Below, piece by piece: positions 1 to 64,000 of a DNA stretch of 64,000 bases (its first letter is position 1; every line of letters begins with the position of its first letter). A program made the position numbers and the translations under genes. Location of the stretch: the NCBI GenBank assembly GCA_018242525.1, contig JAFEBS010000076.1:1-64000 (forward strand). The letters are read 5' to 3'. A model generated the notes under the pieces. That model was not told the origin of the DNA, made no database searches, and was given only the letters and a program-made list of their open reading frames with translations. The stretch comes from Planctomycetota bacterium (GTDB lineage: Bacteria > Planctomycetota > Planctomycetia > Planctomycetales > Planctomycetaceae).

Positions 1-22
1 TAACCGATTGAGCTACGGTCCC
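1..22 (-). tRNA. tRNA, 5' end only (cut by window edge)
   Basis: Read on the minus strand, the first 22 bases give a 7-base acceptor strand GGGACCG, the TA at tRNA positions 8-9, the D-stem GCTC and the D-loop AATCGGTTA. This is the standard 5' third of a bacterial tRNA. The anticodon lies outside the window, so the amino acid cannot be named. Confidence 0.75.
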
Positions 23-555
23 GAGACCTGCACGCCGGGGTCGTGCAGGATATGGCGAATCGCGGAGTATCTCTGAGACTACGTCTCATGGCAAGTCGGA
101 CGGACTTCTGTTTCGAGAACGCTGCAGCACCACATCAACTTCTCGTCGGGGAGGACCACTTCTGAAGAAACGGCGGGATTAGTGGACCTTGCTCCGGTTC
201 GGCGTCATGCTGGCCCGGATTATTCACCACGGATGGCGCGGATTTCACTGATCAGAATACCTGAGCAAGAGTTACCGCGCAAAAACTGAATCATCGATTC
301 CAACACGCTGTTTTGCATGAGTTGCCGACGGCACTGGGTTTATCCGTGATGTCAGTGTGATCCGTGGTAGCCAGTGAATCATTCGGGTTAGCCGGCCAGT
401 CGTTACTTCCACCGACGCGGGGTCGGTGGAGAGCCAGATGGAACGGGGCGGTGGTGAGTTAGTAGCTGTCCTTTCCGCCTACCTGCTGGTCTGGAAGCCG
501 CGAAAGCGGGAATCGCGACCGCCACAAAGCCAGGACACTACCCAAAGATGCAGTG
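23..555. other. Intergenic region, no gene seen
   Basis: About 530 bases between the partial tRNA and the end of the lipoate ligase gene. Short open frames here have no recognisable protein features. The only structure noticed is the inverted repeat at 222-379, listed separately. Confidence 0.6.
222..379. repeat. Inverted repeat with CCACGGAT-type arms
   Basis: The left end reads TTCACCACGGATGG and continues GCGGATTTCACTGATCA. The right end carries TATCCGTGATGTCAG and then GTGATCCGTGGTA. The two ends are imperfect reverse complements around a roughly 90-base centre. Similar ATCCGTGG-type intergenic palindromes are common in this group of bacteria (general knowledge, not searched). No second copy was noticed in this window. 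Confidence 0.45.
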
Positions 556-1311
556 TCACCGTTCCAGGTTCCACTCGGCGCGTTCGTAGCGGGATCCAGC
601 CAGCGATCGGGCCTGCTCGAGAAACTGAGTCTCCAGTTCCACGTGTCGCCCGTGCCATGCCGAGATCAGGCAACCCAGCAGTCGTTCTCGCGAGACCGCG
701 ACGTTGGCGACAAAATCGGCATGCGACCGCTGTGACCGATAGTCCGGCTGCCGGGACGGAGGCTTCAACAGTTTCCCGATCTGCGGTAAATCGAAGTCGT
801 ACAAGATCGTGCCGTGATGCAGAAACGCCTGCCTGAGCCACCGCTGGGAGTTTCCGGAGAACTTCCGATCTTTCCACACCAGATCGCTGGTGCCGCAAAC
901 CATCACTTCGGGAATGCAGGACTGCAATTCAGCGGCAATGGTTTCCATCACTCGCCGAGTCACCACGCTGACCCCCGCTGCTCGAATGGGATCGGTCAGC
1001 GGCAGGGCGAGGGCATACGCCAGGCACCCGGGTCCCACCACGACGGCACCACCACCGCTGGATCGACGGAAGATCGGGATCTTTTGTGATTGACATTCCG
1101 CGACATTCACTTCCGTCTCAACCCGGTTGGAGCGACCAACGACGACAAACGTTTCCGTCGGCTCCCAAGTACGACCAATCGCGCGCGACGGGAACGCCTC
1201 GACCTGGTGCAACAGGACTTCATCCAGCGCCAGATTCAAGGCCGGGGTGGCCAGAGTTGTGTCGTGCCAGTCGACCGACTCAGGCCACATTTCCACCGCT
1301 GATTGAATCAT
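556..1311 (-). CDS. Lipoate-protein ligase A / octanoyltransferase family protein
   Basis: Cofactor transferase of the BPL/LplA/LipB fold, predicted to attach lipoate or octanoate to E2 lysines. The family's binding-loop motif RRSSGGGAV is at residues 82-90. The DRKFSGNSQR block at 148-157 carries the invariant Lys150, followed by an HHGTIL block at 165-170. The length (251 aa) suits a stand-alone enzyme. It is the last gene of the minus-strand 2-oxoglutarate dehydrogenase operon, 26 bases after lpdA, so its likely substrate is the Lys43 lipoyl site of the sucB product. Whether it is a salvage ligase (LplA) or an octanoyltransferase (LipM-like) cannot be decided from motifs alone. An alternative Met start is at 1290. 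Confidence 0.85.
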   Translation of the reverse strand: MIQSAVEMWPESVDWHDTTLATPALNLALDEVLLHQVEAFPSRAIGRTWEPTETFVVVGRSNRVETEVNVAECQSQKIPIFRRSSGGGAVVVGPGCLAYALALPLTDPIRAAGVSVVTRRVMETIAAELQSCIPEVMVCGTSDLVWKDRKFSGNSQRWLRQAFLHHGTILYDFDLPQIGKLLKPPSRQPDYRSQRSHADFVANVAVSRERLLGCLISAWHGRHVELETQFLEQARSLAGSRYERAEWNLER

Positions 1312-1337
1312 GTTGGTCGCTGTGACTGGTCACGAAA

Positions 1338-2720
1338 TCAAATGTGAATGGCGCGGCCATCAACGGCGAAGGCGGCTTCCTTGATGACTTCCGCCAGGGT
1401 CGGATGCGCATGTGACGTCCGGGCGATATCTTCACTGCTGGCACCGAACTCGATGGCCGTCGCGGCCTCGGCAATCAAATCGCCGGCCCGCGGTCCGAGG
1501 ATGTGAACACCCAGGACGCGATCCGTTTCGGCATGGGCCAGGATTTTGACGCGACCTTCCGTCTGTCCCAGGGCTCGCGCCCTCCCGTTCGCCATGAAGG
1601 GAAACGCCCCCTTCCGATAGGGGATTCCGGCGTCCTTCAACTGTTCCTCGGTCTTGCCGACACTCGCGATTTCGGGATCGGTGTAGACCACACCGGGAAT
1701 CGCATCGTAATTGACATGGCAGTACTTGCCCGCCAATCCTTCGGCGCATGCCACGCCTTCTTCCTCGGCCTTGTGAGCCAGCATTGGACCGGGAATGGCA
1801 TCTCCAATCGCGTAGATTCCGGGGATCGAGGTCTGGAAGTGACGATCGACCTGGATGAAACCCCGGTTGGTCCGGGCCACGTTCAGGTTGTCCAATCCCA
1901 GGTCATTGGTGTTGGGAAGTCGACCGACGGCCAGCAGGACGCGATCGCAATCGATCGGGGGTTGGCCGTCGCATTCAACGACGCAGCGGCCGTCCTGGAC
2001 GCGGGCTCCGGTAACCCGCATCCCCAGCCGGAAGTCCAAGCCCTGCTTCTGCAGAATCTTCTGGGCTTCCGTCGCCAGTTCGGTATCCATCCCCGGCAGG
2101 ATGCGGTCCAGGTATTCCAGCACGGTGACCTTGGAACCAAGGCGAGCCCACACGCATCCCAGTTCCAGGCCGATGACGCCGGCACCGATGACGACCAGAT
2201 GCCCGGGAACCTGGGGATAGGCCAGGGCTTCGGTGCTGGTTCCAATCAGATCGCCATCGATTTCCACACCCTTCAACGGGGCCGACACGCTGCCGGTCGC
2301 AATCAGAATATTCTTGGCGGACAGCTCTGTCGGCTGTGGTCCATCAACTTGAACTTTGCCTGCCGCCAGGATCCGGCCGTGACCGGTATACCGAGTGATC
2401 TTGTGCTTGCGAAACAGACCTTCGATCCCCTTGCACAGTGTCGCGACAATCTGATCCTTGCGCTGCATCATCTTGCCGAGATCGAATTTCACGCCGTCCG
2501 CTGTCACACCGAATTCCGCCAGGTGGCTGTGCGCCAGGCGGTACAGTTCGCTGGATTCCAGCAGGGCCTTGCTGGGAATGCAGCCAACCCGCAGGCAGGT
2601 TCCCCCCAGCGCGTTTTCCTTTTCAACGCAGGCGACATTCATCCCCAGTTGAGCCGCGCGAATCGCCGCGACATAGCCCCCCGGGCCGGCTCCAATGACA
2701 ACCAGATCGTGTTGAGTCAT
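1338..2720 (-). CDS. lpdA: Dihydrolipoyl dehydrogenase (E3)
   Basis: FAD/NAD-dependent oxidoreductase that reoxidises dihydrolipoamide in 2-oxoacid dehydrogenase complexes. The N-terminal FAD-binding GAGPGGYVAA motif begins near residue 10. The redox-active disulfide block GGTCLRVGCIPSK has Cys42 and Cys47. A second Rossmann motif (GAGVIGLELG) binds NAD. The C-terminal HAHPTLAE block carries the catalytic His-Glu pair. The full length of about 460 aa is normal. The Met at 2720, which begins MTQHDLVVIGAG, was chosen over one five codons upstream because it fits the family start. It sits between sucB and the lipoate ligase on the same strand, so this E3 probably serves the OGDH complex here. 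Confidence 0.95.
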   Translation of the reverse strand: MTQHDLVVIGAGPGGYVAAIRAAQLGMNVACVEKENALGGTCLRVGCIPSKALLESSELYRLAHSHLAEFGVTADGVKFDLGKMMQRKDQIVATLCKGIEGLFRKHKITRYTGHGRILAAGKVQVDGPQPTELSAKNILIATGSVSAPLKGVEIDGDLIGTSTEALAYPQVPGHLVVIGAGVIGLELGCVWARLGSKVTVLEYLDRILPGMDTELATEAQKILQKQGLDFRLGMRVTGARVQDGRCVVECDGQPPIDCDRVLLAVGRLPNTNDLGLDNLNVARTNRGFIQVDRHFQTSIPGIYAIGDAIPGPMLAHKAEEEGVACAEGLAGKYCHVNYDAIPGVVYTDPEIASVGKTEEQLKDAGIPYRKGAFPFMANGRARALGQTEGRVKILAHAETDRVLGVHILGPRAGDLIAEAATAIEFGASSEDIARTSHAHPTLAEVIKEAAFAVDGRAIHI

Positions 2721-2747
2721 GCGTTCGATTTCCATCAGGTAAGACGA

Positions 2748-2774
2748 AAGCCCGAACTCAATGGAGTCGGGCTT
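2748..2774. other. Stem-loop between sucB and lpdA
   Basis: AAGCCCGA pairs perfectly with TCGGGCTT, extended by CTC/GAG across a bulged A. There is no clear T-run after the hairpin on the minus strand. It looks more like an intercistronic stability, processing or attenuation element than a strong terminator. A smaller hairpin (AGCCCG/CGGGCT, 4084-4100) lies in the sucA-sucB gap. Confidence 0.4.
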
Positions 2775-2822
2775 GAAGGCGAAACGTGGCGGACGCTGCC
2801 AGCATCCGCCTGGATCTTGATT

Positions 2823-4055
2823 TCAGACATCCAGCAACAGACGGACGGGGTTTTCGATACAGTCCTTGATTCGCTTCAGGAAGCTGACTCCCTCGCGACC
2901 ATCGACGATCCGGTGATCGTAGGTCATCGCCAGGTACATCATCGGGCGAATCACGATTTCCCCGTCGCGGGCGACCGGGCGATCCTGGATGGCATGCATG
3001 CCGAGCACACCACTTTGCGGTGGATTGACAATCGGAGTCGACAACAGCGACCCGTAGACGCCACCATTGCTGATCGTAAACGTTCCACCCGTCAGTTCCT
3101 GGGGGCTGAGTTGTCCGTTTTGAGCACGCTTGGCGAAATCGGAAATGGCCAGTTCGATCTGGGCAAATCCCATCTGCTCGGCATTCCGCAGCACGGGGAC
3201 CACCAGTCCCTTGCCACCACCGATGGCGATGCCAATGTCGTAGTAATCGTGATAAACGATTTCATTTCCCTGGATCTCGGCATTGATGGCCGGAAACGCC
3301 TGCAGGGCGTCGATGGCTGCCTTGACGAAGAACGACATGAATCCCAGCTTGATGCCGTACCGTTCGGTGAAGGCATCCTGGTGCTGCTTGCGCAGGTTCA
3401 TGATCCCCGACATGTCGACTTCGTTGAACGTCGTCAAGAGCGCGGCGTTGTGTTGAGCCTCGACCAATCGTTGAGCGATGCGCTTGCGAATGGGGCTCAT
3501 CGCCTGTCGTTTTTCCGAGCGTTCGCCAGTCCGGGCGATGACCATGGGCTTCGGTGGCGCGGGCTTGGGTGCGGCGGACTTGGGCGGAATGATCGCCGTC
3601 GCTGGCGCGGCTGCGGCAGCCACCTGTCGCTGCACATCTTCCTTCAGCAGTCGTCCGCCCGGACCTGTCGCCGTCACCTGGGATGCGGCCAGACCGTTGG
3701 TTGCCAGGGCCGCTGCGGCGGCGGGCATGATCCGGACATCTGGGGCAGCGGACACTGGTGCCGGGGCGCTGGCCGTCGGTGCCGCACCAGGCGCGGCCGG
3801 GGCCGCGCCTTCCGTAACCGTTTCATCAACCAGCGCGATCACCTCGCCGACATCGGCGGAATCGCCCGCGGCTTTCAGGATCTTCGTAATTCTGCCCGCC
3901 GAGGGGGAGGGGATCTTTTGGGTGGCCTTGTCGCTTTCGACTTCCACCAGTTCCGAATCGACCGCCACCACATCGCCCACTTGCTGGAGCCATTCGACGA
4001 GGACAACAGAGGTCACGGAATCGCCGAAACCGGGTACTTTTACTTCAACGGTCAT
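2823..4055 (-). CDS. sucB: 2-oxoglutarate dehydrogenase E2, dihydrolipoamide succinyltransferase
   Basis: Core E2 of the 2-oxoglutarate dehydrogenase complex, passing succinyl from lipoamide to CoA. Domain order is an N-terminal lipoyl domain with the lipoylated Lys43 in VESDKAT, an Ala/Pro-rich flexible linker (about 85-110), a peripheral-subunit-binding segment (about 110-150), and the catalytic acyltransferase core. The active-site block YDHRIVDG is near 379-386 (His381, Asp385). The length of 410 aa is typical. It lies directly downstream of sucA and upstream of lpdA on the same strand, giving E1-E2-E3 in order. The start Met directly begins the lipoyl domain. Confidence 0.95.
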
Positions 4056-4123
4056 GGAATTGGTACATCCTCAGTTCAAGTTGAGCCCGGGCAGCGGGCT
4101 ATCTTCGCGATCAAGGGCTGATT

Positions 4124-7036
4124 TCAGTGTCCAACCGGCGGCTTCAGCAAGGGCCCGATTGCCTTGGTGAGTATCTCATCCTGTTCAATATCATGGCTGT
4201 GGTGAGAACCCGTGGCGGGACTGGCCGACGCGGGTCGGTAGATACCGTCAAACGGATGCCGTCCATAGATCGAGCTTCCCCACATGACCCGCAGGAATCT
4301 CCAAGCCCCCATGTTTTCGGGGTCTTCCTGCACAAATGTCACGGGCGTTCCTTCTGGATACAACGACAATTGTTGCTGAAGCTCCGTATGCGGCATTGGG
4401 TACAGTTGTTCCAGGCGAAGGATGGCCACGTCAGTCCGCTCGAGTTCGGTCCGACGCTTCAGCAGGTCGTAATACACTTTGCCGGAACAGAGCAGGATCC
4501 GTTTGACGCCTGCAGGGGGGATTGCAGTCGAATCAGACAGGACACGTCGGAACGTGCCCGTCGCCAATTCGTCAAAAGTTGATACCGCGAGATCCAGTTT
4601 CAGGAACGACTTGGGCGTCATCACAACCAGCGGTTTGCGCCACTTTCGCAGCACCTGGCGCCGCAACAGATGGAAGATCTGAGCCGGCGTCGTCGGGCAG
4701 ACAACCTGGATGTTGTCTTCAGCCGACATGGTCAGGAATCGCTCCAGCCGGGCACTGGAATGCTCGGGGCCGTTCCCTTCAAAACCATGTGGGAGCAACA
4801 TCACCAGTCCGCTCAGCCGATTCCACTTGTCCTCTGCACTGATGATGAACTGATCAATGATGACCTGGGCCACATTGGCGAAGTCACCGAATTGGGCTTC
4901 CCAGCAGATCAGGCCATCGGGGGTATCCAGGCTGTAACCATACTCGTATCCCAAGACCCCGCTTTCACACAGGCAACTGTTGAAGATTTCCATCGGTGCC
5001 TGGGTGGGGGACAGATTGGCCAGGGGGCAATACGTCTTTCCCGTTTCCACATCATGCAGCACAGCATGACGATGATTGAACGTTCCGCGTTCCACATCCT
5101 GACCGTGCAAACGGACGCGATACCCGTCCACTGACAGAGTGGCAAACGCGAGCGCTTCGGCCGCCCCCCAATCGAGAGGTTGATCACCGCGGGCCATCGC
5201 CCGGCGACTCTGAAGCAGACTGACTCGCTTTGGATCCGGATTGAAGATTTTCGGATGCGGTTGAAAGTCGTCCGGGAACTGGGTCAGCGCCATCAATGTA
5301 TCCGCAAGTCGCTTCGCATCGACGCCGGAATCGACTTCGGGGACCCCCTGCTCAGGTCCGCCCACATAGCCGCGCCACAGCCCCTGAAGCATGTCCCAGC
5401 GATGTTCATACCCGGGACCACGAGCGACTTCGTATTCCGATTCCAACTGTTGACGATGGACGAACTGAACTCGATCGGCCTCGTCTTGCGTAATACCGCC
5501 CATCTTCAACAATTGTTCCAGGTAGCTTTGCCCCACCTTCTTGCGGGCTTTGATCTTGCGGTACATCAATGGTTGCGTGAACGCGGGCTCATCAGTCTCG
5601 TTATGGCCGCGCAACCGATAGCAATACATGTCGATGACCACGTCCCGATGGAATTCCTGCCGGAAGTCCATCGCCAGACGAATGACTTGCGCAACCGCTT
5701 CGGGGTCCTCACCATTCACGTGGAAGATGGGGATTTGCAGCATTTTTGCCACGTCTGTGGCGTAAGCCGTCGATCGTCCCTGAGCGGGACCAGTGGTGAA
5801 ACCAATCTGATTGTTCACCACGACATGGATCGTCCCACCGATCCGCGTCGCCTCAAGCTGATTCAGGTTCAGTGATTCCTGAATAATCCCTTCCCCGGCA
5901 AACGCAGCATCGCCGTGGATCAGCAGGCACAACACCTTGTTGCGGTCGGAGTCACGGCGGCGATCCTGCTTCGCGCGAACTCGCCCCATGGCAACCGGAT
6001 TCACGAATTCCAGATGGCTCGGGTTAAAACACAGTGACAAGTGGACTTTGTGTCCGTCACCCGAGTACCAGTCGTTGCTGTAACCCAAGTGATATTTGAC
6101 GTCCCCTCGACCCGTGTTCAGTTCCGGGTCCAGGTCCGCAAATTCTCGGAAAATGGCTCGGGGGGCCTTGCCCATGATGCTGGCCAGCACATTCAGTCGG
6201 CCGCGATGCGCCATCCCGAGGACAATTTCCTCAAAACCTTGATCGGCCGCCTTATAGATCGCCAGTTCCAGCAACGGAATCAGCGTTTCCGCGCCTTCCA
6301 GAGAAAAGCTTTTGGCTCCCTGGAACTTCTTCAAGATGAACTCTTCGAAGACCACGGCATCACTGAGGCGTTTGTAGATGCGGCGCTGCTCTTCACGAGT
6401 CAATTCAATGCGATTTTCCGTCGCTTCCATCCGCGTCTGCAGCCATTCCCGAACCGACAGATCATCAATGTGCATGAACTGCACGCCAATCGACCGGCAA
6501 TAGGTATTGCGCAGCCAGATGACAATTTCGCCGAGCGTCCTGAGGTTGGCACCAGCCGACGCCATCGTCGAGAATTGACTTTCCATGTCGGCCGCGGCAA
6601 AGCCGCAATTGGCGGGATCCAGTTCGGGAACCTTGGTGCGTGGCTGTCCCAGCGGGTCGATGTCGGCCGCGTAATGTCCCATGACCCGATAATTGCGGAT
6701 CAAGCGGTCCACGCGCTCCTGCAGGATCGCATAATCCAGTTGTGCCGGGCTGACAACCTTTCCGTTCCCCATCGATGGAGCTCGAAACAGGTTGACATCG
6801 CCGTTGACGGCCTGGGCATCCGCAATATGCTGGAAATAGACCCGCCACTCGGGAGTCACCGATTCGGGGGATTCCAGAAACTGTCGGTATTGGGATTCCA
6901 GATAGGAAAGGTTGGAACTGTCAAAAGACTCCAGTCCATCACTCTCGGGAGGAGGGGCTCCGTCAGACACGGCCGACTCCTTCACCTCGACCTCACGAAC
7001 CGGACGCGAGGCCAGAACCACGTTGGAAGGGCTCAT
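4124..7036 (-). CDS. sucA: 2-oxoglutarate dehydrogenase E1 component
   Basis: Thiamine-diphosphate-dependent E1 that decarboxylates 2-oxoglutarate in the TCA cycle. The protein is about 970 aa, the usual E1o size. The N-terminus has the E1o-specific segment ([19 protein letters not shown]). The [19 protein letters not shown] block, the [10 protein letters not shown] block and the [10 protein letters not shown]...NNQIGFTT ThDP region are all present. The C-terminal third has the transketolase-like fold ([20 protein letters not shown]). The ATG at 7036 is preferred over a TTG at 7060 because the known family N-terminus follows it. It is the first gene of the sucA-sucB-lpdA-ligase operon, so the promoter should lie in 7037-7362. 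Confidence 0.96.
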
Positions 7037-7362
7037 CGTGTTAATTGCTTTTGATCCCAAGTCCTGGCATCAATGCTGTCGGGGCAAAGGCGGGAATCAA
7101 ACCTGCCCCGCAGGAAACTGGTCCACCATTCATTCCGGCAAGTTTCATCGGCGTTCCAGCGTCGAGAAATGCTGTTGTCTCCGTCACATTTCGCCGAAAC
7201 CGCAAGGTTCGCCAACTCCATCACCCGGATAATGGGAATCTAACAGACATCGCCCGGAATGAGGAGCGCGAAGAATCGAAATTCTCGGATCTCGGCCAAG
7301 ACTTTCAAGTTTGAAAATCGGCGACCACGCGATATTCAGCCGAAACCTGTGAAAAATGCCGG
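7037..7362. other. Upstream region of the sucA operon
   Basis: About 325 bases between the sucA start and the end of the small ORF at 7363-7542. It presumably holds the promoter of the OGDH operon. I could not pick out a convincing -35/-10 pair, operator or riboswitch fold. Confidence 0.4.
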
Positions 7363-7542
7363 TTAAGAACGCCCGACGTCCACCGGAAGCTCTGCGGCAA
7401 TCCGAACCGATTTCCCCCGCCGATCTTGGACCAGCAGCACTCGCACGCGTCGACGTCGACGTTCTGACACAACTTGTCTGGCCACTGCCAGCAGCGCAAT
7501 TCCGATCAACAGCGGCACCAGAAACATTGCGGATTCGATCAT
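7363..7542 (-). CDS. Small putative single-span membrane protein (59 aa)
   Basis: Reading the minus strand from an ATG at 7542 gives a 59-codon frame ending in TAA at 7363. The N-terminus MIESAMFLVPLLIGIALL is a strong hydrophobic helix. A basic stretch (ERRRRRVRV) follows, consistent with an inside-positive anchor, and then a short soluble tail (DRRGKSVRIAAELPVD). A GAAGG ribosome-binding sequence lies about 8 bases before the ATG. It follows the PIN-TRAM gene on the same strand with a 65-base gap, so it may be co-transcribed. No family is recognised. The helix, basic flank and Shine-Dalgarno site argue it is real, but conservation has not been tested. Confidence 0.5.
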   Translation of the reverse strand: MIESAMFLVPLLIGIALLAVARQVVSERRRRRVRVLLVQDRRGKSVRIAAELPVDVGRS

Positions 7543-7607
7543 CGTGTGACCTTCGATCGTGTCTCAGACCGGGCGCGTCCACAAGAGGCTACCCCAATCA
7601 CCGGAAT

Positions 7608-8678
7608 TCAGCGTGATGCAGCCACTGCCGAACCCATCATCCTTCCAAAGATCATCCGGCCAGCACTGTTCTGCAACATGCTGGTCACCACCACTTCGAT
7701 TTCTTTCCCGACCAATCCGCCGGCCTGCTCACAGACGACCATCGTACCATCATCCAGGTATCCCACACCCTGGCCAAACGATTCCCCTTCGCGGATAATC
7801 TTGATCCGAAGCTGCTCTCCGGGAAGATAACGAGGCTTTAAGGCATTGGAGACATCGTTCAGATTGATCACTTCGACACCCTGAACGCTGGCCACTTTGT
7901 TCAGGTTGAAATCGTTCGTCACAACTCGACCGCCCAGACGCTTGGCCAACGCCACCAGACGCTGGTCGACCGTCAGTTCGGCCATATCCTTTTCCTTCAC
8001 CTCATGCATCCGAACATCCACTTTTGGGTTTTGCTGCAGTTTTGTCAGCACGTCCAGCCCCCGACGACCACGCGTCCGACGCATCTTGTCGCTGCTGTCG
8101 GCAATCGCCTGCATTTCTTCCAGCACAAAACTTGCGATCACCAGTTGCGTATCCAGGATGTTCGTGTCCATGACATCGGCAATTCGACCATCAATCAACG
8201 AACTGGTGTCGATGATCAGCGGACGCCCTCCTTTGACTTCGCGCGCAAATTCCACGTACGGAATCACAAAACGGAAATCGTCCTTCGTCTGTAACAGAAA
8301 CGAGATACAGATGTACGGAAGCATGATTCCCAGCAGTAGAGCCACCAGGGGACGGAACATTTCCTGAATCACCGGGCCCAATCCCAGCAGCAACAGATAG
8401 GCCAGCAGTGAACCAATTAACAGCCCGAAATAGACTGCGGAAATCACTTCCAACCGCTTGTGCCGAATGAGCGCATCCCCGACTGTCAGGATTTGTGTCA
8501 TTCCAAACAGCAGGATGAATGCGGCGAATTTATGGTCAGCAATGATCTGCGGAAGCTTTTCGTCCGGTACCTGAACCGCTGCGGCAATCGCACCAGCACA
8601 AATGAACGCATACAGCACCCGAATGACAGTAATCAACATAAGAAACGCTCGCGACTGTTGTCGTAAATCACGCACCAT
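7608..8678 (-). CDS. PIN and TRAM domain membrane protein (YacL-like)
   Basis: Resembles the Bacillus YacL group. Four N-terminal hydrophobic segments (about residues 12-125) are followed by a PIN nuclease-like domain beginning PLIIDTSSLIDGRIAD. Its conserved acidic residues include the Asp in VVTNDFNLNKVA. A C-terminal TRAM segment of about 60 residues (LPGEQLRIKIIREG...GYLDDGTMVVCE) is typical of RNA binding. The likely role is a membrane-anchored RNase or RNA-binding protein; the substrate is unknown. The ATG at 8678 has an AAGG sequence five bases upstream and is preferred to Met starts at 8705 and 8639. It is probably monocistronic or paired with the small ORF downstream. Confidence 0.85.
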   Translation of the reverse strand: MVRDLRQQSRAFLMLITVIRVLYAFICAGAIAAAVQVPDEKLPQIIADHKFAAFILLFGMTQILTVGDALIRHKRLEVISAVYFGLLIGSLLAYLLLLGLGPVIQEMFRPLVALLLGIMLPYICISFLLQTKDDFRFVIPYVEFAREVKGGRPLIIDTSSLIDGRIADVMDTNILDTQLVIASFVLEEMQAIADSSDKMRRTRGRRGLDVLTKLQQNPKVDVRMHEVKEKDMAELTVDQRLVALAKRLGGRVVTNDFNLNKVASVQGVEVINLNDVSNALKPRYLPGEQLRIKIIREGESFGQGVGYLDDGTMVVCEQAGGLVGKEIEVVVTSMLQNSAGRMIFGRMMGSAVAASR

Positions 8679-9374
8679 TAATGCCTTGCAGCTCAAGAAC
8701 ACCATCCGAAGAACACTTGTTCAATGGAGGAACGAACGCTCTGACAAGTTCCACGGTATTCGGCTGAAGCAGTCCCGGGATTATAAGTCAGTTGCTGACT
8801 GAAAGCCAGTTTGTTGCGTTTCGCGCAGGACATTCCATCTCAGCAGGCCGATGACTGAGTTTAATCTCCGAACTCTCACGAGTTCGGCTACGGGACTAGC
8901 AGCCCTCGGACTGCGGTCATGCCTTCTCAAAGCATTCCGTTTTCAGCGTATGCCTCGAACGCCATGAATTCTGCGGCCTGCGGAAAAGTCTGCCTGAAAG
9001 TGACGTCCACCTCGTTCATGGCTCCTGCGTTCATTCACTGCAGGTTTGTAATGATTGCCAGCAACTACTTTCGTCGAGAATTTCCTAGGCGTTGGTGAGG
9101 AATCGGTTGAAGCTGAGTTTGAGTTGCCGTTGGGCGTAACAACATCCACCAGGTGTCGATCACAGGGGAAGTGATCGACGGCCTGGAATTGCGGGTGGTG
9201 TGGAACGTCGCCTGACACTCCATTTTTGCGGCCAGCAATCGCATTTCTCCAGCCTCGCTGAATCCGTCGTCCCATCGACCCGGCCTGTAAGAGCCGTCGC
9301 TGGTGGCGCAGATCCAGTCGGGGACGCCCGCGAATACCAACCGACACCGTGACGCTGCCTTCGAGACGCCCCCC
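8679..9374. other. Intergenic region between divergent genes, one repeat copy
   Basis: Roughly 700 bases between the divergently transcribed PIN-TRAM and MMPL transporter genes. It holds the small palindrome at 8868-8891. A minus-strand open frame at 9065-9376 (103 aa, with a moderately protein-like stretch DWICATSDGSYRPGRWDDGF) has no recognisable family or ribosome-binding site and overlaps the transporter start, so I do not call it. Promoters for both flanking genes should lie here. Confidence 0.5.
8868..8891. repeat. Dispersed palindrome family E, copy 1
   Basis: CCGAACTC TCAC GAGTTCGG is a perfect 8-bp stem followed by CTAC. Its reverse complement, GTAGCCGAACTCGTGAGA..., matches the element at 21632-21655 with compensating changes in the stem (C/G to G/C). 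The stem is therefore preserved while the sequence drifts. Confidence 0.65.
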
Positions 9375-11603
9375 ATGATCTCGCAATTCTACCGACAGTA
9401 CAGCCGCTTGATCCTATGGGGCGTGGCTCTCAGCTTCCCAGCCCTCTGGTATTACGCGGAGCAGATCCCCTCCAACAACGACATCGAAACCTGGCTCCCC
9501 CGTGATACACCAGTTCGCCGCGAGTACGAGGAATTCAAGCAGGATTTTGGTGCCGAGGAATTGATCGTTATCGGCCTGCCCAAGGCAGACACGGATGCAA
9601 AACTCGTGGAAGCGATCGCGGGACGGCTGGATCGAATCCCGGGAATTCGGCGCTGCTGGACCCCGGCCCGCATGATTTCGCGCATGACAGAGTTTGGTGT
9701 TGACGACGACGACGCGAACGCCCGGCTGAACGGTCTGCTGCAAACCAGCACCGGTGACATGATTGGAATCATCGCGATTCTCTCCGATACGGGAGTCAAA
9801 AATCGCGCCCAGACGGCCGCACAGGTCAGGTCGGTTCTCAATTACTGCCAGCTCGACCCAGACCGGATCGCACTCACCGGTGCCCCGATCATCGTGACAG
9901 AACTGGATCGGCTGGGCAGCCAGAAGTCCAACCGGCGTTTCTTCCTGATTACCTGTGCCATCAGCCTGGGGCTGCTCTACTATTCGTTCGGACACTGGGG
10001 GCTGTCACTCGCCATGCTCGGTGCCACCCTGTGGGGAATTTTCCTGAACCAGGCCATTCTCGCCGCCTGTGGTGGTGAAATGAATTTCATCCTGGGTTCT
10101 TTGGCGGTCATGGTCATGATCTTCACCCTGTCGATCGCCGTCCATGTGGTCAGCTATTACTCAAGTGCCGTCAAGCACGGCGATCCGGATCCGCTCGGCA
10201 CCGCCGTTCGCGTGTCGTTGAACCCGTGCCTGCTCTCCACGCTGACCACATTGCTGGGTCTGGTGTCCCTCAACGTCAGTACAATTCTGCCGGTTAGCCA
10301 GTTTGGTTATGCCGCCGCCGCTGGTTCGCTGGTGGCACTGCTGGTCGGCCTGGGCATTACACCGGCCCTGCTGACCGTGATGCCGTGCGAAACTCAGAAT
10401 GTTGTCAGCTTCCGGTTCGACTTCCGGCGCTGGGGGGCGGGCGTTGCCCAATACCGGAATTCGATCCTGCTGGCCACCGCAGTCCTGATTGCGGTCACCG
10501 GCCTCGGCCTGACCAAACTGAAGCCCGATCTGAATCCCGCCGAGTTTCTGCCCAGAAACAGTCGCGTGCGGTCAGATCTGCTCCGCGTTGAAAATGGACT
10601 GACGAATGTCGATTCCATCGAAGCCGTGGTCGACTTCCACGGTCAAAAACTGGCGTTCCTGGATCAGTTGCAGCAGGTGCGCAAGATTGAAGGCCTGATC
10701 GCGGCACATCCCGACGTAAATCACACCCTGTCGCTGGCCAGCTTCTTCCCGACCGAACTCCCGGACACGGCACTCGGGACCGCCCGCATGCTGGGACTGG
10801 CCCAATCATACAGCAGCGAAGACGGACTGATCGCCAATCGCCAGCGGCTGTGGAAAATTTCGGCACGCATCGGGCACGATTCGGGTCGTTCATCGATTGA
10901 CATCCTGGCCGATCTACAACAGGCCGTTAAAGGGTATCCCGTCCGGTTCACAGGTCTGACCCCGCTACTGAAGAATGCTCAATTCGAAATCTTTGATGGA
11001 TTCTGGCAAAGTTTCACCGCCGCCTGCCTGACAATCACCATCGTGATGATCCTGTCGCTGCGTTCCGTCGTGACGGGACTGATCGCGATGATCCCCAACA
11101 TCATTCCCATCTGGCTGGTCTTTGGTGGAATCGGTTTCCTGGGAACCCCGGTGGATATCGGCATGATGATGACCGGCAGCATCTCGTTGGGGATTTCGGT
11201 CGACTGTACGTTTCACTTTCTGGTCCAGTATCAACAGGCCTATCGTCGTGGAAAGTCGTCGGTCGAGGCATGCCAGGACGCGCTCGGTCACTCGGGTGAG
11301 CCGATGCTCGATTCCACATTGATCTCAGCCCTCGGGATGCTGGCGCTGTGCATGAGCAGTTTTACCCCAACCTCACGCTTCGGTATGTTGATGGCCGCCC
11401 AGATGGGAGCATCTCTGCTGGGCGAACTGGTCATCCTGCCGGCTCTACTCTGCCTGCGTCCCGGACGTCGCCCCCAGACGATTCCCGCTGAGTCTCCCGC
11501 CCCAGCACCGCTCGACAGGGGCGAATCCGAGACCGAATTGCAGATTCACCCGTTCCCGGTGATCGAGCCTCGACGACGTCGACGCGTCGGAGCCGCCCAG
11601 TAA
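9375..11603 (+). CDS. MMPL/RND-family membrane transporter
   Basis: Large integral inner-membrane protein (742 aa from the chosen start) with the duplicated RND layout. Each half has one transmembrane helix, a big extracytoplasmic loop, then a cluster of five hydrophobic segments (about residues 195-355 and 540-700). MMPL and sterol-sensing-domain features are seen (GSISLGISVDCTFHFLVQYQ in the second half). The family exports lipids, hopanoids or other hydrophobic molecules; the substrate here is unknown. No adaptor or outer-membrane gene adjoins it. The ATG at 9375 begins MISQFYRQYSRLILWG and puts the first helix at the N-terminus. The open frame extends 24 codons further upstream. Confidence 0.85.
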   Translation: MISQFYRQYSRLILWGVALSFPALWYYAEQIPSNNDIETWLPRDTPVRREYEEFKQDFGAEELIVIGLPKADTDAKLVEAIAGRLDRIPGIRRCWTPARMISRMTEFGVDDDDANARLNGLLQTSTGDMIGIIAILSDTGVKNRAQTAAQVRSVLNYCQLDPDRIALTGAPIIVTELDRLGSQKSNRRFFLITCAISLGLLYYSFGHWGLSLAMLGATLWGIFLNQAILAACGGEMNFILGSLAVMVMIFTLSIAVHVVSYYSSAVKHGDPDPLGTAVRVSLNPCLLSTLTTLLGLVSLNVSTILPVSQFGYAAAAGSLVALLVGLGITPALLTVMPCETQNVVSFRFDFRRWGAGVAQYRNSILLATAVLIAVTGLGLTKLKPDLNPAEFLPRNSRVRSDLLRVENGLTNVDSIEAVVDFHGQKLAFLDQLQQVRKIEGLIAAHPDVNHTLSLASFFPTELPDTALGTARMLGLAQSYSSEDGLIANRQRLWKISARIGHDSGRSSIDILADLQQAVKGYPVRFTGLTPLLKNAQFEIFDGFWQSFTAACLTITIVMILSLRSVVTGLIAMIPNIIPIWLVFGGIGFLGTPVDIGMMMTGSISLGISVDCTFHFLVQYQQAYRRGKSSVEACQDALGHSGEPMLDSTLISALGMLALCMSSFTPTSRFGMLMAAQMGASLLGELVILPALLCLRPGRRPQTIPAESPAPAPLDRGESETELQIHPFPVIEPRRRRRVGAAQ

Positions 11604-11620
11604 TTATCAGCCCTGAATTG

Positions 11621-13513
11621 TCAGCCCAGTTCCCACACGGTTCCGTAGACGTTTTCTCGCTCGAAGTATTCCAGCAGCCGCAAATAAAACTCGTGGTTGG
11701 CAAGAGTACTGCTGTCGCCGAAAACCATCAGCTTGCGACGAGCCCGGGTCAGGGCCACATTGATCCGGCGTGTGTCCGTCAAAAACCCCAGTTCCCCCCG
11801 GGGATTCGATCGGACCAGCGAAATGATGATCGCCTCCTTTTCACGCCCCTGAAATCCGTCAACGGTATCAACCTCCACCGCCGCAGATTCAATCCGATCC
11901 CGCAAGAAACGCGTCTGGGCGGAATAGGGTGTGATAATGGCGATGTCAGACGCGGCGATTCCTGCCTCCAGCAGGTCCACCACCTGGCGAACGACAAACT
12001 CGGCTTCCCCCGGATTCCGCAGGCTGCTTCCATCCTCTTCAGACTCTTCCTCACACCCCGAGCCCGCGGTATCGAAGAACCGGACCGCCGTTTGAGTCAG
12101 CGGCGACTGGACAACATCCGGTAGATCCGCCAGCGTGTGCTCTCGAACCGTCTCCGCGGCGATTAATGACGATTCATAGAACTCGTCCGACGAGAACTGC
12201 ATGATCTGCTCATGCATGCGGTATTGCATCGACAGTCGACGCGACACTGCCTCGCCGTAAAGTTGCATCAGACGTTCCATCAGACTCTGGTGAAACCCTT
12301 CGCGACGCGCTTCGGAAGAGACAACCGTCGGGGGCAACTGGCAATGGTCGCCCGCCAGGACCAGTCGGCGACTTCGCAACAACGGAATCCAGCAACTCGG
12401 TTCCGTGGCTTGTGCCGCTTCATCGATCACGACCAGGTCAAAATCACGGTTCCCAAGAATCTCTGCGTTGAGTCCCGTCAGAGTCGCACAAATCACAGTC
12501 GCCGAGTCCAACAGATGAGTCACCAGTCCCGCTTCCATCTGCCGGGCATCCTCCAGAAGTTTTCTGGCCTCGGCCCGCAGGTCGCGGCGCGCCCCTGGTG
12601 CCGGAGCGGTGCGCGTGTACTTCCCCGCCTGGCGACGCAACGAGAACGCCTCCTTAGTCCAGTCGCGTGCCAGCTTCAGCGAGGGGTGCGATTCCACCAG
12701 GACATCCAGCGTCCGCTCGCGTAATGAGGGCATAACGCGCGCCGGATGCCCGATTCGCAGGGCCGACTCACCCGCCTCCAACAGTCGTTCGAGCAGATTG
12801 TCGACCGCCAGATTGCTTGGCGCACACGCCAGAACCCGTTCGCCACGCCGAATCGCCTGCCGAATCAATTCCACGACCGCAGTTGTCTTGCCGGTTCCCG
12901 GCGGCCCGTGAATGATCGCCAGATCATCGGCCGCCAGAGCATAATCCACGGCCGCGATTTGGGATTCATCCAATCGCAAATACGCAGTCCACGCGCGAGG
13001 AGTGGCAAAGCCAGGAGCTTCCTCACCCAGCAAACGTCGTTTCAACGCCGCCAGTCGTCCGCGTTCCGCCCCCTCGGCCTTGCGCAGCGCCTCATGTTGA
13101 CGCTGGCGGGACACTTCGTCGGACGAAACATCCAGGCGAAACGTGGGTCGATCCGACACCGGTTCGGGCGTTTCGGCCACGGCCACCGTGATCGTCGACC
13201 GGTCCCGATCCGTAATCACACCGCGCCACGCTGATTTTTCCGGCGATTGTTCCTCGGACAGGACCACCGGCGAACCGGGATTCAACCGAGTCCACGGAAG
13301 ATCGACACGCTGGTCCCGCTTGCCGAGTGTCAGCACCGCACGGCCGCCAAAGCCAGCCATTTCACTGCGGATCGCCAGCCCGATTAAACTGAGTCCACTT
13401 CGTTCCGCAGCCGCACCCGTGGCCTGACGAGACCGCCGCACCACCTCGCGCGTTTCTTCCGCCGCCTCATGATCAAGGCATCGCCTCAACCGCCGAAACA
13501 ATTCATCCGTCAC
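11621..13513 (-). CDS. Superfamily 1 DNA/RNA helicase (UPF1/IGHMBP2-like)
   Basis: ATP-driven helicase of the AAA_11/AAA_12 type. A nucleic-acid-binding N-terminal region of about 180 residues precedes the RecA-like core. Walker A GPPGTGKT is near residues 203-210, followed by the LACAPSNLAVDNLLERL motif Ia region. Walker B is VVIDEAAQATEP, the GDHCQLPP motif III follows, and VDTVDGFQGREKEAII plus NVALTRARRKL supply motifs V and VI. The GTG at 13513 was chosen because GGAG lies five bases upstream and the family-like VTDELFRRLRRCL follows directly. An ATG at 13555 and a GTG at 13573 remain possible. It converges with the transporter gene (17 bases apart). Its upstream DNA is unusual simple-sequence repeat. 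Confidence 0.9.
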   Translation of the reverse strand: MTDELFRRLRRCLDHEAAEETREVVRRSRQATGAAAERSGLSLIGLAIRSEMAGFGGRAVLTLGKRDQRVDLPWTRLNPGSPVVLSEEQSPEKSAWRGVITDRDRSTITVAVAETPEPVSDRPTFRLDVSSDEVSRQRQHEALRKAEGAERGRLAALKRRLLGEEAPGFATPRAWTAYLRLDESQIAAVDYALAADDLAIIHGPPGTGKTTAVVELIRQAIRRGERVLACAPSNLAVDNLLERLLEAGESALRIGHPARVMPSLRERTLDVLVESHPSLKLARDWTKEAFSLRRQAGKYTRTAPAPGARRDLRAEARKLLEDARQMEAGLVTHLLDSATVICATLTGLNAEILGNRDFDLVVIDEAAQATEPSCWIPLLRSRRLVLAGDHCQLPPTVVSSEARREGFHQSLMERLMQLYGEAVSRRLSMQYRMHEQIMQFSSDEFYESSLIAAETVREHTLADLPDVVQSPLTQTAVRFFDTAGSGCEEESEEDGSSLRNPGEAEFVVRQVVDLLEAGIAASDIAIITPYSAQTRFLRDRIESAAVEVDTVDGFQGREKEAIIISLVRSNPRGELGFLTDTRRINVALTRARRKLMVFGDSSTLANHEFYLRLLEYFERENVYGTVWELG

Positions 13514-13569
13514 GCTCGCTCCAATTCCTTCCGCGAGTATCGCTCTAAATGGCATTGCATGAGCAAGGA

Positions 13570-13589
13570 ACACCAGCCCGACGCGCGAG
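13570..13589. repeat. Dispersed element family F, copy 1 (ACACCAGCCCGACGCG)
   Basis: ACACCAGCCCGACGCGCGAG directly precedes the GGGA tract. The reverse complement of essentially the same sequence occurs at 47640-47657 and at 54916-54935, so it is a dispersed intergenic sequence and not gene-specific. Confidence 0.6.
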
Positions 13590-13590
13590 C

Positions 13591-13616
13591 GAGGGAGGGA
13601 GGGAGGGAGGGAGGGA
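13591..13616 (+). repeat. GGGA tandem tract with G-quadruplex potential
   Basis: Six GGG runs separated by single A bases lie on the plus strand. This is a textbook short-loop G-quadruplex pattern. It sits just upstream of the minus-strand helicase gene, on the template strand for that gene's leader. Any effect on expression is inference. Confidence 0.85.
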
Positions 13617-13652
13617 TTCCTGCGCCGGACTCAAAATCTCAAATCGACGAGA

Positions 13653-13764
13653 TTCATCGTTCATCTTTCATCGTTCATCGTTCATCGTTCATCGTTCATC
13701 GTTCATCGTTCATCGTTCATCGTTCATCGTTCATCGTTCATCGTTCATCGTTCATCGTTCATCG
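13653..13764. repeat. Heptamer tandem repeat, 16 units of TTCATCG
   Basis: Sixteen consecutive 7-base units TTCATCG, with one G-to-T change in the second unit. Because 7 is not a multiple of 3, three units make a 21-base period, so all three forward frames stay open and encode heptapeptide repeats such as SSFIVHR. The array is perfect over its last 14 units, which suggests recent slippage expansion. Confidence 0.95.
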
Positions 13765-14067
13765 TTCCCAAGCTCCCGCTTGGGAACCCGTCTGTGAAGC
13801 TCCGCTTCACGGACAAAAGCCCCCCCCTCTATCCAGTCATTCGCCTGATCGACCGGTCCAGGCTGGCGAGCACAGGTGCGGGCGCTCGGAGTATCTCAAA
13901 GCACTGGATTGTCGACTAGCCGCGTGCAACCGGATTGTTGTGTGTAAATTCCAGTGGCTGCCACATCATTTCGTCGCTGTGGAGCGTCATAAAGTGATCC
14001 CGTGCCGAATAAGCGACCGCGAAGCGGAGCTTCGAATACGGACGTTCCCAAGCGGAAACTTGGGAAC
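13764..14067. repeat. Inverted pair of two-hairpin repeats (family D)
   Basis: 13764-13787 is the hairpin GTTCCCAAGC-TCCC-GCTTGGGAAC and 13794-13810 the hairpin GTGAAGCTCCGCTTCAC. The same two hairpins occur in reverse orientation at 14044-14067 (GTTCCCAAG...CTTGGGAAC) and 14020-14034 (CGAAGCGGAGCTTCG). About 210 bases without a recognisable gene lie between. The whole looks like a small element with terminal inverted repeats, or two independent insertions facing each other. A third copy is at 54855-54877. Confidence 0.7.
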
Positions 14068-14092
14068 GAGAAAAATCTGCTCCGATGACCAT

Positions 14093-15349
14093 TCAGCGTT
14101 CCACGTGCTGGCTGCTCACCGCACATTTCCGATTGTCGTAGAGATTCAGATAGAACACGCGCGCCTCGACCGGAATCTTGGCCGAGACTCGCCCCGCCAC
14201 CGGATCCACGCTGGCCGGCAGTTGCTCCCACTTCCGGTCCTGCCATTTGCCGGTGTCCCGAGTCCACGCCAACTCGGCGCTTTCAATCGGCACGCTGGCA
14301 GTGAACTTCGCCCAGGCTTCCTCACCCGTTTGCCCCTGCTCCGTGATCTCGGGCAATGGCCTTTCTTTCTTCAAAACGGCATTGGCATAGACCTGAATTT
14401 CCGCGGGGTTCTCACCCGCGGGGCCGTGTCCATGCGGCATTCGCACGCGCAAGCACAGCGTCCGGGGGCTTTCCGGAATCCGGTATGATTTCTGCCAGGA
14501 ATTCATGGGATACGCGAAATCATTGGTACCGTTGACCCACAGGACAGGCATCCTGGTGTGCATCAAATACGACGACGGATCCCATTGGTTCAGCCACAGT
14601 GCCGACTTCTCGCTCCCCAGCTTTTCCAGAGCAGGAATCCAGACCGAATTGTCGCCCAGGAATCCACATCCATAAACCGGTGCCGCGAATTGAAAACGTG
14701 AATCCACACCAGACACAATGCAGGTCAGGTAACCGCCCCACGAAATCCCCGTCACTCCGATCCGGTCAGGATCCACTTCGGGATAGGAACGAACCAGGGT
14801 ATGCGCCAGGGCGGCGGCACTGACCGCGTGATACGCCCATTGGTCCTCAATCGGATCCTCTAATTGTCCAAAACTGGCGTCCCAGCCGGGGGGACCGCCG
14901 TCTTCGTGACGCTGCCACTTGCCATAGGTCCCCACCGGAACGCACCCGCAAACGTCCATCGCGATCGCGGCATAGCCTCGTTCATTCCAGAGCTTGACCC
15001 AGCGTTCAAACGCGGTCCCGCCCCCGCCATGAATCAAGACCATCGCCGGATATTTCTGATTTCCGTCGGTCTTGTCGCCGGCGGCCCGGGGAACGCCATA
15101 GTACGCATAAACTCGCGTCGGACGTCCTTTGTACGGGACCCCGGCATAAAAGAACGATTTGACACCGTCTGCCGACGCCACGTCGGTCGGGAACACCTCA
15201 GGAACCCGCGACAGTTTTTCGAGCGGGAAGGGAACTCCGTCACCGACCTTTAGCCGGACCGCCCGCAATGGCGTGGATTCCTGGGCCTGCAGGATCGGGG
15301 AGACAAAGATGAACCCCGTCACCAACCACACCCAGATCAATTGCGTCAT
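14093..15349 (-). CDS. Exported alpha/beta-hydrolase, acetyl xylan esterase-like
   Basis: Secreted serine hydrolase of 418 aa. A signal peptide (MTQLIWVWLVTGFIFVSPIL, cleavage near AQES) is followed by an alpha/beta-hydrolase fold. The oxyanion loop HGGGG is near residue 107 and the nucleophile Ser203 sits in GVTGISWGGY. A distal segment with Asp (NGTNDFAYP) and His (RMPHGHGP) could complete the triad. Related planctomycete proteins are annotated as acetyl xylan esterase or prolyl-oligopeptidase family, so deacetylation of polysaccharide is a plausible role. The start at 15349 was chosen for its signal peptide; the longer frame would run into the STAS gene. It follows the STAS gene on the same strand. 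Confidence 0.85.
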   Translation of the reverse strand: MTQLIWVWLVTGFIFVSPILQAQESTPLRAVRLKVGDGVPFPLEKLSRVPEVFPTDVASADGVKSFFYAGVPYKGRPTRVYAYYGVPRAAGDKTDGNQKYPAMVLIHGGGGTAFERWVKLWNERGYAAIAMDVCGCVPVGTYGKWQRHEDGGPPGWDASFGQLEDPIEDQWAYHAVSAAALAHTLVRSYPEVDPDRIGVTGISWGGYLTCIVSGVDSRFQFAAPVYGCGFLGDNSVWIPALEKLGSEKSALWLNQWDPSSYLMHTRMPVLWVNGTNDFAYPMNSWQKSYRIPESPRTLCLRVRMPHGHGPAGENPAEIQVYANAVLKKERPLPEITEQGQTGEEAWAKFTASVPIESAELAWTRDTGKWQDRKWEQLPASVDPVAGRVSAKIPVEARVFYLNLYDNRKCAVSSQHVER

Positions 15350-15401
15350 CCGAAACACTGTCGACTCCTCAATCGTTGCCAACTGTACAGCACGAAAGCC
15401 A

Positions 15402-15755
15402 TCATTCGTAAAAGGATTTCCTCGCGAATTCCAGGTCCCCATAGATGCTGAGCACCTTGTCGAGATGCACGGCGCGCAGGATCTGGTTCACCGGCCCCAG
15501 AATGGTCGAGAGTTTGACCTCGCCCCCTTTACGCCGCAGCCGCGCCTGCAGCGCCACGAGTGACCCCAGTCCAATGCTGGAGACATACCCCAGATACCGG
15601 CAGTCAATGATGATTTTCGAATACCCCTTCTCCAGATGCTCGTTCACCTGTCGGTCAAATTCCGGCGTTGAAGCGGAATCGAGATTCCCTCGTAAGACGA
15701 TCACCAGGATGTCCCCGTCGAGAATCGAAGAGTCAAACATCGGAACGGAACTCAT
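15402..15755 (-). CDS. STAS-domain anti-anti-sigma factor-like protein
   Basis: A 117-aa single STAS domain like SpoIIAA/RsbV antagonists, which bind anti-sigma factor kinases. The core strands (GDILVIVLRGNLDSAS, SKIIIDCRYLGYVSS) and the phosphorylation loop YVSSIGLGSL are clear. Ser60 occupies the position of SpoIIAA Ser58, while the second Ser of the classical DSSG is Ile. The ATG at 15755 has a GAAGGA sequence eight bases upstream and begins close to the domain; an upstream Met at 15806 is less likely. No kinase, phosphatase or sigma factor gene is adjacent, so partners must be elsewhere. It follows a DUF1501 gene on the same strand. Confidence 0.9.
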   Translation of the reverse strand: MSSVPMFDSSILDGDILVIVLRGNLDSASTPEFDRQVNEHLEKGYSKIIIDCRYLGYVSSIGLGSLVALQARLRRKGGEVKLSTILGPVNQILRAVHLDKVLSIYGDLEFARKSFYE

Positions 15756-15824
15756 GGTCTTATCCTTCAGGGCACTCATCAAGTTCGCTGTCTCTGAAAC
15801 TGTCATTCAGGCCGGTGAAAACGC

Positions 15825-17240
15825 TCACCCGTCCGATCCATACAACGGGAAAATCGGCTGACCGGTGCTGATCAAATACGGACGATTGGCACTGTCGTGG
15901 AAGTGGCCACCGGGTTCAATCCCCAACGCATGAAAGATCGTGGCGGTCACATCCCAGGGACCGTACTTCGTTGTAATCGGATAGGCCGCATGCCGATCCG
16001 CCGCCCCGACGATCGTGCCCCCCTGGACTCCCGCCCCCGCCAGCACGATCGAATACGCAGCGGCCCAATGCTTGCGCCCCGGAGTGACTCCGGCGAAATT
16101 CCGTTCCAGCGCCACCAGCGGCGCACGGCCAAACTCACCCATGCAGATGACAAGCGTCGTCTCCAGCAATCCGCGCTGATCCAGATCCTCAATCAGCGCC
16201 GAAAAGCTCTGGTCAAAGCGAGGCAGCAGCGAGCGCCCCATCACATCGAAAATGTCGTTGTGAGTATCCCAGCCGTACTCTTCCTGATCATCAGGATACT
16301 TGTCCTGCCCCCGATTCGAATGATTCCAGATGACCGTAACGAGAGGCACCTGTGCTTCCACCAGTCGACGTCCCAGCAAACAGGCCTGGCCCGGACGATG
16401 CCGACCGTAGCGATCACGGATCGATGTGGACTCGGCACCCAAATCGAGGGCCCGACGGGCCGCCGGCCGATCCAGCATACGGAACGCCTGCTCATACAGA
16501 GTGTTCATGTCCGCCATCGATTGAGCCGCGAAAGGGCCGGCAGGCTGCAACTCCGACAACAGTCGCTGCCGCAACGATTGACGCCGCGGAGTCAATTCCT
16601 CAAGTTGCTCCAACCCGGGAACCGCCGGCTGATCGGTCGTCACATCCCCAATCATCAGGGAATCGTATTGTCGACCCAGCAATCCCGCATATTGCCCCGG
16701 ACCAGGCTCCCACGGGACCAGAGCCGGCCCGTTGATCAGGACGGAGGACCGCAGAAACGTGGTCGCCGGACGCTGCTGTTCCAGGACGCACCCATAAAAC
16801 GGATGGTCCGTTTCCCGCGGGGTAGGGTTTGACGAACGTCGAGCGTGATAATAGCCGGTCAGCGCCAGGTACAACGCCGAACCATGATCCAGATCTTCAT
16901 GCGACATTGACTTCACGATCGCATATCGATCCGTCAGCCGGGCCAGCCGCGGCAAATGCTCGCAAAGCCGCGTGCCTGGGACCGCCGTCTGGATGCTGCC
17001 GAATTCGCCCCGCACTTGTGACGGAGCTTCGGGACGCGGATCCCAGGTTTCCAGCTGACTTTGTCCGCCGCTGGCCACGACGACCAGAACCGATTTCGCC
17101 CGGCCAAACCCGCGGCTCTGATCCCGGAATCCTGGCGGCAATAGACGTTCTCGTCCGGACGCAGACCGCTGACGCAGGATCTCGCCCAACAGGGCCAGAC
17201 CCGCACCACCAAATCTCCGCAACCAGTGCCGTCGTTGCAT
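15825..17240 (-). CDS. DUF1501 protein, copy 1
   Basis: Exported protein of the DUF1501 family (alkaline-phosphatase/sulfatase-like fold), abundant in Planctomycetes with no settled biochemical role. The N-terminus MQRRHWLRRFGGAGLALLGEIL looks like a twin-arginine leader. Family blocks follow: FGRAKSVLVVVASGGQSQLETWDPRP, the CEHLPRLARLTDRYAIVKSM segment, LLGRRLVEAQVPLVTV near the middle, and CMGEFGRAP plus GRKHWAAAYSIVLAGAG toward the C-terminus. The usual DUF1549/PSD1 cytochrome partner is absent beside it. It ends about 70 bases before the STAS start. Confidence 0.9.
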   Translation of the reverse strand: MQRRHWLRRFGGAGLALLGEILRQRSASGRERLLPPGFRDQSRGFGRAKSVLVVVASGGQSQLETWDPRPEAPSQVRGEFGSIQTAVPGTRLCEHLPRLARLTDRYAIVKSMSHEDLDHGSALYLALTGYYHARRSSNPTPRETDHPFYGCVLEQQRPATTFLRSSVLINGPALVPWEPGPGQYAGLLGRQYDSLMIGDVTTDQPAVPGLEQLEELTPRRQSLRQRLLSELQPAGPFAAQSMADMNTLYEQAFRMLDRPAARRALDLGAESTSIRDRYGRHRPGQACLLGRRLVEAQVPLVTVIWNHSNRGQDKYPDDQEEYGWDTHNDIFDVMGRSLLPRFDQSFSALIEDLDQRGLLETTLVICMGEFGRAPLVALERNFAGVTPGRKHWAAAYSIVLAGAGVQGGTIVGAADRHAAYPITTKYGPWDVTATIFHALGIEPGGHFHDSANRPYLISTGQPIFPLYGSDG

Positions 17241-17364
17241 CAACGATCAACTCACAATCGAGCCCAACACCATCACACCGCGCGCAGCCCATGATAGCAG
17301 GCAGGCGACCACAATTCCCAACCCAGGTGAGCCGGAGCGGCGTCAACCCAATTGCACATGTTTT

Positions 17365-17399
17365 GTGAGCCGCAAGGCGCTAGCCGCGGGTGTATTCTC
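17365..17399. repeat. Dispersed repeat family A, copy 1
   Basis: Begins GTGAGCCGCAAGGCGCTAGC and continues CGCGGGTGTATTCTC. It shares at least 23 bases with copies at 21730, 40289, 47260 and 47302. It lies in the roughly 300-base gap between a DUF1501 gene and a hypothetical gene, which holds nothing else recognisable. Confidence 0.85.
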
Positions 17400-17537
17400 A
17401 AACGCACTCAAGATCCTGCTGCATAGCGTCGGCATCAGCCCCCGGACTCCACCCAACGCTCTGAAGAGTCCGTGGCCTGACGGCGCACGTCTCACCCGTA
17501 TTCGCGAGATCACCCCGATTCGTGACGGAAACCCCGG

Positions 17538-18380
17538 TTACTCCGCGCGATCTGAAAAGAACCAGGTCCAGGTGTCGAATTCCTGGCCGCGTCCACTCAG
17601 AAACGGTTGCGACCAGACCTCAGTGTCATCCAGCCGCACGCGCAATCCGGTCGTCGTTGTTCCTGTGACGGAAAATTCACACTTGGCGGCTGACGATCCG
17701 CCCTGCCATTGAATTGCCACGATCGCATCGGGATTGGTCCCTGTCGCACTGAATCCGAAGAACGCGCCGTCAATAATCTCGTCCACCTCGCTGGAATACC
17801 GAAACAGCGGAGTTGTCAGCAGTCGCATTTCCGTTTTGACATCTTCATTCACTCCGTCAATCATCGTCGCGGAAAAGCGCCGCGCCAGATTTTTGAGCTG
17901 TACCAGTCGTCCGGATTTTGTTTCCACGGCATCCACGGCCGAGGTCGTGGGGCGAAACGTCATCCCGGGCTTTTTCGAGACGAACTCCCGGTTGAACGGC
18001 CATTTAACCGTCAGAGTGTCGGATGTCACAGACGTGACGTTGAACAGCCAATGAGGTTGCGGCTCGGGAAATCCATACCGTTCGGTCTTCATCAGCGCGA
18101 CCGGACGCCCGTGAACCGTCCAGACCCAAATGGTGGCATCGCGGATTTGGCGTTGTTGATCGCTGTACCGAAAGACGGGTTCGGCCACCATATCCGCGGC
18201 GCGTTTTTCGGTCCGCGATGTCTCGTGAACCTTGATCGCCGCCACAGCTGCTCGCATTTCCTTCAGGAGCATCTGCCGCTCGGAAGATCCCTTGTCCGGA
18301 TCATCCGCACGTGCAATCGGGCACAACGCCAGAATGCCCACCAGCAGTCGCAGGACCTTCACTCTAAAGTCAGAGTCCAT
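17538..18380 (-). CDS. Exported hypothetical protein
   Basis: A 280-aa protein with a signal peptide (FRVKVLRLLVGILALCPIARA, cut before DDPDKG). The ATG at 18380 has GAGGGGG just upstream. The mature part is soluble and Trp-containing, mixed alpha/beta in appearance (RDATIWVWTVHGRPVALMK, HWLFNVTSVTSDTLTVKWPF). I recognise no named domain. Similar exported proteins of this size recur in planctomycete genomes as hypotheticals (general knowledge). It is transcribed away from tRNA-Lys and is not obviously in an operon. Confidence 0.75.
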   Translation of the reverse strand: MDSDFRVKVLRLLVGILALCPIARADDPDKGSSERQMLLKEMRAAVAAIKVHETSRTEKRAADMVAEPVFRYSDQQRQIRDATIWVWTVHGRPVALMKTERYGFPEPQPHWLFNVTSVTSDTLTVKWPFNREFVSKKPGMTFRPTTSAVDAVETKSGRLVQLKNLARRFSATMIDGVNEDVKTEMRLLTTPLFRYSSEVDEIIDGAFFGFSATGTNPDAIVAIQWQGGSSAAKCEFSVTGTTTTGLRVRLDDTEVWSQPFLSGRGQEFDTWTWFFSDRAE

Positions 18381-18661
18381 GGAAACCCCCTCTGCTTGAG
18401 ACAGTTCACGCACAGTCGTGATTGAGCGTTCGCTTCTGCGATTCACTAATCGCAAATCCACTCCGCCCGCCCCTTCAGACATTCACGGTTAACCTCATAG
18501 TACCCGCGTGCCCGGGGTTTTGGGAGTGCATTGTCGACCGGCCATAACGTTCACAGCGGCCGCAGGTTCGGCCTTTCGGCAAAAAGCCCGCCAGAGAATG
18601 AATCGAACCGCCCCCGGACGCTTGAAGCCCAGGCACCCGAACAGTAGAATCCCGCCGTCCG

Positions 18662-18734
18662 GCCCCTATAGCTCAATTGGTAGAGCATCTGACTCTTAAT
18701 CAGCAGGTTCTTGGTTCGACTCCAAGTGGGGGCA
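18662..18734 (+). tRNA. tRNA-Lys (anticodon CTT)
   Basis: A complete 73-base cloverleaf. The acceptor GCCCCTA pairs with TGGGGGC, the D-arm is GCTC...GAGC, and the anticodon loop CTCTTAA gives anticodon CTT. The T-arm is CTTGG-TTCGACT-CCAAG and the discriminator is A. The CCA end is not encoded (TTTG follows). Confidence 0.97.
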
Positions 18735-18974
18735 TTTGTCTTTTCTTTGAGTCCGAAAAAGACGCAAAGCGCAGTCGGACCGAAAGCACTTCGGGACGCT
18801 TAAGATTGACGGCGGAGCGAACCCCATCCAGTCGCCGGACACGGTCGTGCTTGTCGGCACCATAATCGGCACGAAGACCGTGATCAACGTGCCATAATCC
18901 GCTATGACACGAGCTCCAATTTGCCGTATCCAACGATTTGATTGAACGCACTATCGCGCAGCGGTTTCAAAGGC

Positions 18975-19211
18975 TCAGCGAATTGGTCGATCTGTGTTGA
19001 GCTTCAGAAACAGGTCCCGAATTGCACGTCCCGACGGGGTCAGTACCTGTCCAAGACCGTCGCAGGTGCGGCATCGTTCTTTCGTCGGCAGATCGAGGGA
19101 CTCGTTACCAACGCCAATCGGTGGAGTCTCTCGGTTGTCCGTCGCGCAATCCGGGCAGGGGACGAACAGGTCGTACGGTCGGATATCGAGTTCAGTGCGA
19201 GATTCAGTCAT
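18975..19211 (-). CDS. Small zinc-ribbon-like protein (78 aa)
   Basis: A short soluble protein with two Cys pairs, CPDC near residues 19-22 and CRTC about 25 residues later, the second in the DnaJ-like context CRTCDGLGQVL. Two CxxC knuckles suggest one structural zinc. The C-terminal LTPSGRAIRDLFLKL may be a helix. The start at 19211 (MTESRTELDIRPYDLF) was preferred because the longer frame would begin inside the dispersed repeat at 19239-19346. Function unknown. Confidence 0.7.
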   Translation of the reverse strand: MTESRTELDIRPYDLFVPCPDCATDNRETPPIGVGNESLDLPTKERCRTCDGLGQVLTPSGRAIRDLFLKLNTDRPIR

Positions 19212-19238
19212 GGTAGGGCCCGTTTCATGAGGATCGAA

Positions 19239-19346
19239 GGGCGCTGCCCACCAAATAGGGTCAGCCCCGCCACAGTTAAGTGATTTGAGTCGCAACCATA
19301 TTGGGAAGTGGCAGACCGGTCAGCCCCCATTTGGAATAGCAAAGCC
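19239..19346. repeat. Dispersed repeat family C, copy 1
   Basis: Shares CACAGT(T/C)AAGTGATTTGA and flanking G/C-rich palindromic arms (GGGTCAGCCCC, GGTCAGCCCCCATT) with the element at 49902-50002. The two copies align across about 100 bases with scattered differences. Confidence 0.75.
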
Positions 19347-19434
19347 GGATCGAAGGCAAACGCAGGCTAATTCGTGGCCAGCCTGATTGCAATGCAAGCG
19401 CTTTCGCCAGGTCCGTTGCCAGCCGCGGACGAAT

Positions 19435-19830
19435 TCACACATGGGACTCACTTTCGACGGTTCGTGGCTTTCGCACTGGCGGCAGGATCAGCCAGGCCGA
19501 GATCAGACCCAGGCCGAGCGCCAGCGACCAATACGGGATGAACGGCTCTCCGGTTGACCGAGAGTGAGCAAGCAACGTGGTGCGGTTCTGTTCACTGATG
19601 CCTCCCGAGTCCCAGTCCACCGACTTGAGCCATGCGTGCTGGCGGTTTTTGAGCGTCACGCACACCTGCCCGCAAAAAGACTGAATCTCGCAATCAAGTC
19701 CGTTACTCAACGAAATACGCAGGAAGTCTCTGCGGAATTGACTTCCGACGCCGATCACGATGAATCCGCACGCCATGACGAGCAAGACACACCCTGCTTT
19801 TCGCCGCCATCCGTGGAAGAAACTGCCCAT
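19435..19830 (-). CDS. Small membrane protein, unknown function (131 aa)
   Basis: Two hydrophobic helices are visible: an N-terminal one (CVLLVMACGFIVIGVG) and a C-terminal one (YWSLALGLGLISAWLILPP). Between them is a roughly 60-residue loop with two Cys residues (CEIQSFCGQVC) that would face the periplasm if both ends are cytoplasmic. The start has a strong AGAGGTG site. No family is recognised; the layout is common among planctomycete hypotheticals. Confidence 0.7.
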   Translation of the reverse strand: MGSFFHGWRRKAGCVLLVMACGFIVIGVGSQFRRDFLRISLSNGLDCEIQSFCGQVCVTLKNRQHAWLKSVDWDSGGISEQNRTTLLAHSRSTGEPFIPYWSLALGLGLISAWLILPPVRKPRTVESESHV

Positions 19831-20036
19831 GTTTCACCTCTGAAACCGTGTCCGACCAGCGATGGCAGTCTATCAGAAAACCTTCTGCAACTCATTGCGC
19901 CAGTTAACATCCGGCACCAAGCGGGCGAATTTCCAGAGCCAGGCTCCCAAAACTCACCTGTAAGAATTTGACATGAATTCACATCCGTGCGAAAATCCAT
20001 TCTGGTCGATCAATCCGTCTTCAATTGGCATGAAAC

Positions 20037-20756
20037 ATGATGCGATCAATTCTTTTGGCAACGGTAGCGGCATCACTCAGCATGTCTGGCTGGTCCGAGG
20101 CGGCTGAGATCAAACCACCGCGGAACACGACTCGGACGACCGCCGGCAAACTGAAAAACCCCGGCGCGAGTGAAGCCGCCAAACCTGTTGCGCCGATCGA
20201 CACGGCACCCGGTGCAAAGAAGACCGAGACCGCGATTTTCGCTGGCGGATGCTTCTGGTGTATGGAACTTGCCTTTGAACAAGTGGCGGGGGTGATCGAT
20301 GTCCAAAGCGGGTATTGCGGCGGGACGAAGACATCCGCGAACTACGACCAGGTTCACCTCGGGAATACCGCGCACGCCGAGGCAATTCGTGTGACGTTCG
20401 ATCCCGCCAAAGTTACCTTTGACCAGTTGCTGGATGTCTTCTTCGATTCCCACAACCCCACACAACTGAATCGGCAAGGAGAGAATGACATTGGCCGGCA
20501 ATATCGTTCCGCGATTTTTTTTGCCGACGACGAACAGCAGAAACTGGCCAAAGCCAAGATCGCCGAACTGGACTCGAAGCACATTTACAAGCGACCGATC
20601 GTCACCAAGCTGGAAGCATTAAAAGAATTCTATCCGGCCGAGGCGTACCATCAGGACTTTGCTCGCAGGAATCCGCTGCTCCCCTACATCCAGAGCCACG
20701 CCATTCCCAAGGCCGTCCATGTTCGAGCCAAACATCCCGATCTGATCCGCAACTGA
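20037..20756 (+). CDS. msrA: Exported peptide-methionine (S)-S-oxide reductase
   Basis: Repairs methionine S-sulfoxide in proteins. The catalytic GGCFWCMELAFE motif is followed by the MsrA blocks VQSGYCGG, HAEAIRVTFDP, FFDSHNPTQLNRQG and YHQDFA. About 60 extra N-terminal residues include a signal peptide (SILLATVAASLSMSGWSEAAE) and a Lys/Pro/Ala-rich linker, so the enzyme should act outside the cytoplasm. No msrB is adjacent. Two consecutive ATGs (20037, 20040) make the exact start uncertain by one codon. Confidence 0.92.
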   Translation: MMRSILLATVAASLSMSGWSEAAEIKPPRNTTRTTAGKLKNPGASEAAKPVAPIDTAPGAKKTETAIFAGGCFWCMELAFEQVAGVIDVQSGYCGGTKTSANYDQVHLGNTAHAEAIRVTFDPAKVTFDQLLDVFFDSHNPTQLNRQGENDIGRQYRSAIFFADDEQQKLAKAKIAELDSKHIYKRPIVTKLEALKEFYPAEAYHQDFARRNPLLPYIQSHAIPKAVHVRAKHPDLIRN

Positions 20757-20782
20757 ATTTCAGGGCAGCCGCAACCGTCAGA

Positions 20783-21496
20783 TCAATTCCCGGGTTGCCT
20801 GACGGTCGATCCAGGATCAGGCCTGTCGGGCAGCAGTTCGTACGTGCTTTCAAACAACGGTTCCTGGACCAGCCAGACGTCGCTGGACGTGTCGGAGTAG
20901 GGATCCGCAGAGTCGCTTTTGACGACATAGCCGCCCGCTTTCGAATGCAGCGTGACCTGAGGATCGAACCCGGGACGGATGTTGAAGCCCGCGATCCCCG
21001 GTCCCTCAACGCGCGCGACCCAGTTCATGACGCCGGGCTTGGGCCGAAACAACGAATAGTCGTGCGGAACATCATCGAACGCGAATTGCTTCGTCACGAC
21101 TTCGCCAGGCTCATACTTGGCTTCGATGGAATCCGGTTTCTGAAACCACGGCTCATTGGCGACTCCAACACACAGCCACAGCCCCTCGCGGGCCACCTCA
21201 GTGGCCCTGTCGGCGGTTTGGAATTGTTTACCGATCTCGCCTTCAGTCACGGCGCGCGCCCACATTGGCTGAGTCTTGCTCGCCTTCTGCCATGCGCGAT
21301 GGTCATGGATCCATGCCAGGGTTTCGTCATGGGACAGGTCAATCTCAGTTACCTCGCTTTCTTTCCGATGCTCCGGAATCGGTGCCGTCGGGCCGACGAC
21401 AGTGTCCTGTTTCCCACATCCACTCGCGGCCAGCAATAACAAAACTATAACTTGGCCTCGATGGCATCCACAGATTTCGAGAAGAGATTTCGACAC
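20783..21496 (-). CDS. Putative lipoprotein, unknown function
   Basis: A 237-aa protein from a GTG at 21496 with GAGGGG upstream. The N-terminus ends in the lipobox-like LLLLAASGC, so it is probably lipidated at that Cys. The mature part has aromatic-rich soluble segments (HDETLAWIHDHRAWQKA, EGLWLCVGVANEPWF). No domain is recognised. It converges with msrA (26 bases between stops). Confidence 0.65.
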   Translation of the reverse strand: MSKSLLEICGCHRGQVIVLLLLAASGCGKQDTVVGPTAPIPEHRKESEVTEIDLSHDETLAWIHDHRAWQKASKTQPMWARAVTEGEIGKQFQTADRATEVAREGLWLCVGVANEPWFQKPDSIEAKYEPGEVVTKQFAFDDVPHDYSLFRPKPGVMNWVARVEGPGIAGFNIRPGFDPQVTLHSKAGGYVVKSDSADPYSDTSSDVWLVQEPLFESTYELLPDRPDPGSTVRQPGN

Positions 21497-21631
21497 GATG
21501 GTTCGCCCCTCAAAAGTCCTTCTCAAATCTGTCCGCAAGATTGATTCTAGCGGAATCCCGCCTTACAGACACAGGTCATCGAGCCCGATGCGCGCGCGGT
21601 TCATCGATTGAAAGTATGGCGAATGAACTTT

Positions 21632-21655
21632 GTAGCCGAAGTCGTGAGACTTCGG
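21632..21655. repeat. Dispersed palindrome family E, copy 2
   Basis: GTAGCCGAAGTCGTGAGACT continues TCGG and forms a CCGAAGTC/GACTTCGG stem. It matches the reverse complement of 8868-8891 with paired substitutions. Confidence 0.65.
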
Positions 21656-21729
21656 AAGTCGGCAGCAGACAGCCCGATTTCTCGTTTTCAGAGAACCTCG
21701 GTACTTCGGAACATCGGCACCGTTCATGC

Positions 21730-21807
21730 GTGAGCCGCAAGGCGCTAGCCGCGGGTGTATTCGCATCACGTCTCCAAGAGACCGGCGGCTAGCGCCTTGC
21801 CGCTCAC
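21730..21807. repeat. Repeat family A, paired inverted copies forming a long hairpin (copy 2)
   Basis: The left arm (21730-21756, GTGAGCCGCAAGGCGCTAGC...) and the right arm (21781-21807, ...GCTAGCGCCTTGCCGCTCAC) are reverse complements over 27 bases with two mismatches, around a 24-base loop. This is the only full inverted pair of this family in the window; other copies are single arms. Apart from this and 21632-21655, the 485-base stretch 21497-21981 holds nothing recognisable. Confidence 0.85.
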
Positions 21808-21981
21808 TGGGATCTGGCCGTGGCTCGGTCCATAACGTCCATAACCGTGGCTCCCCAACTTAAAAAAAGACGATCGCCCTGCGATGGCATGCCGGGGGTA
21901 TTGATGCGATGGCATGCTGGCGTGATACTGAGCCCGACAGGGCGCTTTCCAGGAGTGGAATCGAATTCGAAGGCCTCAACG

Positions 21982-23598
21982 ATGTGCATTTTCATTTGCA
22001 AGTTCTGGCGATGGATACGTCACATGCCGGTTTTCGGTCCGCTCCTGATCATTCTGGGAAACTGCGCGCCCTTGCCTGCCCAGTATGCTCCCGGATCACC
22101 GGAGCCGATTTCCAAGATCCGGGGGGCGTTGTTGTTGCATGGTGGTGGATCGGTGGCCGACAGCGTCCGGGCGGAATTCGTCGAACTTGCTGGGGGAAGC
22201 ACGGCTCGGGTGGTGGTGATCCCCGCAGACGACGCAGACGAACCCGTAAACGCGGATCTGCTGGAGGAGTGGAATCTGTTTGCTCCGTCGACTGTTTCGA
22301 TCCTGGATGTGAAATCACGCGAGGCCGCGCTGCAGCCGCATTCTTCTCTGCCGCTGGCGGATGCGACCGGTGTCTGGCTGTGCGGAAGCAAGTCGGCGCG
22401 CCTCGCTGATCTCTACGCGGACACGCCGCTGGAAGATGCACTGCATGAAGTCATCCACCGCGGAGGCGTCGTGGGCGGCACATCAGCCGGCATCGCGATC
22501 GCCGCCCGAATCATGGTCATTCTGGGCGGGGAACGAAGAGGCTTCGATTTGTTCCCCGGCACGATCATCGACCAGGACGTTTCGACGGGATCTCAGCCAG
22601 ACCGCCTGCAGAAGGCGGTTGGCGCTCACCCGGAGTTGGTGGGATTTGCAATTGATCCCGAGACCGCTCTGATTCTGCGGGGACGAAGCTTGAAGGTCAT
22701 CGGAAAGTCTGAGGTTCTCGTCCGCCTGGCGGCGTCAACTTCACTGCCCGAGCGAGTCGACCGACTGAGTGCGGGGCAGACCGCCGACCTGATCGCTCTC
22801 AGCCGTGCGGCCCAGGCCCGGACGCAACCGCCATTCCCCCCTGCAAAACCGGCCTCGCCCCATGTCGACCATGGCTCGCTGTTCATCGTGGGGGGAGGCA
22901 AACTGCCGCGCGAGTTAGTGGCGCGCTTTATGGAACTGGCGGGCGGCCCCGACTCACCGTTCGTGGTGATCCCCTGCACGGAACAAGAAGTCGTATCGGG
23001 TGACGGATTCATGACGACCTTGCAGAAGATGGGGGCCATGAATGTGACGCTGCTGCATACGAAGGATCGTCAACGGGCAAATCGTGACGAGGAGTTTCTG
23101 GCCCCGCTCAAGACGGCCCGCGGGATCTGGTTTGGCGGCGGTCGACAATGGAATCTGGTCGATTCCTACCAGCACACGCTGGCACACAAGCTGATGCATG
23201 ACGTCGTCGCGCGTGGCGGAGTCATCGGCGGTTCGTCGGCCGGAGCATCGATCCAGGGCGACTTCATGCCCCGGGGAAATCCCCTGGGTAACCTGGACAT
23301 CATGGCCGAGGGTTACGAGCAGGGGTTGGGATTCCTGACCGGCGTCGCGATCGATCAGCACTTTTCGCAACGCCAGCGGTTTGCCGACATGAAGTCGCTG
23401 GTGCGGACCCACCCACAATTGCTGGGCATCGGTATCGACGAATCCACCGCCATCATTGTTCGCCAGCACGAGGCGGAAATCGTTGGCAAGGGGAACGTCG
23501 CGTTCTTTGATTCGAATCGGCTCGATGTGGAATACATTTCCGTCTCGGCTGGTGAACGGTTTGACCTGAACACCCGTCAGGTCATCCTGCGAGAATGA
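21982..23598 (+). CDS. Exported tandem peptidase S51 (cyanophycinase-like) protein
   Basis: A 538-aa protein with an N-terminal hydrophobic leader and two S51 (cyanophycinase/dipeptidase E fold) domains, about 45-285 and 295-538. Both have the nucleophile elbow: GGTSAG with Ser168 and GGSSAG with Ser419. Domain 2 keeps the Asp-x-His block (DQHFSQRQRF, His460). In domain 1 the same place reads DQD (Asp199), so the catalytic His is lost. Domain 2 is therefore probably the active peptidase and domain 1 structural. Possible roles are hydrolysis of cyanophycin or other isoaspartyl peptides. The ATG at 21982 has GAAGG eight bases upstream. Confidence 0.85.
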   Translation: MCIFICKFWRWIRHMPVFGPLLIILGNCAPLPAQYAPGSPEPISKIRGALLLHGGGSVADSVRAEFVELAGGSTARVVVIPADDADEPVNADLLEEWNLFAPSTVSILDVKSREAALQPHSSLPLADATGVWLCGSKSARLADLYADTPLEDALHEVIHRGGVVGGTSAGIAIAARIMVILGGERRGFDLFPGTIIDQDVSTGSQPDRLQKAVGAHPELVGFAIDPETALILRGRSLKVIGKSEVLVRLAASTSLPERVDRLSAGQTADLIALSRAAQARTQPPFPPAKPASPHVDHGSLFIVGGGKLPRELVARFMELAGGPDSPFVVIPCTEQEVVSGDGFMTTLQKMGAMNVTLLHTKDRQRANRDEEFLAPLKTARGIWFGGGRQWNLVDSYQHTLAHKLMHDVVARGGVIGGSSAGASIQGDFMPRGNPLGNLDIMAEGYEQGLGFLTGVAIDQHFSQRQRFADMKSLVRTHPQLLGIGIDESTAIIVRQHEAEIVGKGNVAFFDSNRLDVEYISVSAGERFDLNTRQVILRE

Positions 23599-23731
23599 GC
23601 TGGTGCCCCACCGTTTCGATGTCAACCTGCGTGATGTCGCAATCCGCGTCGTGAGATGGTGTGTTTGGGCAACGTGATTCGCAACCAGAAAATCATTGCT
23701 TGTCTGTAAGTAACTTCCCGAAAGTGTTGTT

Positions 23732-23751
23732 ATATTCGAATATTCGCATAT
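23732..23751. promoter_or_regulatory. Candidate ArsR-family operator
   Basis: ATATTCGAATATTCGCATAT is an imperfect palindrome (reverse complement ATATGCGAATATTCGAATAT, two mismatched positions). It is AT-rich in a GC-rich genome and lies about 50 bases before the ArsR-like gene. This is the size and symmetry expected for an ArsR/SmtB dimer site. It overlaps a weak TTGTTA...TATTGT promoter-like pair, which would allow autorepression (inference). Confidence 0.55.
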
Positions 23752-23798
23752 TGTTGATCTTGGAGCGTTCGTGCGACTCGATCGACAGGGGCTGACGC

Positions 23799-24152
23799 GT
23801 GCAAAACAGTCTTCGGCAATTCAAAGCGGGCATCTTTCGAGCGCTGGCACATCCGTCACGAATCGCGATCATCGAATTGCTGCGAGATGAGGGAGAAATC
23901 CCGGTTTCCAAACTATACGCACGGTTGGAATTAGAACAGGCCAACGCTTCTCAGCATCTGGCCGTTCTGCGTTCCAAACATCTGGTCATCGCGAGAAGAA
24001 GCGGTAATCAGGTTCTTTACTCTCTGCGCGATCGGATCCTTGGAACAGTTCTTGACCTGATGCGTGAGTACTTTCATGCGCACTTGGAAGAGTCGCTGTC
24101 GTTGCTTGAAGACCTGCGAACGGATGTACCCAAAAAACGCAAGACTCCTTGA
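23799..24152 (+). CDS. ArsR-family winged-helix transcriptional regulator
   Basis: A 117-aa single-domain regulator. The winged-helix region FKAGIFRALAHPSRIAIIELL, then VSKLYARLELEQANASQHLAVLRS (recognition helix) and ARRSGNQVLYSLRD (wing), match ArsR family proteins. The metal-binding ELCVCDL motif of SmtB/ArsR is replaced by GEIPVSKLYARL and there are no Cys residues, so a classical thiol metal sensor is unlikely. It starts with GTG. It lies 14 bases before the SbtA-like transporter on the same strand, so it most likely controls that gene and itself. Confidence 0.9.
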   Translation: MQNSLRQFKAGIFRALAHPSRIAIIELLRDEGEIPVSKLYARLELEQANASQHLAVLRSKHLVIARRSGNQVLYSLRDRILGTVLDLMREYFHAHLEESLSLLEDLRTDVPKKRKTP

Positions 24153-24166
24153 GAGGTGACTTCACC

Positions 24167-25969
24167 ATGAGACTTCCCAGCTTGAAAACGTCACGTACCC
24201 GTCACTCCGCGACCGGGGTCTGGACGCGACGCATCTCGTTCGCAGCCTGTTTCGGATTGATCGCGTTGTCAATCTTCGACCTGTTTGCAGCAGGCGCTCC
24301 CTCCGAGAAGAAATTGAAGGGAGGCTCGCTGAACATCGTTGCCGTCGATGCGGGCAAGCCGAAGTTGACGGTCACCGATGGTGAGAACCAACGGATGTAC
24401 AAGCTGACCGCCGAGACCAAAATCAGGCTCAATGGGGCTCCTGCCGCGGTTGACGACATCGTTTCGGGCGATGCCGTGGTTTTTGAAATCGACGATCACA
24501 ATCGGGTGCTCAGCGTCGAGGCCACCCGCATTCAGTCCGGCATCGTCATGGGCATCGTCGGTCGAGCGGTCGAAACCACAACCGATTTTACCGACAAGCA
24601 TGTCGTTGATCTGGCCGAAGACGTTGAGGTGATCTTGAACGGCGCGAAGTCGCAAGTCTCGGATTTGCAGAGGGGTGATCGCGTAAAGATTTCTCCCAAT
24701 GCTGCTGGCCTGGCCCAAAAAATCGTCGTCAGCCGGCGCAGTCTTGTGGCGGAGTTCTGGGATAACTTTCGTCACAATCTATTCAAGCCACTGTTGCTGT
24801 TTTTCTATATGGGATTCATCGTCCCCTTGCTGAAAATCGATTTCGAGTTCCCACATGTCATTTACCAGGGACTGACCATTTACCTGCTGATTTCCATCGG
24901 TTGGCATGGAGGTGAAGAACTGGCCGAACTCTCGGGAGGTGTGCTGCAGCAGGCGTTGATGTTCATGATCGTCGGCTTCTGCACAAACTTCGTCATCGGA
25001 ATCGCGGCTTACGGAATCCTGCGCAACTTCATTCCCAAAATGCGGCGTATCGATTCCGCCACGGTCGCCGCGTATTACGGTTCCGATTCCGCAGGGACGT
25101 TCGTGACGTGTCTGGGTGTGCTGGCGGCGGCTGGGATCGCTTATGCCCCCTATATGCCCGTCATGCTGGCGATCATGGAGATTCCGGGGTGTCTGGTGGG
25201 ATTGTGGCTCGTGTCACGACTGCGAGGTACCGGAATGGATGCGCTGGGGAATATGCCGGACGAAATCGGATACAACGCGGCGGCGAAGTCTCCTCTGGTG
25301 GCTGAAGTTGACATCGCCGAACACCATGGGCACAAGACGGCCGAGGAAAAGGCCGTTGAACAAGAAGCGCGCATGGCGCTGGAGAACAAGGAAGACGAAG
25401 ACGAAGTTAATGTTCCCCACAAGCCACCGGGGATCTTCAGCGCGGAACTGTTGCGCGAAGTCTTTCTGAATCCTGGTTTGTTTCTGCTGTTCGGGGGGAT
25501 CATCGTCGGCTTCGCCAGTCGCCTGCAGGGTCATAAAGTCACGGACGCCGACGACAGTCTGTTTGTCACTTTGTTTCAGGGAATGCTCTGCCTGTTTCTG
25601 CTGGAGATGGGAATGACCGCCTCCAGGCGCTTGATGGACCTGAAGACCGCGGGCTGGCGATTCATCGTATTTGGGCTGGTCGCCCCCAACTTGTTCGCGT
25701 CGCTCGGAATCTGCGTGGCACACGGATTCGCCATGGCAACCGGGACTCCCTTGCAGCTTGGTACGTATGCTCTGTTTGCGGTTCTGTGCGGGGCCGCATC
25801 GTACATCGCCGTCCCCGCCATCCAGCGACTTGCGATTCCCGAGGCGAGCCCGACACTGCCATTGGCCGCATCTCTGGGTCTGACCTTCTCTTACAATGTC
25901 ACCGTCGGCATCCCCATTTACATGATTATCGCCCAGTCGATGATCATGGCGTTTCCTGTTGCACGCTAG
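24167..25969 (+). CDS. SbtA-family sodium-dependent bicarbonate transporter with added N-terminal domain
   Basis: The C-terminal 430 residues match SbtA (Sbt_1, formerly DUF897): FFYMGFIVPLLKIDFEFPH, VIYQGLTIYLLISIG, AAYYGSDSAGTFVTC, YMPVMLAIMEIPG, GMLCLFLLEMGMTASRRL, AASYIAVPAIQRLAIPEASP and YNVTVGIPIYMIIAQS. Cyanobacterial SbtA is about 370 aa; this protein is 600. The extra part is a signal-like helix (about 25-45) and a roughly 130-residue domain with two similar halves. Each half has a KIRLNGAPAAVDDIVSGD / VEVILNGAKSQVSDLQRGD block, resembling small beta-barrel DUF5666-type modules. The central cytoplasmic loop is acidic (ENKEDEDEVN). ATG 24167 follows GAGAGGTG. No SbtB-like PII gene is adjacent; an ArsR regulator takes its place. 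Substrate is inferred from family. Confidence 0.88.
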   Translation: MRLPSLKTSRTRHSATGVWTRRISFAACFGLIALSIFDLFAAGAPSEKKLKGGSLNIVAVDAGKPKLTVTDGENQRMYKLTAETKIRLNGAPAAVDDIVSGDAVVFEIDDHNRVLSVEATRIQSGIVMGIVGRAVETTTDFTDKHVVDLAEDVEVILNGAKSQVSDLQRGDRVKISPNAAGLAQKIVVSRRSLVAEFWDNFRHNLFKPLLLFFYMGFIVPLLKIDFEFPHVIYQGLTIYLLISIGWHGGEELAELSGGVLQQALMFMIVGFCTNFVIGIAAYGILRNFIPKMRRIDSATVAAYYGSDSAGTFVTCLGVLAAAGIAYAPYMPVMLAIMEIPGCLVGLWLVSRLRGTGMDALGNMPDEIGYNAAAKSPLVAEVDIAEHHGHKTAEEKAVEQEARMALENKEDEDEVNVPHKPPGIFSAELLREVFLNPGLFLLFGGIIVGFASRLQGHKVTDADDSLFVTLFQGMLCLFLLEMGMTASRRLMDLKTAGWRFIVFGLVAPNLFASLGICVAHGFAMATGTPLQLGTYALFAVLCGAASYIAVPAIQRLAIPEASPTLPLAASLGLTFSYNVTVGIPIYMIIAQSMIMAFPVAR

Positions 25970-25980
25970 ATTCAGCGTGC
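25961..25980. terminator. Hairpin containing the stop codons of two convergent genes
   Basis: GCACGCT-AGATTC-AGCGTGC is a perfect 7-bp stem. The SbtA-like gene stops (TAG) at 25969 and the opposing glycosyltransferase gene stops at 25972, so both stop codons lie inside the hairpin. It could end transcription in both directions, but neither side has a clear T-run. Confidence 0.4.
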
Positions 25981-27009
25981 CGCATTCATCCATCGATGCA
26001 GAACTCGACGACCGACCCGTACTGGACCTTCCTGGAAGGCAAGTCGATAAATCCGGGTGGAGAGGCGTTCCGGCGTCTGCTGAGCGGCCAGAATCTCGCG
26101 AACCTGCTGGATGACGTTTGAGTCTTCCTCGGGAATGGAGTCCTCGCGTCGGTTGAGCAGTCGTGTCCAGGCCTGCAGGTGTTCGCGTGCGTAGTTGTCC
26201 CACGTCCAGGCGCTGACCAGGTGCCCTCGCTGTCGGTGCTGTTGGTCGATGGTCGTGAGAATCGTGATCAGTTCGTCGAGTGTTTCAAATGGATGCGTGA
26301 TACCGTCGGGGACGTCGAGATGAAACCCCTGAGGGGTCACAATGGTCGGGACACCGGCTGCGAGCGCGTCCAGGAATCCCATTGAACCTTCGTCCTGCCC
26401 AAGATACAGGTAATAGTCCAGGCTGGGCATCAGATCGCAATACAGGCGATAGTCGAAGCGTTTCCAGTATTCCACGTGAAAGCCACGCTGACACAGTCGG
26501 CCGACGATCTCTTCCCAGCCATCCCCCATGATTCGAAAGCGAAAGCTGGCCGGGCTGAATTGCGCCGTTGCTTGTTCCAGCAACTGTTCCCGCTTGCGAC
26601 CGTCCGGATAGAGCCGGGTGGTCAATCCCAGCACCAGTGGCCGGGGTTGCATGACATGATCGTGTGCGGGATGTGCCACGGCCAGTTTGCTCCGCGGAAA
26701 CCCGGCCGCCACGAGTTGATCACATGTCTGACGTGACATGCAGAAGGCCAGTTCGGCATGTTGCAACTGGAGCCGTGCCAATTGCTGTTCCCACGGGAAC
26801 GCGAAATGCGTGAGCATCAGTGTATCCGTCGAGTATCGTCGACCATCATAGTTCATGTAGATGACATGATGGTTGATATCGGCACGTCGGCTGGGAGTTT
26901 GAGAGATCTCGGCAGCGACCCCCAGTTCTCGCAGATGCTCGTGCAGTTTGCGTGAGATCTTGGACAGGATCCAGGAGCCGGATTCGTAATTGACGATGCG
27001 AACTTTCAC
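25972..27009 (-). CDS. Glycosyltransferase, GT4/GT1-like
   Basis: A 345-aa cytoplasmic enzyme with a GT-B layout. The C-terminal half has a nucleotide-sugar-binding region with LGLTTRLYPDGRKREQLLEQ and RFRIMGDGWEEIV, then LDYYLYLGQDEGSMGFLDALAAGVPTI, which carries the EGSMGFLDALAAGVP acceptor/donor block typical of family 4. The N-terminal half is less conserved. It is the last gene of a minus-strand set; its ATG overlaps the methyltransferase stop by four bases. Likely role: adding a sugar in surface-glycan synthesis. Confidence 0.82.
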   Translation of the reverse strand: MKVRIVNYESGSWILSKISRKLHEHLRELGVAAEISQTPSRRADINHHVIYMNYDGRRYSTDTLMLTHFAFPWEQQLARLQLQHAELAFCMSRQTCDQLVAAGFPRSKLAVAHPAHDHVMQPRPLVLGLTTRLYPDGRKREQLLEQATAQFSPASFRFRIMGDGWEEIVGRLCQRGFHVEYWKRFDYRLYCDLMPSLDYYLYLGQDEGSMGFLDALAAGVPTIVTPQGFHLDVPDGITHPFETLDELITILTTIDQQHRQRGHLVSAWTWDNYAREHLQAWTRLLNRREDSIPEEDSNVIQQVREILAAQQTPERLSTRIYRLAFQEGPVRVGRRVLHRWMNAAR

Positions 27010-27809
27010 GAAGGCGTCTCCTCATCGCGGGCTTGAGCAACAATGGCCACGTTCCACGAATCGTAAGAAGGCGGCAAATGCAGCGACGGAAACGAGCAGG
27101 CATGCACTGTTTGAAGTCCGGCGCGACTCAGTCTCTGCTGCAGTTCCGGCAGGAAAAAGTACCGCAGCGCATGGCACTCCTGAATTTCATTCGTCAACGA
27201 TGTTTCGGCAAACTGCTGGACCTGATAGCAAACCCGTACGGTTCGTTCGGCCAGATTCCAATTTGGCACGCAGTGACGCACCGTGCGAAGATTGCCCTCC
27301 AGAACCTTGGTTCTGGCCTGCGGGCACTGGTTTAAAACGGCGGGACCAAACCAGAAGTCGGCGACAAACAGACCTCCGGGGACAAGTGATCGCCGCACTG
27401 AGTTCAACATGCCGTCCAGCGCATCGTCGCTGACCTGGTAGCTCATGACGGCGAACATGCTGATGACTGCATCGAATCGAGATTGCGCGTTGAAGTGGCA
27501 GGCATCCCCGTGCAGTAACAGCAATCGATCTCCATGATCCGACACGTCGACCTTCTGGCGGGCAATTGCGAGCATGGCGGGTGACCGGTCAATTCCCACG
27601 ACGTTGTAACCGCGTTTTGCCAGCGGCAGGGCGTGTCCCCCGGTACCACATCCCAGATCGAGCACTCGCTGGATGCGGCGACCCCACCGGTGAAAGACCT
27701 GCTCGAGGAAATCACACTCCGAGTCGTAATCCTTTTCCTCGTACAGAAGATCATAGACGTCGGCATACTGGCCAAAGGCCTCAGTTGCCGTCAGGCCGAT
27801 GGAAGGCAT
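27006..27809 (-). CDS. Class I SAM-dependent methyltransferase
   Basis: A 267-aa Rossmann methyltransferase. The SAM-binding motif I is VLDLGCGTGGHALPLA near residues 49-64, then VVGIDRSPAMLAIAR (motif post I) and FDAVISMFAVMSYQV (motif II/III). A front segment FGQYADVYDLLYEEKDYDSE resembles sugar or nucleotide-sugar methyltransferases. It overlaps the aminotransferase gene upstream by 19 bases and the glycosyltransferase downstream by 4, so translation is probably coupled. The substrate is probably a sugar made by this cluster (inference). Confidence 0.88.
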   Translation of the reverse strand: MPSIGLTATEAFGQYADVYDLLYEEKDYDSECDFLEQVFHRWGRRIQRVLDLGCGTGGHALPLAKRGYNVVGIDRSPAMLAIARQKVDVSDHGDRLLLLHGDACHFNAQSRFDAVISMFAVMSYQVSDDALDGMLNSVRRSLVPGGLFVADFWFGPAVLNQCPQARTKVLEGNLRTVRHCVPNWNLAERTVRVCYQVQQFAETSLTNEIQECHALRYFFLPELQQRLSRAGLQTVHACSFPSLHLPPSYDSWNVAIVAQARDEETPS

Positions 27810-28945
27810 TGGTGTGTCTCCGGATTCGTCGCCTGCGCTGGTTGCAGGCAGACTTTGACATGGTGGCTGATCTCGCGGATTTGCTCGTCGGTCAGCGTCA
27901 TTCCATTCGGCAGATAAAGTCCCTGTCGCGCCAGGCGCTCGGCGACCGGATACCGTTCGTTGTGGAACAGCCCCATCTGCTGAAATACAGGCTGCTCATG
28001 CATGTTCCAGAAGAACGGCCTGGATTCGATGCCTCGTTGAGCCAGTCGCAGGCGGACTTCAGCCGCATCCGGTCCCCGAGTGTCATCGACCAGGAATCCG
28101 CAAACCCAGTAGACGGATCTGGCCCACGACTGCTCGCAGGGGCCCGTCAGGTTTGGCAGACCGTGCAGGTCTTGTTTGTAGCGGGACGCAATCATCCGCT
28201 TCCGGGCGATGGTGTCATCGATCCGCCGCATCTGGGAGACACCCAGGGCGGCTTGCAGGTTGGTCAGGCGGAAATTGTGACCCAACCGCGAGTGCTGAAA
28301 CCGGCGTTGTCGCTCGAAGCACAGGTTTCTTAACTGTCGGACTCGTTCCGCCTGATGTGGGTCCCTGACCAGAACCATTCCTCCTTCACCAGTCGACACC
28401 AGCTTGTTGGCATAGAAACTGAAGACACTGATGTCTCCCAGGCTGCCACATTTCTGACCGCGATATTCGGCTCCATGGGCTTCGGCGGCATCTTCGATCA
28501 CCTGCAGATTGTGTTGCCGGGCAATCTGTTGAATCGGCCACATGTCGGCAGGATGCCCATATGTATGAACCACGATGATTGCGCGCGTTCGCGCGGTGAC
28601 ACAGCTGGCCACTTGCCCCACATTCATTTGCCAGTCATCGGGATTGCTGTCGACCAGCACCGGGACTCCACCGCAGCGGACGACTGCCTGCGCCACTGAG
28701 ATGATCGAAAAGGTCGGCACGATCACTTCGTCGCCCGGTTGCAGATCCAGCAGTTCTACGGCAATCTGCAACGCCGCCGTGCCACTGCTGACGCTGATCC
28801 CGAATGGCATCCCGCAATACGAGGCCCAGCAATTCTCAAACTCGTCAATGTACCGGCCTGCGGACGAGATCCATCCAGACCGCAGACAGTCATTGACGAG
28901 TTCGATATCCTGAATTGTCACGGACGGTTCGCAGACCGGAATCAT
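27791..28945 (-). CDS. DegT/DnrJ/EryC1/StrS aminotransferase
   Basis: PLP-dependent sugar aminotransferase of 384 aa. VCEPSVTIQDIELVNDCLRS opens the family pattern. VSSGTAALQIAVELLDLQPGDEV, the phosphate-side EDAAEAHGAEYRG and the Schiff-base lysine Lys181 in FSFYANKLVSTGEGG are all present. It is closest in look to GDP-perosamine or similar 4-aminosugar synthases. It overlaps the cupin gene by four bases (ATGA) and the methyltransferase by 19. Likely role: making an amino sugar for surface glycan. Confidence 0.92.
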   Translation of the reverse strand: MIPVCEPSVTIQDIELVNDCLRSGWISSAGRYIDEFENCWASYCGMPFGISVSSGTAALQIAVELLDLQPGDEVIVPTFSIISVAQAVVRCGGVPVLVDSNPDDWQMNVGQVASCVTARTRAIIVVHTYGHPADMWPIQQIARQHNLQVIEDAAEAHGAEYRGQKCGSLGDISVFSFYANKLVSTGEGGMVLVRDPHQAERVRQLRNLCFERQRRFQHSRLGHNFRLTNLQAALGVSQMRRIDDTIARKRMIASRYKQDLHGLPNLTGPCEQSWARSVYWVCGFLVDDTRGPDAAEVRLRLAQRGIESRPFFWNMHEQPVFQQMGLFHNERYPVAERLARQGLYLPNGMTLTDEQIREISHHVKVCLQPAQATNPETHQCLPSA

Positions 28946-29544
28946 CGCAGGGGTTCCTTTTCGGCGAGTCCGGTGTAGGGCCCCTGTTTGATTTCCAGCA
29001 GCGTCGTGTCCTCAAGGAAACGCAATCCGTGTCCGCCCGAGACCAGCAGCAGAATGTCGAGGCGTCGCAGATTCCAGGTCCCCATGAACGACTTATCCAG
29101 GCCGTACAAGTCCACTTCCGCGCTGCCTCGCAACACGATCAGCGTTTCCGGGGTGCCCACCAAATGGCGTTGCAACGGAAGGTGGGTATGGGTCTGAACG
29201 GAACCACCACGCGGGTAGACCACAAACCCGGCCTGCTGATAGTAGGAATCCGGAGTCACAAACGTTGTGGATTCGGGAGAAAACTCAGACCGAATCAACG
29301 TGGCGATGTGCTGATTGTGCCATTGGATATGTTCGACCAGTCCGTCTGGGGGGAGAGGACGCATCGCCACCTCGAACAAGTGGGCCAAGTCAGGAAGAGT
29401 GGGAGTATCGTTAAAACGAACGCGTATGACCGCTCGTCGACTCTGTGAACTGCGTGCGTAATGGTGCCGCCGAGAGTGGGGGGCGAAGTGCAATGACCAT
29501 TTGACAGAACGGATCCAAGCCGGAACATCAAAACGCTTTTGCAA
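28942..29544 (-). CDS. WbuC-like cupin protein
   Basis: The C-terminal 130 residues form a cupin: GFVVYPRGGSVQTHTHLP metal-binding strand, LIVLRGSAEVDLYG, then LRRLDILLLVSGGHGLRFLED and a closing LLEIKQGPYTGLAEKEP. That ending is typical of WbuC-type proteins found in O-antigen clusters. The first 40 residues are basic and poorly protein-like, so the true start may be downstream, but no good alternative start with a ribosome-binding site was found. First gene of the four-gene minus-strand set. Confidence 0.75.
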   Translation of the reverse strand: MQKRFDVPAWIRSVKWSLHFAPHSRRHHYARSSQSRRAVIRVRFNDTPTLPDLAHLFEVAMRPLPPDGLVEHIQWHNQHIATLIRSEFSPESTTFVTPDSYYQQAGFVVYPRGGSVQTHTHLPLQRHLVGTPETLIVLRGSAEVDLYGLDKSFMGTWNLRRLDILLLVSGGHGLRFLEDTTLLEIKQGPYTGLAEKEPLR

Positions 29545-29661
29545 TCAGTGTTCCAAACATGAAGATAACCTTAATGCGCGCACAAGTATTGTGAAGCCAG
29601 AGTTTTGTGTCACACGCAAGGTCTGGGAGATAAAATCCGGCGGACGCATGAATCAATTGTA

Positions 29662-29708
29662 ATTAGAAAAAAACACGCCGAGATGGAAATTAGTTTTCCA
29701 TCTCGGCG
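29662..29708 (-). terminator. Rho-independent terminator after the HEAT-repeat gene
   Basis: On the minus strand, CGCCGAGATGGAAA pairs with TTTCCATCTCGGCG (14-bp stem, 29676-29708, five-base loop) and is followed by TGTTTTTTTC. This classic intrinsic terminator lies about 60 bases after the stop of the gene ending at 29770. Confidence 0.85.
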
Positions 29709-29769
29709 GAGATAGTGCGACGGGCGCCCACCTGACCAGGACCGCCCGTCTTGGTGACGACTGGTTCGA

Positions 29770-30672
29770 TCAGTCTTTCGACGGCTTTAGAACCGGCACG
29801 GAGCCGGGGCTGGCCAGAACCAGCAGCGACTGGGCGGCTCGGATGCGAGCATCGGGAAACGGGTCTTGCAGCAGGACCTTCAGTCGCTCAGCCGCGCCAA
29901 CTGCACGTGCATCGCCGGCGAATGTCGCTGCGTAGGTCCGAATGGAATCGTTGTCGCTGGTCAGGTTTCGCAGGAGTGCAGTGAGACCGTCGTCGTCACC
30001 TAGAATCGCCAGTGCGTGTTCAAAGTTGGCTTTCAGTGCGCTGTCGGAGATCCGGCCCAGCTGCGCTTTCAAGCGGGGGATGTCGCTGCGGTCGCCGATC
30101 TGCCCGAGAATCCAAGCCGCAATGGCCGCGTGCTTCGGATCGTCGTGTCCAAGCAACTTCCGCACCGTTTCCAGCGCGGGCTTATCACCCCCACGCGCCA
30201 GTGCTGCGGCCGACATCAATTTCAAGGTCAAATTGTCATTCTGGGAAAACGCGCGTCGCAGGGCCTTTCCGTCACCAGTCTCGAAGACTTTGAACAGGCT
30301 TTCGGCGGCATGGGTGTGGCCGTATTTCTCGTCCGCAGCTAGGATCTGCAGCATCACCACAACGGTCGAACGATCACCGGCGCGGGCGATCTCACGAGCC
30401 AGTCCGCAGCGCTTCTGATCGTCGACCTCGGTCTTCAACTTTGGCCGCAGGAATTCAATGATCTCAGGTCCGTCTCCGCCCAGCGTCAGGCCTTCCGCTG
30501 CATGCATGGCGGGCCAGAATTCATCGCCGTGCAGGCCGTTGCGCAGCACCTGCAGGCACTTGGCTCGCGTGGACTCGTCGAGCGTGATGCGTGCCTCTTC
30601 GGCCGCTCCGAGCGCGATTGGCAACCACAACCCCGTCAACAATGGCAGCAGGACTCGAACACTGTGATTCAT
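29770..30672 (-). CDS. Exported HEAT-repeat protein
   Basis: A 300-aa protein with a signal peptide (VRVLLPLLTGLWLPIALGAA). Most of the mature sequence is alpha-helical HEAT-like repeats of about 30-35 residues (KLMSAAALARGGDKPALETVRKLL, HAAIAAWILGQIGDRSDIPRLK, RTYAATFAGDARAVGAAERLKVLL). It is probably a protein-protein scaffold in the periplasm. ATG 30672 has AAGGAA upstream. The gene ends at a strong intrinsic terminator. Its start lies 50 bases after the SDR stop, so co-transcription with the upstream cluster is possible. Confidence 0.85.
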   Translation of the reverse strand: MNHSVRVLLPLLTGLWLPIALGAAEEARITLDESTRAKCLQVLRNGLHGDEFWPAMHAAEGLTLGGDGPEIIEFLRPKLKTEVDDQKRCGLAREIARAGDRSTVVVMLQILAADEKYGHTHAAESLFKVFETGDGKALRRAFSQNDNLTLKLMSAAALARGGDKPALETVRKLLGHDDPKHAAIAAWILGQIGDRSDIPRLKAQLGRISDSALKANFEHALAILGDDDGLTALLRNLTSDNDSIRTYAATFAGDARAVGAAERLKVLLQDPFPDARIRAAQSLLVLASPGSVPVLKPSKD

Positions 30673-30722
30673 CGTGCATTCCTTGTTGGAGTTTGAATTC
30701 GGGCATTCCCTGGCTTGCCCGT

Positions 30723-31517
30723 TCACCAGGCCGTCCAGCCACCGTCAACCAGCAGATTCTGGCCGGTGACATAACTTCCCGCATCGCTTACCAGCATCAG
30801 CAGCGGTCCCTTCAACTCGGCAGGCGAACCCATCCGGCCCATTGGACATTTCTTCTGCAGTCGCTGCACCATCGGCGACGGAGCATTCTCCGAGGGAAAG
30901 GGACCGGGGCTCAGGCAGTTTACGCGCACCCGATCCTGAGCCCAATAGACGGCCAGGTGCCGCGTCATGTGAACGATTCCTCCCTTGAGCGTGTGGTATT
31001 GGACCGGGCTGGCGGCACAGATTCCGTCGTAGGCGTCCGGGTACGAACCGACAACGCCATACATTGAGCCGATCATCACGATCGATCCGGGAGCTTGACG
31101 GCGGACGACATGATCGCGCAGATGGCGTGCCAGCAGGAAGTAGCCGGTCGCGTTCTGCAGGTCCTTGTTGAATTCCTCCGCCGTCACACGAGTCAGATCG
31201 ACGGCATGCCCCTGCTGCCCGTTGTTGATCAGAATATCGATCTGGCTTGCGGCCGACACGGCTGCATCAAAACCGTCCTTGATCGATTGTTCCTCCATCT
31301 GATCAAGCACAACGCTGTGATGTTTGGCACCGCTTGGGGACGGCAATTCGTCGACCACCCGCTGAGCACGGTCGCGATCTCGGCTGCCGACAACAACCGT
31401 CGCCCCAGCCTCGGCAAGAGCCCGCGCCAGCGACCGACCCAGGTGACCGGAGCCGCCCGTGATCAACGCGGCCCGACCCGACAAATCAAACAGTTCCTGA
31501 ACGGTTGGTTCGTTCAT
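30723..31517 (-). CDS. SDR-family oxidoreductase 1
   Basis: A 264-aa short-chain dehydrogenase. The NAD(P)-binding TGGSGHLG is at residues 20-27, NNGQQG is the NNAG-equivalent, and GSMYGVVG supplies the active-site Ser. QYHTLKGG holds the Tyr-x-x-x-Lys pair (Y and K four apart) and VNCLSPGPF the PG motif. The start at 31517 has GGAGAGG five bases upstream; the longer open frame is not needed. Substrate unknown. It lies in the unusual biosynthetic block, after a repeat element. Confidence 0.9.
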   Translation of the reverse strand: MNEPTVQELFDLSGRAALITGGSGHLGRSLARALAEAGATVVVGSRDRDRAQRVVDELPSPSGAKHHSVVLDQMEEQSIKDGFDAAVSAASQIDILINNGQQGHAVDLTRVTAEEFNKDLQNATGYFLLARHLRDHVVRRQAPGSIVMIGSMYGVVGSYPDAYDGICAASPVQYHTLKGGIVHMTRHLAVYWAQDRVRVNCLSPGPFPSENAPSPMVQRLQKKCPMGRMGSPAELKGPLLMLVSDAGSYVTGQNLLVDGGWTAW

Positions 31518-31564
31518 TAACCTCTCCATCATCTGACCGCCACGACTCGGCGGCACTGTGCTAA

Positions 31565-31662
31565 CAGCCCGTGGAAAAAGGGGGCTGACCCTTTGGATGG
31601 CAACGAATTCAACTTGACAACTGCATGCCCGGAGAGGGTCAGACCCCTTCTTCCACGGACTG
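31565..31662. repeat. Dispersed palindrome family B, copy 1
   Basis: Ends CAGCCCGTGG...CCACGGACTG, with inner GGGGCTGACCCTTTGG and CGGAGAGGGTCAGACCCC. It aligns over about 95 bases with 53193-53298. The central region differs between copies while the palindromic arms are kept. It separates SDR 1 from the class IV aminotransferase gene. Confidence 0.85.
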
Positions 31663-31686
31663 CTGACGCACAACCTGCGACTGGGT

Positions 31687-32616
31687 TCAGGACTCGAGTT
31701 GATGCTGTGCCTGAGCAACGATATCGACTCCGACTCGCTCACTCCACGCGGCCAGCAGTCGCCGGGCGATCGGACCAACCACGCCGTCAGCAACCGGCAG
31801 ACCGTTGAAACGGGTCGCCGGCATGATGCAGTAGGGGGTGCTCGTGAAAAAGACTTCGTCCGCCGTGTACAGGTCGTACGGTTGCAAATGGGTTTCGCGG
31901 ATCGGAATGCCAAGTTCGATCGCCAGTTCCAGGACCGTTCGACGACTGACACCGGCCAGGCAATTGTCGGTCGCCGGGGTTCGCAGCTCGCCGTCCACCA
32001 CCGCAAAGATGTTGCCCCCTTTGTTCTCGGAGACATTGCCATCGACATCCAGGATCACGCACTGGGCATCCGGATCGATCAACCGGGCTTCCGTGTCGGC
32101 GAGTGTGTAGAACAGGCGGCTGCGGTTTTTGATGCGCGGGTCGAGTGACTGGGCTGGAACAGCGCGACTGAGTGAGGTCACGGCGTGGCAGCCTTCCGTG
32201 TAGTACCGAGCCCAGCCACGCAGATCCAGGTGATTTGTGAAAATCATGATCGTGGCCGGGTTGGTCTGAGCCGGACTGGGACCTGGTTTCATCAGTCCGC
32301 GTGAAATATTGTGGACGATCCAGCAATCGTCAGCGGCTCCCATCAGGGATCGGTTCGCGTCCAGAACCTTCAATGTGACGCGAGTCATCTCCGCGGGCGA
32401 CAGTCCCGGATCGACGCGACAGACCTTGAGTGACCGATACAGCCGGGTGATATGTTCATCCAGGCGAAACGGCTGGTGCCGGAAGGTACGGGTCGACTCC
32501 GTCAGGCAATCTCCCAGCATGACTGCACTGTCGAAGATCGAGATCTTGGCCTGGGATTCCGGGACCATCTTTCCCGTCAGGTACACCTGTCGTTCCGGTT
32601 GAGCCGTGATATTCAT
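31687..32616 (-). CDS. Class IV PLP aminotransferase (branched-chain/D-amino-acid type)
   Basis: A 309-aa fold-type IV enzyme. The opening VYLTGKMVPESQAKISIFD fits the family. The catalytic lysine is Lys163 (DPRIKNRSRL) and the PLP-ring Glu is Glu197 in VSENKGGNIF. The STPYCIMPATRFNG block near the C-terminus replaces the typical FFTGTAAEVTPV. Relatives act as branched-chain or D-amino-acid transaminases or as aminodeoxychorismate lyase; the specificity here cannot be read. ATG 32616 follows a GGAG site. Confidence 0.88.
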   Translation of the reverse strand: MNITAQPERQVYLTGKMVPESQAKISIFDSAVMLGDCLTESTRTFRHQPFRLDEHITRLYRSLKVCRVDPGLSPAEMTRVTLKVLDANRSLMGAADDCWIVHNISRGLMKPGPSPAQTNPATIMIFTNHLDLRGWARYYTEGCHAVTSLSRAVPAQSLDPRIKNRSRLFYTLADTEARLIDPDAQCVILDVDGNVSENKGGNIFAVVDGELRTPATDNCLAGVSRRTVLELAIELGIPIRETHLQPYDLYTADEVFFTSTPYCIMPATRFNGLPVADGVVGPIARRLLAAWSERVGVDIVAQAQHQLES

Positions 32617-32676
32617 CTGGCAACTCCGTTCTTCGCTGAACGCATTGAGACATGGCATGTGACAGCTTCTTTGATT

Positions 32677-33597
32677 TCACGCCGGCCCCGGCAATTCCAT
32701 AACAACACCGGCCGATTCCCCCTGGCGGATTCGGGGAAACGTTCGCAGCACCAACACGATTCCCGCGTGAGATGCGTTAATCACCACGGGGGGGCCTGCA
32801 TGGAGGGGATAGACCGTACCGAGCGGATCGTTTGACTGGACGACATCCCCGAGCTTCACGCACGTTTCAAAATAGCCGGTGACTGGTGAGGGATGACAGA
32901 CCTGCATGTGACCGGAATCGGGACGGGGATTCTCGACCACATGCTCGATCCGATCCTCCGGTACGGCGCGATCCAGCATCCCGAGTTCGGACATGACATT
33001 CAGGCAGCCCTGGACATAGGCTTCAACGCCCTCCGGGTGACAGGTCGCCGCACCCAGATACTCGCAATAAATCGCCGGCACAGCAGCATCCCGTGCCACC
33101 GACAGCGAGCGACCTTCCAGATTGGCGGCCGTGCCCCAGACAATCGGCAGGTTGAACGCGCGCGCCATCCGCCGCTGGGCGTCCAGGACAGCCGGGTTTG
33201 CGTGCATCACGTAGCCCGCCAGCGGATAGACGGAAAGCTCGGTACCGCCAGTGTGCAGATCGATATAGAAGTCGGCGCGGCGGATGAATTCACTGAGTGC
33301 CCAGGCCGTCTGTTCCGTGATGCTGCCATCCGGGCGTCCGGGGCACGTGCGAGCCAGGTCGAGACCATCGTCAGCACAGCGGTGTCCCCGCACGAAGGCC
33401 GCTTCGTTCACAACGGGGACCAGAATCACGCGCCCCCGGAATCCGGAGACGTCACGGGCCTGGGCTTCGAACAGGTCGATCAACCGACGAATCGCCGCCA
33501 TCGGCTCAAATTCATCTCCATGAACGCCACCGGTAATCAGCAGGGTTGGCCCGCAGACTTCACTTCGATACTCGAATTGCCGCAGCTCGACGGTCAT
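32677..33597 (-). CDS. Succinylglutamate desuccinylase/aspartoacylase family protein
   Basis: A 306-aa zinc carboxypeptidase-like hydrolase. The metal-binding HxxE is in GGVHGDEFEP (His26, Glu29) and the second His in YIDLHTGG. The RGHRCADDGLDLARTCPG block is the substrate arginine/Asn region of the family. The C-terminal half has the barrel-like domain seen in deacylases (TGYFETCVKLGDVVQ). Its ATG overlaps the upstream SDR stop (ATGA). It probably removes an acyl group from an amino compound made by this cluster; the substrate is unknown. Confidence 0.88.
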   Translation of the reverse strand: MTVELRQFEYRSEVCGPTLLITGGVHGDEFEPMAAIRRLIDLFEAQARDVSGFRGRVILVPVVNEAAFVRGHRCADDGLDLARTCPGRPDGSITEQTAWALSEFIRRADFYIDLHTGGTELSVYPLAGYVMHANPAVLDAQRRMARAFNLPIVWGTAANLEGRSLSVARDAAVPAIYCEYLGAATCHPEGVEAYVQGCLNVMSELGMLDRAVPEDRIEHVVENPRPDSGHMQVCHPSPVTGYFETCVKLGDVVQSNDPLGTVYPLHAGPPVVINASHAGIVLVLRTFPRIRQGESAGVVMELPGPA

Positions 33598-34391
33598 GGC
33601 TTCAAGTCCGGTGGTGAAATGATCTGCTCGGGACCGCAATCCTTGAAGCGGAAGCACCCATCCACCTGCAGCACGGTTCCCGTGATGTAGTCGGCGTTGT
33701 CCGAGGCCAGAAAAGCCACGGCGTTCCCAATGTCTTCCGGACTCCCAAGGCGTCCCCAAGGCAAAGTTTGTCCTGCGGAGACGATTGTTTCGTCTGAGAA
33801 GGCGACATGTTCACCCGGAGTATCAATCCAGCCCGGCGCAACGGCATTCACGTTGATGCGGTACGGTGCCAGTTCCACCGCGATCGTCTTCGTCAGATGA
33901 TTCAACCCCGCCTTGGCCGCTCCGTAGGGGGCACACAGGCTGATTGGCATTTCGCCCTGCACGCTGGAGATAAAGACAATCTTCCCCCGGCCTCCACGTG
34001 CCACCATGTGGCGTGCCACCAGTTGGCTGATGTGAAATCCGCTGACCAGCGTGCCGCGGATCGTTCGTTCAAACTCGTCGGGGTCGTAATTCAGAAACGC
34101 TTCGCGGCGGCTGTAGGCGGGATTACTGACCAGGATGTCGATCCGGCCCGCCCGTTCCAAAGCACTGTTCACCAGGGCTTCGCACCCCGAACGTGCAAAC
34201 ACGTCGGACGGCACCGCGCGGCAGGTGCGTCCCAACGATTCAATCTCGGCGACTGTCGCCGCCAGGTCCGGACTGCCCGGACGATCGTTGATGATCAGAT
34301 CCGCACCATGCCGTGCGAGTTGCAGTGCGCAGCCTTTGCCGATTCCGCGGCCCGCTCCCGTCACCAGTGCGACCTTGCCGGACAGGTTCAT
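33594..34391 (-). CDS. SDR-family oxidoreductase 2
   Basis: A 265-aa classical SDR resembling 3-oxoacyl-ACP reductases and sugar dehydrogenases. Visible are VTGAGRGIGKG at the N-terminus, SNPAYS in the NNAG position, ISSVQG with the catalytic Ser, PYGAAKAGLNHLTK with Tyr and Lys, and NAVAPGWIDTP. It overlaps the aldolase stop upstream and the deacylase start downstream by four bases each, giving a translationally coupled trio. Confidence 0.92.
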   Translation of the reverse strand: MNLSGKVALVTGAGRGIGKGCALQLARHGADLIINDRPGSPDLAATVAEIESLGRTCRAVPSDVFARSGCEALVNSALERAGRIDILVSNPAYSRREAFLNYDPDEFERTIRGTLVSGFHISQLVARHMVARGGRGKIVFISSVQGEMPISLCAPYGAAKAGLNHLTKTIAVELAPYRINVNAVAPGWIDTPGEHVAFSDETIVSAGQTLPWGRLGSPEDIGNAVAFLASDNADYITGTVLQVDGCFRFKDCGPEQIISPPDLKP

Positions 34392-35167
34392 GGCCGCGGT
34401 TCCTCAGCGCTGTCCGCGAAAGCAGCGCCACAGGTCTGAAGCATCGTCATGATGGCTCCAAATTCGCCGCCATGATTCAGCAACTGTCCCCCCTGATTCT
34501 GGCGTTTCTTGAGAAGCTCCGGCGTCCCGACCGGCATACCCCACGCTTTGCCATGCCGCTGGCACGCGCTGGCCACGTGTTCAATGGCCGATTCGAGCGG
34601 CAGATTACTGGGATCGAGGTTCAGCCGCAGTCCGAGGTCGCCGGGACCGATGAAGATTCCGTCGACTCCCGCGACGGCGGCAATCTCGTCCGCATTCTGC
34701 ACGGCCTGGGGCGTTTCGATCTGCACGACCAGGAACGTTTCGTGGTTCGCGTGTTTGATAAAGGCCCCTGTCTCGGACAGGTAGTAGTCGGCGTCCAAGC
34801 CCGCTCCATCCAGCCCGCGGTCTCCCAGCGGCGGATACTTTACGGCCTGCACCAGCGACTGGGCTCGTTCGGCCGTGTTGACGTGCGGAATCATCAATCC
34901 GGCCGCTCCATCTTCCAAATAACGATAGAGCCCCGTCTTTTCGATCGTGGCTGGCCGAACCATGATGTCAATGTCGTGCAAATGGGATTGAGTCAACAGG
35001 GCCTGAACATCGCGCTCGGACCAGTTGCGATGCTCCAGATCAAGCCAGATGCAGTCGAATCCACAATGCGCGGCATGCTTGACATAAAACGGAATGTAGT
35101 GGCCCAGGCAACACATTCTGACAGTCTGGTGATTGCGGATGCGGGCGAGCGTCTTGCTGTTTCTCAT
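34388..35167 (-). CDS. HpcH/HpaI-family aldolase
   Basis: A 259-aa class II aldolase/citrate-lyase-like TIM barrel. The blocks CIWLDLEHRNWSERD, MIPHVNTAERAQSL, VVQIETPQAVQNADEI (metal-binding Glu) and GIFIGPGDLGLRL (metal-binding Asp) match the family. It would make or break a C-C bond using pyruvate or a similar oxoacid. ATG 35167 has GAGGAAC upstream; the long upstream extension lacks protein character. First gene of the coupled trio with SDR 2 and the deacylase. Confidence 0.9.
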   Translation of the reverse strand: MRNSKTLARIRNHQTVRMCCLGHYIPFYVKHAAHCGFDCIWLDLEHRNWSERDVQALLTQSHLHDIDIMVRPATIEKTGLYRYLEDGAAGLMIPHVNTAERAQSLVQAVKYPPLGDRGLDGAGLDADYYLSETGAFIKHANHETFLVVQIETPQAVQNADEIAAVAGVDGIFIGPGDLGLRLNLDPSNLPLESAIEHVASACQRHGKAWGMPVGTPELLKKRQNQGGQLLNHGGEFGAIMTMLQTCGAAFADSAEEPRP

Positions 35168-35276
35168 TACGGAATGTTCCTCGTGAAAACACCGTCTGCC
35201 TGAAGTGATGGAACGGGGAACACGGTACAACCCGTGCTGCGACCTGATTGCTTGCGAAATTCCTGGACGAGCGCAC

Positions 35277-36743
35277 CTACTGAATTCTGAGCAGCGACTT
35301 TCTCGTACGGACAAACAACGCGCCATCGGCGATCGCGGGGGTTCCGAGAATTGAATCCCCCATGTCGTTCACCGCCAGGACATCCAATTCGGGGGCGTCC
35401 CGCAACACAACGATATTGCCGTTTTCTCCAGCGATGTAGATTTTGCCGTCGCCGTAGATCGGCGATGCGAAGTAATCGCCTGCATTTCGGATTCGAGCCG
35501 GACCGTAGACCGACGTCCCCTTTGCGGTTTCAAAGCAGGTGGCGATTCCGCCCGACTTGATCAGCAGCATCCGGTCATGGACGACCATCGGTGACACGAT
35601 ATGATCGGTATGTTTTGTGGGTTGCTTCCACAACACATGAGTCTTCGTCACGTCGCCCCGGCCGCCGGCCTTGACCGCGATGATGAACTCATCTTCGGCA
35701 ACCTCGGCGTCAAATGCGGCACCGGCCGCGTTGCCGGGAGGCAGGAAAGCGATGTCCAGTTCGCGTCCTTCCAGAACCCCGTCGCGATTGAGATCGCCGC
35801 GATCAAACGTCTTCGTGTAGAACGCTTCGGGGACAGGACGCTTGCCAAAGAATGCCTGGACCTCGTCCTTCGTGACCTTGTTATCGCCGTTCCCGGTTTC
35901 GGCTCGATCGATCGACGCCAGCCACTGGCTGGCGATCCCTTTGCTCTGCAACGAAATATAAACCGTGTCGCCGCGGGTGACGGGAGTCGTCTTGATGTTT
36001 CGCAACAACGTGCGGGCCTGCCACAGGCGATTGCCGGACGAAGGTTCATAGCCGATCAACAGCCCGGTCCCGGCGACGACAATCTCGTCACCCTGGGAAG
36101 TTTCGCAGATCACCGGATGCGAGTAATTGACCGCCATGTCGTTGCGATCGTCTTTCCAGCGAATCTTGCCCGTTCGCTTGTCAAAGGCATACAGCGCCGG
36201 ATGCAGGTCGTCGTCCTGGCAGAACAGCACCAGGTCCTTGTGAAGTACGGGCGACATGCCCGCGCCCCACTTGAAGATGAAGTACGGAACCGGCATCGGC
36301 TGATGCCAGACATCGGCTCCGGTTTTCGCATCCAGGCCGACCATGCCCAGCGTGCTGAAATAGAAGTAGACCCGTTCCGCATCCGCAGCAGGTGTCGTCG
36401 AAGCGTGACTGTTCGTGTGGTGGATCTCATCGACGTCCCCGATCGGCCAGGATCGTGTCCAGAGTTCCTTACCTGTGGCGACGTCGAGCGCGACCAATCC
36501 GACTGTCTTCTCGTCAATCATCGCCGACGTAAAGACGCGTCCTGCGGCCACCACCGGGCAACCGATGCCATCACCCAGCTTGACGGACCACTTGACGCGG
36601 TCCGTGCAGGAAAAGTGTGTTGGCAGCGCGGCTGTTGCCAGAGACACGCCCGAACAGTTGGCCCCGCGAAACTGCGGCCAGTCATCGGCCATTGCAGGAG
36701 CCACCACCAGGCACACGAGAGCAGCCAAAGCCATCCGCGTCAT
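35277..36743 (-). CDS. Exported PQQ-like beta-propeller protein with EF-hand pair
   Basis: A 488-aa secreted protein. A signal peptide (MALAALVCLVVAPAMADDWP) is followed by the planctomycete-type opening WPQFRGANCSGVS and then PQQ-like blades (VGLVALDVATGKELWTRSWP, LYAFDKRTGKIRWKDDR, GYEPSSGNRLWQARTL). Between blades lie an EF-hand-like loop (DRAETGNGDNKVTKDE) and a clear one (DLNRDGVLEGRELD). It probably binds calcium and partners outside the cell; no enzyme active site is identified. It lies 110 bases after the HpcH gene region in the opposite reading order (its own start at 36743). Confidence 0.87.
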   Translation of the reverse strand: MTRMALAALVCLVVAPAMADDWPQFRGANCSGVSLATAALPTHFSCTDRVKWSVKLGDGIGCPVVAAGRVFTSAMIDEKTVGLVALDVATGKELWTRSWPIGDVDEIHHTNSHASTTPAADAERVYFYFSTLGMVGLDAKTGADVWHQPMPVPYFIFKWGAGMSPVLHKDLVLFCQDDDLHPALYAFDKRTGKIRWKDDRNDMAVNYSHPVICETSQGDEIVVAGTGLLIGYEPSSGNRLWQARTLLRNIKTTPVTRGDTVYISLQSKGIASQWLASIDRAETGNGDNKVTKDEVQAFFGKRPVPEAFYTKTFDRGDLNRDGVLEGRELDIAFLPPGNAAGAAFDAEVAEDEFIIAVKAGGRGDVTKTHVLWKQPTKHTDHIVSPMVVHDRMLLIKSGGIATCFETAKGTSVYGPARIRNAGDYFASPIYGDGKIYIAGENGNIVVLRDAPELDVLAVNDMGDSILGTPAIADGALFVRTRKSLLRIQ

Positions 36744-37018
36744 CAGTTCGCTCCAGTTGAAACAAGAGGGAAAGCCGTTTGTACTGGCATTGTGACAATC
36801 ATTCCAGTCCGAAAAAAGCCCGGTGGTCCCAGCCGCGTTCGATTTGCATCTTGCAGGTGTCAATTGCATACTTCGAGTGCGGGGCAGGCACCTTCACGGC
36901 AATCTTCGGGAAGCCGCGTGAATCCTGAGTCGATTCGCGTTTGGATTCCTGGTTTGATGGAAGTGCAGCCCTTCGGTTGTCCGTGTCTGATTGGCCGTCC
37001 CACCTGGAGTCACACCGA

Positions 37019-38524
37019 ATGCCCTGGCTCGATTGGCTGGTTCTTGGTGGCTATGCCGTGTTGATGGTTGGCGTCGGGGGCTATTACTCACGACGCAATT
37101 CAACGGCAGACGATTACCTGCTTGGCGGGCGGCGGATGTCACCGGTTGCCCTGGGGCTGTCATTGTTCGCCACGCTGGTCAGCACTCTGTCCTACCTGGG
37201 CACGCCGGGTGAGATCGTGGCCCATGGTCCGATGATGCTGACCCAGGTGGCCGCTCATCCGCTCATCTTCGTGATCGTGGGCTATGGCCTGATTCCGCTG
37301 ATCATGCGTCAGCCCGTGACCAGTGCTTATGAATTGCTCGAAACACGCCTGGGAACCAGCATTCGACTGGCTGGTGCGGGCGTGTTCCTGCTGCTGCGAC
37401 TGGGCTGGATGGCGACGATCCTGTATGCGACCAGCGAGGTCATTCTGGTGCCGCTGCTCAGAACAGATTCGTCCTGGACGCCGGGGCTGTGCGTCGCCCT
37501 TGGCTTCATCGCGGCGGCCTATTCGTCGTCCGGCGGCATCAAGGCGGTCGTGGTGACAGACGCCATCCAGTCGATCACGATGCTGGCAGGTGCCATCATC
37601 ACCGTGGCGGTGATCTCTGTTCAAATGGGGGGAGTCGGTGCCTGGTGGCCTGCAGCATGGCCGACCCACTGGCAGCAAATGAGTTGGGGATTCGACCCCG
37701 GCCAGCGGATGTCGTTTGGAGTCCTGTTCCTTTCCACGACGACGTGGTATGTCTGTACTGCGGGGTCCGACCAGATGTCTGTGCAGCGGTTCCTGTCCAC
37801 ACGGGATGCGGCAGCGGCACGGAAGACTCTGGCGATTGCCCAGTCAACGGATGTACTGGTCGCCTGTCTGCTGGCGTTGACAGGCGTCGCGATCCTGGGT
37901 TACTACCGGATGCACGCGTCGGAATTGTCCGGTGGTCCAACCCCGTCCAGCGGCGGCGACAAGCTGTTTCCACTCTTTATCATGAGCAAGATGCCCGCGG
38001 GACTGTCGGGTCTGGTCATGGCTGCAATCCTTTCTGCGGCGATGTCCAGCCTGTCCTCGGGCGTCAATTCCGCATGTGCCGTGCTGGAGCGAGATTTCAT
38101 TTCAAGATCGGGATTGAAGATCACTTCGGCAGCAGCCACGGTGCTTCGATTGAAGTGCCTGACCTGGCTGGTGGCGGCCACGGCCGTTGGCTTGAGCATT
38201 CTGAACACATTTATTGCCGGCAATCTCGTTGAACGCTGCTACAAGATCGTCAACCTGCTGTCGGCACCATTGTTCGGACTGTTTTTTCTCGCGCTGTTCG
38301 TACGCTGGGCCAATCCTGCCGGTGCCTGGCTGGGACTGCTGGCCAGTACCGCCACGGCAATTCTGATTGCCTATTCCAAGGATCTACAGATCCCGCTGGG
38401 GATCAGTTTTGTCTGGATGCTTCCCTGTTCGCTGTTCGTGGCGATCACGGTCGGAACGCTCGGCAGCGCGTTGTTTGCACCATTTCAAAGACGCCCCGTT
38501 GGCGAACTGGCTGACAACGCATGA
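37019..38524 (+). CDS. Sodium:solute symporter (SSS family)
   Basis: A 501-aa integral membrane protein with about 13 hydrophobic helices. The family pattern includes YYSRRNSTADDYLLGGRRMSP near the N-terminus, GTPGEIVAHGP, AAYSSSGGIKAVVVTDAIQS and the signature region AGSDQMSVQRFLSTRD. It probably imports a small organic solute with Na+. ATG 37019 begins MPWLDWLVLGGYAV directly before the first helix. Its stop overlaps the aldo/keto reductase start by four bases, so the solute may be a substrate of the following enzymes. Confidence 0.92.
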   Translation: MPWLDWLVLGGYAVLMVGVGGYYSRRNSTADDYLLGGRRMSPVALGLSLFATLVSTLSYLGTPGEIVAHGPMMLTQVAAHPLIFVIVGYGLIPLIMRQPVTSAYELLETRLGTSIRLAGAGVFLLLRLGWMATILYATSEVILVPLLRTDSSWTPGLCVALGFIAAAYSSSGGIKAVVVTDAIQSITMLAGAIITVAVISVQMGGVGAWWPAAWPTHWQQMSWGFDPGQRMSFGVLFLSTTTWYVCTAGSDQMSVQRFLSTRDAAAARKTLAIAQSTDVLVACLLALTGVAILGYYRMHASELSGGPTPSSGGDKLFPLFIMSKMPAGLSGLVMAAILSAAMSSLSSGVNSACAVLERDFISRSGLKITSAAATVLRLKCLTWLVAATAVGLSILNTFIAGNLVERCYKIVNLLSAPLFGLFFLALFVRWANPAGAWLGLLASTATAILIAYSKDLQIPLGISFVWMLPCSLFVAITVGTLGSALFAPFQRRPVGELADNA

Positions 38525-39459
38525 TCACTTCGACCTGGAGCGATTACCAACTCTCCCGATTGATGCTGGGAACGGTGCAGTTTGGCATGCCGTACGGCGT
38601 GGCCAATCGTACCGGACAGCCCAGTGAACGCGAGGTGCTGAATATCGTGGCGACGGCGGTGGAAGGGGAAGTGAACTGCTTCGATACGGCCGCCGTGTAT
38701 GGGTCCAGCGAAGCCGTTCTCGGTCGGGTGCTGGCGGAACTGGGCGTTGCCGACAGGGTCACTGTTGCCACCAAAGTCCGTCCGTTGAATGACGCCGAGT
38801 CAGCCGACGCGTCTCTGGCTGCGGGCGCCATCGAGCAATCCATCGCGGACTCGCGCCAGCGGTTGCAACTGGATTGCCTGCCCGTCGTGCTGTTTCATCG
38901 CGAGGCGGACGCCGTGTACCTGCCCATCCTGGCCGAACTCCAGGCTCGGGGATGGCTGCGCCACTTCGGCGTCTCGTGCGACAACCGTCCTGGACCGGCG
39001 TCAAAGTTTCTCGCAACGGGTGACGTCTCGGCCTTGCAGATTCCTGGCAATGTCCTCGACCGGCGACATCAACGCAGCGGCGTTTTCCAGGATGCGGCCT
39101 CACGCGGCGTGGCGGTGTTTGTGCGCAGTGTCTTCTTGCAGGGACTGCTGCTGGTCCCCGAGGCCGACGTTTCGCCGGCCTTGGCAGGCGTCATTCCCGC
39201 CCGTCGAAAACTCGCCGAGTTGGCTGCCGAGGCGGGCATGGGTCTTGCCGAACTGGCCCTGCGTTACATGCTGTCGTATGACGAAGTCACCTGCGTCCTG
39301 ACCGGCGTGGAAACGGTGAGCCAGATCCGCGACAATCTGGCAATGTTCGACCGCGGTGCCCTGCCTGCCGACCTGCTGGCGGCAATCGCATCGTCCGCCC
39401 GGGAACTGCCCGAATTCCTCGTGACGCCCAGCCAGTGGCCTCAGAGGCGGACAGATTGA
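38521..39459 (+). CDS. Aldo/keto reductase
   Basis: A 312-aa NAD(P)H-dependent oxidoreductase. LMLGTVQFGMPYGVANRTGQ opens the fold. The catalytic tetrad is visible as Asp in CFDTAAVYG, Tyr in the same block, Lys in VATKVRP and His in VVLFHREAD. This particular N-terminal pattern is seen in AKRs of bacterial surface-polysaccharide clusters (from general knowledge). Translationally coupled to the symporter. Confidence 0.9.
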   Translation: MITSTWSDYQLSRLMLGTVQFGMPYGVANRTGQPSEREVLNIVATAVEGEVNCFDTAAVYGSSEAVLGRVLAELGVADRVTVATKVRPLNDAESADASLAAGAIEQSIADSRQRLQLDCLPVVLFHREADAVYLPILAELQARGWLRHFGVSCDNRPGPASKFLATGDVSALQIPGNVLDRRHQRSGVFQDAASRGVAVFVRSVFLQGLLLVPEADVSPALAGVIPARRKLAELAAEAGMGLAELALRYMLSYDEVTCVLTGVETVSQIRDNLAMFDRGALPADLLAAIASSARELPEFLVTPSQWPQRRTD

Positions 39460-39504
39460 CACGGGGATGGATCACAACAGAACTCTGCATCCAGGGAATC
39501 GCTC

Positions 39505-40257
39505 ATGGACTTTTCCGCACTGAAAAAGAACTACGATGATGACGGCTTCGTTGTCATTCGCGGATTCCTGCCGATTGACGAACTGGAGCAACTGCAGAGC
39601 AACCTGGATCGCTATATTCGTGACGTTGTTCCACAGCTTCCAGACGGCGATGCGTTTTACGAAGACAGGACTCGCCCCGAAACGCTCAAGCAATTGAATC
39701 GGATTCAGCAGGATTCGTACTTCCAGGAGTATCTCCGGCACCCTCGCTGGGCGATCGTGGCTGAATCTCTACTGGGTGAAGCGGCCTGGGTCCATGGAGC
39801 CGAGTGGTTCAACAAGCCTCCCGCGACGCAGCATGCGACGCCACCACACCAGGACAATTATTACTTTTGCCTGACCCCGCCACAGGTGCTGACAATGTGG
39901 CTGGCCCTGGATCCCGTCGATGAGGAAAATGGCTGCCTGCGATACTTGAAGGGCTCGCACCGGCGGGGATTACGACCGCACAACCGCACGAAAACGCTCG
40001 GATTCTCGCAGGGAATCGCGGACTACGGCGACGAGGATCGCGCGTCCGAGATTCCAATTCCGGCCGCACCCGGCGACGTCCTGATTCATCATGGCAACAC
40101 AATCCACCGTGCGGATGCCAACCGCTCCACCAGCCGCCATCGCCGCAGTTTTGGCATGGTCTTTCAGGCCGTCAGTTGTGTTCGCGATGAACAGGCGTTT
40201 CAACAATATGCCGAGTCCTCGAAACAGCAACACCTGGAGCTAGGGCTGAAGACGTGA
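39505..40257 (+). CDS. PhyH-family Fe(II)/2-oxoglutarate dioxygenase
   Basis: A 250-aa jelly-roll dioxygenase. The metal site His115-x-Asp117 lies in PPHQDNYYF, with the distal His near 201 in HHGNTIHRADANRS. The Arg in ANRSTSRHRRS could bind 2-oxoglutarate. It would hydroxylate a small organic molecule. It lies 45 bases after the aldo/keto reductase on the same strand and completes a symporter-reductase-dioxygenase operon. Confidence 0.9.
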   Translation: MDFSALKKNYDDDGFVVIRGFLPIDELEQLQSNLDRYIRDVVPQLPDGDAFYEDRTRPETLKQLNRIQQDSYFQEYLRHPRWAIVAESLLGEAAWVHGAEWFNKPPATQHATPPHQDNYYFCLTPPQVLTMWLALDPVDEENGCLRYLKGSHRRGLRPHNRTKTLGFSQGIADYGDEDRASEIPIPAAPGDVLIHHGNTIHRADANRSTSRHRRSFGMVFQAVSCVRDEQAFQQYAESSKQQHLELGLKT

Positions 40258-40288
40258 CGCTTCGGGCTCGGAGCGACAGGGCGACTGT

Positions 40289-40327
40289 GTGAGCCGCAAG
40301 GCGCTAACTAACCGCGGGTGTCTTTTC
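40289..40327. repeat. Dispersed repeat family A, copy 3 (with insertion)
   Basis: Begins GTGAGCCGCAAGGCGCTAAC and continues TAACCGCGGGTGTCTTTTC. It differs from the other copies by a four-base duplication-like insertion (CTAACTAACC for CTAGCC). Confidence 0.8.
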
Positions 40328-40378
40328 AATCACCCTCGGGAGCGGACAGATGACGTCTGAAATCGAATCGACCGGCAG

Positions 40379-40508
40379 AAGGTAGCCATGTCGCTCCGAG
40401 ACAGGGAGCAAGGATGTAAACAGATCCCTCAATCCAGTCCCGCGCGGATTCGCCTTCGACACGTTTCTCCCCATCGTGCTCCCTGTCTCGGAGCGACAGG
40501 GCTACCTT
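40379..40508. repeat. Inverted repeat with 32-base arms (family G)
   Basis: Arms 40379-40410 (AAGGTAGCCATGTCGCTCCG...) and 40477-40508 (...CGGAGCGACAGGGCTACCTT) are reverse complements over 32 bases with one mismatch, around a 66-base centre. A partial copy (GGAGCGACAGGGC) sits at 40270. It lies between the convergent PhyH and fusion genes and may end transcription both ways. Confidence 0.8.
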
Positions 40509-40541
40509 GCCTCCGCCTTCTGTGCGCCTTTGTGGCGATTG

Positions 40542-42902
40542 TCACGTGAGTCTCGCAAAGCCGGTATGTCGCACGGAACTACCGGCATCGTTCAGCCGTT
40601 GCAGCACGTCACCGGCGTGAATCGCATCCGCCAGTTCGGCGAAGACAGGTTGGGCAGCGGCAAGGTACGCGGCGACGTGACTGTCGTGGTGGGCCAAACT
40701 CGGGTAAAAGCCGCCACCAGCCAGGAAGCCGTGATCCAGCATTCGCGCCGTGAACAAAGTTCCCAGCGCGGCCGCCTGCTCATGATCAAAGCCCAAATGC
40801 AACAGGGCGGAATGCCCCCAGACTTTGACTGGAAGCCCGTAGCGCTGTCCTGCCGCCATCCAACCGGCGCGCATCTGGCCGCCAATGTGGTTGGTATGGT
40901 CCGCGATGCCGATCTGCTGCAGCTTTCGGACCGTCGCCAGCGCAGCGGTTGGTCCGACCGCTTCCGTCCAGTAGGTACTGGAGATGAACGACGTTTGGGC
41001 GGCATCCATGCAGCCGCGCCGACCAATGATCGCCGCCATCGGGTGGCCGTTGCCAATCGCCTTGGCAAACACTGCAATGTCTGGGTGAACTCCATATTTC
41101 ATGTGAATTCCACCCAGGTGCATCCGCCAGCCGGAGGAAACCTCGTCGAAGACCAGCAAAGCGCCGCAGCGGTTGCACAAGTCCCGGACGCCTTCCAGGA
41201 ACCCCGGATCGGGATCGCTGGAGCGGGTCGGTTCCATCACAACGGCGGCCAGGTCACTGCCCCGTCGACGGATATGCCGTTCCAGCTCCTCCAGACGGTT
41301 GTAGGTGAAGGGGAGCACAGTCCCGGCGAGTCCACGGGGAACTCCGGCCGGTTCCAGGCCCGGTAACAGGTGCCCCTGCAACTGGTCCGGGGAAGCCTCG
41401 GTGCTCAGATTGGCCGCCAAGTACCAGTCCGACCATCCGTGATATCCGCAGATGGCCACCGTATCGCGACGAGTGGCTGCACGCGCGATGCGAACCGCGA
41501 TCGCCATCGCTTCGCCGCCACACCGCGCGAAACGAGCCTGGTCTGCCCAGGGATGCAACTCCACCAGCAAGTCGGCCAGTTCGACTTCTTCGGCCGAATT
41601 GAGTGAACACATTGACCCGCGTGAAATTCTTTGCTGAACGGCCAGCGTCACATCAGGATCGGCGTAGCCCAGCAGGCATGAACCGATGCCGGACGTGGTC
41701 ATGTCGGTCAATCGTCGACCGTCCAGGTCAACCACCTCGCACCCGCGCGCTTCTCGATAGTAAGCAGGCCACAGGCCTGGAGCAAACATTTCGGGGCGTT
41801 TGCTGAGCAGTTGTGTGCCCCCGGGAATCCGCCGCTTCGCTCGTACATACATCGCCTGCGTCTGAGCACCGTCCGCACTCTGCGGGGTGGACGCTTCGCC
41901 GCCAAATTGAATGTTGAACGCGGCAGCAGCATTCCTCCAGAACATGTTCTCGACATCATCTCTGGACCATTGAGCGATTTCGACAGCCTGCTTCATCGAG
42001 AGCAGTTGTTCATAGATCGCCAGGATCGGCCGTCCGTCGCAGTGAGGAAACTGCAGGTTCAGGCGAGTGGCATCCACCGCTTGCCACGCGCGACCCAGGG
42101 CGGCGTATTGCCCGTGAAAATAAGTCGCGTCCACTCCGTCCGAGCCGTAAAAAATGCGTTGCGGATTCTCGCGCGAGAACAGAGTGATCAATGGCCTGAT
42201 GTCGGTGACCGCCGAAACGTCGTACCAGATGTTCGGCATCTCGCGCAATTGGTCAACCGCCTGCCGAATCGGCCAGTAGGTGAAGCTGCGGGCGCAGTGA
42301 GCCAGGATCCATTTGATCCGGGGATACCGGGTGCCCGTGAATTCCTGCAAATCGGCCAGGTTGAATTCGTCGGCGCACCCGTGGAACCGGGACAGATGCA
42401 GCGTCACCCACAGCCCCAGCTCATTCGCCAGTTCCAGTTGGGCATGTGGCAGGAACTCGTGAATCCGGCACTGGGCGATCTCCCCGGTGGTAGAAAACAA
42501 CCGGTAAGGTTTAAGTCCGATGAACCCCAACTCGCGCATGTCGCGTTCAATATCCTGCGGACGGCAGTCTGGGGTGACCAGTCGATTCATGCGGGATTGC
42601 GGGTCCTGCCAGACCTGGGCCAGTGCCCAGTTGTTGTGAGCCGCCAAGTCCATTCCCACCACGGGCGTGCCCAGCACGAGAAAGTGAACTTCACGACCGG
42701 GATACAAGCGTGACGCCCAGCCCTGTATTGTCGCCAAGTCGGCGTTCGACCAGGCCGAAGTCGGCGATGCGTTCTCCGTCAGATGACTGCGGTTGAACAG
42801 GTGGATGTGGGCATCGAACACCCGTTGCGGGACGAACTCCTGCAGTTCCTCGTCCCAGATCTGCTGATCGCACGGCTGAAAATCGGGGACCGATGGTGAC
42901 AT
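40542..42902 (-). CDS. Fusion of amidohydrolase and class III aminotransferase
   Basis: A single 786-aa open frame with two enzymes. Residues 1-333 are an amidohydrolase_2 TIM barrel: HxH at His32/His34 (FDAHIHLF), TLHLSRFHG with His169, ILAHCARS with His202 and FYGSDGVD with Asp255. Residues 351-786 are a class III aminotransferase like glutamate-1-semialdehyde aminomutase: GGEAMAIAVRIARAATRRD, GYHGWSDW, LVFDEVSSGWR (Asp586) and the PLP lysine Lys614 in VFAKAIGNGHP. The linker (about 334-350) is short and no frameshift is seen. The product of one half may feed the other (inference). ATG 42902 was chosen because the amidohydrolase opens shortly after; about 74 codons upstream remain open but look non-coding. 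Confidence 0.88.
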   Translation of the reverse strand: MSPSVPDFQPCDQQIWDEELQEFVPQRVFDAHIHLFNRSHLTENASPTSAWSNADLATIQGWASRLYPGREVHFLVLGTPVVGMDLAAHNNWALAQVWQDPQSRMNRLVTPDCRPQDIERDMRELGFIGLKPYRLFSTTGEIAQCRIHEFLPHAQLELANELGLWVTLHLSRFHGCADEFNLADLQEFTGTRYPRIKWILAHCARSFTYWPIRQAVDQLREMPNIWYDVSAVTDIRPLITLFSRENPQRIFYGSDGVDATYFHGQYAALGRAWQAVDATRLNLQFPHCDGRPILAIYEQLLSMKQAVEIAQWSRDDVENMFWRNAAAAFNIQFGGEASTPQSADGAQTQAMYVRAKRRIPGGTQLLSKRPEMFAPGLWPAYYREARGCEVVDLDGRRLTDMTTSGIGSCLLGYADPDVTLAVQQRISRGSMCSLNSAEEVELADLLVELHPWADQARFARCGGEAMAIAVRIARAATRRDTVAICGYHGWSDWYLAANLSTEASPDQLQGHLLPGLEPAGVPRGLAGTVLPFTYNRLEELERHIRRRGSDLAAVVMEPTRSSDPDPGFLEGVRDLCNRCGALLVFDEVSSGWRMHLGGIHMKYGVHPDIAVFAKAIGNGHPMAAIIGRRGCMDAAQTSFISSTYWTEAVGPTAALATVRKLQQIGIADHTNHIGGQMRAGWMAAGQRYGLPVKVWGHSALLHLGFDHEQAAALGTLFTARMLDHGFLAGGGFYPSLAHHDSHVAAYLAAAQPVFAELADAIHAGDVLQRLNDAGSSVRHTGFARLT

Positions 42903-43190
42903 TTCAGTTTCCGGAACAGGGATGGCAACGACCCGCGCTTCTTCCAGAGACGTTGCGCCGGGAAACGGGATCGTACTTGACCTGAATGGTGTGAGACAAC
43001 GGCAACAGACTCGGATCGCAAAGCCATCGCCTTTTTCCAATTGGGAATCGGGTACCACGGTTATGGGCTTCCTCGACATGGCCGTGCCGATTGAGCACTC
43101 GCACGGCCTTCCTGAAGACGGCAAGACCGTGGAAACAGGCGATGGCCCTGACTCGGATCACAGCTCACGAGGTACAGACTCGAAGCTCCT

Positions 43191-44876
43191 TCAGCGGATC
43201 CCGATGATTTTACCGTCGGGCGTAACGTCAATCCGGTTGGCCGCCGGCTCTGCGGGAAGTCCTGGCATTGTGGTCATCTCGCCAGCCAGCGCGTACAGGT
43301 ATCCCGCTCCTGCCGCGAGACGGACGTCGCGGATCGGCAAACGAAACCCCGTGGGACGCCCCAGCCGTTGCGGATCGTGCGACAACGAATACTGCGTTTT
43401 GGCGATGCAGACGGGAAGATTGCCAAAGCCCAGTTCGGAAAACCGCTGTAATTGCTTTCGCGCCTGCGGCTCATACTCGACCCCGGCAGCGCCATAAATC
43501 TGAGTGGCGATCATCGCAATCTTGTCCTCGGGCGTCGCGTCCAGGGGATAGAGGAAGCGGAAGGACGACGGCTGTTCGCAGGCACGCATGACGGCCCGGG
43601 CCAGGTCGGTCGCGCCGGAGCTTCCTTCGGCAAACACGCTCGTCACCTCCGCACCCGCGGCCCCGTTGTCGCGCGCCACCTGTCGGACAAACTCCACTTC
43701 CTGATCGGTGTCCTCGGGAAAGCGATTGATGGCCACGACGACCGGGACACCGAAACGACAGATGATCTCAAGATGCGCCTGCAGGTTGGCGGCGCCCGCC
43801 TGCAGCGCCGGCAGGTTCGGACTCAACAACTCCGGCGGTAATGGATGACCGGGCCGAACTGGAATATAGCCACTCTGCATCTTCAGAGCCCGGATCGTGC
43901 AGACGAGGATTTCGGCCGCCGGGATCAGTCCGCTCGTGCGGCATTTGATATTGAAGAACTTTTCCGCCCCGCAATCGGCCCCGAATCCACTCTCGGTGAC
44001 CACGTAGTCTGCCAGGCGAACGGCCGCCAGATCGGCCAGAACCGAACAGTTGCCGACCGAGATGTTGGCGAACGGGCCGGCATGCACGAGTGCGGGGGTG
44101 TTGTCGCAGGTCTGCACCAGATTGGGCCGAACGGCATCCCTCAGCAACGCGGCCATCGCCCCGGCACAGTGCAGGTCTTCCGCATACACGAGGCCGCCTT
44201 CCAGGGATTGTCCGATGACGATCCGTCCAAGTCGCGTTCGCAGGTCGGCGGGACCGGTCGCCAACGCCAGAATCCCCATGACTTCGGACGCGGCAGTCAG
44301 GTCAAATCCAGTCTCGCGAAGCGGCGCCTGCGGGACGTTTCCCAATCCGGTGACAATCTGATTCAGCCCCTTATCGCACATGTCCACGGCCCGTCGCCAG
44401 GTGATGCTGGACGGATCGAGTCGTGGGGATTGACCTCGCTTCAGATGGTTGTCGATGACGGCCGCCAGGAGATTTGTTGCGGTGGTCACGGCATGCAGAT
44501 CTCCCGTGAAATGAAGATTGATGTCCTCTCGCGGCAATAACTCCGCCCGTCCCCCTCCTGCGCCGCCCCCTTTAATCCCGAAGACCGGAGCCAGCGATGG
44601 CTCGCGCAGCGTTACCAGCGACCGCGGACCGAGTTTCGACAGCGCCATGGCCAGGCCGATGGCCACGACAGTCTTCCCCTCTCCGAAGGGGGTCGGATTG
44701 ATGGCCGACACCCCGACATATTTCCCCTGCGGACGTTGTAACAGTCGCTGTTCAAGTCCCAGGGCCAGTTTCCCCTTGTACCAGCCCATCGGTTCCACAT
44801 CATCCGCCGCGAGCCCCAACTGCGTGGTGAGTTCTCCGATTCGGACCGGATCTGACAAAGTCTGCAGGTTACTCAT
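43191..44876 (-). CDS. fhs: Formate-tetrahydrofolate ligase
   Basis: Makes 10-formyl-THF from formate, THF and ATP. The length of 561 aa matches the family. The nucleotide-binding NPTPFGEGKTVVAIGLAMAL is near residue 60. It continues with GIKGGGAGGGRAE, the HFTGDLHAVTTATNLL block and VAINRFPEDTDQE. It stands alone on the minus strand between the fusion gene and DUF1080. It likely serves C1 metabolism and purine synthesis. Confidence 0.96.
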   Translation of the reverse strand: MSNLQTLSDPVRIGELTTQLGLAADDVEPMGWYKGKLALGLEQRLLQRPQGKYVGVSAINPTPFGEGKTVVAIGLAMALSKLGPRSLVTLREPSLAPVFGIKGGGAGGGRAELLPREDINLHFTGDLHAVTTATNLLAAVIDNHLKRGQSPRLDPSSITWRRAVDMCDKGLNQIVTGLGNVPQAPLRETGFDLTAASEVMGILALATGPADLRTRLGRIVIGQSLEGGLVYAEDLHCAGAMAALLRDAVRPNLVQTCDNTPALVHAGPFANISVGNCSVLADLAAVRLADYVVTESGFGADCGAEKFFNIKCRTSGLIPAAEILVCTIRALKMQSGYIPVRPGHPLPPELLSPNLPALQAGAANLQAHLEIICRFGVPVVVAINRFPEDTDQEVEFVRQVARDNGAAGAEVTSVFAEGSSGATDLARAVMRACEQPSSFRFLYPLDATPEDKIAMIATQIYGAAGVEYEPQARKQLQRFSELGFGNLPVCIAKTQYSLSHDPQRLGRPTGFRLPIRDVRLAAGAGYLYALAGEMTTMPGLPAEPAANRIDVTPDGKIIGIR

Positions 44877-45004
44877 GGAATTGGCGAAGACATCGGAAGT
44901 AGGTGTGACTGTACGAATCCATGAATGGTGGGGACGCAGTGCCATTGCAGGAATGACCCCGCGTTTCCCTGTTGCATTCGGGATCAACACGACGCGAGAG
45001 CCTG

Positions 45005-45736
45005 TTATTTGGACTCGGAGTTGATCTTGGCAGCTTCGTCGGCTTCGATATTGCGGACGAAGATGTTGCGCCAGCGAATTTCACCGCCATGGGTCTGCAA
45101 CATGATCGGGCCTTTGGAAGGCAGTGGCTGGCTGCGGTCCCAGAAGTTTTCCATCACGGCGTTGTCGACGACCAGTTTTTCATTCAGCCAGACCCAGGTA
45201 CGACTGCCGATTTGCCGAATCCGAAATGCGTTCCATTCGCCAAATGGTTTGTCCGCCACGACCAGCGGATCGCGGCCGGGGGTTCTGGGGGTGTTGTTGA
45301 ACAGGCCACCGGATCCCTTGTTGGGATTTCGATCCGGATTGCTGGGCAGACTTGGTTGATTGATGTCCCAGATCTGGACCTGGGGAGAGCCTCGCAGATA
45401 GATTCCGCTGTCGGCCTTCGGGACCGTCTTGTACTCGATCAAAAGTTCGATGTCGCCGAATTCTTCCGTCGTCGTGGCATAGGGCCCGGTACCATTGTTG
45501 ACCAGGACCCCGCTTTCCACCTTCCAATGATCCGCAAACTCGTCACGCTGCTTCTTCAGGTTTGCCGCGAGCGCATCTCCCTCCAGCTTGCCGACGGCAT
45601 GCGGGTTCAGACCATACCAGCCGGTCAGATCGACTCCATTGAAGAGCGTGCGAAAACCGGAAGGAGGGTCCGCCGCCAAAACCGTCGCGGCCGGAATTAC
45701 CAGGAACAGGAACAGCCCCAATCGAATCGTTTGCAT
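45005..45736 (-). CDS. Exported DUF1080 (3-keto-disaccharide hydrolase domain) protein
   Basis: A 243-aa secreted concanavalin-like protein. A signal peptide (LGLFLFLVIPAATVLAA) is followed by GFRTLFNGVDLTGWYG, the hallmark start of DUF1080. Further blocks are LLIEYKTVPKADSGIYLRG, EWNAFRIRQIGSRTWVWLN and a final MLQTHGGEIRWRNIFVR. Some relatives hydrolyse 3-keto-glycosides. ATG 45736 was chosen for its signal peptide. It starts about 60 bases after the DUF1501 gene stop and may be co-transcribed with it. Confidence 0.92.
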   Translation of the reverse strand: MQTIRLGLFLFLVIPAATVLAADPPSGFRTLFNGVDLTGWYGLNPHAVGKLEGDALAANLKKQRDEFADHWKVESGVLVNNGTGPYATTTEEFGDIELLIEYKTVPKADSGIYLRGSPQVQIWDINQPSLPSNPDRNPNKGSGGLFNNTPRTPGRDPLVVADKPFGEWNAFRIRQIGSRTWVWLNEKLVVDNAVMENFWDRSQPLPSKGPIMLQTHGGEIRWRNIFVRNIEADEAAKINSESK

Positions 45737-45798
45737 CAATGGTCCTTCAGGAAAGAAATCGCCAGGGACACGTTTGAACACCCGCGCCAACAAGCGCA

Positions 45799-47133
45799 CT
45801 ACAGAAGCTCTGGAATCGGGTGGCCCCCGTCCAGGAGCGGAACAGGCCGACCCAGGGAATCGTGGAAGACCTGATCGCAGGCGATTCCAAGTTGCCTGTA
45901 GATTGTCGCCAGCACTTCATTGAAGTGGATCGGTCGGTCTTGTGGGTTTTCTCCGTTGGCGGTGCTGCTGCCGAGACACAGTCCGTCTTTCAGTCCGCCA
46001 CCAGCGAGCATCACCGAAAAGACATTGGACCAATGGTCCCGTCCGGCGGTGGCATTGATCTTGGGGGTCCGACCGAATTCGCCGAACAGGGCCACCAGTG
46101 TCGTCTGCAACAGGCCGCGATCGGCCAGGTCGTCGAGTAACGCGGAAACCGCCTGATCGAGTTCCGGCAGTCGAGTTTCCTTCAGGGATTTGAAGTTGTT
46201 CGTGTGAGTATCCCATTCCTGGTTGTTGGAGAAATTGACCAGCGTGAAGCGGATCCCCGCCTCAGCCAATCGTCGCGCCAGGACCAGGCGCTGTGCGAAG
46301 CTGCTGTTACCGTAGCGCTGCCGGACGTCGAGCGATTCCTGGGACATGTCGAAGGCGCGTCGTGTCGAATCGTGCGCCAGCAATTCCAGGGCCTGCCGAT
46401 TAAACTCATCCAATCCCGACATCGCCCCATTCGCATCCAGGTCGCGGGGCAACTCGTCCAGTTCACGCAGCAGGCCGAGCCGGTCTTCGAGTCGGCTGAG
46501 ATCGATTCCCTGTGCCAGGCTCAAGTTCGGCGGGAGTGGAAACGGAGCGGTGGCGCTGGCAGGTGGCAGCCCCGCTTCAAACGGATCGTGCGCCATTCCC
46601 AGGTACGTGGCTGAGGCATAGCGGACACGATCGCCCAATTGCCCCCGGTCCGGGACGCAGACATAACTCGGCAGTCCAGGCTGGCTGGATCCCAACGCCC
46701 GCGAGACTATGGCCCCCATGGCTGGCTTGATGTTGCGATTCTTCGTGGTCGTGTTCGCGCCTGGATAATCATAGCCAGTCAAAGTCCAGTGGATCGCAGC
46801 TTCGTGACTGGGTGTGCCATGGTAGACACTGCGCAACACGCTGTATCGATCCGCACGCCGGGCGAGCAGCGGCAGGTGTTCGCAAATCGAGAACCCGGGG
46901 ACCTGGGTGGAAATCGGCTGGAATTCACCCCGATATTCTGCCGGAGCACTCGGTTTGAGATCCCAGGAATCCAGGTGAGACAACCCGCCTTGCAGGAAAA
47001 TAATGATCACTTGCCGGGCCGGGGTCTCCACCTGCGGCGTCGCCAAAGCCCGCCGTCCGGCGTGAATGGACAACGCCCCCGCGGACAGCATTCCCTGCCG
47101 TAACAGCATCCGGCGATCAAGTCGAATTGACAT
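45799..47133 (-). CDS. DUF1501 protein, copy 2
   Basis: A 444-aa exported DUF1501 protein. The leader MSIRLDRRMLLRQGMLSAGAL has a twin-arginine-like pair. Typical blocks are VIIIFLQGGLSHLDSWDLKP, CEHLPLLARRADRYSVLRSV, LARRLAEAGIRFTLVNFSNN, WDTHTNNF, ALFGEFGRTPKINATAGRDHW and MLAGGGLKDG. Unlike copy 1 it ends FGEFGRTP with the canonical residues. Upstream of DUF1080 on the same strand. Confidence 0.92.
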   Translation of the reverse strand: MSIRLDRRMLLRQGMLSAGALSIHAGRRALATPQVETPARQVIIIFLQGGLSHLDSWDLKPSAPAEYRGEFQPISTQVPGFSICEHLPLLARRADRYSVLRSVYHGTPSHEAAIHWTLTGYDYPGANTTTKNRNIKPAMGAIVSRALGSSQPGLPSYVCVPDRGQLGDRVRYASATYLGMAHDPFEAGLPPASATAPFPLPPNLSLAQGIDLSRLEDRLGLLRELDELPRDLDANGAMSGLDEFNRQALELLAHDSTRRAFDMSQESLDVRQRYGNSSFAQRLVLARRLAEAGIRFTLVNFSNNQEWDTHTNNFKSLKETRLPELDQAVSALLDDLADRGLLQTTLVALFGEFGRTPKINATAGRDHWSNVFSVMLAGGGLKDGLCLGSSTANGENPQDRPIHFNEVLATIYRQLGIACDQVFHDSLGRPVPLLDGGHPIPELL

Positions 47134-47259
47134 CCTGAAGGTCCGTGACAAGTGATCAACCGATGGAGTCCTCGAACTGGACTCGGCCCGCCGTCTTCAA
47201 GAATTGCATCAACGGCACTTTATCTATTTCCGCCGAAGCCGACAATCCCGCCAGAGTTT

Positions 47260-47328
47260 GTGACCCGCAAGGCGCTAGGGGTGTCTTCTCAGTCTCGGTT
47301 CGTGAGCCGCAAGGCGCTAGCCGCGGGT
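47260..47328. repeat. Dispersed repeat family A, copies 4 and 5 in direct tandem
   Basis: A degraded copy GTGACCCGCAAGGCGCTAGG (47260 onward) is followed by GTGTCTTCTC and, at 47302-47328, a near-perfect copy GTGAGCCGCAAGGCGCTAGC... in the same orientation. Confidence 0.85.
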
Positions 47329-47639
47329 ACGTGAGCCACGAGTGTCTGGAACCGTTCTATTGCGGCCTGCACAGAGATCCTCTCACCGAGACATGGAGCC
47401 ATACAGAGAACCCAGCAGAGATGACAACCATGAGCCATCATTCCTTACCCCACGATTCCCTTTCTTGCCTCTGCTTCCTCTGCGGCCTCCTGTGAAAACT
47501 TCTTTCCCCTTCTATGCACGCGACAGAAGTGCTCCCGGCCTGTCCCAGGATGGCATCGCATGCTGCCATACTGATTGAAGGACGCGGTGAGTCTCTGCCA
47601 CTCAACAGCCGAACTGGTTTTCTTGGCGCGACTTCAAAA

Positions 47640-47657
47640 CTCGCGCGTCGGGCTGGT
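47640..47657. repeat. Dispersed element family F, copy 2
   Basis: CTCGCGCGTCGGGCTGGT is the reverse complement of the sequence at 13570-13589. Confidence 0.55.
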
Positions 47658-47690
47658 CCCAGGTTCATGCAACGCGATCTCGAATCAGAG

Positions 47691-48710
47691 TCACTTCGGC
47701 GGTTGGCTGCTCAGTTGGACCAGGGCTTCCACGACGCGCACCCGCTGGGCTTCCGTCAGCTTCAAGTATCGATGCTTGCCGTCGGCTGCCGGTTCAAACG
47801 TAGTAAAGCCATCCTTTTCCACCACCACGCGGCCTGGTGGGGACAGATCGAAGTACCCGCGATCGGGATGGACGGCATAGAGCACGCTGGTCAGGTCCCA
47901 GGTCGGACGATTGTGCGGGGGAGCTTCGTACCGTCGGTACGCTTCCGCCACCGGATGGTCGGCCACGTAGCCGTAGTCCTTCACAATGCTTTCACTCGGA
48001 TATGGCACGGCGATTCCGATTTCAAAACCACTCCAGACGACCGGAGTCGGCCATTCGTCCGCCAGCTTGCGACAGTTCGCAATGTCCTGGACCACGTTGT
48101 ACTCGCAGAAATGATTGTTTCCACCAATCGCCGTGAATGCCCCCGCCATGATCGACAGGACCTTGACCTTTTTGCGGATCAAGTCCAAGCCGCTGAGCGG
48201 TGAAGCATTATCGCCGTTGGAATCGATCAACCGGGCGAGATTCGTGGAAAATCCCACCTGGGCGATCACCACGGATCCATCAGGTTCGGCCGCCAAGGTC
48301 TTGCGGAGCAGGCTGACGGCTTCTGGAGCATCCTTGTTGCTGAGCAAGTTGTGAGGATATCGGAAGGCGTCCCCCTTCTTTTCAGCGGCCATCGGCAGAA
48401 ACTTGCCGGGTTCCGGAGTCTTGCCGGGTCGGACGACGCCGATCGGTGTGTCAGGGCGACCGTAAAACGTATTGATCGCGTCTACAAACGGACCCGCCAG
48501 TTCACTGTCCTTCGTCACCGTAATGGCCAGTAACTTGCAGGCCCCGCGTGATTGCAGCGAATGAATCATTGCCTGGGCCAGGACGTCGTCGACGTCGTTG
48601 CCGATATCGGTATCAAAAATCAACCGGACCGGTTCAGTCGCGGTAACAGTCGACGGTAACAGCGTGACGACCGCCACGAAGAATAGAAGACCGAGGCAAG
48701 CGCGAATCAT
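47691..48710 (-). CDS. Exported inosine-uridine-type nucleoside hydrolase
   Basis: A 339-aa secreted hydrolase cleaving N-ribosyl bonds. A signal peptide (CLGLLFFVAVVTLLPSTVTA) is followed by the calcium-binding aspartate cluster IFDTDIGNDVDD at residues 31-42. Family segments include GRPDTPIGVVRPG and NVVQDIANCRKLAD, plus a WDLTSVLYAVHPDRGYF catalytic-end block. It lies divergent to the SGNH gene at 48899. Export suggests nucleoside scavenging outside the cytoplasm. ATG 48710 was chosen for its signal peptide. Confidence 0.9.
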   Translation of the reverse strand: MIRACLGLLFFVAVVTLLPSTVTATEPVRLIFDTDIGNDVDDVLAQAMIHSLQSRGACKLLAITVTKDSELAGPFVDAINTFYGRPDTPIGVVRPGKTPEPGKFLPMAAEKKGDAFRYPHNLLSNKDAPEAVSLLRKTLAAEPDGSVVIAQVGFSTNLARLIDSNGDNASPLSGLDLIRKKVKVLSIMAGAFTAIGGNNHFCEYNVVQDIANCRKLADEWPTPVVWSGFEIGIAVPYPSESIVKDYGYVADHPVAEAYRRYEAPPHNRPTWDLTSVLYAVHPDRGYFDLSPPGRVVVEKDGFTTFEPAADGKHRYLKLTEAQRVRVVEALVQLSSQPPK

Positions 48711-48898
48711 GGTGCGTCCTTCAAGGGAGTGGGTTTCGGTCAAAAGCTTACCCGGTCGGCTCTGAAAACGTAACTCTTGCGATCGGGACTGGTTCGACGT
48801 GCGACCGCCGACTGCGAGTTGACGTCTGACGTGGTGCGAACTACGTTGACGCGTCGCGACCAGCATCACCTTTGAACCCGCACCAAGGAATACTGTCG

Positions 48899-49873
48899 AT
48901 GAATACTCGCCCCCGCCCACGTTGCTACACAGTCGGCTTGACACTGACACTCAGCATTCTTTCCTGGTGTGGAGTTCTGCGGGCTGAAGAGCCGACCGTG
49001 CGGGAACTGGTGTCAAAGTCCCGGCGGGTGATGTTCCTGGGGGACAGCATCACAGCCGCGGGACAATACATTGCGTATTTCGATGCCTGGCTGGTGACGG
49101 AATTGAAAGACAAGTCTCCGAAACTGATCGACTGCGGACTGCCGAGCGAAACGGTTTCGGGCCTGAGCGAAGACGGGCATGCCGGCGGCCAGTTCCCGCG
49201 ACCGGACCTGGCCGAACGCCTGGACCGCGTCCTGAAGGCGGTTCAGCCCGATCTGGTCGTGGCCTGCTACGGCATCAACTGCGGAATCTATCTGCCGTTT
49301 GACAACGCGCGCCTCGCCAAATACCAGGAAGGAATGAAAAAAGTGAAAGCGGCCGTGGAGAAATCCGGGGCGAAGTTCATCGTGATGACTCCGCCGTTCT
49401 ACGACGATCTGCGGTCGCCGAAGAAATTCTCGTACAACGAGGTCCTGGATCAGTACAGCGACTGGCTGATCAGCCAGCGCAAGGACGGGTGGACGGTCAT
49501 CGATCTGCACGGTCCGATGACCAGGGCGATTCAGGACAAGCGAAAGACCGATCCGCAATACACAATGCAGCCGGACGGCGTTCACCCGAACGATGCCGGT
49601 CACTGGTTTGTGGCTCAGAACCTGATCCGGGCGATGGGGGACGAGAAATCGGCGTCGGCGGAATCCGCTCAGGCGATGCTGGCAGGCCGACACGCCCCCG
49701 AAGGCTTGCTGCCGCTGGTTCAGCAACGGATGAGCCTGCTGCGGGACTCTTACGTGTCAGCGGCGGGGCACCTTCGACCGGGAGTCGCCAAGGGACTGCC
49801 CGTCGCAGAGGCCGAAGCAAAGGCAGCGATGCTCTCCGAGAAAATCGCCGAGATGGTTGGAGCCGCCAAATGA
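48899..49873 (+). CDS. Exported SGNH/GDSL-family hydrolase
   Basis: A 324-aa secreted esterase-like protein. The signal peptide is GLTLTLSILSWCGVLRAEE. Block I is MFLGDSITAAG with nucleophile Ser50. Block III (Asn) lies in VVACYGINCGIYLPF. Block V, DGVHPNDAGHWFVA, supplies Asp and His. The C-terminal about 90 residues are helical and atypical. Likely a carbohydrate O-acyl esterase. ATG 48899 has AAGGAA upstream. Confidence 0.92.
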   Translation: MNTRPRPRCYTVGLTLTLSILSWCGVLRAEEPTVRELVSKSRRVMFLGDSITAAGQYIAYFDAWLVTELKDKSPKLIDCGLPSETVSGLSEDGHAGGQFPRPDLAERLDRVLKAVQPDLVVACYGINCGIYLPFDNARLAKYQEGMKKVKAAVEKSGAKFIVMTPPFYDDLRSPKKFSYNEVLDQYSDWLISQRKDGWTVIDLHGPMTRAIQDKRKTDPQYTMQPDGVHPNDAGHWFVAQNLIRAMGDEKSASAESAQAMLAGRHAPEGLLPLVQQRMSLLRDSYVSAAGHLRPGVAKGLPVAEAEAKAAMLSEKIAEMVGAAK

Positions 49874-49901
49874 TTTCTAGTCATTGAAGGAACCCTTTCA
49901 A

Positions 49902-50002
49902 GGGGGCTGCCCCTCAAATGGGGTCAAACCCCGGCCACAGTCAAGTGATTTGAGTCGAAACCACATTGTGAGGGGTCTGACCCCATTCGATGGGCAAAGC
50001 CC
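49902..50002. repeat. Dispersed repeat family C, copy 2
   Basis: GGGGGCTGCCCCTCAAATGG opens the element and CACAGTCAAGTGATTTGAGT is shared with 19239-19346. Palindromic G/C arms (GGGGTCAAACCCC, GGGGTCTGACCCC) lie on either side. Confidence 0.75.
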
Positions 50003-50035
50003 AGTCCGTGACAAGCGTTTGTGGAGGAATGACTG

Positions 50036-53000
50036 ATGCCCTGGTTCTGGCGCGTGATGTGCGGATTGCTGATCGTCTCCGATGCATTCGCGGAGGAACT
50101 CGATTACCAAGTCGTGGACCCCGAATTAAAGGTGGTTCGGCTGGATTCGTCTCCGGATGCGTCGTTTCTGTCCGTTCGCGCAGACAGCGAGGGGCGACTG
50201 TTTGTGGGAGGACGTAAGACTCTTTACGCCTATGACCTGGACGAGAACGGCGGCTACAAGCCGCGGCACCTGTTGTTTGAGTTTCCCGATCACTCCTGGG
50301 TCAACGACATCGAAATTCGCGGCAATGACCTGTACGTCGTCACCGTCAGTGCGGTCTATCGATTGCCAGAGGCACGCGTGAAGCGAGACGGATTGACGAT
50401 CGAGAGATTGCTGTGGGGCGTGCCGAATGGGCATGTTCATCAATGTTTCCATGCGTGCGCCTGGGGCCCCGACGGAGATCTGTATGTCTCGATGGGGGAT
50501 CCGCTGTGGTACTACGGCGACTTCAACCGCCCGGACCATTGGGGCCACTGGACCATGTTTTACCGGGGATCTCCGGTCGCCGAACGAAGCGGTGACACCA
50601 CGATTCGCGTCGGCGACAAGGAGTGGGCTGCAATGCCTTACAATGGCGTGGGGGCGGTCTTCCGTATTCGTCCTGACGGGACCAACCTGCGCAGTTTCGC
50701 ACGGGGGTTGCGAAACCCGTGTGGGCTTTGCTTCGACAAGAACTGGAACCTGTTCACGAATGATAACGACCACGAGGGGATTCCGGCGCTGTATGCACCT
50801 GGCCGGTTGATGCATGTCACGGAAGGTTCGTACTGGAACTGGCCGCGCGGGTGGATGCAGAGCAAGTCGCCGGATCGAGCTGACATCCTGCCGATGGTCA
50901 ACGAGCAGATGGGCCGGGCGGTTCCAGTGCTGCAGACGTACTATGCCGACGGATACCTTCCCGCAAAGTACGAGAACTCGCTGATGGTCGCACGCTGGGG
51001 GCGCCGGCAGGTCACCTATTTCCCACTGGAGTCGCAGGGGAGCACGTTTTCCGCGAAGGAGCATGTGTTGCTGGAAGGCCGCGATCAAGCGCGACCGGTC
51101 GGTGTCTGCGTTGGCCGTGGCGGTCGCGTGTTTGTGACCGTCTGCTATATGGCTCAGAACGAAGGATCACCCACGTATCGCAGCGACCTCGCTGTCATTA
51201 CGCGCCACGACGATCCCGATCAGATGCCATTCGAGGGGAATGACGTTACGAACATCTCTGCCAGCGATCTCTGGAAGGAAATTGAATCTCCCCGTCGTAC
51301 GGTACGCAATGCGGCACACCAGGAGATCCTGCGCCGGGGCGGATCGGTCTTGACGCAGGCCGCGTCACGAGCCGTCGAGCTGCAACAGAAATCCGAGTTC
51401 GCGAATCGCCCGGAAAGCCCCCACATCCTCGCCTTGGAATCGGTGGTCCTGTCCCTGCCGAATCGACCGTACCTTCCGGTCTGGCGGCAGAGAGACGGGA
51501 AGCCCATAAAAGCCTACGTTGACCCCAGGAACTCGCCAAAACCCGGGTGGCCCGCCTGGTTGACCGAGAAAACCTGGTCCGATCTGCCCGAAGTGCAACT
51601 GAATGCCCTGCTGGTCAGCCAACGCGATCCGAAGACATTTCCGATTGATTGGCTGCTACCAGCCGCGCTGCGAAGTGAGGATCGGTACGTCAGTATCACT
51701 GCGGCCACCATCGTGGCAAATCAGCCGGGTATGGAGTTGCTCATCAGCCTCTGTCAGTCCTCAGATCACCGCGATCGGATGGCCGGAGTCATTGCCGCGG
51801 GCTATCGTCTGACGATCCCTCGCGTGGATGCCAAAGTTCCAGACGAGGCTCCGCTGTCTCCGCAGCAGAAGGACGAAGCCAACGTCATCCTGTTCGCCGA
51901 CGAACAGGAACCGATCGATCTGAGAAAGTACGGGCGGGTTGGCAACTACACGGTCGCAGAGCATTGGAACGCCGCCAAAACGCATTCGGCAGAACAGGAA
52001 AAACTGTTCGCGCTGTTATTGAAACGATTGGATGACGAAGACGACAAAGTCCGATTGCAGGCGGGCCACTACCTTTCGCTGTTGAATGATGCCCGCAGCG
52101 AAACGAAGGTTGCCCGCGTGACGGCCACTGTACAAGACAAGCGATTGAACCTGGGCAAGCTCGAACACCTGAAGCCGGTCATCTGGACATTGGGCCCCGT
52201 ACCGGACGCCGATGGTTTCAAAACGGTACACCCCGTGGAGACGTCGCCGATTGACCTGAGTGAGAAGTTTCAGATCGACGGGAAATCGTTCGAGTGGAAA
52301 CAGACCCGCACCACCAGCCCGGATCGTCCGTTGTACGACTTTCGCCAGTTATTCGGGCCATCACCAAATTCGTCGGTCTACTCGTACTTCCGCTTTGAAG
52401 TGCCGAGCGCCCAGCGAATGCAACTGCTGGTCGGCAGCGAAGACGGCGTCAAAGTCTGGCAGAACGGGAAGCTGGTTTTTGAGAACGACGTTGTCCGCCC
52501 CTTGATTCAGCTCGACGACGTTGTCACGCTTGCGCTGCAGCCAGGCAGCAATGATGTTCTCGTCCGAGTCCGCTTGCGGCAGGGTTTGGGCGGGGAGTAT
52601 TTCCACTATCGTCATCTGGGCGATGTCAAACTGACGATCCCCGACAAGCCCGACGGACTTTCACTGGCGGACCGCCTGAAATCCGCCGGGACGGGGACCG
52701 CGCCGGTCGATCCAAAGTTCCTCGACGTTGATTGGTTAACGGCGGTGAAAACCGGTGATGTCGGCCGAGGCAAGCGGCTGTTTGCGGCCGAATCGCTGGG
52801 GTGTGCGAAATGTCACGCCGCCACTCCAAGTCAGGCGGGCGGTGGCGGTCCCAGTCTGACCGATGCCGGGAAGCGGTTTACGGTGGCCTACATGATCGAA
52901 TCGGTCTTGGCCCCGAACAAGGTGATTTCGCCCATCTTCAAGTCGACGATTCTGGAATTGAAGGACGGTCGGGTTGTCACGGGACTGATCGTTTCAGAAT

Positions 53001-53170
53001 CGGCCGGTCTGCTGGAAGTCCTGCAGCCTGATACGAAACGGATTACCGTGCGAACGACGGAAATCGAGGATCGTAAGGCGGCAGACGTTTCCGCGATGCC
53101 CGCCGGCATCGTGAAGACGCCAGAGGAACTGCGGGATGTGATCGCCTACCTGTTGAGTAATCCCGAGTAA
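50036..53170 (+). CDS. Large exported propeller/HEAT/haem-binding protein
   Basis: A 1044-aa protein with a signal peptide (VMCGLLIVSDAFAEEL). Residues about 25-400 are a six-bladed glucose/sorbosone dehydrogenase-like propeller (DLYVSMGDPLWYYGD, FRIRPDGTNLRSFARGLRNP). About 420-700 is helical, HEAT-like. About 720-890 is a beta domain resembling PA14 (YSYFRFEVPSAQRMQLLVGSEDG). Residues about 905-1044 form a PVC-type cytochrome c domain with Cys923-x-x-Cys926-His927 and a candidate distal Met1021. It is probably a periplasmic redox or sugar-handling protein. GGAGGA lies nine bases before the ATG. It converges with DUF1501 copy 3. Confidence 0.92.
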   Translation: MPWFWRVMCGLLIVSDAFAEELDYQVVDPELKVVRLDSSPDASFLSVRADSEGRLFVGGRKTLYAYDLDENGGYKPRHLLFEFPDHSWVNDIEIRGNDLYVVTVSAVYRLPEARVKRDGLTIERLLWGVPNGHVHQCFHACAWGPDGDLYVSMGDPLWYYGDFNRPDHWGHWTMFYRGSPVAERSGDTTIRVGDKEWAAMPYNGVGAVFRIRPDGTNLRSFARGLRNPCGLCFDKNWNLFTNDNDHEGIPALYAPGRLMHVTEGSYWNWPRGWMQSKSPDRADILPMVNEQMGRAVPVLQTYYADGYLPAKYENSLMVARWGRRQVTYFPLESQGSTFSAKEHVLLEGRDQARPVGVCVGRGGRVFVTVCYMAQNEGSPTYRSDLAVITRHDDPDQMPFEGNDVTNISASDLWKEIESPRRTVRNAAHQEILRRGGSVLTQAASRAVELQQKSEFANRPESPHILALESVVLSLPNRPYLPVWRQRDGKPIKAYVDPRNSPKPGWPAWLTEKTWSDLPEVQLNALLVSQRDPKTFPIDWLLPAALRSEDRYVSITAATIVANQPGMELLISLCQSSDHRDRMAGVIAAGYRLTIPRVDAKVPDEAPLSPQQKDEANVILFADEQEPIDLRKYGRVGNYTVAEHWNAAKTHSAEQEKLFALLLKRLDDEDDKVRLQAGHYLSLLNDARSETKVARVTATVQDKRLNLGKLEHLKPVIWTLGPVPDADGFKTVHPVETSPIDLSEKFQIDGKSFEWKQTRTTSPDRPLYDFRQLFGPSPNSSVYSYFRFEVPSAQRMQLLVGSEDGVKVWQNGKLVFENDVVRPLIQLDDVVTLALQPGSNDVLVRVRLRQGLGGEYFHYRHLGDVKLTIPDKPDGLSLADRLKSAGTGTAPVDPKFLDVDWLTAVKTGDVGRGKRLFAAESLGCAKCHAATPSQAGGGGPSLTDAGKRFTVAYMIESVLAPNKVISPIFKSTILELKDGRVVTGLIVSESAGLLEVLQPDTKRITVRTTEIEDRKAADVSAMPAGIVKTPEELRDVIAYLLSNPE

Positions 53171-53192
53171 ACCCTTTTTGGGAGCGTTGCCG

Positions 53193-53298
53193 CTAGCTGC
53201 CCGTGGCCAAAGGGGTCTGACCCTTTGGAGGGCAGTCGATTTACCTTGAAAATCGACTGCCCGGAGAGGGTCTGACCCCTTTGACCACGGGCAGCTAG
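53193..53298. repeat. Dispersed palindrome family B, copy 2, at a convergent junction
   Basis: Ends CTAGCTGCCCGTGG...CCACGGGCAGCTAG are a perfect 14-base inverted pair. Inside are GGGGTCTGACCCTTTGGAGG and GCCCGGAGAGGGTCTGACCC. It fills the gap between two converging genes and includes the stop codon (TAG) of the DUF1501 gene, so it may act as a two-way terminator. Confidence 0.88.
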
Positions 53299-54707
53299 AA
53301 GATCGCCTGCACAACTTCACCGCGGCTGATCGGTTGGGGGCGGCCATCGATATCGTGCATCACGGTCTCGGGATGGTAGCCCAGGCAGTGAAAGAGTGTC
53401 GCCATCAGGTCACGTGGTTCAACGCGGCCTTCCACCGGATACGCCGCGTCTCGATCGGACGATCCATGCACGACACCGCCCTGGACTCCCGCACCCGCCA
53501 GGGCGACGGAAAAAACGTGTCCCCAATGATCGCGTCCGCCGTTGGCGTTGAATTTGGGTGTCCGACCGAACTCGCCCAGCCAGACCACCAGGGTCTGATC
53601 CAGCAACCCGCGTTGAGAAAGATCTTCCAGCAGTGCGGAATACGCCTGATCCATCATCGGCATCAGGAACTCCTTGCACGCCTGGGAATGGCTGGCATGC
53701 GTATCCCAGCCACCCTGGTTCGGCTTGTCTTTGATGCGTGTCCAGTTGATGCGCACGATCGAGGTCCCCGCCTCCACGAGTCGCCGGGCCAACAGGACAC
53801 TTTGAGCATAGCGTGACCGCCCGTAACGCTCACGGACCGAGTCCGGTTCTTGCGAGAGATCAAAGGCCTGACGCGCGGCGGAGCCACCCAACAGTCCCAG
53901 TGCGTGTTCGCTCTCTTCCACGTAGCGGCGGACGGGTGCCGCCCGCATCGATTCCTCGACGCGCAGGTTAACTTGTTCAAGCAATCGGCGTCGCTCGACG
54001 AACCGGGACGAACTGACATCTTCTGGAAATGCGAGGTCGGGAATCCTGAAGCGGGCTTCGTTCGGATCGCAGTTGACCAGCCACGGATCGTGCTTTCGAC
54101 CCAGAAACCCGGCATCCTGACCCGGCCAGGGGAAATTGCCGTCGTTCCAGATATGCTCCGGCAGGACGATCGACGAGGGAAGCCCGTTTACGGACGGTCG
54201 CAACAACCGCACGATGCTGTCGGCACTCGGCCACAGATTGGGTGCCTTGGCGGTCACACTTTCGGCATTCAACGGCACATGTGACATTCCAGTCAGCATG
54301 GCGTAGCCACTGCTGGAATGCGCGTTGTCGCCCGTCCACATAGCCCTCAAGACGGCGATCTTGTCGGTGAGCAGGGCCGTACGTGGCATCAACTCACACA
54401 CGTTCAGACCTGGTGATCGGGACGCGATGGGCTGAAACGGACCACGAACTTCCAGCGGAGCGTTCGGCTTTGGATCCCACGATTCCTGCTGGGCCGGGCC
54501 GCCGGTCAGCCAGAACAGAATGACCGACTTCGCCCGTCCAAATGCGGCTCCCGCTCCCTGGCCACCCGAAACAGGTTCCGCAGCCAAGCCCGCAGACGAA
54601 CCGAGGCGAGACCCGAGCGACAGCCCGCCGACACTCAGGCTGCCAGCCTGAATCCAGTCGCGTCGCGTCAGTCCGGTGCCAGCCACCCCACTTGATTTCC
54701 TCACCAT
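53295..54707 (-). CDS. DUF1501 protein, copy 3
   Basis: A 470-aa exported DUF1501 protein. TRRDWIQAGSLSVGGLSLGS is a clear twin-arginine leader. Family blocks are FGRAKSVILFWLTGGPAQQESWDPKP, VCELMPRTALLTDKIAVLRAM, LARRLVEAGTSIVRINW, GWDTHASHSQ, WLGEFGRTPKFNANGGRDHWG and VALAGAGVQGG. Its stop lies inside a palindromic repeat shared with the converging haem-binding gene. Confidence 0.93.
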   Translation of the reverse strand: MVRKSSGVAGTGLTRRDWIQAGSLSVGGLSLGSRLGSSAGLAAEPVSGGQGAGAAFGRAKSVILFWLTGGPAQQESWDPKPNAPLEVRGPFQPIASRSPGLNVCELMPRTALLTDKIAVLRAMWTGDNAHSSSGYAMLTGMSHVPLNAESVTAKAPNLWPSADSIVRLLRPSVNGLPSSIVLPEHIWNDGNFPWPGQDAGFLGRKHDPWLVNCDPNEARFRIPDLAFPEDVSSSRFVERRRLLEQVNLRVEESMRAAPVRRYVEESEHALGLLGGSAARQAFDLSQEPDSVRERYGRSRYAQSVLLARRLVEAGTSIVRINWTRIKDKPNQGGWDTHASHSQACKEFLMPMMDQAYSALLEDLSQRGLLDQTLVVWLGEFGRTPKFNANGGRDHWGHVFSVALAGAGVQGGVVHGSSDRDAAYPVEGRVEPRDLMATLFHCLGYHPETVMHDIDGRPQPISRGEVVQAIF

Positions 54708-54854
54708 CTGCACAGCACCTCGTTCCACAACAGGGAACTCTTTCGAATAAATCTCCTGCGAATACTATCGGAAATCTAGCAGATCCACCTCAAGAATGCA
54801 TCAGCAAACGTCAATGTCAACAGGGCCTCGCCTTTATCTCGTTCCCATTTCTCA

Positions 54855-54935
54855 TTTCCAAGCTCCCGCTTGGGAACGATGAGACGATAACAATTGAACA
54901 CGCAGCGACCAATCCCTCACGCGTCGGGCTGGTGT
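54855..54935. repeat. Dispersed repeats: family D hairpin and family F copy
   Basis: 54855-54877 contains TTTCCAAGC-TCCC-GCTTGGGAAC, one hairpin of family D. 54916-54935 (CTCACGCGTCGGGCTGGTGT) is a family F copy. The 280-base gap 54708-54987 holds nothing else recognisable. Confidence 0.7.
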
Positions 54936-54987
54936 TTTGAAGCTTCTGCGATTCCGCCGCAACATTCTGCAGCGACCCGACAGAGTG

Positions 54988-57210
54988 TCACAGCTTCGTC
55001 CCATTCACCTTCACCCACGGCGTAAATGCTCCCATGGAGTGGTGCTGAACTTTTCGCTTCCAGATTCTGTGGCCGCAGAATGCGAAGAGCGTGTCTTTGT
55101 CTTTCCCGCCGAGACAGACACCGGTCACGCGGCTGCCGTCGGGCACCGGGAGAATTACCTGCGTGGGGCCGTCGTCGGCACTGATCTGGACACCGCTGCG
55201 AGTGGCAATGAATTGCCGGCCTTCAACGGAGTAGCACACCGACTCCGCTCCAGCGTCATCGTCCCAGTCGGCGACATGCAGGTGAAAGAATCTCTCCTTG
55301 TGGGCAAGTGTACCGTCTTCGTTGATCTGGTAGCTGTAAACCCATTTCGAGTGGCCTTCCGCGACGGAAAGCAACCATTGATCGGGTCGGTAAGCCATCC
55401 CCGTGGCGAATTTGATCCCCGTGTCAACGAGCGTCTTTTTCCCGTCCTTGATCAGCCACACGCTGCCCGGCCCGTGTGGCTGGTCGCCATTCGTGGTGAC
55501 ATACAGGCTGCCGTCGGGCCGAGCGAGGATCGAGTGTCCGCGAATCTCGTCCATCACGACGCGGCCCACTCCCATAGCGTCGTAACGCATCAACTGGCCC
55601 GACTTTTCCGAGATGGTAAACACCGCGCCGTCCGGGCCGACTGTGACACAGTGTGCCTGACCGGCGTCCGCAACGAACTCGGCCACGTTTCCGTCCAGGC
55701 CAATGCGGTGGATGCGGTTGCTCGACGTGTCGGCGAAGAACAATTCGCCGCTGGCATTGCACGCCGGGCCGCGCGTGCTTTTGAAGCCCTCGGCGACCAG
55801 TTGCCAATCTTCGCCGGGGATTAGAATCTCCTGGGCACGCGGGGCACTTGAACCCGCTTTGATTCGTTCGGGCCAGTCTCGCCACAGATAGGCCATCGCC
55901 TCCTGCCAGTTCTCCATGTAACCGGCAACGTGCGGGCCATCGATGACGCGATAACGATAGTCATATCCCGAAAACTTGAGTGCCTTGTCCATCTCCTGAT
56001 CGAGCAGGAACCAGTCCCCGGCGACGTTTTCCATGTCTCGCGTCGCTGTCGTCAGGAAGGCGCGAATCGGCTTTGCTTCGAACTTGCGCACCATGGTTGG
56101 AAACTCGTGTCCCCCGCGAAATGCCACCCAACTGCCGCTGGCCGCATACACGCGGCTGAACGCATCGGGGCGATTCCAGGCCGCTGTGAACGCGGCGATG
56201 CCGCCACTGCTGCCGCCCGCGATGCATCGGTCATTGCCGTCGGTTGAAAGATTGAGCTGGTATTCCTTCGCGATCACCGGGAGAAGTTCGTCAAGGAAAA
56301 AGCGGACGTTGTTGTCGTTCACTCCGTCGTATTCAAAGTCGCGATTGCGCCGCCCCAATGTCCCCGGCATCGGTGCGGGCAGATCTCCGGGGCGGACGAA
56401 GACACCGACCGTCACCGGAATTTCCTTCGTCGCGATCATCGTTTCCAACAGCGTCTTTTCACGCGGATTGAAACCGTCCGTTTTGACATACACGCACGCG
56501 GGCTTTGTGGCGTCATACTGAGCGGGAATGAAGACCGTCACATCGCGTACGGTGCCGGGGAAAACCTTGCTCTGCGTGAAGGTGAACTGTTTCGTTGTAC
56601 CAGGCAGAATATCCTCGGATTTGATCTCTGGCGGTTCGTATTTCGAACCCGCGGCTGCTGCGTTGGGCTGAACGACACCGGTGCCGGCCAGCGGCCGGAT
56701 CAACCATTGCAGATGCGGGTCTCCGGCCTTGTTTTCCCAAAGGTCGATTTTCGCGCCCGGAGTTTTGTTGCCGCCAAAATCATCCATCCCTTTTTCGGGG
56801 GCATGCGTCGGGACAATTGTATAGCTGCCGTTGGCCTGCCTGGCCAGTTTCCAGAGCTGCCAGGGTTGGCCGTTTTCGGATTCCAGGACGATGGCCGCGC
56901 CGTTCTTGTCTCCCCCCTTGGCCACCGCCAGCACCAACTTGGAACTGTAAGACGGACGGATCGCATAATGGTCATCGCCTTTGGGCAGGATCACCCATTT
57001 CTGATTCGCCGCATTCGAAGGCTTGCCGATCGAAACGATCGTTCCGTCGGTTGTTCCCGAATCGACGGCTTCCAGCACCAGTGACGGCGCGCTGACAGGA
57101 ATGACGGAGTAATAACCCCAGTCCTCAGCAAACGAACGATTGGTGACCAGGCTGAAGCTGACGCCAACGACAAGGACGATGATTCGATTGAGCTTGCGTG
57201 AGTTTCGCAT
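54988..57210 (-). CDS. Three-domain exported protein: ricin-type lectin, esterase, SMP-30 propeller
   Basis: A 740-aa protein. A signal peptide (about 1-29) precedes a ricin-like trefoil (about 32-172: IPVSAPSLVLEAVDSG, QPWQLWKLARQANGSYTIVP). Then an alpha/beta-hydrolase like putative esterases of the Fes type occupies about 195-455, with nucleophile Ser335 in AGGSSGG and candidate His in IDGPHVAGY. The C-terminal SMP-30/gluconolactonase propeller (about 475-735) reads FFADTSSNRIHRIGLDGN, ILARPDGSLYVTTNGD. The combination suggests binding of a glycan, deacylation and lactone handling by one secreted protein; the substrate is unknown. Confidence 0.88.
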   Translation of the reverse strand: MRNSRKLNRIIVLVVGVSFSLVTNRSFAEDWGYYSVIPVSAPSLVLEAVDSGTTDGTIVSIGKPSNAANQKWVILPKGDDHYAIRPSYSSKLVLAVAKGGDKNGAAIVLESENGQPWQLWKLARQANGSYTIVPTHAPEKGMDDFGGNKTPGAKIDLWENKAGDPHLQWLIRPLAGTGVVQPNAAAAGSKYEPPEIKSEDILPGTTKQFTFTQSKVFPGTVRDVTVFIPAQYDATKPACVYVKTDGFNPREKTLLETMIATKEIPVTVGVFVRPGDLPAPMPGTLGRRNRDFEYDGVNDNNVRFFLDELLPVIAKEYQLNLSTDGNDRCIAGGSSGGIAAFTAAWNRPDAFSRVYAASGSWVAFRGGHEFPTMVRKFEAKPIRAFLTTATRDMENVAGDWFLLDQEMDKALKFSGYDYRYRVIDGPHVAGYMENWQEAMAYLWRDWPERIKAGSSAPRAQEILIPGEDWQLVAEGFKSTRGPACNASGELFFADTSSNRIHRIGLDGNVAEFVADAGQAHCVTVGPDGAVFTISEKSGQLMRYDAMGVGRVVMDEIRGHSILARPDGSLYVTTNGDQPHGPGSVWLIKDGKKTLVDTGIKFATGMAYRPDQWLLSVAEGHSKWVYSYQINEDGTLAHKERFFHLHVADWDDDAGAESVCYSVEGRQFIATRSGVQISADDGPTQVILPVPDGSRVTGVCLGGKDKDTLFAFCGHRIWKRKVQHHSMGAFTPWVKVNGTKL

Positions 57211-57328
57211 GTTTCCCTTTCAAAGGGCGCGGCAGTTGCAGTTTTCGCGCGGGATACCCAGAGATGTATCCCCTTCGGGAAAAAGAAAGAATGCACGTAA
57301 GTCCAGACCGCCAGAGACCGCCTGGGTA

Positions 57329-58240
57329 TTATGGTTTCAAACCACTGAGTGGATGCTGAACCACTGCGTCCCACGCCAGTTCTTGCAGCAGGCGGTTGAG
57401 GCGCTCTTCGTGTTCTCCCAGTTTGGCCCGCTTCAGAATCGCTGGCACGGGAAGACCGATCGGACTGCGGCGGTAAATTACGGCGTAATTGCAGTAACCG
57501 ACCAGCGCCATCAAGGGTGGCTTGCCGTGGCCGAGTTCATCCGTGAACAGGTCTTCTTGAACCATCAGGCCGGGTGCTTCGCCAGCAATGATTTTCTCGC
57601 GCAGGGCGATGACCGCTTGTGGTGCCGGGGCCAAATACAGCACGGTCTTGCCGTACTTCTTGTTCAGTTCGCGAATATGTTCGTCCATTTTCGCGAAGTG
57701 CTCGGCGTGTCGCTTGCGAAGCTCTTCTCCTGTGATGGCGTTGTGATCCACTTTCGCCGGCCGTTTCGTGGTCGGCTCATAAATGTCCCAGCGCAACCAG
57801 ATCGGCTGGACGATGACGCGGATGTTCTTGTTGTGCTCCAGGGCCAGCGTCGTGAAGTTCTCGATGCCCGGATCGGGCAGGAAGATCGGCGACAGCGTCA
57901 GCACATCGACGTTGCCGGTTTTCAAGGCGGCTTTCGCGGTGTTCTTTTCATCCGGAATGTCCCAATGCTGAATTGTGCGGGAACCGCCAATCGATGAGAG
58001 GCCGACTTGGAGATGATCGGGAATCTCTGACAACTTCGCCAGGTCGGCAACGATTCCCGGAACCCAGACATGAAAGCTGTGCCCGCAGGTGAAGACCCGT
58101 TGTCCCTGGGTAATCGGTTCCACCAGCGTCGAGGGACTGGCGTTATCCTGAGCGTCCAATGCGAGAGGAAAGTATGCAACGCTCAACAAGGCGATCCCGG
58201 TGATCAACGGCCGGGACAATGAGCGAAGTCGTGCAAACAT
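57329..58240 (-). CDS. Exported SGNH-like protein
   Basis: A 303-aa protein with signal peptide (LITGIALLSVAYFPLALDA). TCGHSFHVWVP at residues 51-61 sits where GDS block I would be, with His in place of Asp before Ser55. LSSIGGSRTIQHW looks like block II (Gly), while PAPQAVIAL and a C-terminal His are weak candidates for the rest. It resembles a planctomycete group annotated as hypothetical or SGNH hydrolase-type. Catalysis is not certain. Same strand as the lectin-esterase gene downstream, gap of about 118 bases. Confidence 0.75.
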   Translation of the reverse strand: MFARLRSLSRPLITGIALLSVAYFPLALDAQDNASPSTLVEPITQGQRVFTCGHSFHVWVPGIVADLAKLSEIPDHLQVGLSSIGGSRTIQHWDIPDEKNTAKAALKTGNVDVLTLSPIFLPDPGIENFTTLALEHNKNIRVIVQPIWLRWDIYEPTTKRPAKVDHNAITGEELRKRHAEHFAKMDEHIRELNKKYGKTVLYLAPAPQAVIALREKIIAGEAPGLMVQEDLFTDELGHGKPPLMALVGYCNYAVIYRRSPIGLPVPAILKRAKLGEHEERLNRLLQELAWDAVVQHPLSGLKP

Positions 58241-58360
58241 AGAAAAGTCTCCTGGGTGAGTGGCATTGAGATTTCGATTGGCGACAGCACTCTGATGCCG
58301 ACCAGACTTGAGCACGCAAGTCAAAGCATTCGCTCACGCGTCATCCGTCATTTCCCTGTA

Positions 58361-59992
58361 TCAGAGCGACGATTCAGTCGGATGGACCATTCGTCCCAGG
58401 AACAGGATAGTGCCTGTCTTGAGATCGCGGATTAGAAACAGAAATGGCTGATCGGCGCGGAAGGTCGGTGTGAATGGAACGGTTGGTTCGCCAAACGAGC
58501 CATCCGAAACTCCTGCGGGCAGCGCCGTTGCGGCGGCCGCTTCGGTCCCCGTTTCATTCACTTCGATGAAGGCCTTGTGCAGCACATCTGTGATGAACAA
58601 GGACTTGTCAGGATCCGCACTTTCAGACATTCCTTCGAACTGAGCTCCCTCGGCAGAACGCGGGTCTGCGAACGCGCGCGGCATCCCCATCGCAATCAGC
58701 GTGTCCTTCATGGAGTAATCCGTCTGCAGCGTAAACTTGGGCACGTAAACATGGACCGCGCGAGAATCCAGCGTTTTCATCCAGCTCTCCAGCATGTCGC
58801 CAGTGAGTTGTTTCTCCAGTACCGCCAGTCCATCGAGCTGTTGAGGCAGGACTGCCACCATCGACAGATCGCCCCCCTTGTAGGGAATCTCCAGCATGAG
58901 GTAGCCGTTCTTCCCCGGATACACCGTCGTCGGATCCGGATCGCGCCCGGCCGGAACTTCGGTGGGGGTCGAGAAGAAGGAAAGATCAGAGGTAAACGCG
59001 GCATAGCGAACATCCCACTTGTACTGTTGATGCATGAGCGGTACCTGGACCGTTGTTCCATCCGGAATCTTGAACGCGTCCAATTGAGTCTTTTGTTCCA
59101 GAAACGGCTGCTGCCATTCGCCCTTGAAATAGATCGCATTGGTCAGTACCAACTGCGCATTGTCCACTCCCCCTGATGGAATCAGGTCCCGAATGCGTTT
59201 GTTGGTTTGCTCTTCCACCCAGGCATTGATCTGCTGCCGAGTGGACTCGGCGTTGCTCACAAAGTCCACGGAAACAACCGCAGACTCCCCATAGTACTTG
59301 CGCATCGTCGCCAGGTACGATTTGTCAAACGGATATGTCTGTTCACCCCACATGGCATTCGCGACGCGGACTTCATATTGGTCCACCTGGGCGAGCAGGG
59401 CGTTCAACTCGTTGGCGGCTTTTACGGCTTTAGGATAAGCGTCTCGAAGTCCGGGTTTCCTCGACTCTACAAGTTCGGTCACCTGCTGGTTCGCTTCCTC
59501 GAGATCCTTGCGAAGTGTCACGATCCGATTTCGCAGTTCTTGCGGAATCGGCTTCGAACGGAACCGTTGGTTCAGCACGGACATTCCCGCATGAATCACA
59601 TCCATTTTCCAGGGATTCAATTCGGCATCGGCTTCGATCTGTCGCACGGAATCCGAGTAGTGCAGTACCGTTCCCATTTGAACAGCGGTTTCACGCCGAG
59701 CCCCCTCAACGGCCAGAGCCAGAGCACTCGACACAGAATAGGGTGACACGAAGACATTCCGACCCGGGTTCTCGCGTGCCAGTTCTCGATAGAGATCCAT
59801 CGCGAAGCCACGGTTGGAAGAAATTACCTCGTTCGCAGTGAGCAGTTCCTGCGCCGTCAGTTCGTTGTCCACAATCAGTTCGTTGGCTGTGGCCTCGACT
59901 TCGAGCTTGTCAGCCTTGTTGCAGCCAGGTCCCTGCAGACAGACGAGAATCGCCAATCCGGCCAACACACGCATGCGAGCGAATTCGATCAT
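58361..59992 (-). CDS. Serpin (serine protease inhibitor), membrane- or lipid-anchored
   Basis: A 543-aa protein, longer than the usual 370-400. The N-terminus (VLAGLAILVCLQGPGCNK) ends in a lipobox-like Cys. The serpin core includes NVFVSPYSVSSALALAVEGA, QLVLTNAIYFKGEWQQPF and HKAFIEVNETGTEAAAATA. The hinge GTEAAAAT begins at Gly482 and is the pattern of inhibitory serpins. Counting from it, P1 would be about Ser with P2 Val, suggesting a small-residue target protease (inference). About 80 extra residues (ELNPWKMDV...VDQY) form a predicted coiled coil between helices. No protease gene is adjacent. Confidence 0.88.
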   Translation of the reverse strand: MIEFARMRVLAGLAILVCLQGPGCNKADKLEVEATANELIVDNELTAQELLTANEVISSNRGFAMDLYRELARENPGRNVFVSPYSVSSALALAVEGARRETAVQMGTVLHYSDSVRQIEADAELNPWKMDVIHAGMSVLNQRFRSKPIPQELRNRIVTLRKDLEEANQQVTELVESRKPGLRDAYPKAVKAANELNALLAQVDQYEVRVANAMWGEQTYPFDKSYLATMRKYYGESAVVSVDFVSNAESTRQQINAWVEEQTNKRIRDLIPSGGVDNAQLVLTNAIYFKGEWQQPFLEQKTQLDAFKIPDGTTVQVPLMHQQYKWDVRYAAFTSDLSFFSTPTEVPAGRDPDPTTVYPGKNGYLMLEIPYKGGDLSMVAVLPQQLDGLAVLEKQLTGDMLESWMKTLDSRAVHVYVPKFTLQTDYSMKDTLIAMGMPRAFADPRSAEGAQFEGMSESADPDKSLFITDVLHKAFIEVNETGTEAAAATALPAGVSDGSFGEPTVPFTPTFRADQPFLFLIRDLKTGTILFLGRMVHPTESSL

Positions 59993-60054
59993 GGGATTCC
60001 CGATTTGACATGGCAATCGATGGGTCGCCCCATCGTCGGGCCAGGGGCAAAGCT

Positions 60055-61467
60055 TCAGAACAAATTCAACAGCGGTCGTCCGGCGACGATCTGATGCGGT
60101 TGGCCGACAGCGTCAATGACTTGCGTGTCGGCGTCGTAGCCCAGGGCGTGGTAAATCGTCGCGACAAAATCCGAGACGTGAACGGGATTATCCTTGGGAT
60201 CACCGGCCAGATTATCGCTTTTGCCGTACACCTGGCCCCCCTTGATGCCGCCCCCCGCCAGCACAGTACTGTAGACGCGTCCCCAATGGTCCCGGCCGGG
60301 GGAAGCGTTGCCGTTGATGATCGGCGTGCGGCCGAACTCGCCCGTCCAGGCGATCATTGTCGTATCCAGCATCCCGCGATCCGCCAGATCCTGCAGCAGC
60401 GCCGCGAATGCACGATTGAGCGGCGGCAGCAGACGGTCACGCGTGTGCTCCAGGTGGTGCGAGTGCGTATCCCAGCCGCCGAAGATCACCGTCACCAATG
60501 ACACTCCGGCCTCGACCAGCCGCCGGGCGACCAGGCAACTTCGTCCCAGACGATCGTCACCATACCGAGCTCGCAGCGGGGCAGGTTCATTGTCGATCGA
60601 GAACGCTTTCCAGGTGGATTGAGTCCCCAGCACATCGAGCGCCTGGGATTGATGCGTGTTCCAATCTCGAAGCAGCGCCGTCCCATCGCCGATCTGCGGC
60701 CGTCCGAGCGACTTCTGCAAATCCAACCGCTGCCCGAGTCGTTGCCGGCCGATGTCGTCGCGCAGCACAAACCCCGGAGGCAACGTTCCCGGCAGACTGG
60801 CTTCACCCTGCGGTGCCGCCGTGTTGATATCCAGGTCCAGCCGCAAATACCCGTAGTCCATGACATGCGGGTCGTACTTTCGACCCAGAAATCCGGCATG
60901 CTGACCTGCCCATTCCCGCCCCGGACCGTCCTGGGTAATCCACATCGGCAGTTGCATCGATGGCGGAAGACCGTGACGGGGTGATTGCAATTGATTGAGT
61001 ACGGCGCCGATCGATGGATGGTCTCGCCGGTCCAGGAACGGTTCTCCTTCCCGAGGGAAGTTTGCCCAACCCGTCAGGTTGTAGTGAACTCCAGCCCCGT
61101 GAAACAATGCGTTCCCCCCGTGAAAGACGGATCGCACAATGGCAAACCGATCCGCCTGCAGCGCCAGATCCGGTAGCAGCTCACAGATCTCAATCCCCGG
61201 CACGTTGGTGGCAATCGGCTTAAAGAGACTTCTGGCGCTCCCGGGTGCCTCGGGCTTCAAGTCAAATGTTTCCTGCTGCGGCGGCCCACCCAACATATAG
61301 AGCAGGATGCAGGCCTTCGCCGAAGCCGTCCGAGATGATTCACCGAACGCCGGTGCCGCTGATGCGCGCGGCTGTGGCAACGTCAACCCGATCGTGGACA
61401 AACTGCCAGCGTGCAGGAATGTCCTGCGGTCGACCGACGTTGCAGCGTTCCACACGGACCGAATCAT
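60055..61467 (-). CDS. DUF1501 protein, copy 4
   Basis: A 470-aa exported DUF1501 protein. The leader VDRRTFLHAGSLSTIGLTL is twin-arginine-like. Blocks are ACILLYMLGGPPQQETFDLKP, ICELLPDLALQADRFAIVRSV, VARRLVEAGVSLVTVIFGGWDTH, AWTGEFGRTPIINGNASPGRDHWG and LAGGGIKGG. It is about 60 bases downstream-to-upstream of the serpin gene on the same strand, so the two may be co-transcribed. Confidence 0.93.
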   Translation of the reverse strand: MIRSVWNAATSVDRRTFLHAGSLSTIGLTLPQPRASAAPAFGESSRTASAKACILLYMLGGPPQQETFDLKPEAPGSARSLFKPIATNVPGIEICELLPDLALQADRFAIVRSVFHGGNALFHGAGVHYNLTGWANFPREGEPFLDRRDHPSIGAVLNQLQSPRHGLPPSMQLPMWITQDGPGREWAGQHAGFLGRKYDPHVMDYGYLRLDLDINTAAPQGEASLPGTLPPGFVLRDDIGRQRLGQRLDLQKSLGRPQIGDGTALLRDWNTHQSQALDVLGTQSTWKAFSIDNEPAPLRARYGDDRLGRSCLVARRLVEAGVSLVTVIFGGWDTHSHHLEHTRDRLLPPLNRAFAALLQDLADRGMLDTTMIAWTGEFGRTPIINGNASPGRDHWGRVYSTVLAGGGIKGGQVYGKSDNLAGDPKDNPVHVSDFVATIYHALGYDADTQVIDAVGQPHQIVAGRPLLNLF

Positions 61468-61573
61468 CTGCCACTCCCGTTAGATCATTGGAACGGCCTC
61501 AACGAACAGGGTTAGATCCGCCTGCGACTATCAGGAGTTATACCAAACCGCTCGGTCGAAAACGGCACCAATC

Positions 61574-62854
61574 CTACCTGCCGACAGCCTTGTCGGAAAT
61601 GTCCTTACGGCACCAGGCGCCCTCCCAACGAATGCATTTCACGGCCTGGTAGGCATGCAATTTGGCTTCGGCCAGGGTTTCACCCAGAGCGGTCACCCCC
61701 AAGACTCGGCCACCATCGTTGACGACCTGGTCGCCGACTTTCAGGGTCCCGGCGTGAAAGACTTTGGTGTCGGGAACGTTCGCCGCGTCTTCCAGACCGC
61801 GCAACGGCTTTCCTTTCACATAGTCGCCGGGATACCCCGCCGAGGCCATGACGACGCACACCGACGGACGCGGATCCCACTCCACCGATTCGATCGATTC
61901 CAGGTTTCCTTCGGCCGTCGCCAGCATCAACTTCCCCAGATCCGACTTCAACCGCATCAGGACCGCCTGGGTCTCCGGGTCTCCCATCCGCACATTGAAT
62001 TCGAGCACCTTCGGCCCTTGGCTGGTCAGCATCAATCCGGCGTAAAGACAACCGCGAAAAGGCCTTCCTTCCTTCTTCAATTGGTGCACGGTGGGAACAA
62101 GCACTTTTTCGACCACCAAGTCAATCAACTCTTGAGTGATGATCGGGGTTGGCGAGTATGCCCCCATTCCGCCGGTGTTGGGCCCGATATCTCCGTCAAA
62201 CGCCGCCTTGTGGTCTTGAGCCGCTTCCAGCGGGATAATCGTTTTGCCGTCGACAAATGCCAGCAAGCTGACTTCTTCGCCGACCAGACATTCTTCGATC
62301 ACAATGCGGCTGCTGGCATCGCCAAACTCCTTATGCAGCAACATTCTGCGGACGGCTTCGCGAGTTTCCTCCTTGGAAGCGCAGACGACAACTCCCTTGC
62401 CTGCGGCCAGGCCATCGGCCTTCACGACGAAACGTTCGGTATGTTCTTTTTCGTCGATGTAACTGATCGCTTCGGCGGCATTTGTAAAAACACGAAAGTC
62501 CGCCGTCGGCACGTTGGCCCGCTTCATCAGTTCCTTGGCAAACGTTTTGGAACCTTCCAGTTCTGCGGCCTTCCTGGTGGGCCCGAAGATTTTCAAATCG
62601 GCTTTCAAGAATTCATCCACGATCCCTGCTACCAGGGGAACTTCGGGACCGACGACTGTCAGATCAATTTTTTCGGCCTGGGCAAACTTCAGCAGCCGAG
62701 GAATGTCGGTGGACTTGATATCGACATTGGTCGCATCCAGCCCGGTTCCGGCATTGCCCGGAGCACAGAAAACCTGGGTGACCGAAGGAGATTGCTTCAA
62801 CTTCCAGACAATAGCGTGTTCGCGACCGCCGTTACCAACCACAAGAATCTTCAT
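61574..62854 (-). CDS. purD: Phosphoribosylamine-glycine ligase
   Basis: Purine biosynthesis, joining glycine to phosphoribosylamine with ATP. MKILVVGNGGREHAIVWKL is the family start. The ATP-grasp blocks VVKADGLAAGKGVVVC, YSPTPIITQELID, AGLMLTSQGPKVLEFNVRMGDPETQAV and SAGYPGDYVKGKPLRG are present. The length of 426 aa is normal. No other pur genes are nearby, fitting the scattered biosynthesis genes of this group. Confidence 0.97.
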   Translation of the reverse strand: MKILVVGNGGREHAIVWKLKQSPSVTQVFCAPGNAGTGLDATNVDIKSTDIPRLLKFAQAEKIDLTVVGPEVPLVAGIVDEFLKADLKIFGPTRKAAELEGSKTFAKELMKRANVPTADFRVFTNAAEAISYIDEKEHTERFVVKADGLAAGKGVVVCASKEETREAVRRMLLHKEFGDASSRIVIEECLVGEEVSLLAFVDGKTIIPLEAAQDHKAAFDGDIGPNTGGMGAYSPTPIITQELIDLVVEKVLVPTVHQLKKEGRPFRGCLYAGLMLTSQGPKVLEFNVRMGDPETQAVLMRLKSDLGKLMLATAEGNLESIESVEWDPRPSVCVVMASAGYPGDYVKGKPLRGLEDAANVPDTKVFHAGTLKVGDQVVNDGGRVLGVTALGETLAEAKLHAYQAVKCIRWEGAWCRKDISDKAVGR

Positions 62855-63301
62855 GACCCAACGCGTATCCTGTGAAAGAACTTGCGACTGCCGACCTGGA
62901 GTTTGCGTCGCTCAATTTCCGTTTCCGATTCTCAACCAATCGATGTCCGTTCTGCCAGATGGAGTCGAATTCCCGGATGAATCCAGACATCTCGAATCAA
63001 CGGTTCCTGCCATCATACCAGCCTGAGGCCTCGCGATGTAGGCCCCCGGAACAGAACCCTTCCGTCTTTCGCGATCATCCCCACCTGTGAGATTCAATAC
63101 GTTCCCGCGATTTGGCCGATTGAAGGTGGCGACCCTGATTCGCTATTATGGTGGTCCATCGCCGCCGAACTTCCACCCCTGCTGCGCAATCCCTCCACCT
63201 GGCACATCCCGTTCAACGACGGAATCCGTCCAGTCCGGTCTCGGGTCCGTTAACCGCGACAGCGAGGTCTGGTGAAGCGGACTTTCCAAAGGAATTCGAC
63301 C
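62855..63301. other. Divergent promoter region, purD / asd
   Basis: About 450 bases with no credible gene. A 62-codon frame at 62912-63097 lacks protein features. The candidate asd promoter at 63120-63149 is listed separately. Confidence 0.5.
63120..63149 (+). promoter_or_regulatory. asd: Candidate sigma-70-type promoter for asd
   Basis: TTGAAG (63120-63125) and TATTAT (63144-63149) are separated by 18 bases, close to the TTGACA/TATAAT pattern. They lie about 150 bases before the asd start. It is a by-eye match only. Confidence 0.35.
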
Positions 63302-64000
63302 GTGTTTCAGTCTGTTGCAGTCGTCGGGGCCACCGGGGCCGTAGGCCGGATCATGTGCAAGTTGCTCGAAGAGCGCCGCTTCAAAGCCGGATCGTGGACG
63401 TTTCTGTCGTCCAGGCGCAGCGCCGGCACAACGCTGACGTTCCAGGGAAATGAGTACACGGTCCAGGAATTGACCAGGGATTCCTTCCGCGGCCATCAAC
63501 TTGTCATTGGCAGTACACCAGACGAAACCGCGCGCGATTACTTTCCGGCCGCCGTCGAAGCCGGCTGCCTGGTCATCGACGAATCGGGGTACTTCCGGAT
63601 GAATCCGGAAGTGCCGCTGGTGATCCCCGAAATCAATCCGCAGGACGCGCTCAAGCAACTGGCGCTCGGACGCGGGATCATTTCCAGCCCGAATTGTTCC
63701 ACGACGCAGATGGTGATCGCCCTGAAGCCGCTGCACGATGCCGCCCGGGTCAAGCGTGTGATCGTCAGCACCTACCAGGCTGTTAGCGGTGCCGGATTGC
63801 AGGGGACCACGGACCTGGAAGAGGGGACCAAAGCCAGCCTCGCCAGCGGCAACTATGAATACTCAGCCTTCAAGCATGCAATCGCCTTCAATGCCATCCC
63901 GCAGATTGGCGGCCCCAAGGAAGAGGGTTACACCAGCGAAGAAATGAAGATGGTCTATGAGACCCGCAAGATTCTCGGCGATCCGTCGATCCAGGTCTCG
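63302..64000 (+). CDS. asd: Aspartate-semialdehyde dehydrogenase, N-terminal part (cut by window end)
   Basis: Starts with GTG at 63302, with AAAGGA nine bases upstream, and stays open for 233 codons to the window end. VAVVGATGAVGRIMCKLLEE is the NADP-binding start. The catalytic Cys132 lies in SSPNCSTTQMVIAL. STYQAVSGAG follows, as in Asd enzymes that make aspartate semialdehyde for Lys/Thr/Met and cell-wall diaminopimelate. The family total is about 340 aa, so roughly 100 residues are missing beyond the window. Confidence 0.95.
   Translation, partial: MFQSVAVVGATGAVGRIMCKLLEERRFKAGSWTFLSSRRSAGTTLTFQGNEYTVQELTRDSFRGHQLVIGSTPDETARDYFPAAVEAGCLVIDESGYFRMNPEVPLVIPEINPQDALKQLALGRGIISSPNCSTTQMVIALKPLHDAARVKRVIVSTYQAVSGAGLQGTTDLEEGTKASLASGNYEYSAFKHAIAFNAIPQIGGPKEEGYTSEEMKMVYETRKILGDPSIQVS

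Follow-up and report, generated by a model that had tools for sequence, protein, structure and literature searches.

Why should a gene for an SbtA-type transporter with an additional exported domain stand behind an ArsR-type regulator gene, with no sbtB beside it? The question arises from a 64,000-nucleotide stretch of planctomycete DNA (the window); the genome that carries the genes is 8.45 Mb in 99 contigs, with the two genes on contig C73. The ArsR family is known chiefly for sensing metals and thiols, and outside autotrophs little is known about how transcription of inorganic-carbon uptake genes is controlled. We think it fairly probable that the two genes form a self-regulated ion-uptake operon, in which ArsR acts on a palindrome and the second gene encodes an SbtA-type importer with periplasmic barrels.

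The SbtA-type protein and its exported extension

The sbtA fusion gene (24167 to 25969, + strand) encodes a protein of 600 residues that matches Pfam Sbt_1 at 5e-96 over residues 208-590. Its orthologues in genomes G140 (L049) and G058 (L050) are full length and 73% and 63% identical, respectively. Residues 194-600 (24746 to 25966, + strand) make up a core of ten helices with the 5+5 fold of SbtA. In phmmer, residues 194-592 matched Synechocystis SbtA (7cye) at 4e-15, and the best Foldseek matches of the model were SbtA structures (7egl, E 5e-13, TM 0.81 on the target). The assignment of the core to SbtA in the first-pass annotation is therefore upheld.

The same annotation gave about 170 extra N-terminal residues. 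The extension is present, but its length is about 193 residues, of which about 45 are a signal region and 148 follow it. Residues 1-45 (24167 to 24301, + strand) form a signal-peptide or signal-anchor region with a hydrophobic helix at 17-38 in the model, and are poorly conserved, as is typical of signal regions. Two repeats predicted to be exported follow, residues 52-123 (24320 to 24535, + strand) and 124-192 (24536 to 24742, + strand). Both carry the pattern LNGAxxxVxD-hydrophobic-xxGD, and they are 22% identical to each other. When repeat 1 was compared with repeat 2, hhalign gave 97% with a score of 57; the highest score in 60 column shuffles was 18.6, and the reversed profile scored 12.4. 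This agrees with the original description of a signal-like helix and two similar halves.

Pfam, NCBIfam, and PDB sequence searches matched the extension to nothing above any cut-off. As the full-length AlphaFold2 model was poor over the extension (pLDDT mostly <60), the fold of the repeats was judged from a single-repeat model alone (mean pLDDT 80.6), which has five strands in OB order, with a short helical turn separating strand 3 from strand 4. Fold matches of the repeat were weak, the best being an S-layer self-assembly domain (9fs9, E 3e-3, TM 0.64-0.69), followed by OB proteins among others. The model predicts that the repeats are small OB-like barrels. CusF came up repeatedly in sequence comparisons, but only weakly (best single member at E 0.0034, below cut-offs). 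The copper ligands of CusF-type proteins are Met, His, and Trp residues, and no such ligand is conserved among the repeats.

The N-termini of TM2 in SbtA are intracellular (PMC8352866), which places the SbtA N-terminus outside, and both termini seem to be in the periplasm (PMC4735556). An outward domain after a signal helix fits this topology whether the helix is cleaved or uncleaved. Under the assumed SbtA topology the predicted inside loops contain 18 Lys/Arg residues and the predicted outside loops three, with eight of the 18 falling in the long, acidic TM5-6 loop. Homology to SbtA and the positive-inside charges thus support the periplasmic domain first proposed, and the repeats are predicted to lie on the periplasmic side, directly before TM1.

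The dN/dS of the extension is 0.28-0.29 versus G140 (0.29 for repeat 2) and 0.54-0.59 versus G058, about 7-10 times that of the core (0.03-0.07). Because the frame and the repeats are kept in the orthologues at these dN/dS values, we take the extension to be real and translated; by this measure it is under purifying selection and more loosely constrained than the core.

A scan of a collection of genome contigs with the single protein found nothing, and an alignment of the three orthologues found 22 loci. SbtA proteins of this type occur in about 33 of the 170 genomes of the order (our count, E <1e-60), but the two-repeat extension was found in only three of these ~33: the window genome, G140, and G058. 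In Isosphaeraceae and relatives, a signal peptide and a single domain precede the SbtA core (L051, L053, L054, L056, L058, L068, and L069). This single domain matches other planctomycete copies at 96%, versus 7% and 6% for repeats 1 and 2. Two other homologues (L059 and L061) have a signal-like helix and a Ser-rich linker with no recognisable domain before TM1.

The three two-domain SbtA proteins form one clade (99/96). Placing all extended SbtA proteins in one clade without losses was rejected (AU p 0.002), whereas one origin of the extension with later losses was not (AU p 0.14). Since the single clade is rejected and the loss model kept, it is possible on these trees that the extension was gained more than once. 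Mycobacterium talmoniae and M. fragae have SbtA proteins of the same type (L060, L062, L064, L065, and L066; 58-62% identical), which are nested among planctomycete sequences in the tree and were likely acquired by horizontal transfer.

The domain is not confined to this protein. Besides the single copy on Isosphaeraceae SbtA, the module occurs on further exported proteins of planctomycetes. Copies were seen in a kinase-caspase protein, a PQQ-like protein, and a BON protein, and 27 of the 392 genomes searched in the phylum have the module. By its distribution among sequences the repeat is a shuffled, mostly exported planctomycete module. One protein (L037, 1977-4778, in G075) consists of a Ser/Thr kinase, several OB-like repeats of the same type, and then a caspase-like domain.

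It is quite conceivable, therefore, that the barrels are a generic envelope module of planctomycetes that serves as anchor or spacer and leaves transport unaffected. The spread of the module over these proteins and genomes, the high dN/dS of the extension relative to the core, and the S-layer domain as top fold match, weak as it is, all agree with such a role. However, purifying selection is still present on the extension, and SbtA proteins with exported barrels in front fall into two separate clades (with the p of 0.14 for one origin plus losses).

Substrate and partner genes

SbtA is reported to contact bicarbonate through Ser114, Tyr140, Ser324, and Ser327 (PMC8352866). Two of the four are kept in the window protein. 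By the phmmer alignment, the equivalent of Ser114 is Ser308 in TM4 (25088 to 25090, + strand), which is invariant in 21 relatives, and that of Ser324 is Ser545 in TM9 (25799 to 25801, + strand). Tyr140 is replaced by Leu334 and Ser327 by Ala548. Given these two substitutions, we infer bicarbonate as the substrate from family and context.

No PII-like sbtB gene was found beside the window sbtA. The absence of SbtB noted in the first-pass annotation thus stands for the locus but not for the genome, which elsewhere encodes a canonical SbtA beside a PII-like gene (L004/L040). Nor does it extend to all orthologues, as the G058 gene is followed directly by a PII-like gene, with no ArsR of the present clade in its vicinity. 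Many unextended SbtA relatives also have a PII gene. The survey therefore sets the loci of the window and G140, with arsR and no PII gene, apart from others that have a PII gene and no arsR. Linkage to ArsR is not inherent to extended SbtA, since one of the three orthologues (G058) has a PII gene instead.

The genome also contains three more SbtA genes and three DabA genes. On its contig C81 (L048, 5987-14729) a SulP-like gene lies upstream of dabA on the same strand and adjoins two-component system genes; a SulP-like/dabA set resembling it occurs in G076 near arsR genes. The only RuBisCO match in the genome is weak (64.9 bits; L129, 1147-2742, on contig C41). Read by eye, it has His in place of the metal-binding Glu of the KDDE motif and a cupin-like C-terminal part, and looks like a RuBisCO-like protein. 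With a match this weak there is no obvious need for carbon fixation, and the likely use of bicarbonate would be in anaplerotic carboxylation or in keeping pH/Na+ balance.

The changes at Tyr140 and Ser327 could instead mean that the transporter carries another small anion, such as formate or another monocarboxylate, and that the barrels are unrelated to bicarbonate. In the Shewanella Sbt homologue SO_3758 the substitution A269T, at the position of SbtA Ser323, confers formate tolerance (PMC12093963). We consider such a substrate unlikely, as the Ser114 and Ser324 equivalents are kept and close relatives of the adjacent regulator adjoin DabA and SulP/BicA-like genes, for which the common substrate is inorganic carbon.

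The regulator, its palindrome, and its relatives

The arsR gene (23799 to 24152, + strand, GTG start) encodes a winged-helix protein of 117 residues that matches the ArsR/SmtB profiles of Pfam (HTH_20/HTH_5) and NCBIfam (HTH_metalloreg, 83 bits versus a cut-off of 55), all above cut-off. Its stop codon (24150-24152) is separated from the sbtA ATG by 14 bases, and the protein is free of Cys, just as the first reading of the locus had it. The G140 orthologue is 74% identical and also precedes sbtA. No Cys is conserved across the ArsR clade to which these proteins belong. In ArsR/SmtB sensors the alpha-5 metal-ligand motif is DxH...HxxE/H; His95 in the C-terminal helix is invariant but does not form this pattern.

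The probable ArsR operator is a 20-base inverted repeat, ATATTCGAATATTCGCATAT (23732 to 23751, without strand), with 9 of 10 pairs matched, that ends 47 bases before the arsR start. It is one of five such 20-mers (9/10 pairs) within the 64 kb and the most AT-rich of the five. In G140, GTATTCGACAATTCGAATAT lies at the matching distance before arsR (48 versus 47 bases) and a second site, ATATGCGAATGTTCGAATAT, is present in the same intergenic region. The AT-rich palindrome noticed at first sight has thus become a candidate operator kept 47-48 bases before arsR, and sequence and conservation indicate a palindromic operator at the regulator's own promoter, a trait of ArsR/SmtB proteins. The site is unique in its own 8.45 Mb genome at up to three mismatches, and the ArsR there therefore probably controls its own operon alone. 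Scans for sigma-70 promoters and terminators gave signals no better than shuffles. An open reading frame of 592 residues just upstream of the operator (21820-23598) contains two S51 stretches and encodes a protein that resembles cyanophycinase (TIGR02069, 231 bits).

We inspected 12 ArsR relatives in 11 genomes, counting that of the window. Eleven of the 12 adjoin SbtA, DabA(B), SulP, or one subunit of a cation/proton antiporter, so that the regulator's homologues are not tied to unrelated genes, as the first-pass annotation had allowed they might be. The neighbour is sbtA in the window genome and G140, divergent dabA with dabB in G140, and divergent dabA in G142. It is sulP within one unit in G135, where sulP is the first gene, and in G365 (outside the order), where arsR comes first and the genes abut. 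G076 has two arsR genes within 12 kb of a sulP-dabA cluster, and G092, G093, G095, and G116 have a lone Nuo/Mrp-type antiporter subunit. The G078 gene is at a contig edge and its neighbour is not clear. The clade is apparently associated more widely with inorganic-carbon and ion uptake, judging by these gene neighbourhoods. Note that the G140 dabA-dabB pair is divergent from arsR-sbtA (L035, 1140-4274; L099, 663-5274), and that a second perfect palindrome lies about 700 bases upstream of dabA.

Of the 11 order-level arsR genes, 9 have a site within three mismatches of ATATKCGANNNNTCGMATAT at 30-65 bases upstream. Both exceptions are second genes of units: in G135 a perfect site lies 81-100 bases before sulP, the first gene, and for G076b the site of the unit stands before the first arsR. 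Among random 250-base segments from the same loci 2.9% reach such a site, a figure inflated by true sites. Outside the order, G365 has the palindrome at one mismatch.

In the 170 genomes the palindrome pattern with at most one mismatch occurs at 36 places versus one for the reversed control (our count). Many of the 36 are sites of other ArsR subfamilies beside cysteine desulfurase or rhodanese genes, and the palindrome was rejected as an exclusive operator of this clade. As other subfamilies share it, the site marks a type of DNA binding and not a signal. The sets beside cysteine-desulfurase-like genes (L102, L107, L111, L112, L116, L121, and L122) and rhodanese-like genes (L103, L104, and L106) are candidates for a second planctomycete regulon, one linked to sulfur.

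These sulfur-linked sites, together with ArsR/SmtB membership, would agree with a stress operon whose ArsR senses redox state, a metal, or reactive sulfur. We regard this as distinctly doubtful, since the window ArsR has no Cys, none is conserved in the clade, and the sulfur-linked proteins are distant (phmmer ~1e-10, where members of the clade reach 1e-31 or better).

That the antiporter next to the distant ArsR relatives is a DabB was considered and rejected, both for its 20% identity over partial length and because no DabA was found in those genomes. The shared theme could therefore be Na+/H+ balance instead of carbon. With that proviso, we advance only tentatively the broader idea that the Cys-less planctomycete ArsR clade is a dedicated regulator of inorganic-carbon (or Na+/H+/pH) uptake that would act on SbtA, DAB, and SulP interchangeably via ATATTCGAnnnnTCGAATAT, with promoter control and the tandem barrel replacing SbtB at this locus.

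A probable self-regulated uptake operon and known systems

In the operon that we favor, ArsR would bind the palindrome before its own start codon and keep the operon off until it is released by a signal within the cell that is linked to a shortage of inorganic carbon or to pH/ion balance. The second gene would then provide a paralogous SbtA-type transporter which, from its family, is most likely a Na+-coupled bicarbonate importer. Its exported N-terminus is predicted, from sequence and model with topology by homology, to hold a tandem pair of OB-like barrels at the periplasmic surface. These probably serve as a periplasmic platform that assembles, anchors, or modulates the trimer, and they may stand in for, or add to, the control that SbtB exerts from the cytoplasm. 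A role in gating or sensing the substrate, as the first-pass annotation proposed, is speculative. That the extension is untranslated and its repeat fortuitous is highly improbable: paralogues in this genome and the order do start just before TM1, but the open frame, signal region, and repeats are kept in three species with the low dN/dS versus G140, the repeat score far exceeds those of shuffles, and the G140 sbtA start overlaps the arsR stop codon.

In the titles, abstracts, and passages of the open-access literature (subscription journals lay outside the search) we found no description of SbtA or DabA with ArsR, or of SbtA with an N-terminal extension, in keeping with the novelty first claimed. 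Within that literature, an SbtA that bears a doubled exported barrel and belongs to an operon probably under ArsR control is a new form of a known transporter. If the ArsR clade senses carbon status, the family would gain a ligand of a new kind, and the palindrome offers a sequence-level route to the clade's targets. The known regulator of the transporter works from inside, whereas the barrels would form an accessory domain that faces outward.

Cyanobacterial SbtA (Slr1512, TC 2.A.83; 7cye and 7egl) shares with the window protein the Sbt_1 profile, the 5+5 transmembrane fold, Ser114/Ser324, and an outside N-terminus. In contrast, the window protein has the two exported OB-like repeats, has Leu and Ala in place of Tyr140 and Ser327, and is encoded next to arsR and not sbtB. 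The SbtA proteins of Isosphaeraceae (Singulisphaera, Aquisphaera, and Paludisphaera; L054, L058, and L056) are of the same type (55-57% identity) and likewise have a signal peptide and an exported small beta domain before TM1. However, they have one domain, linked to the window repeats via intermediates only, and the flanks fetched show no arsR of this clade. The repeats resemble the OB-fold periplasmic proteins of the CusF/SilF type (PF11604) in predicted strand order and weak profile similarity, but have no conserved copper site, fall below every cut-off, are duplicated, and are fused to a transporter. Like ArsR/SmtB regulators (NF033788), the window ArsR is a winged-helix protein with an imperfect palindromic operator before its own gene, but it has no Cys, and its clade is linked to inorganic-carbon/ion transporters rather than metal efflux. 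Finally, the DAB (DabA-DabB) and SulP/BicA-like transporters are proteins unrelated to SbtA whose genes, in relatives, adjoin arsR genes of this clade and their palindrome, whereas the DAB/SulP genes of the window genome lie on other contigs and are without the palindrome at up to three mismatches.
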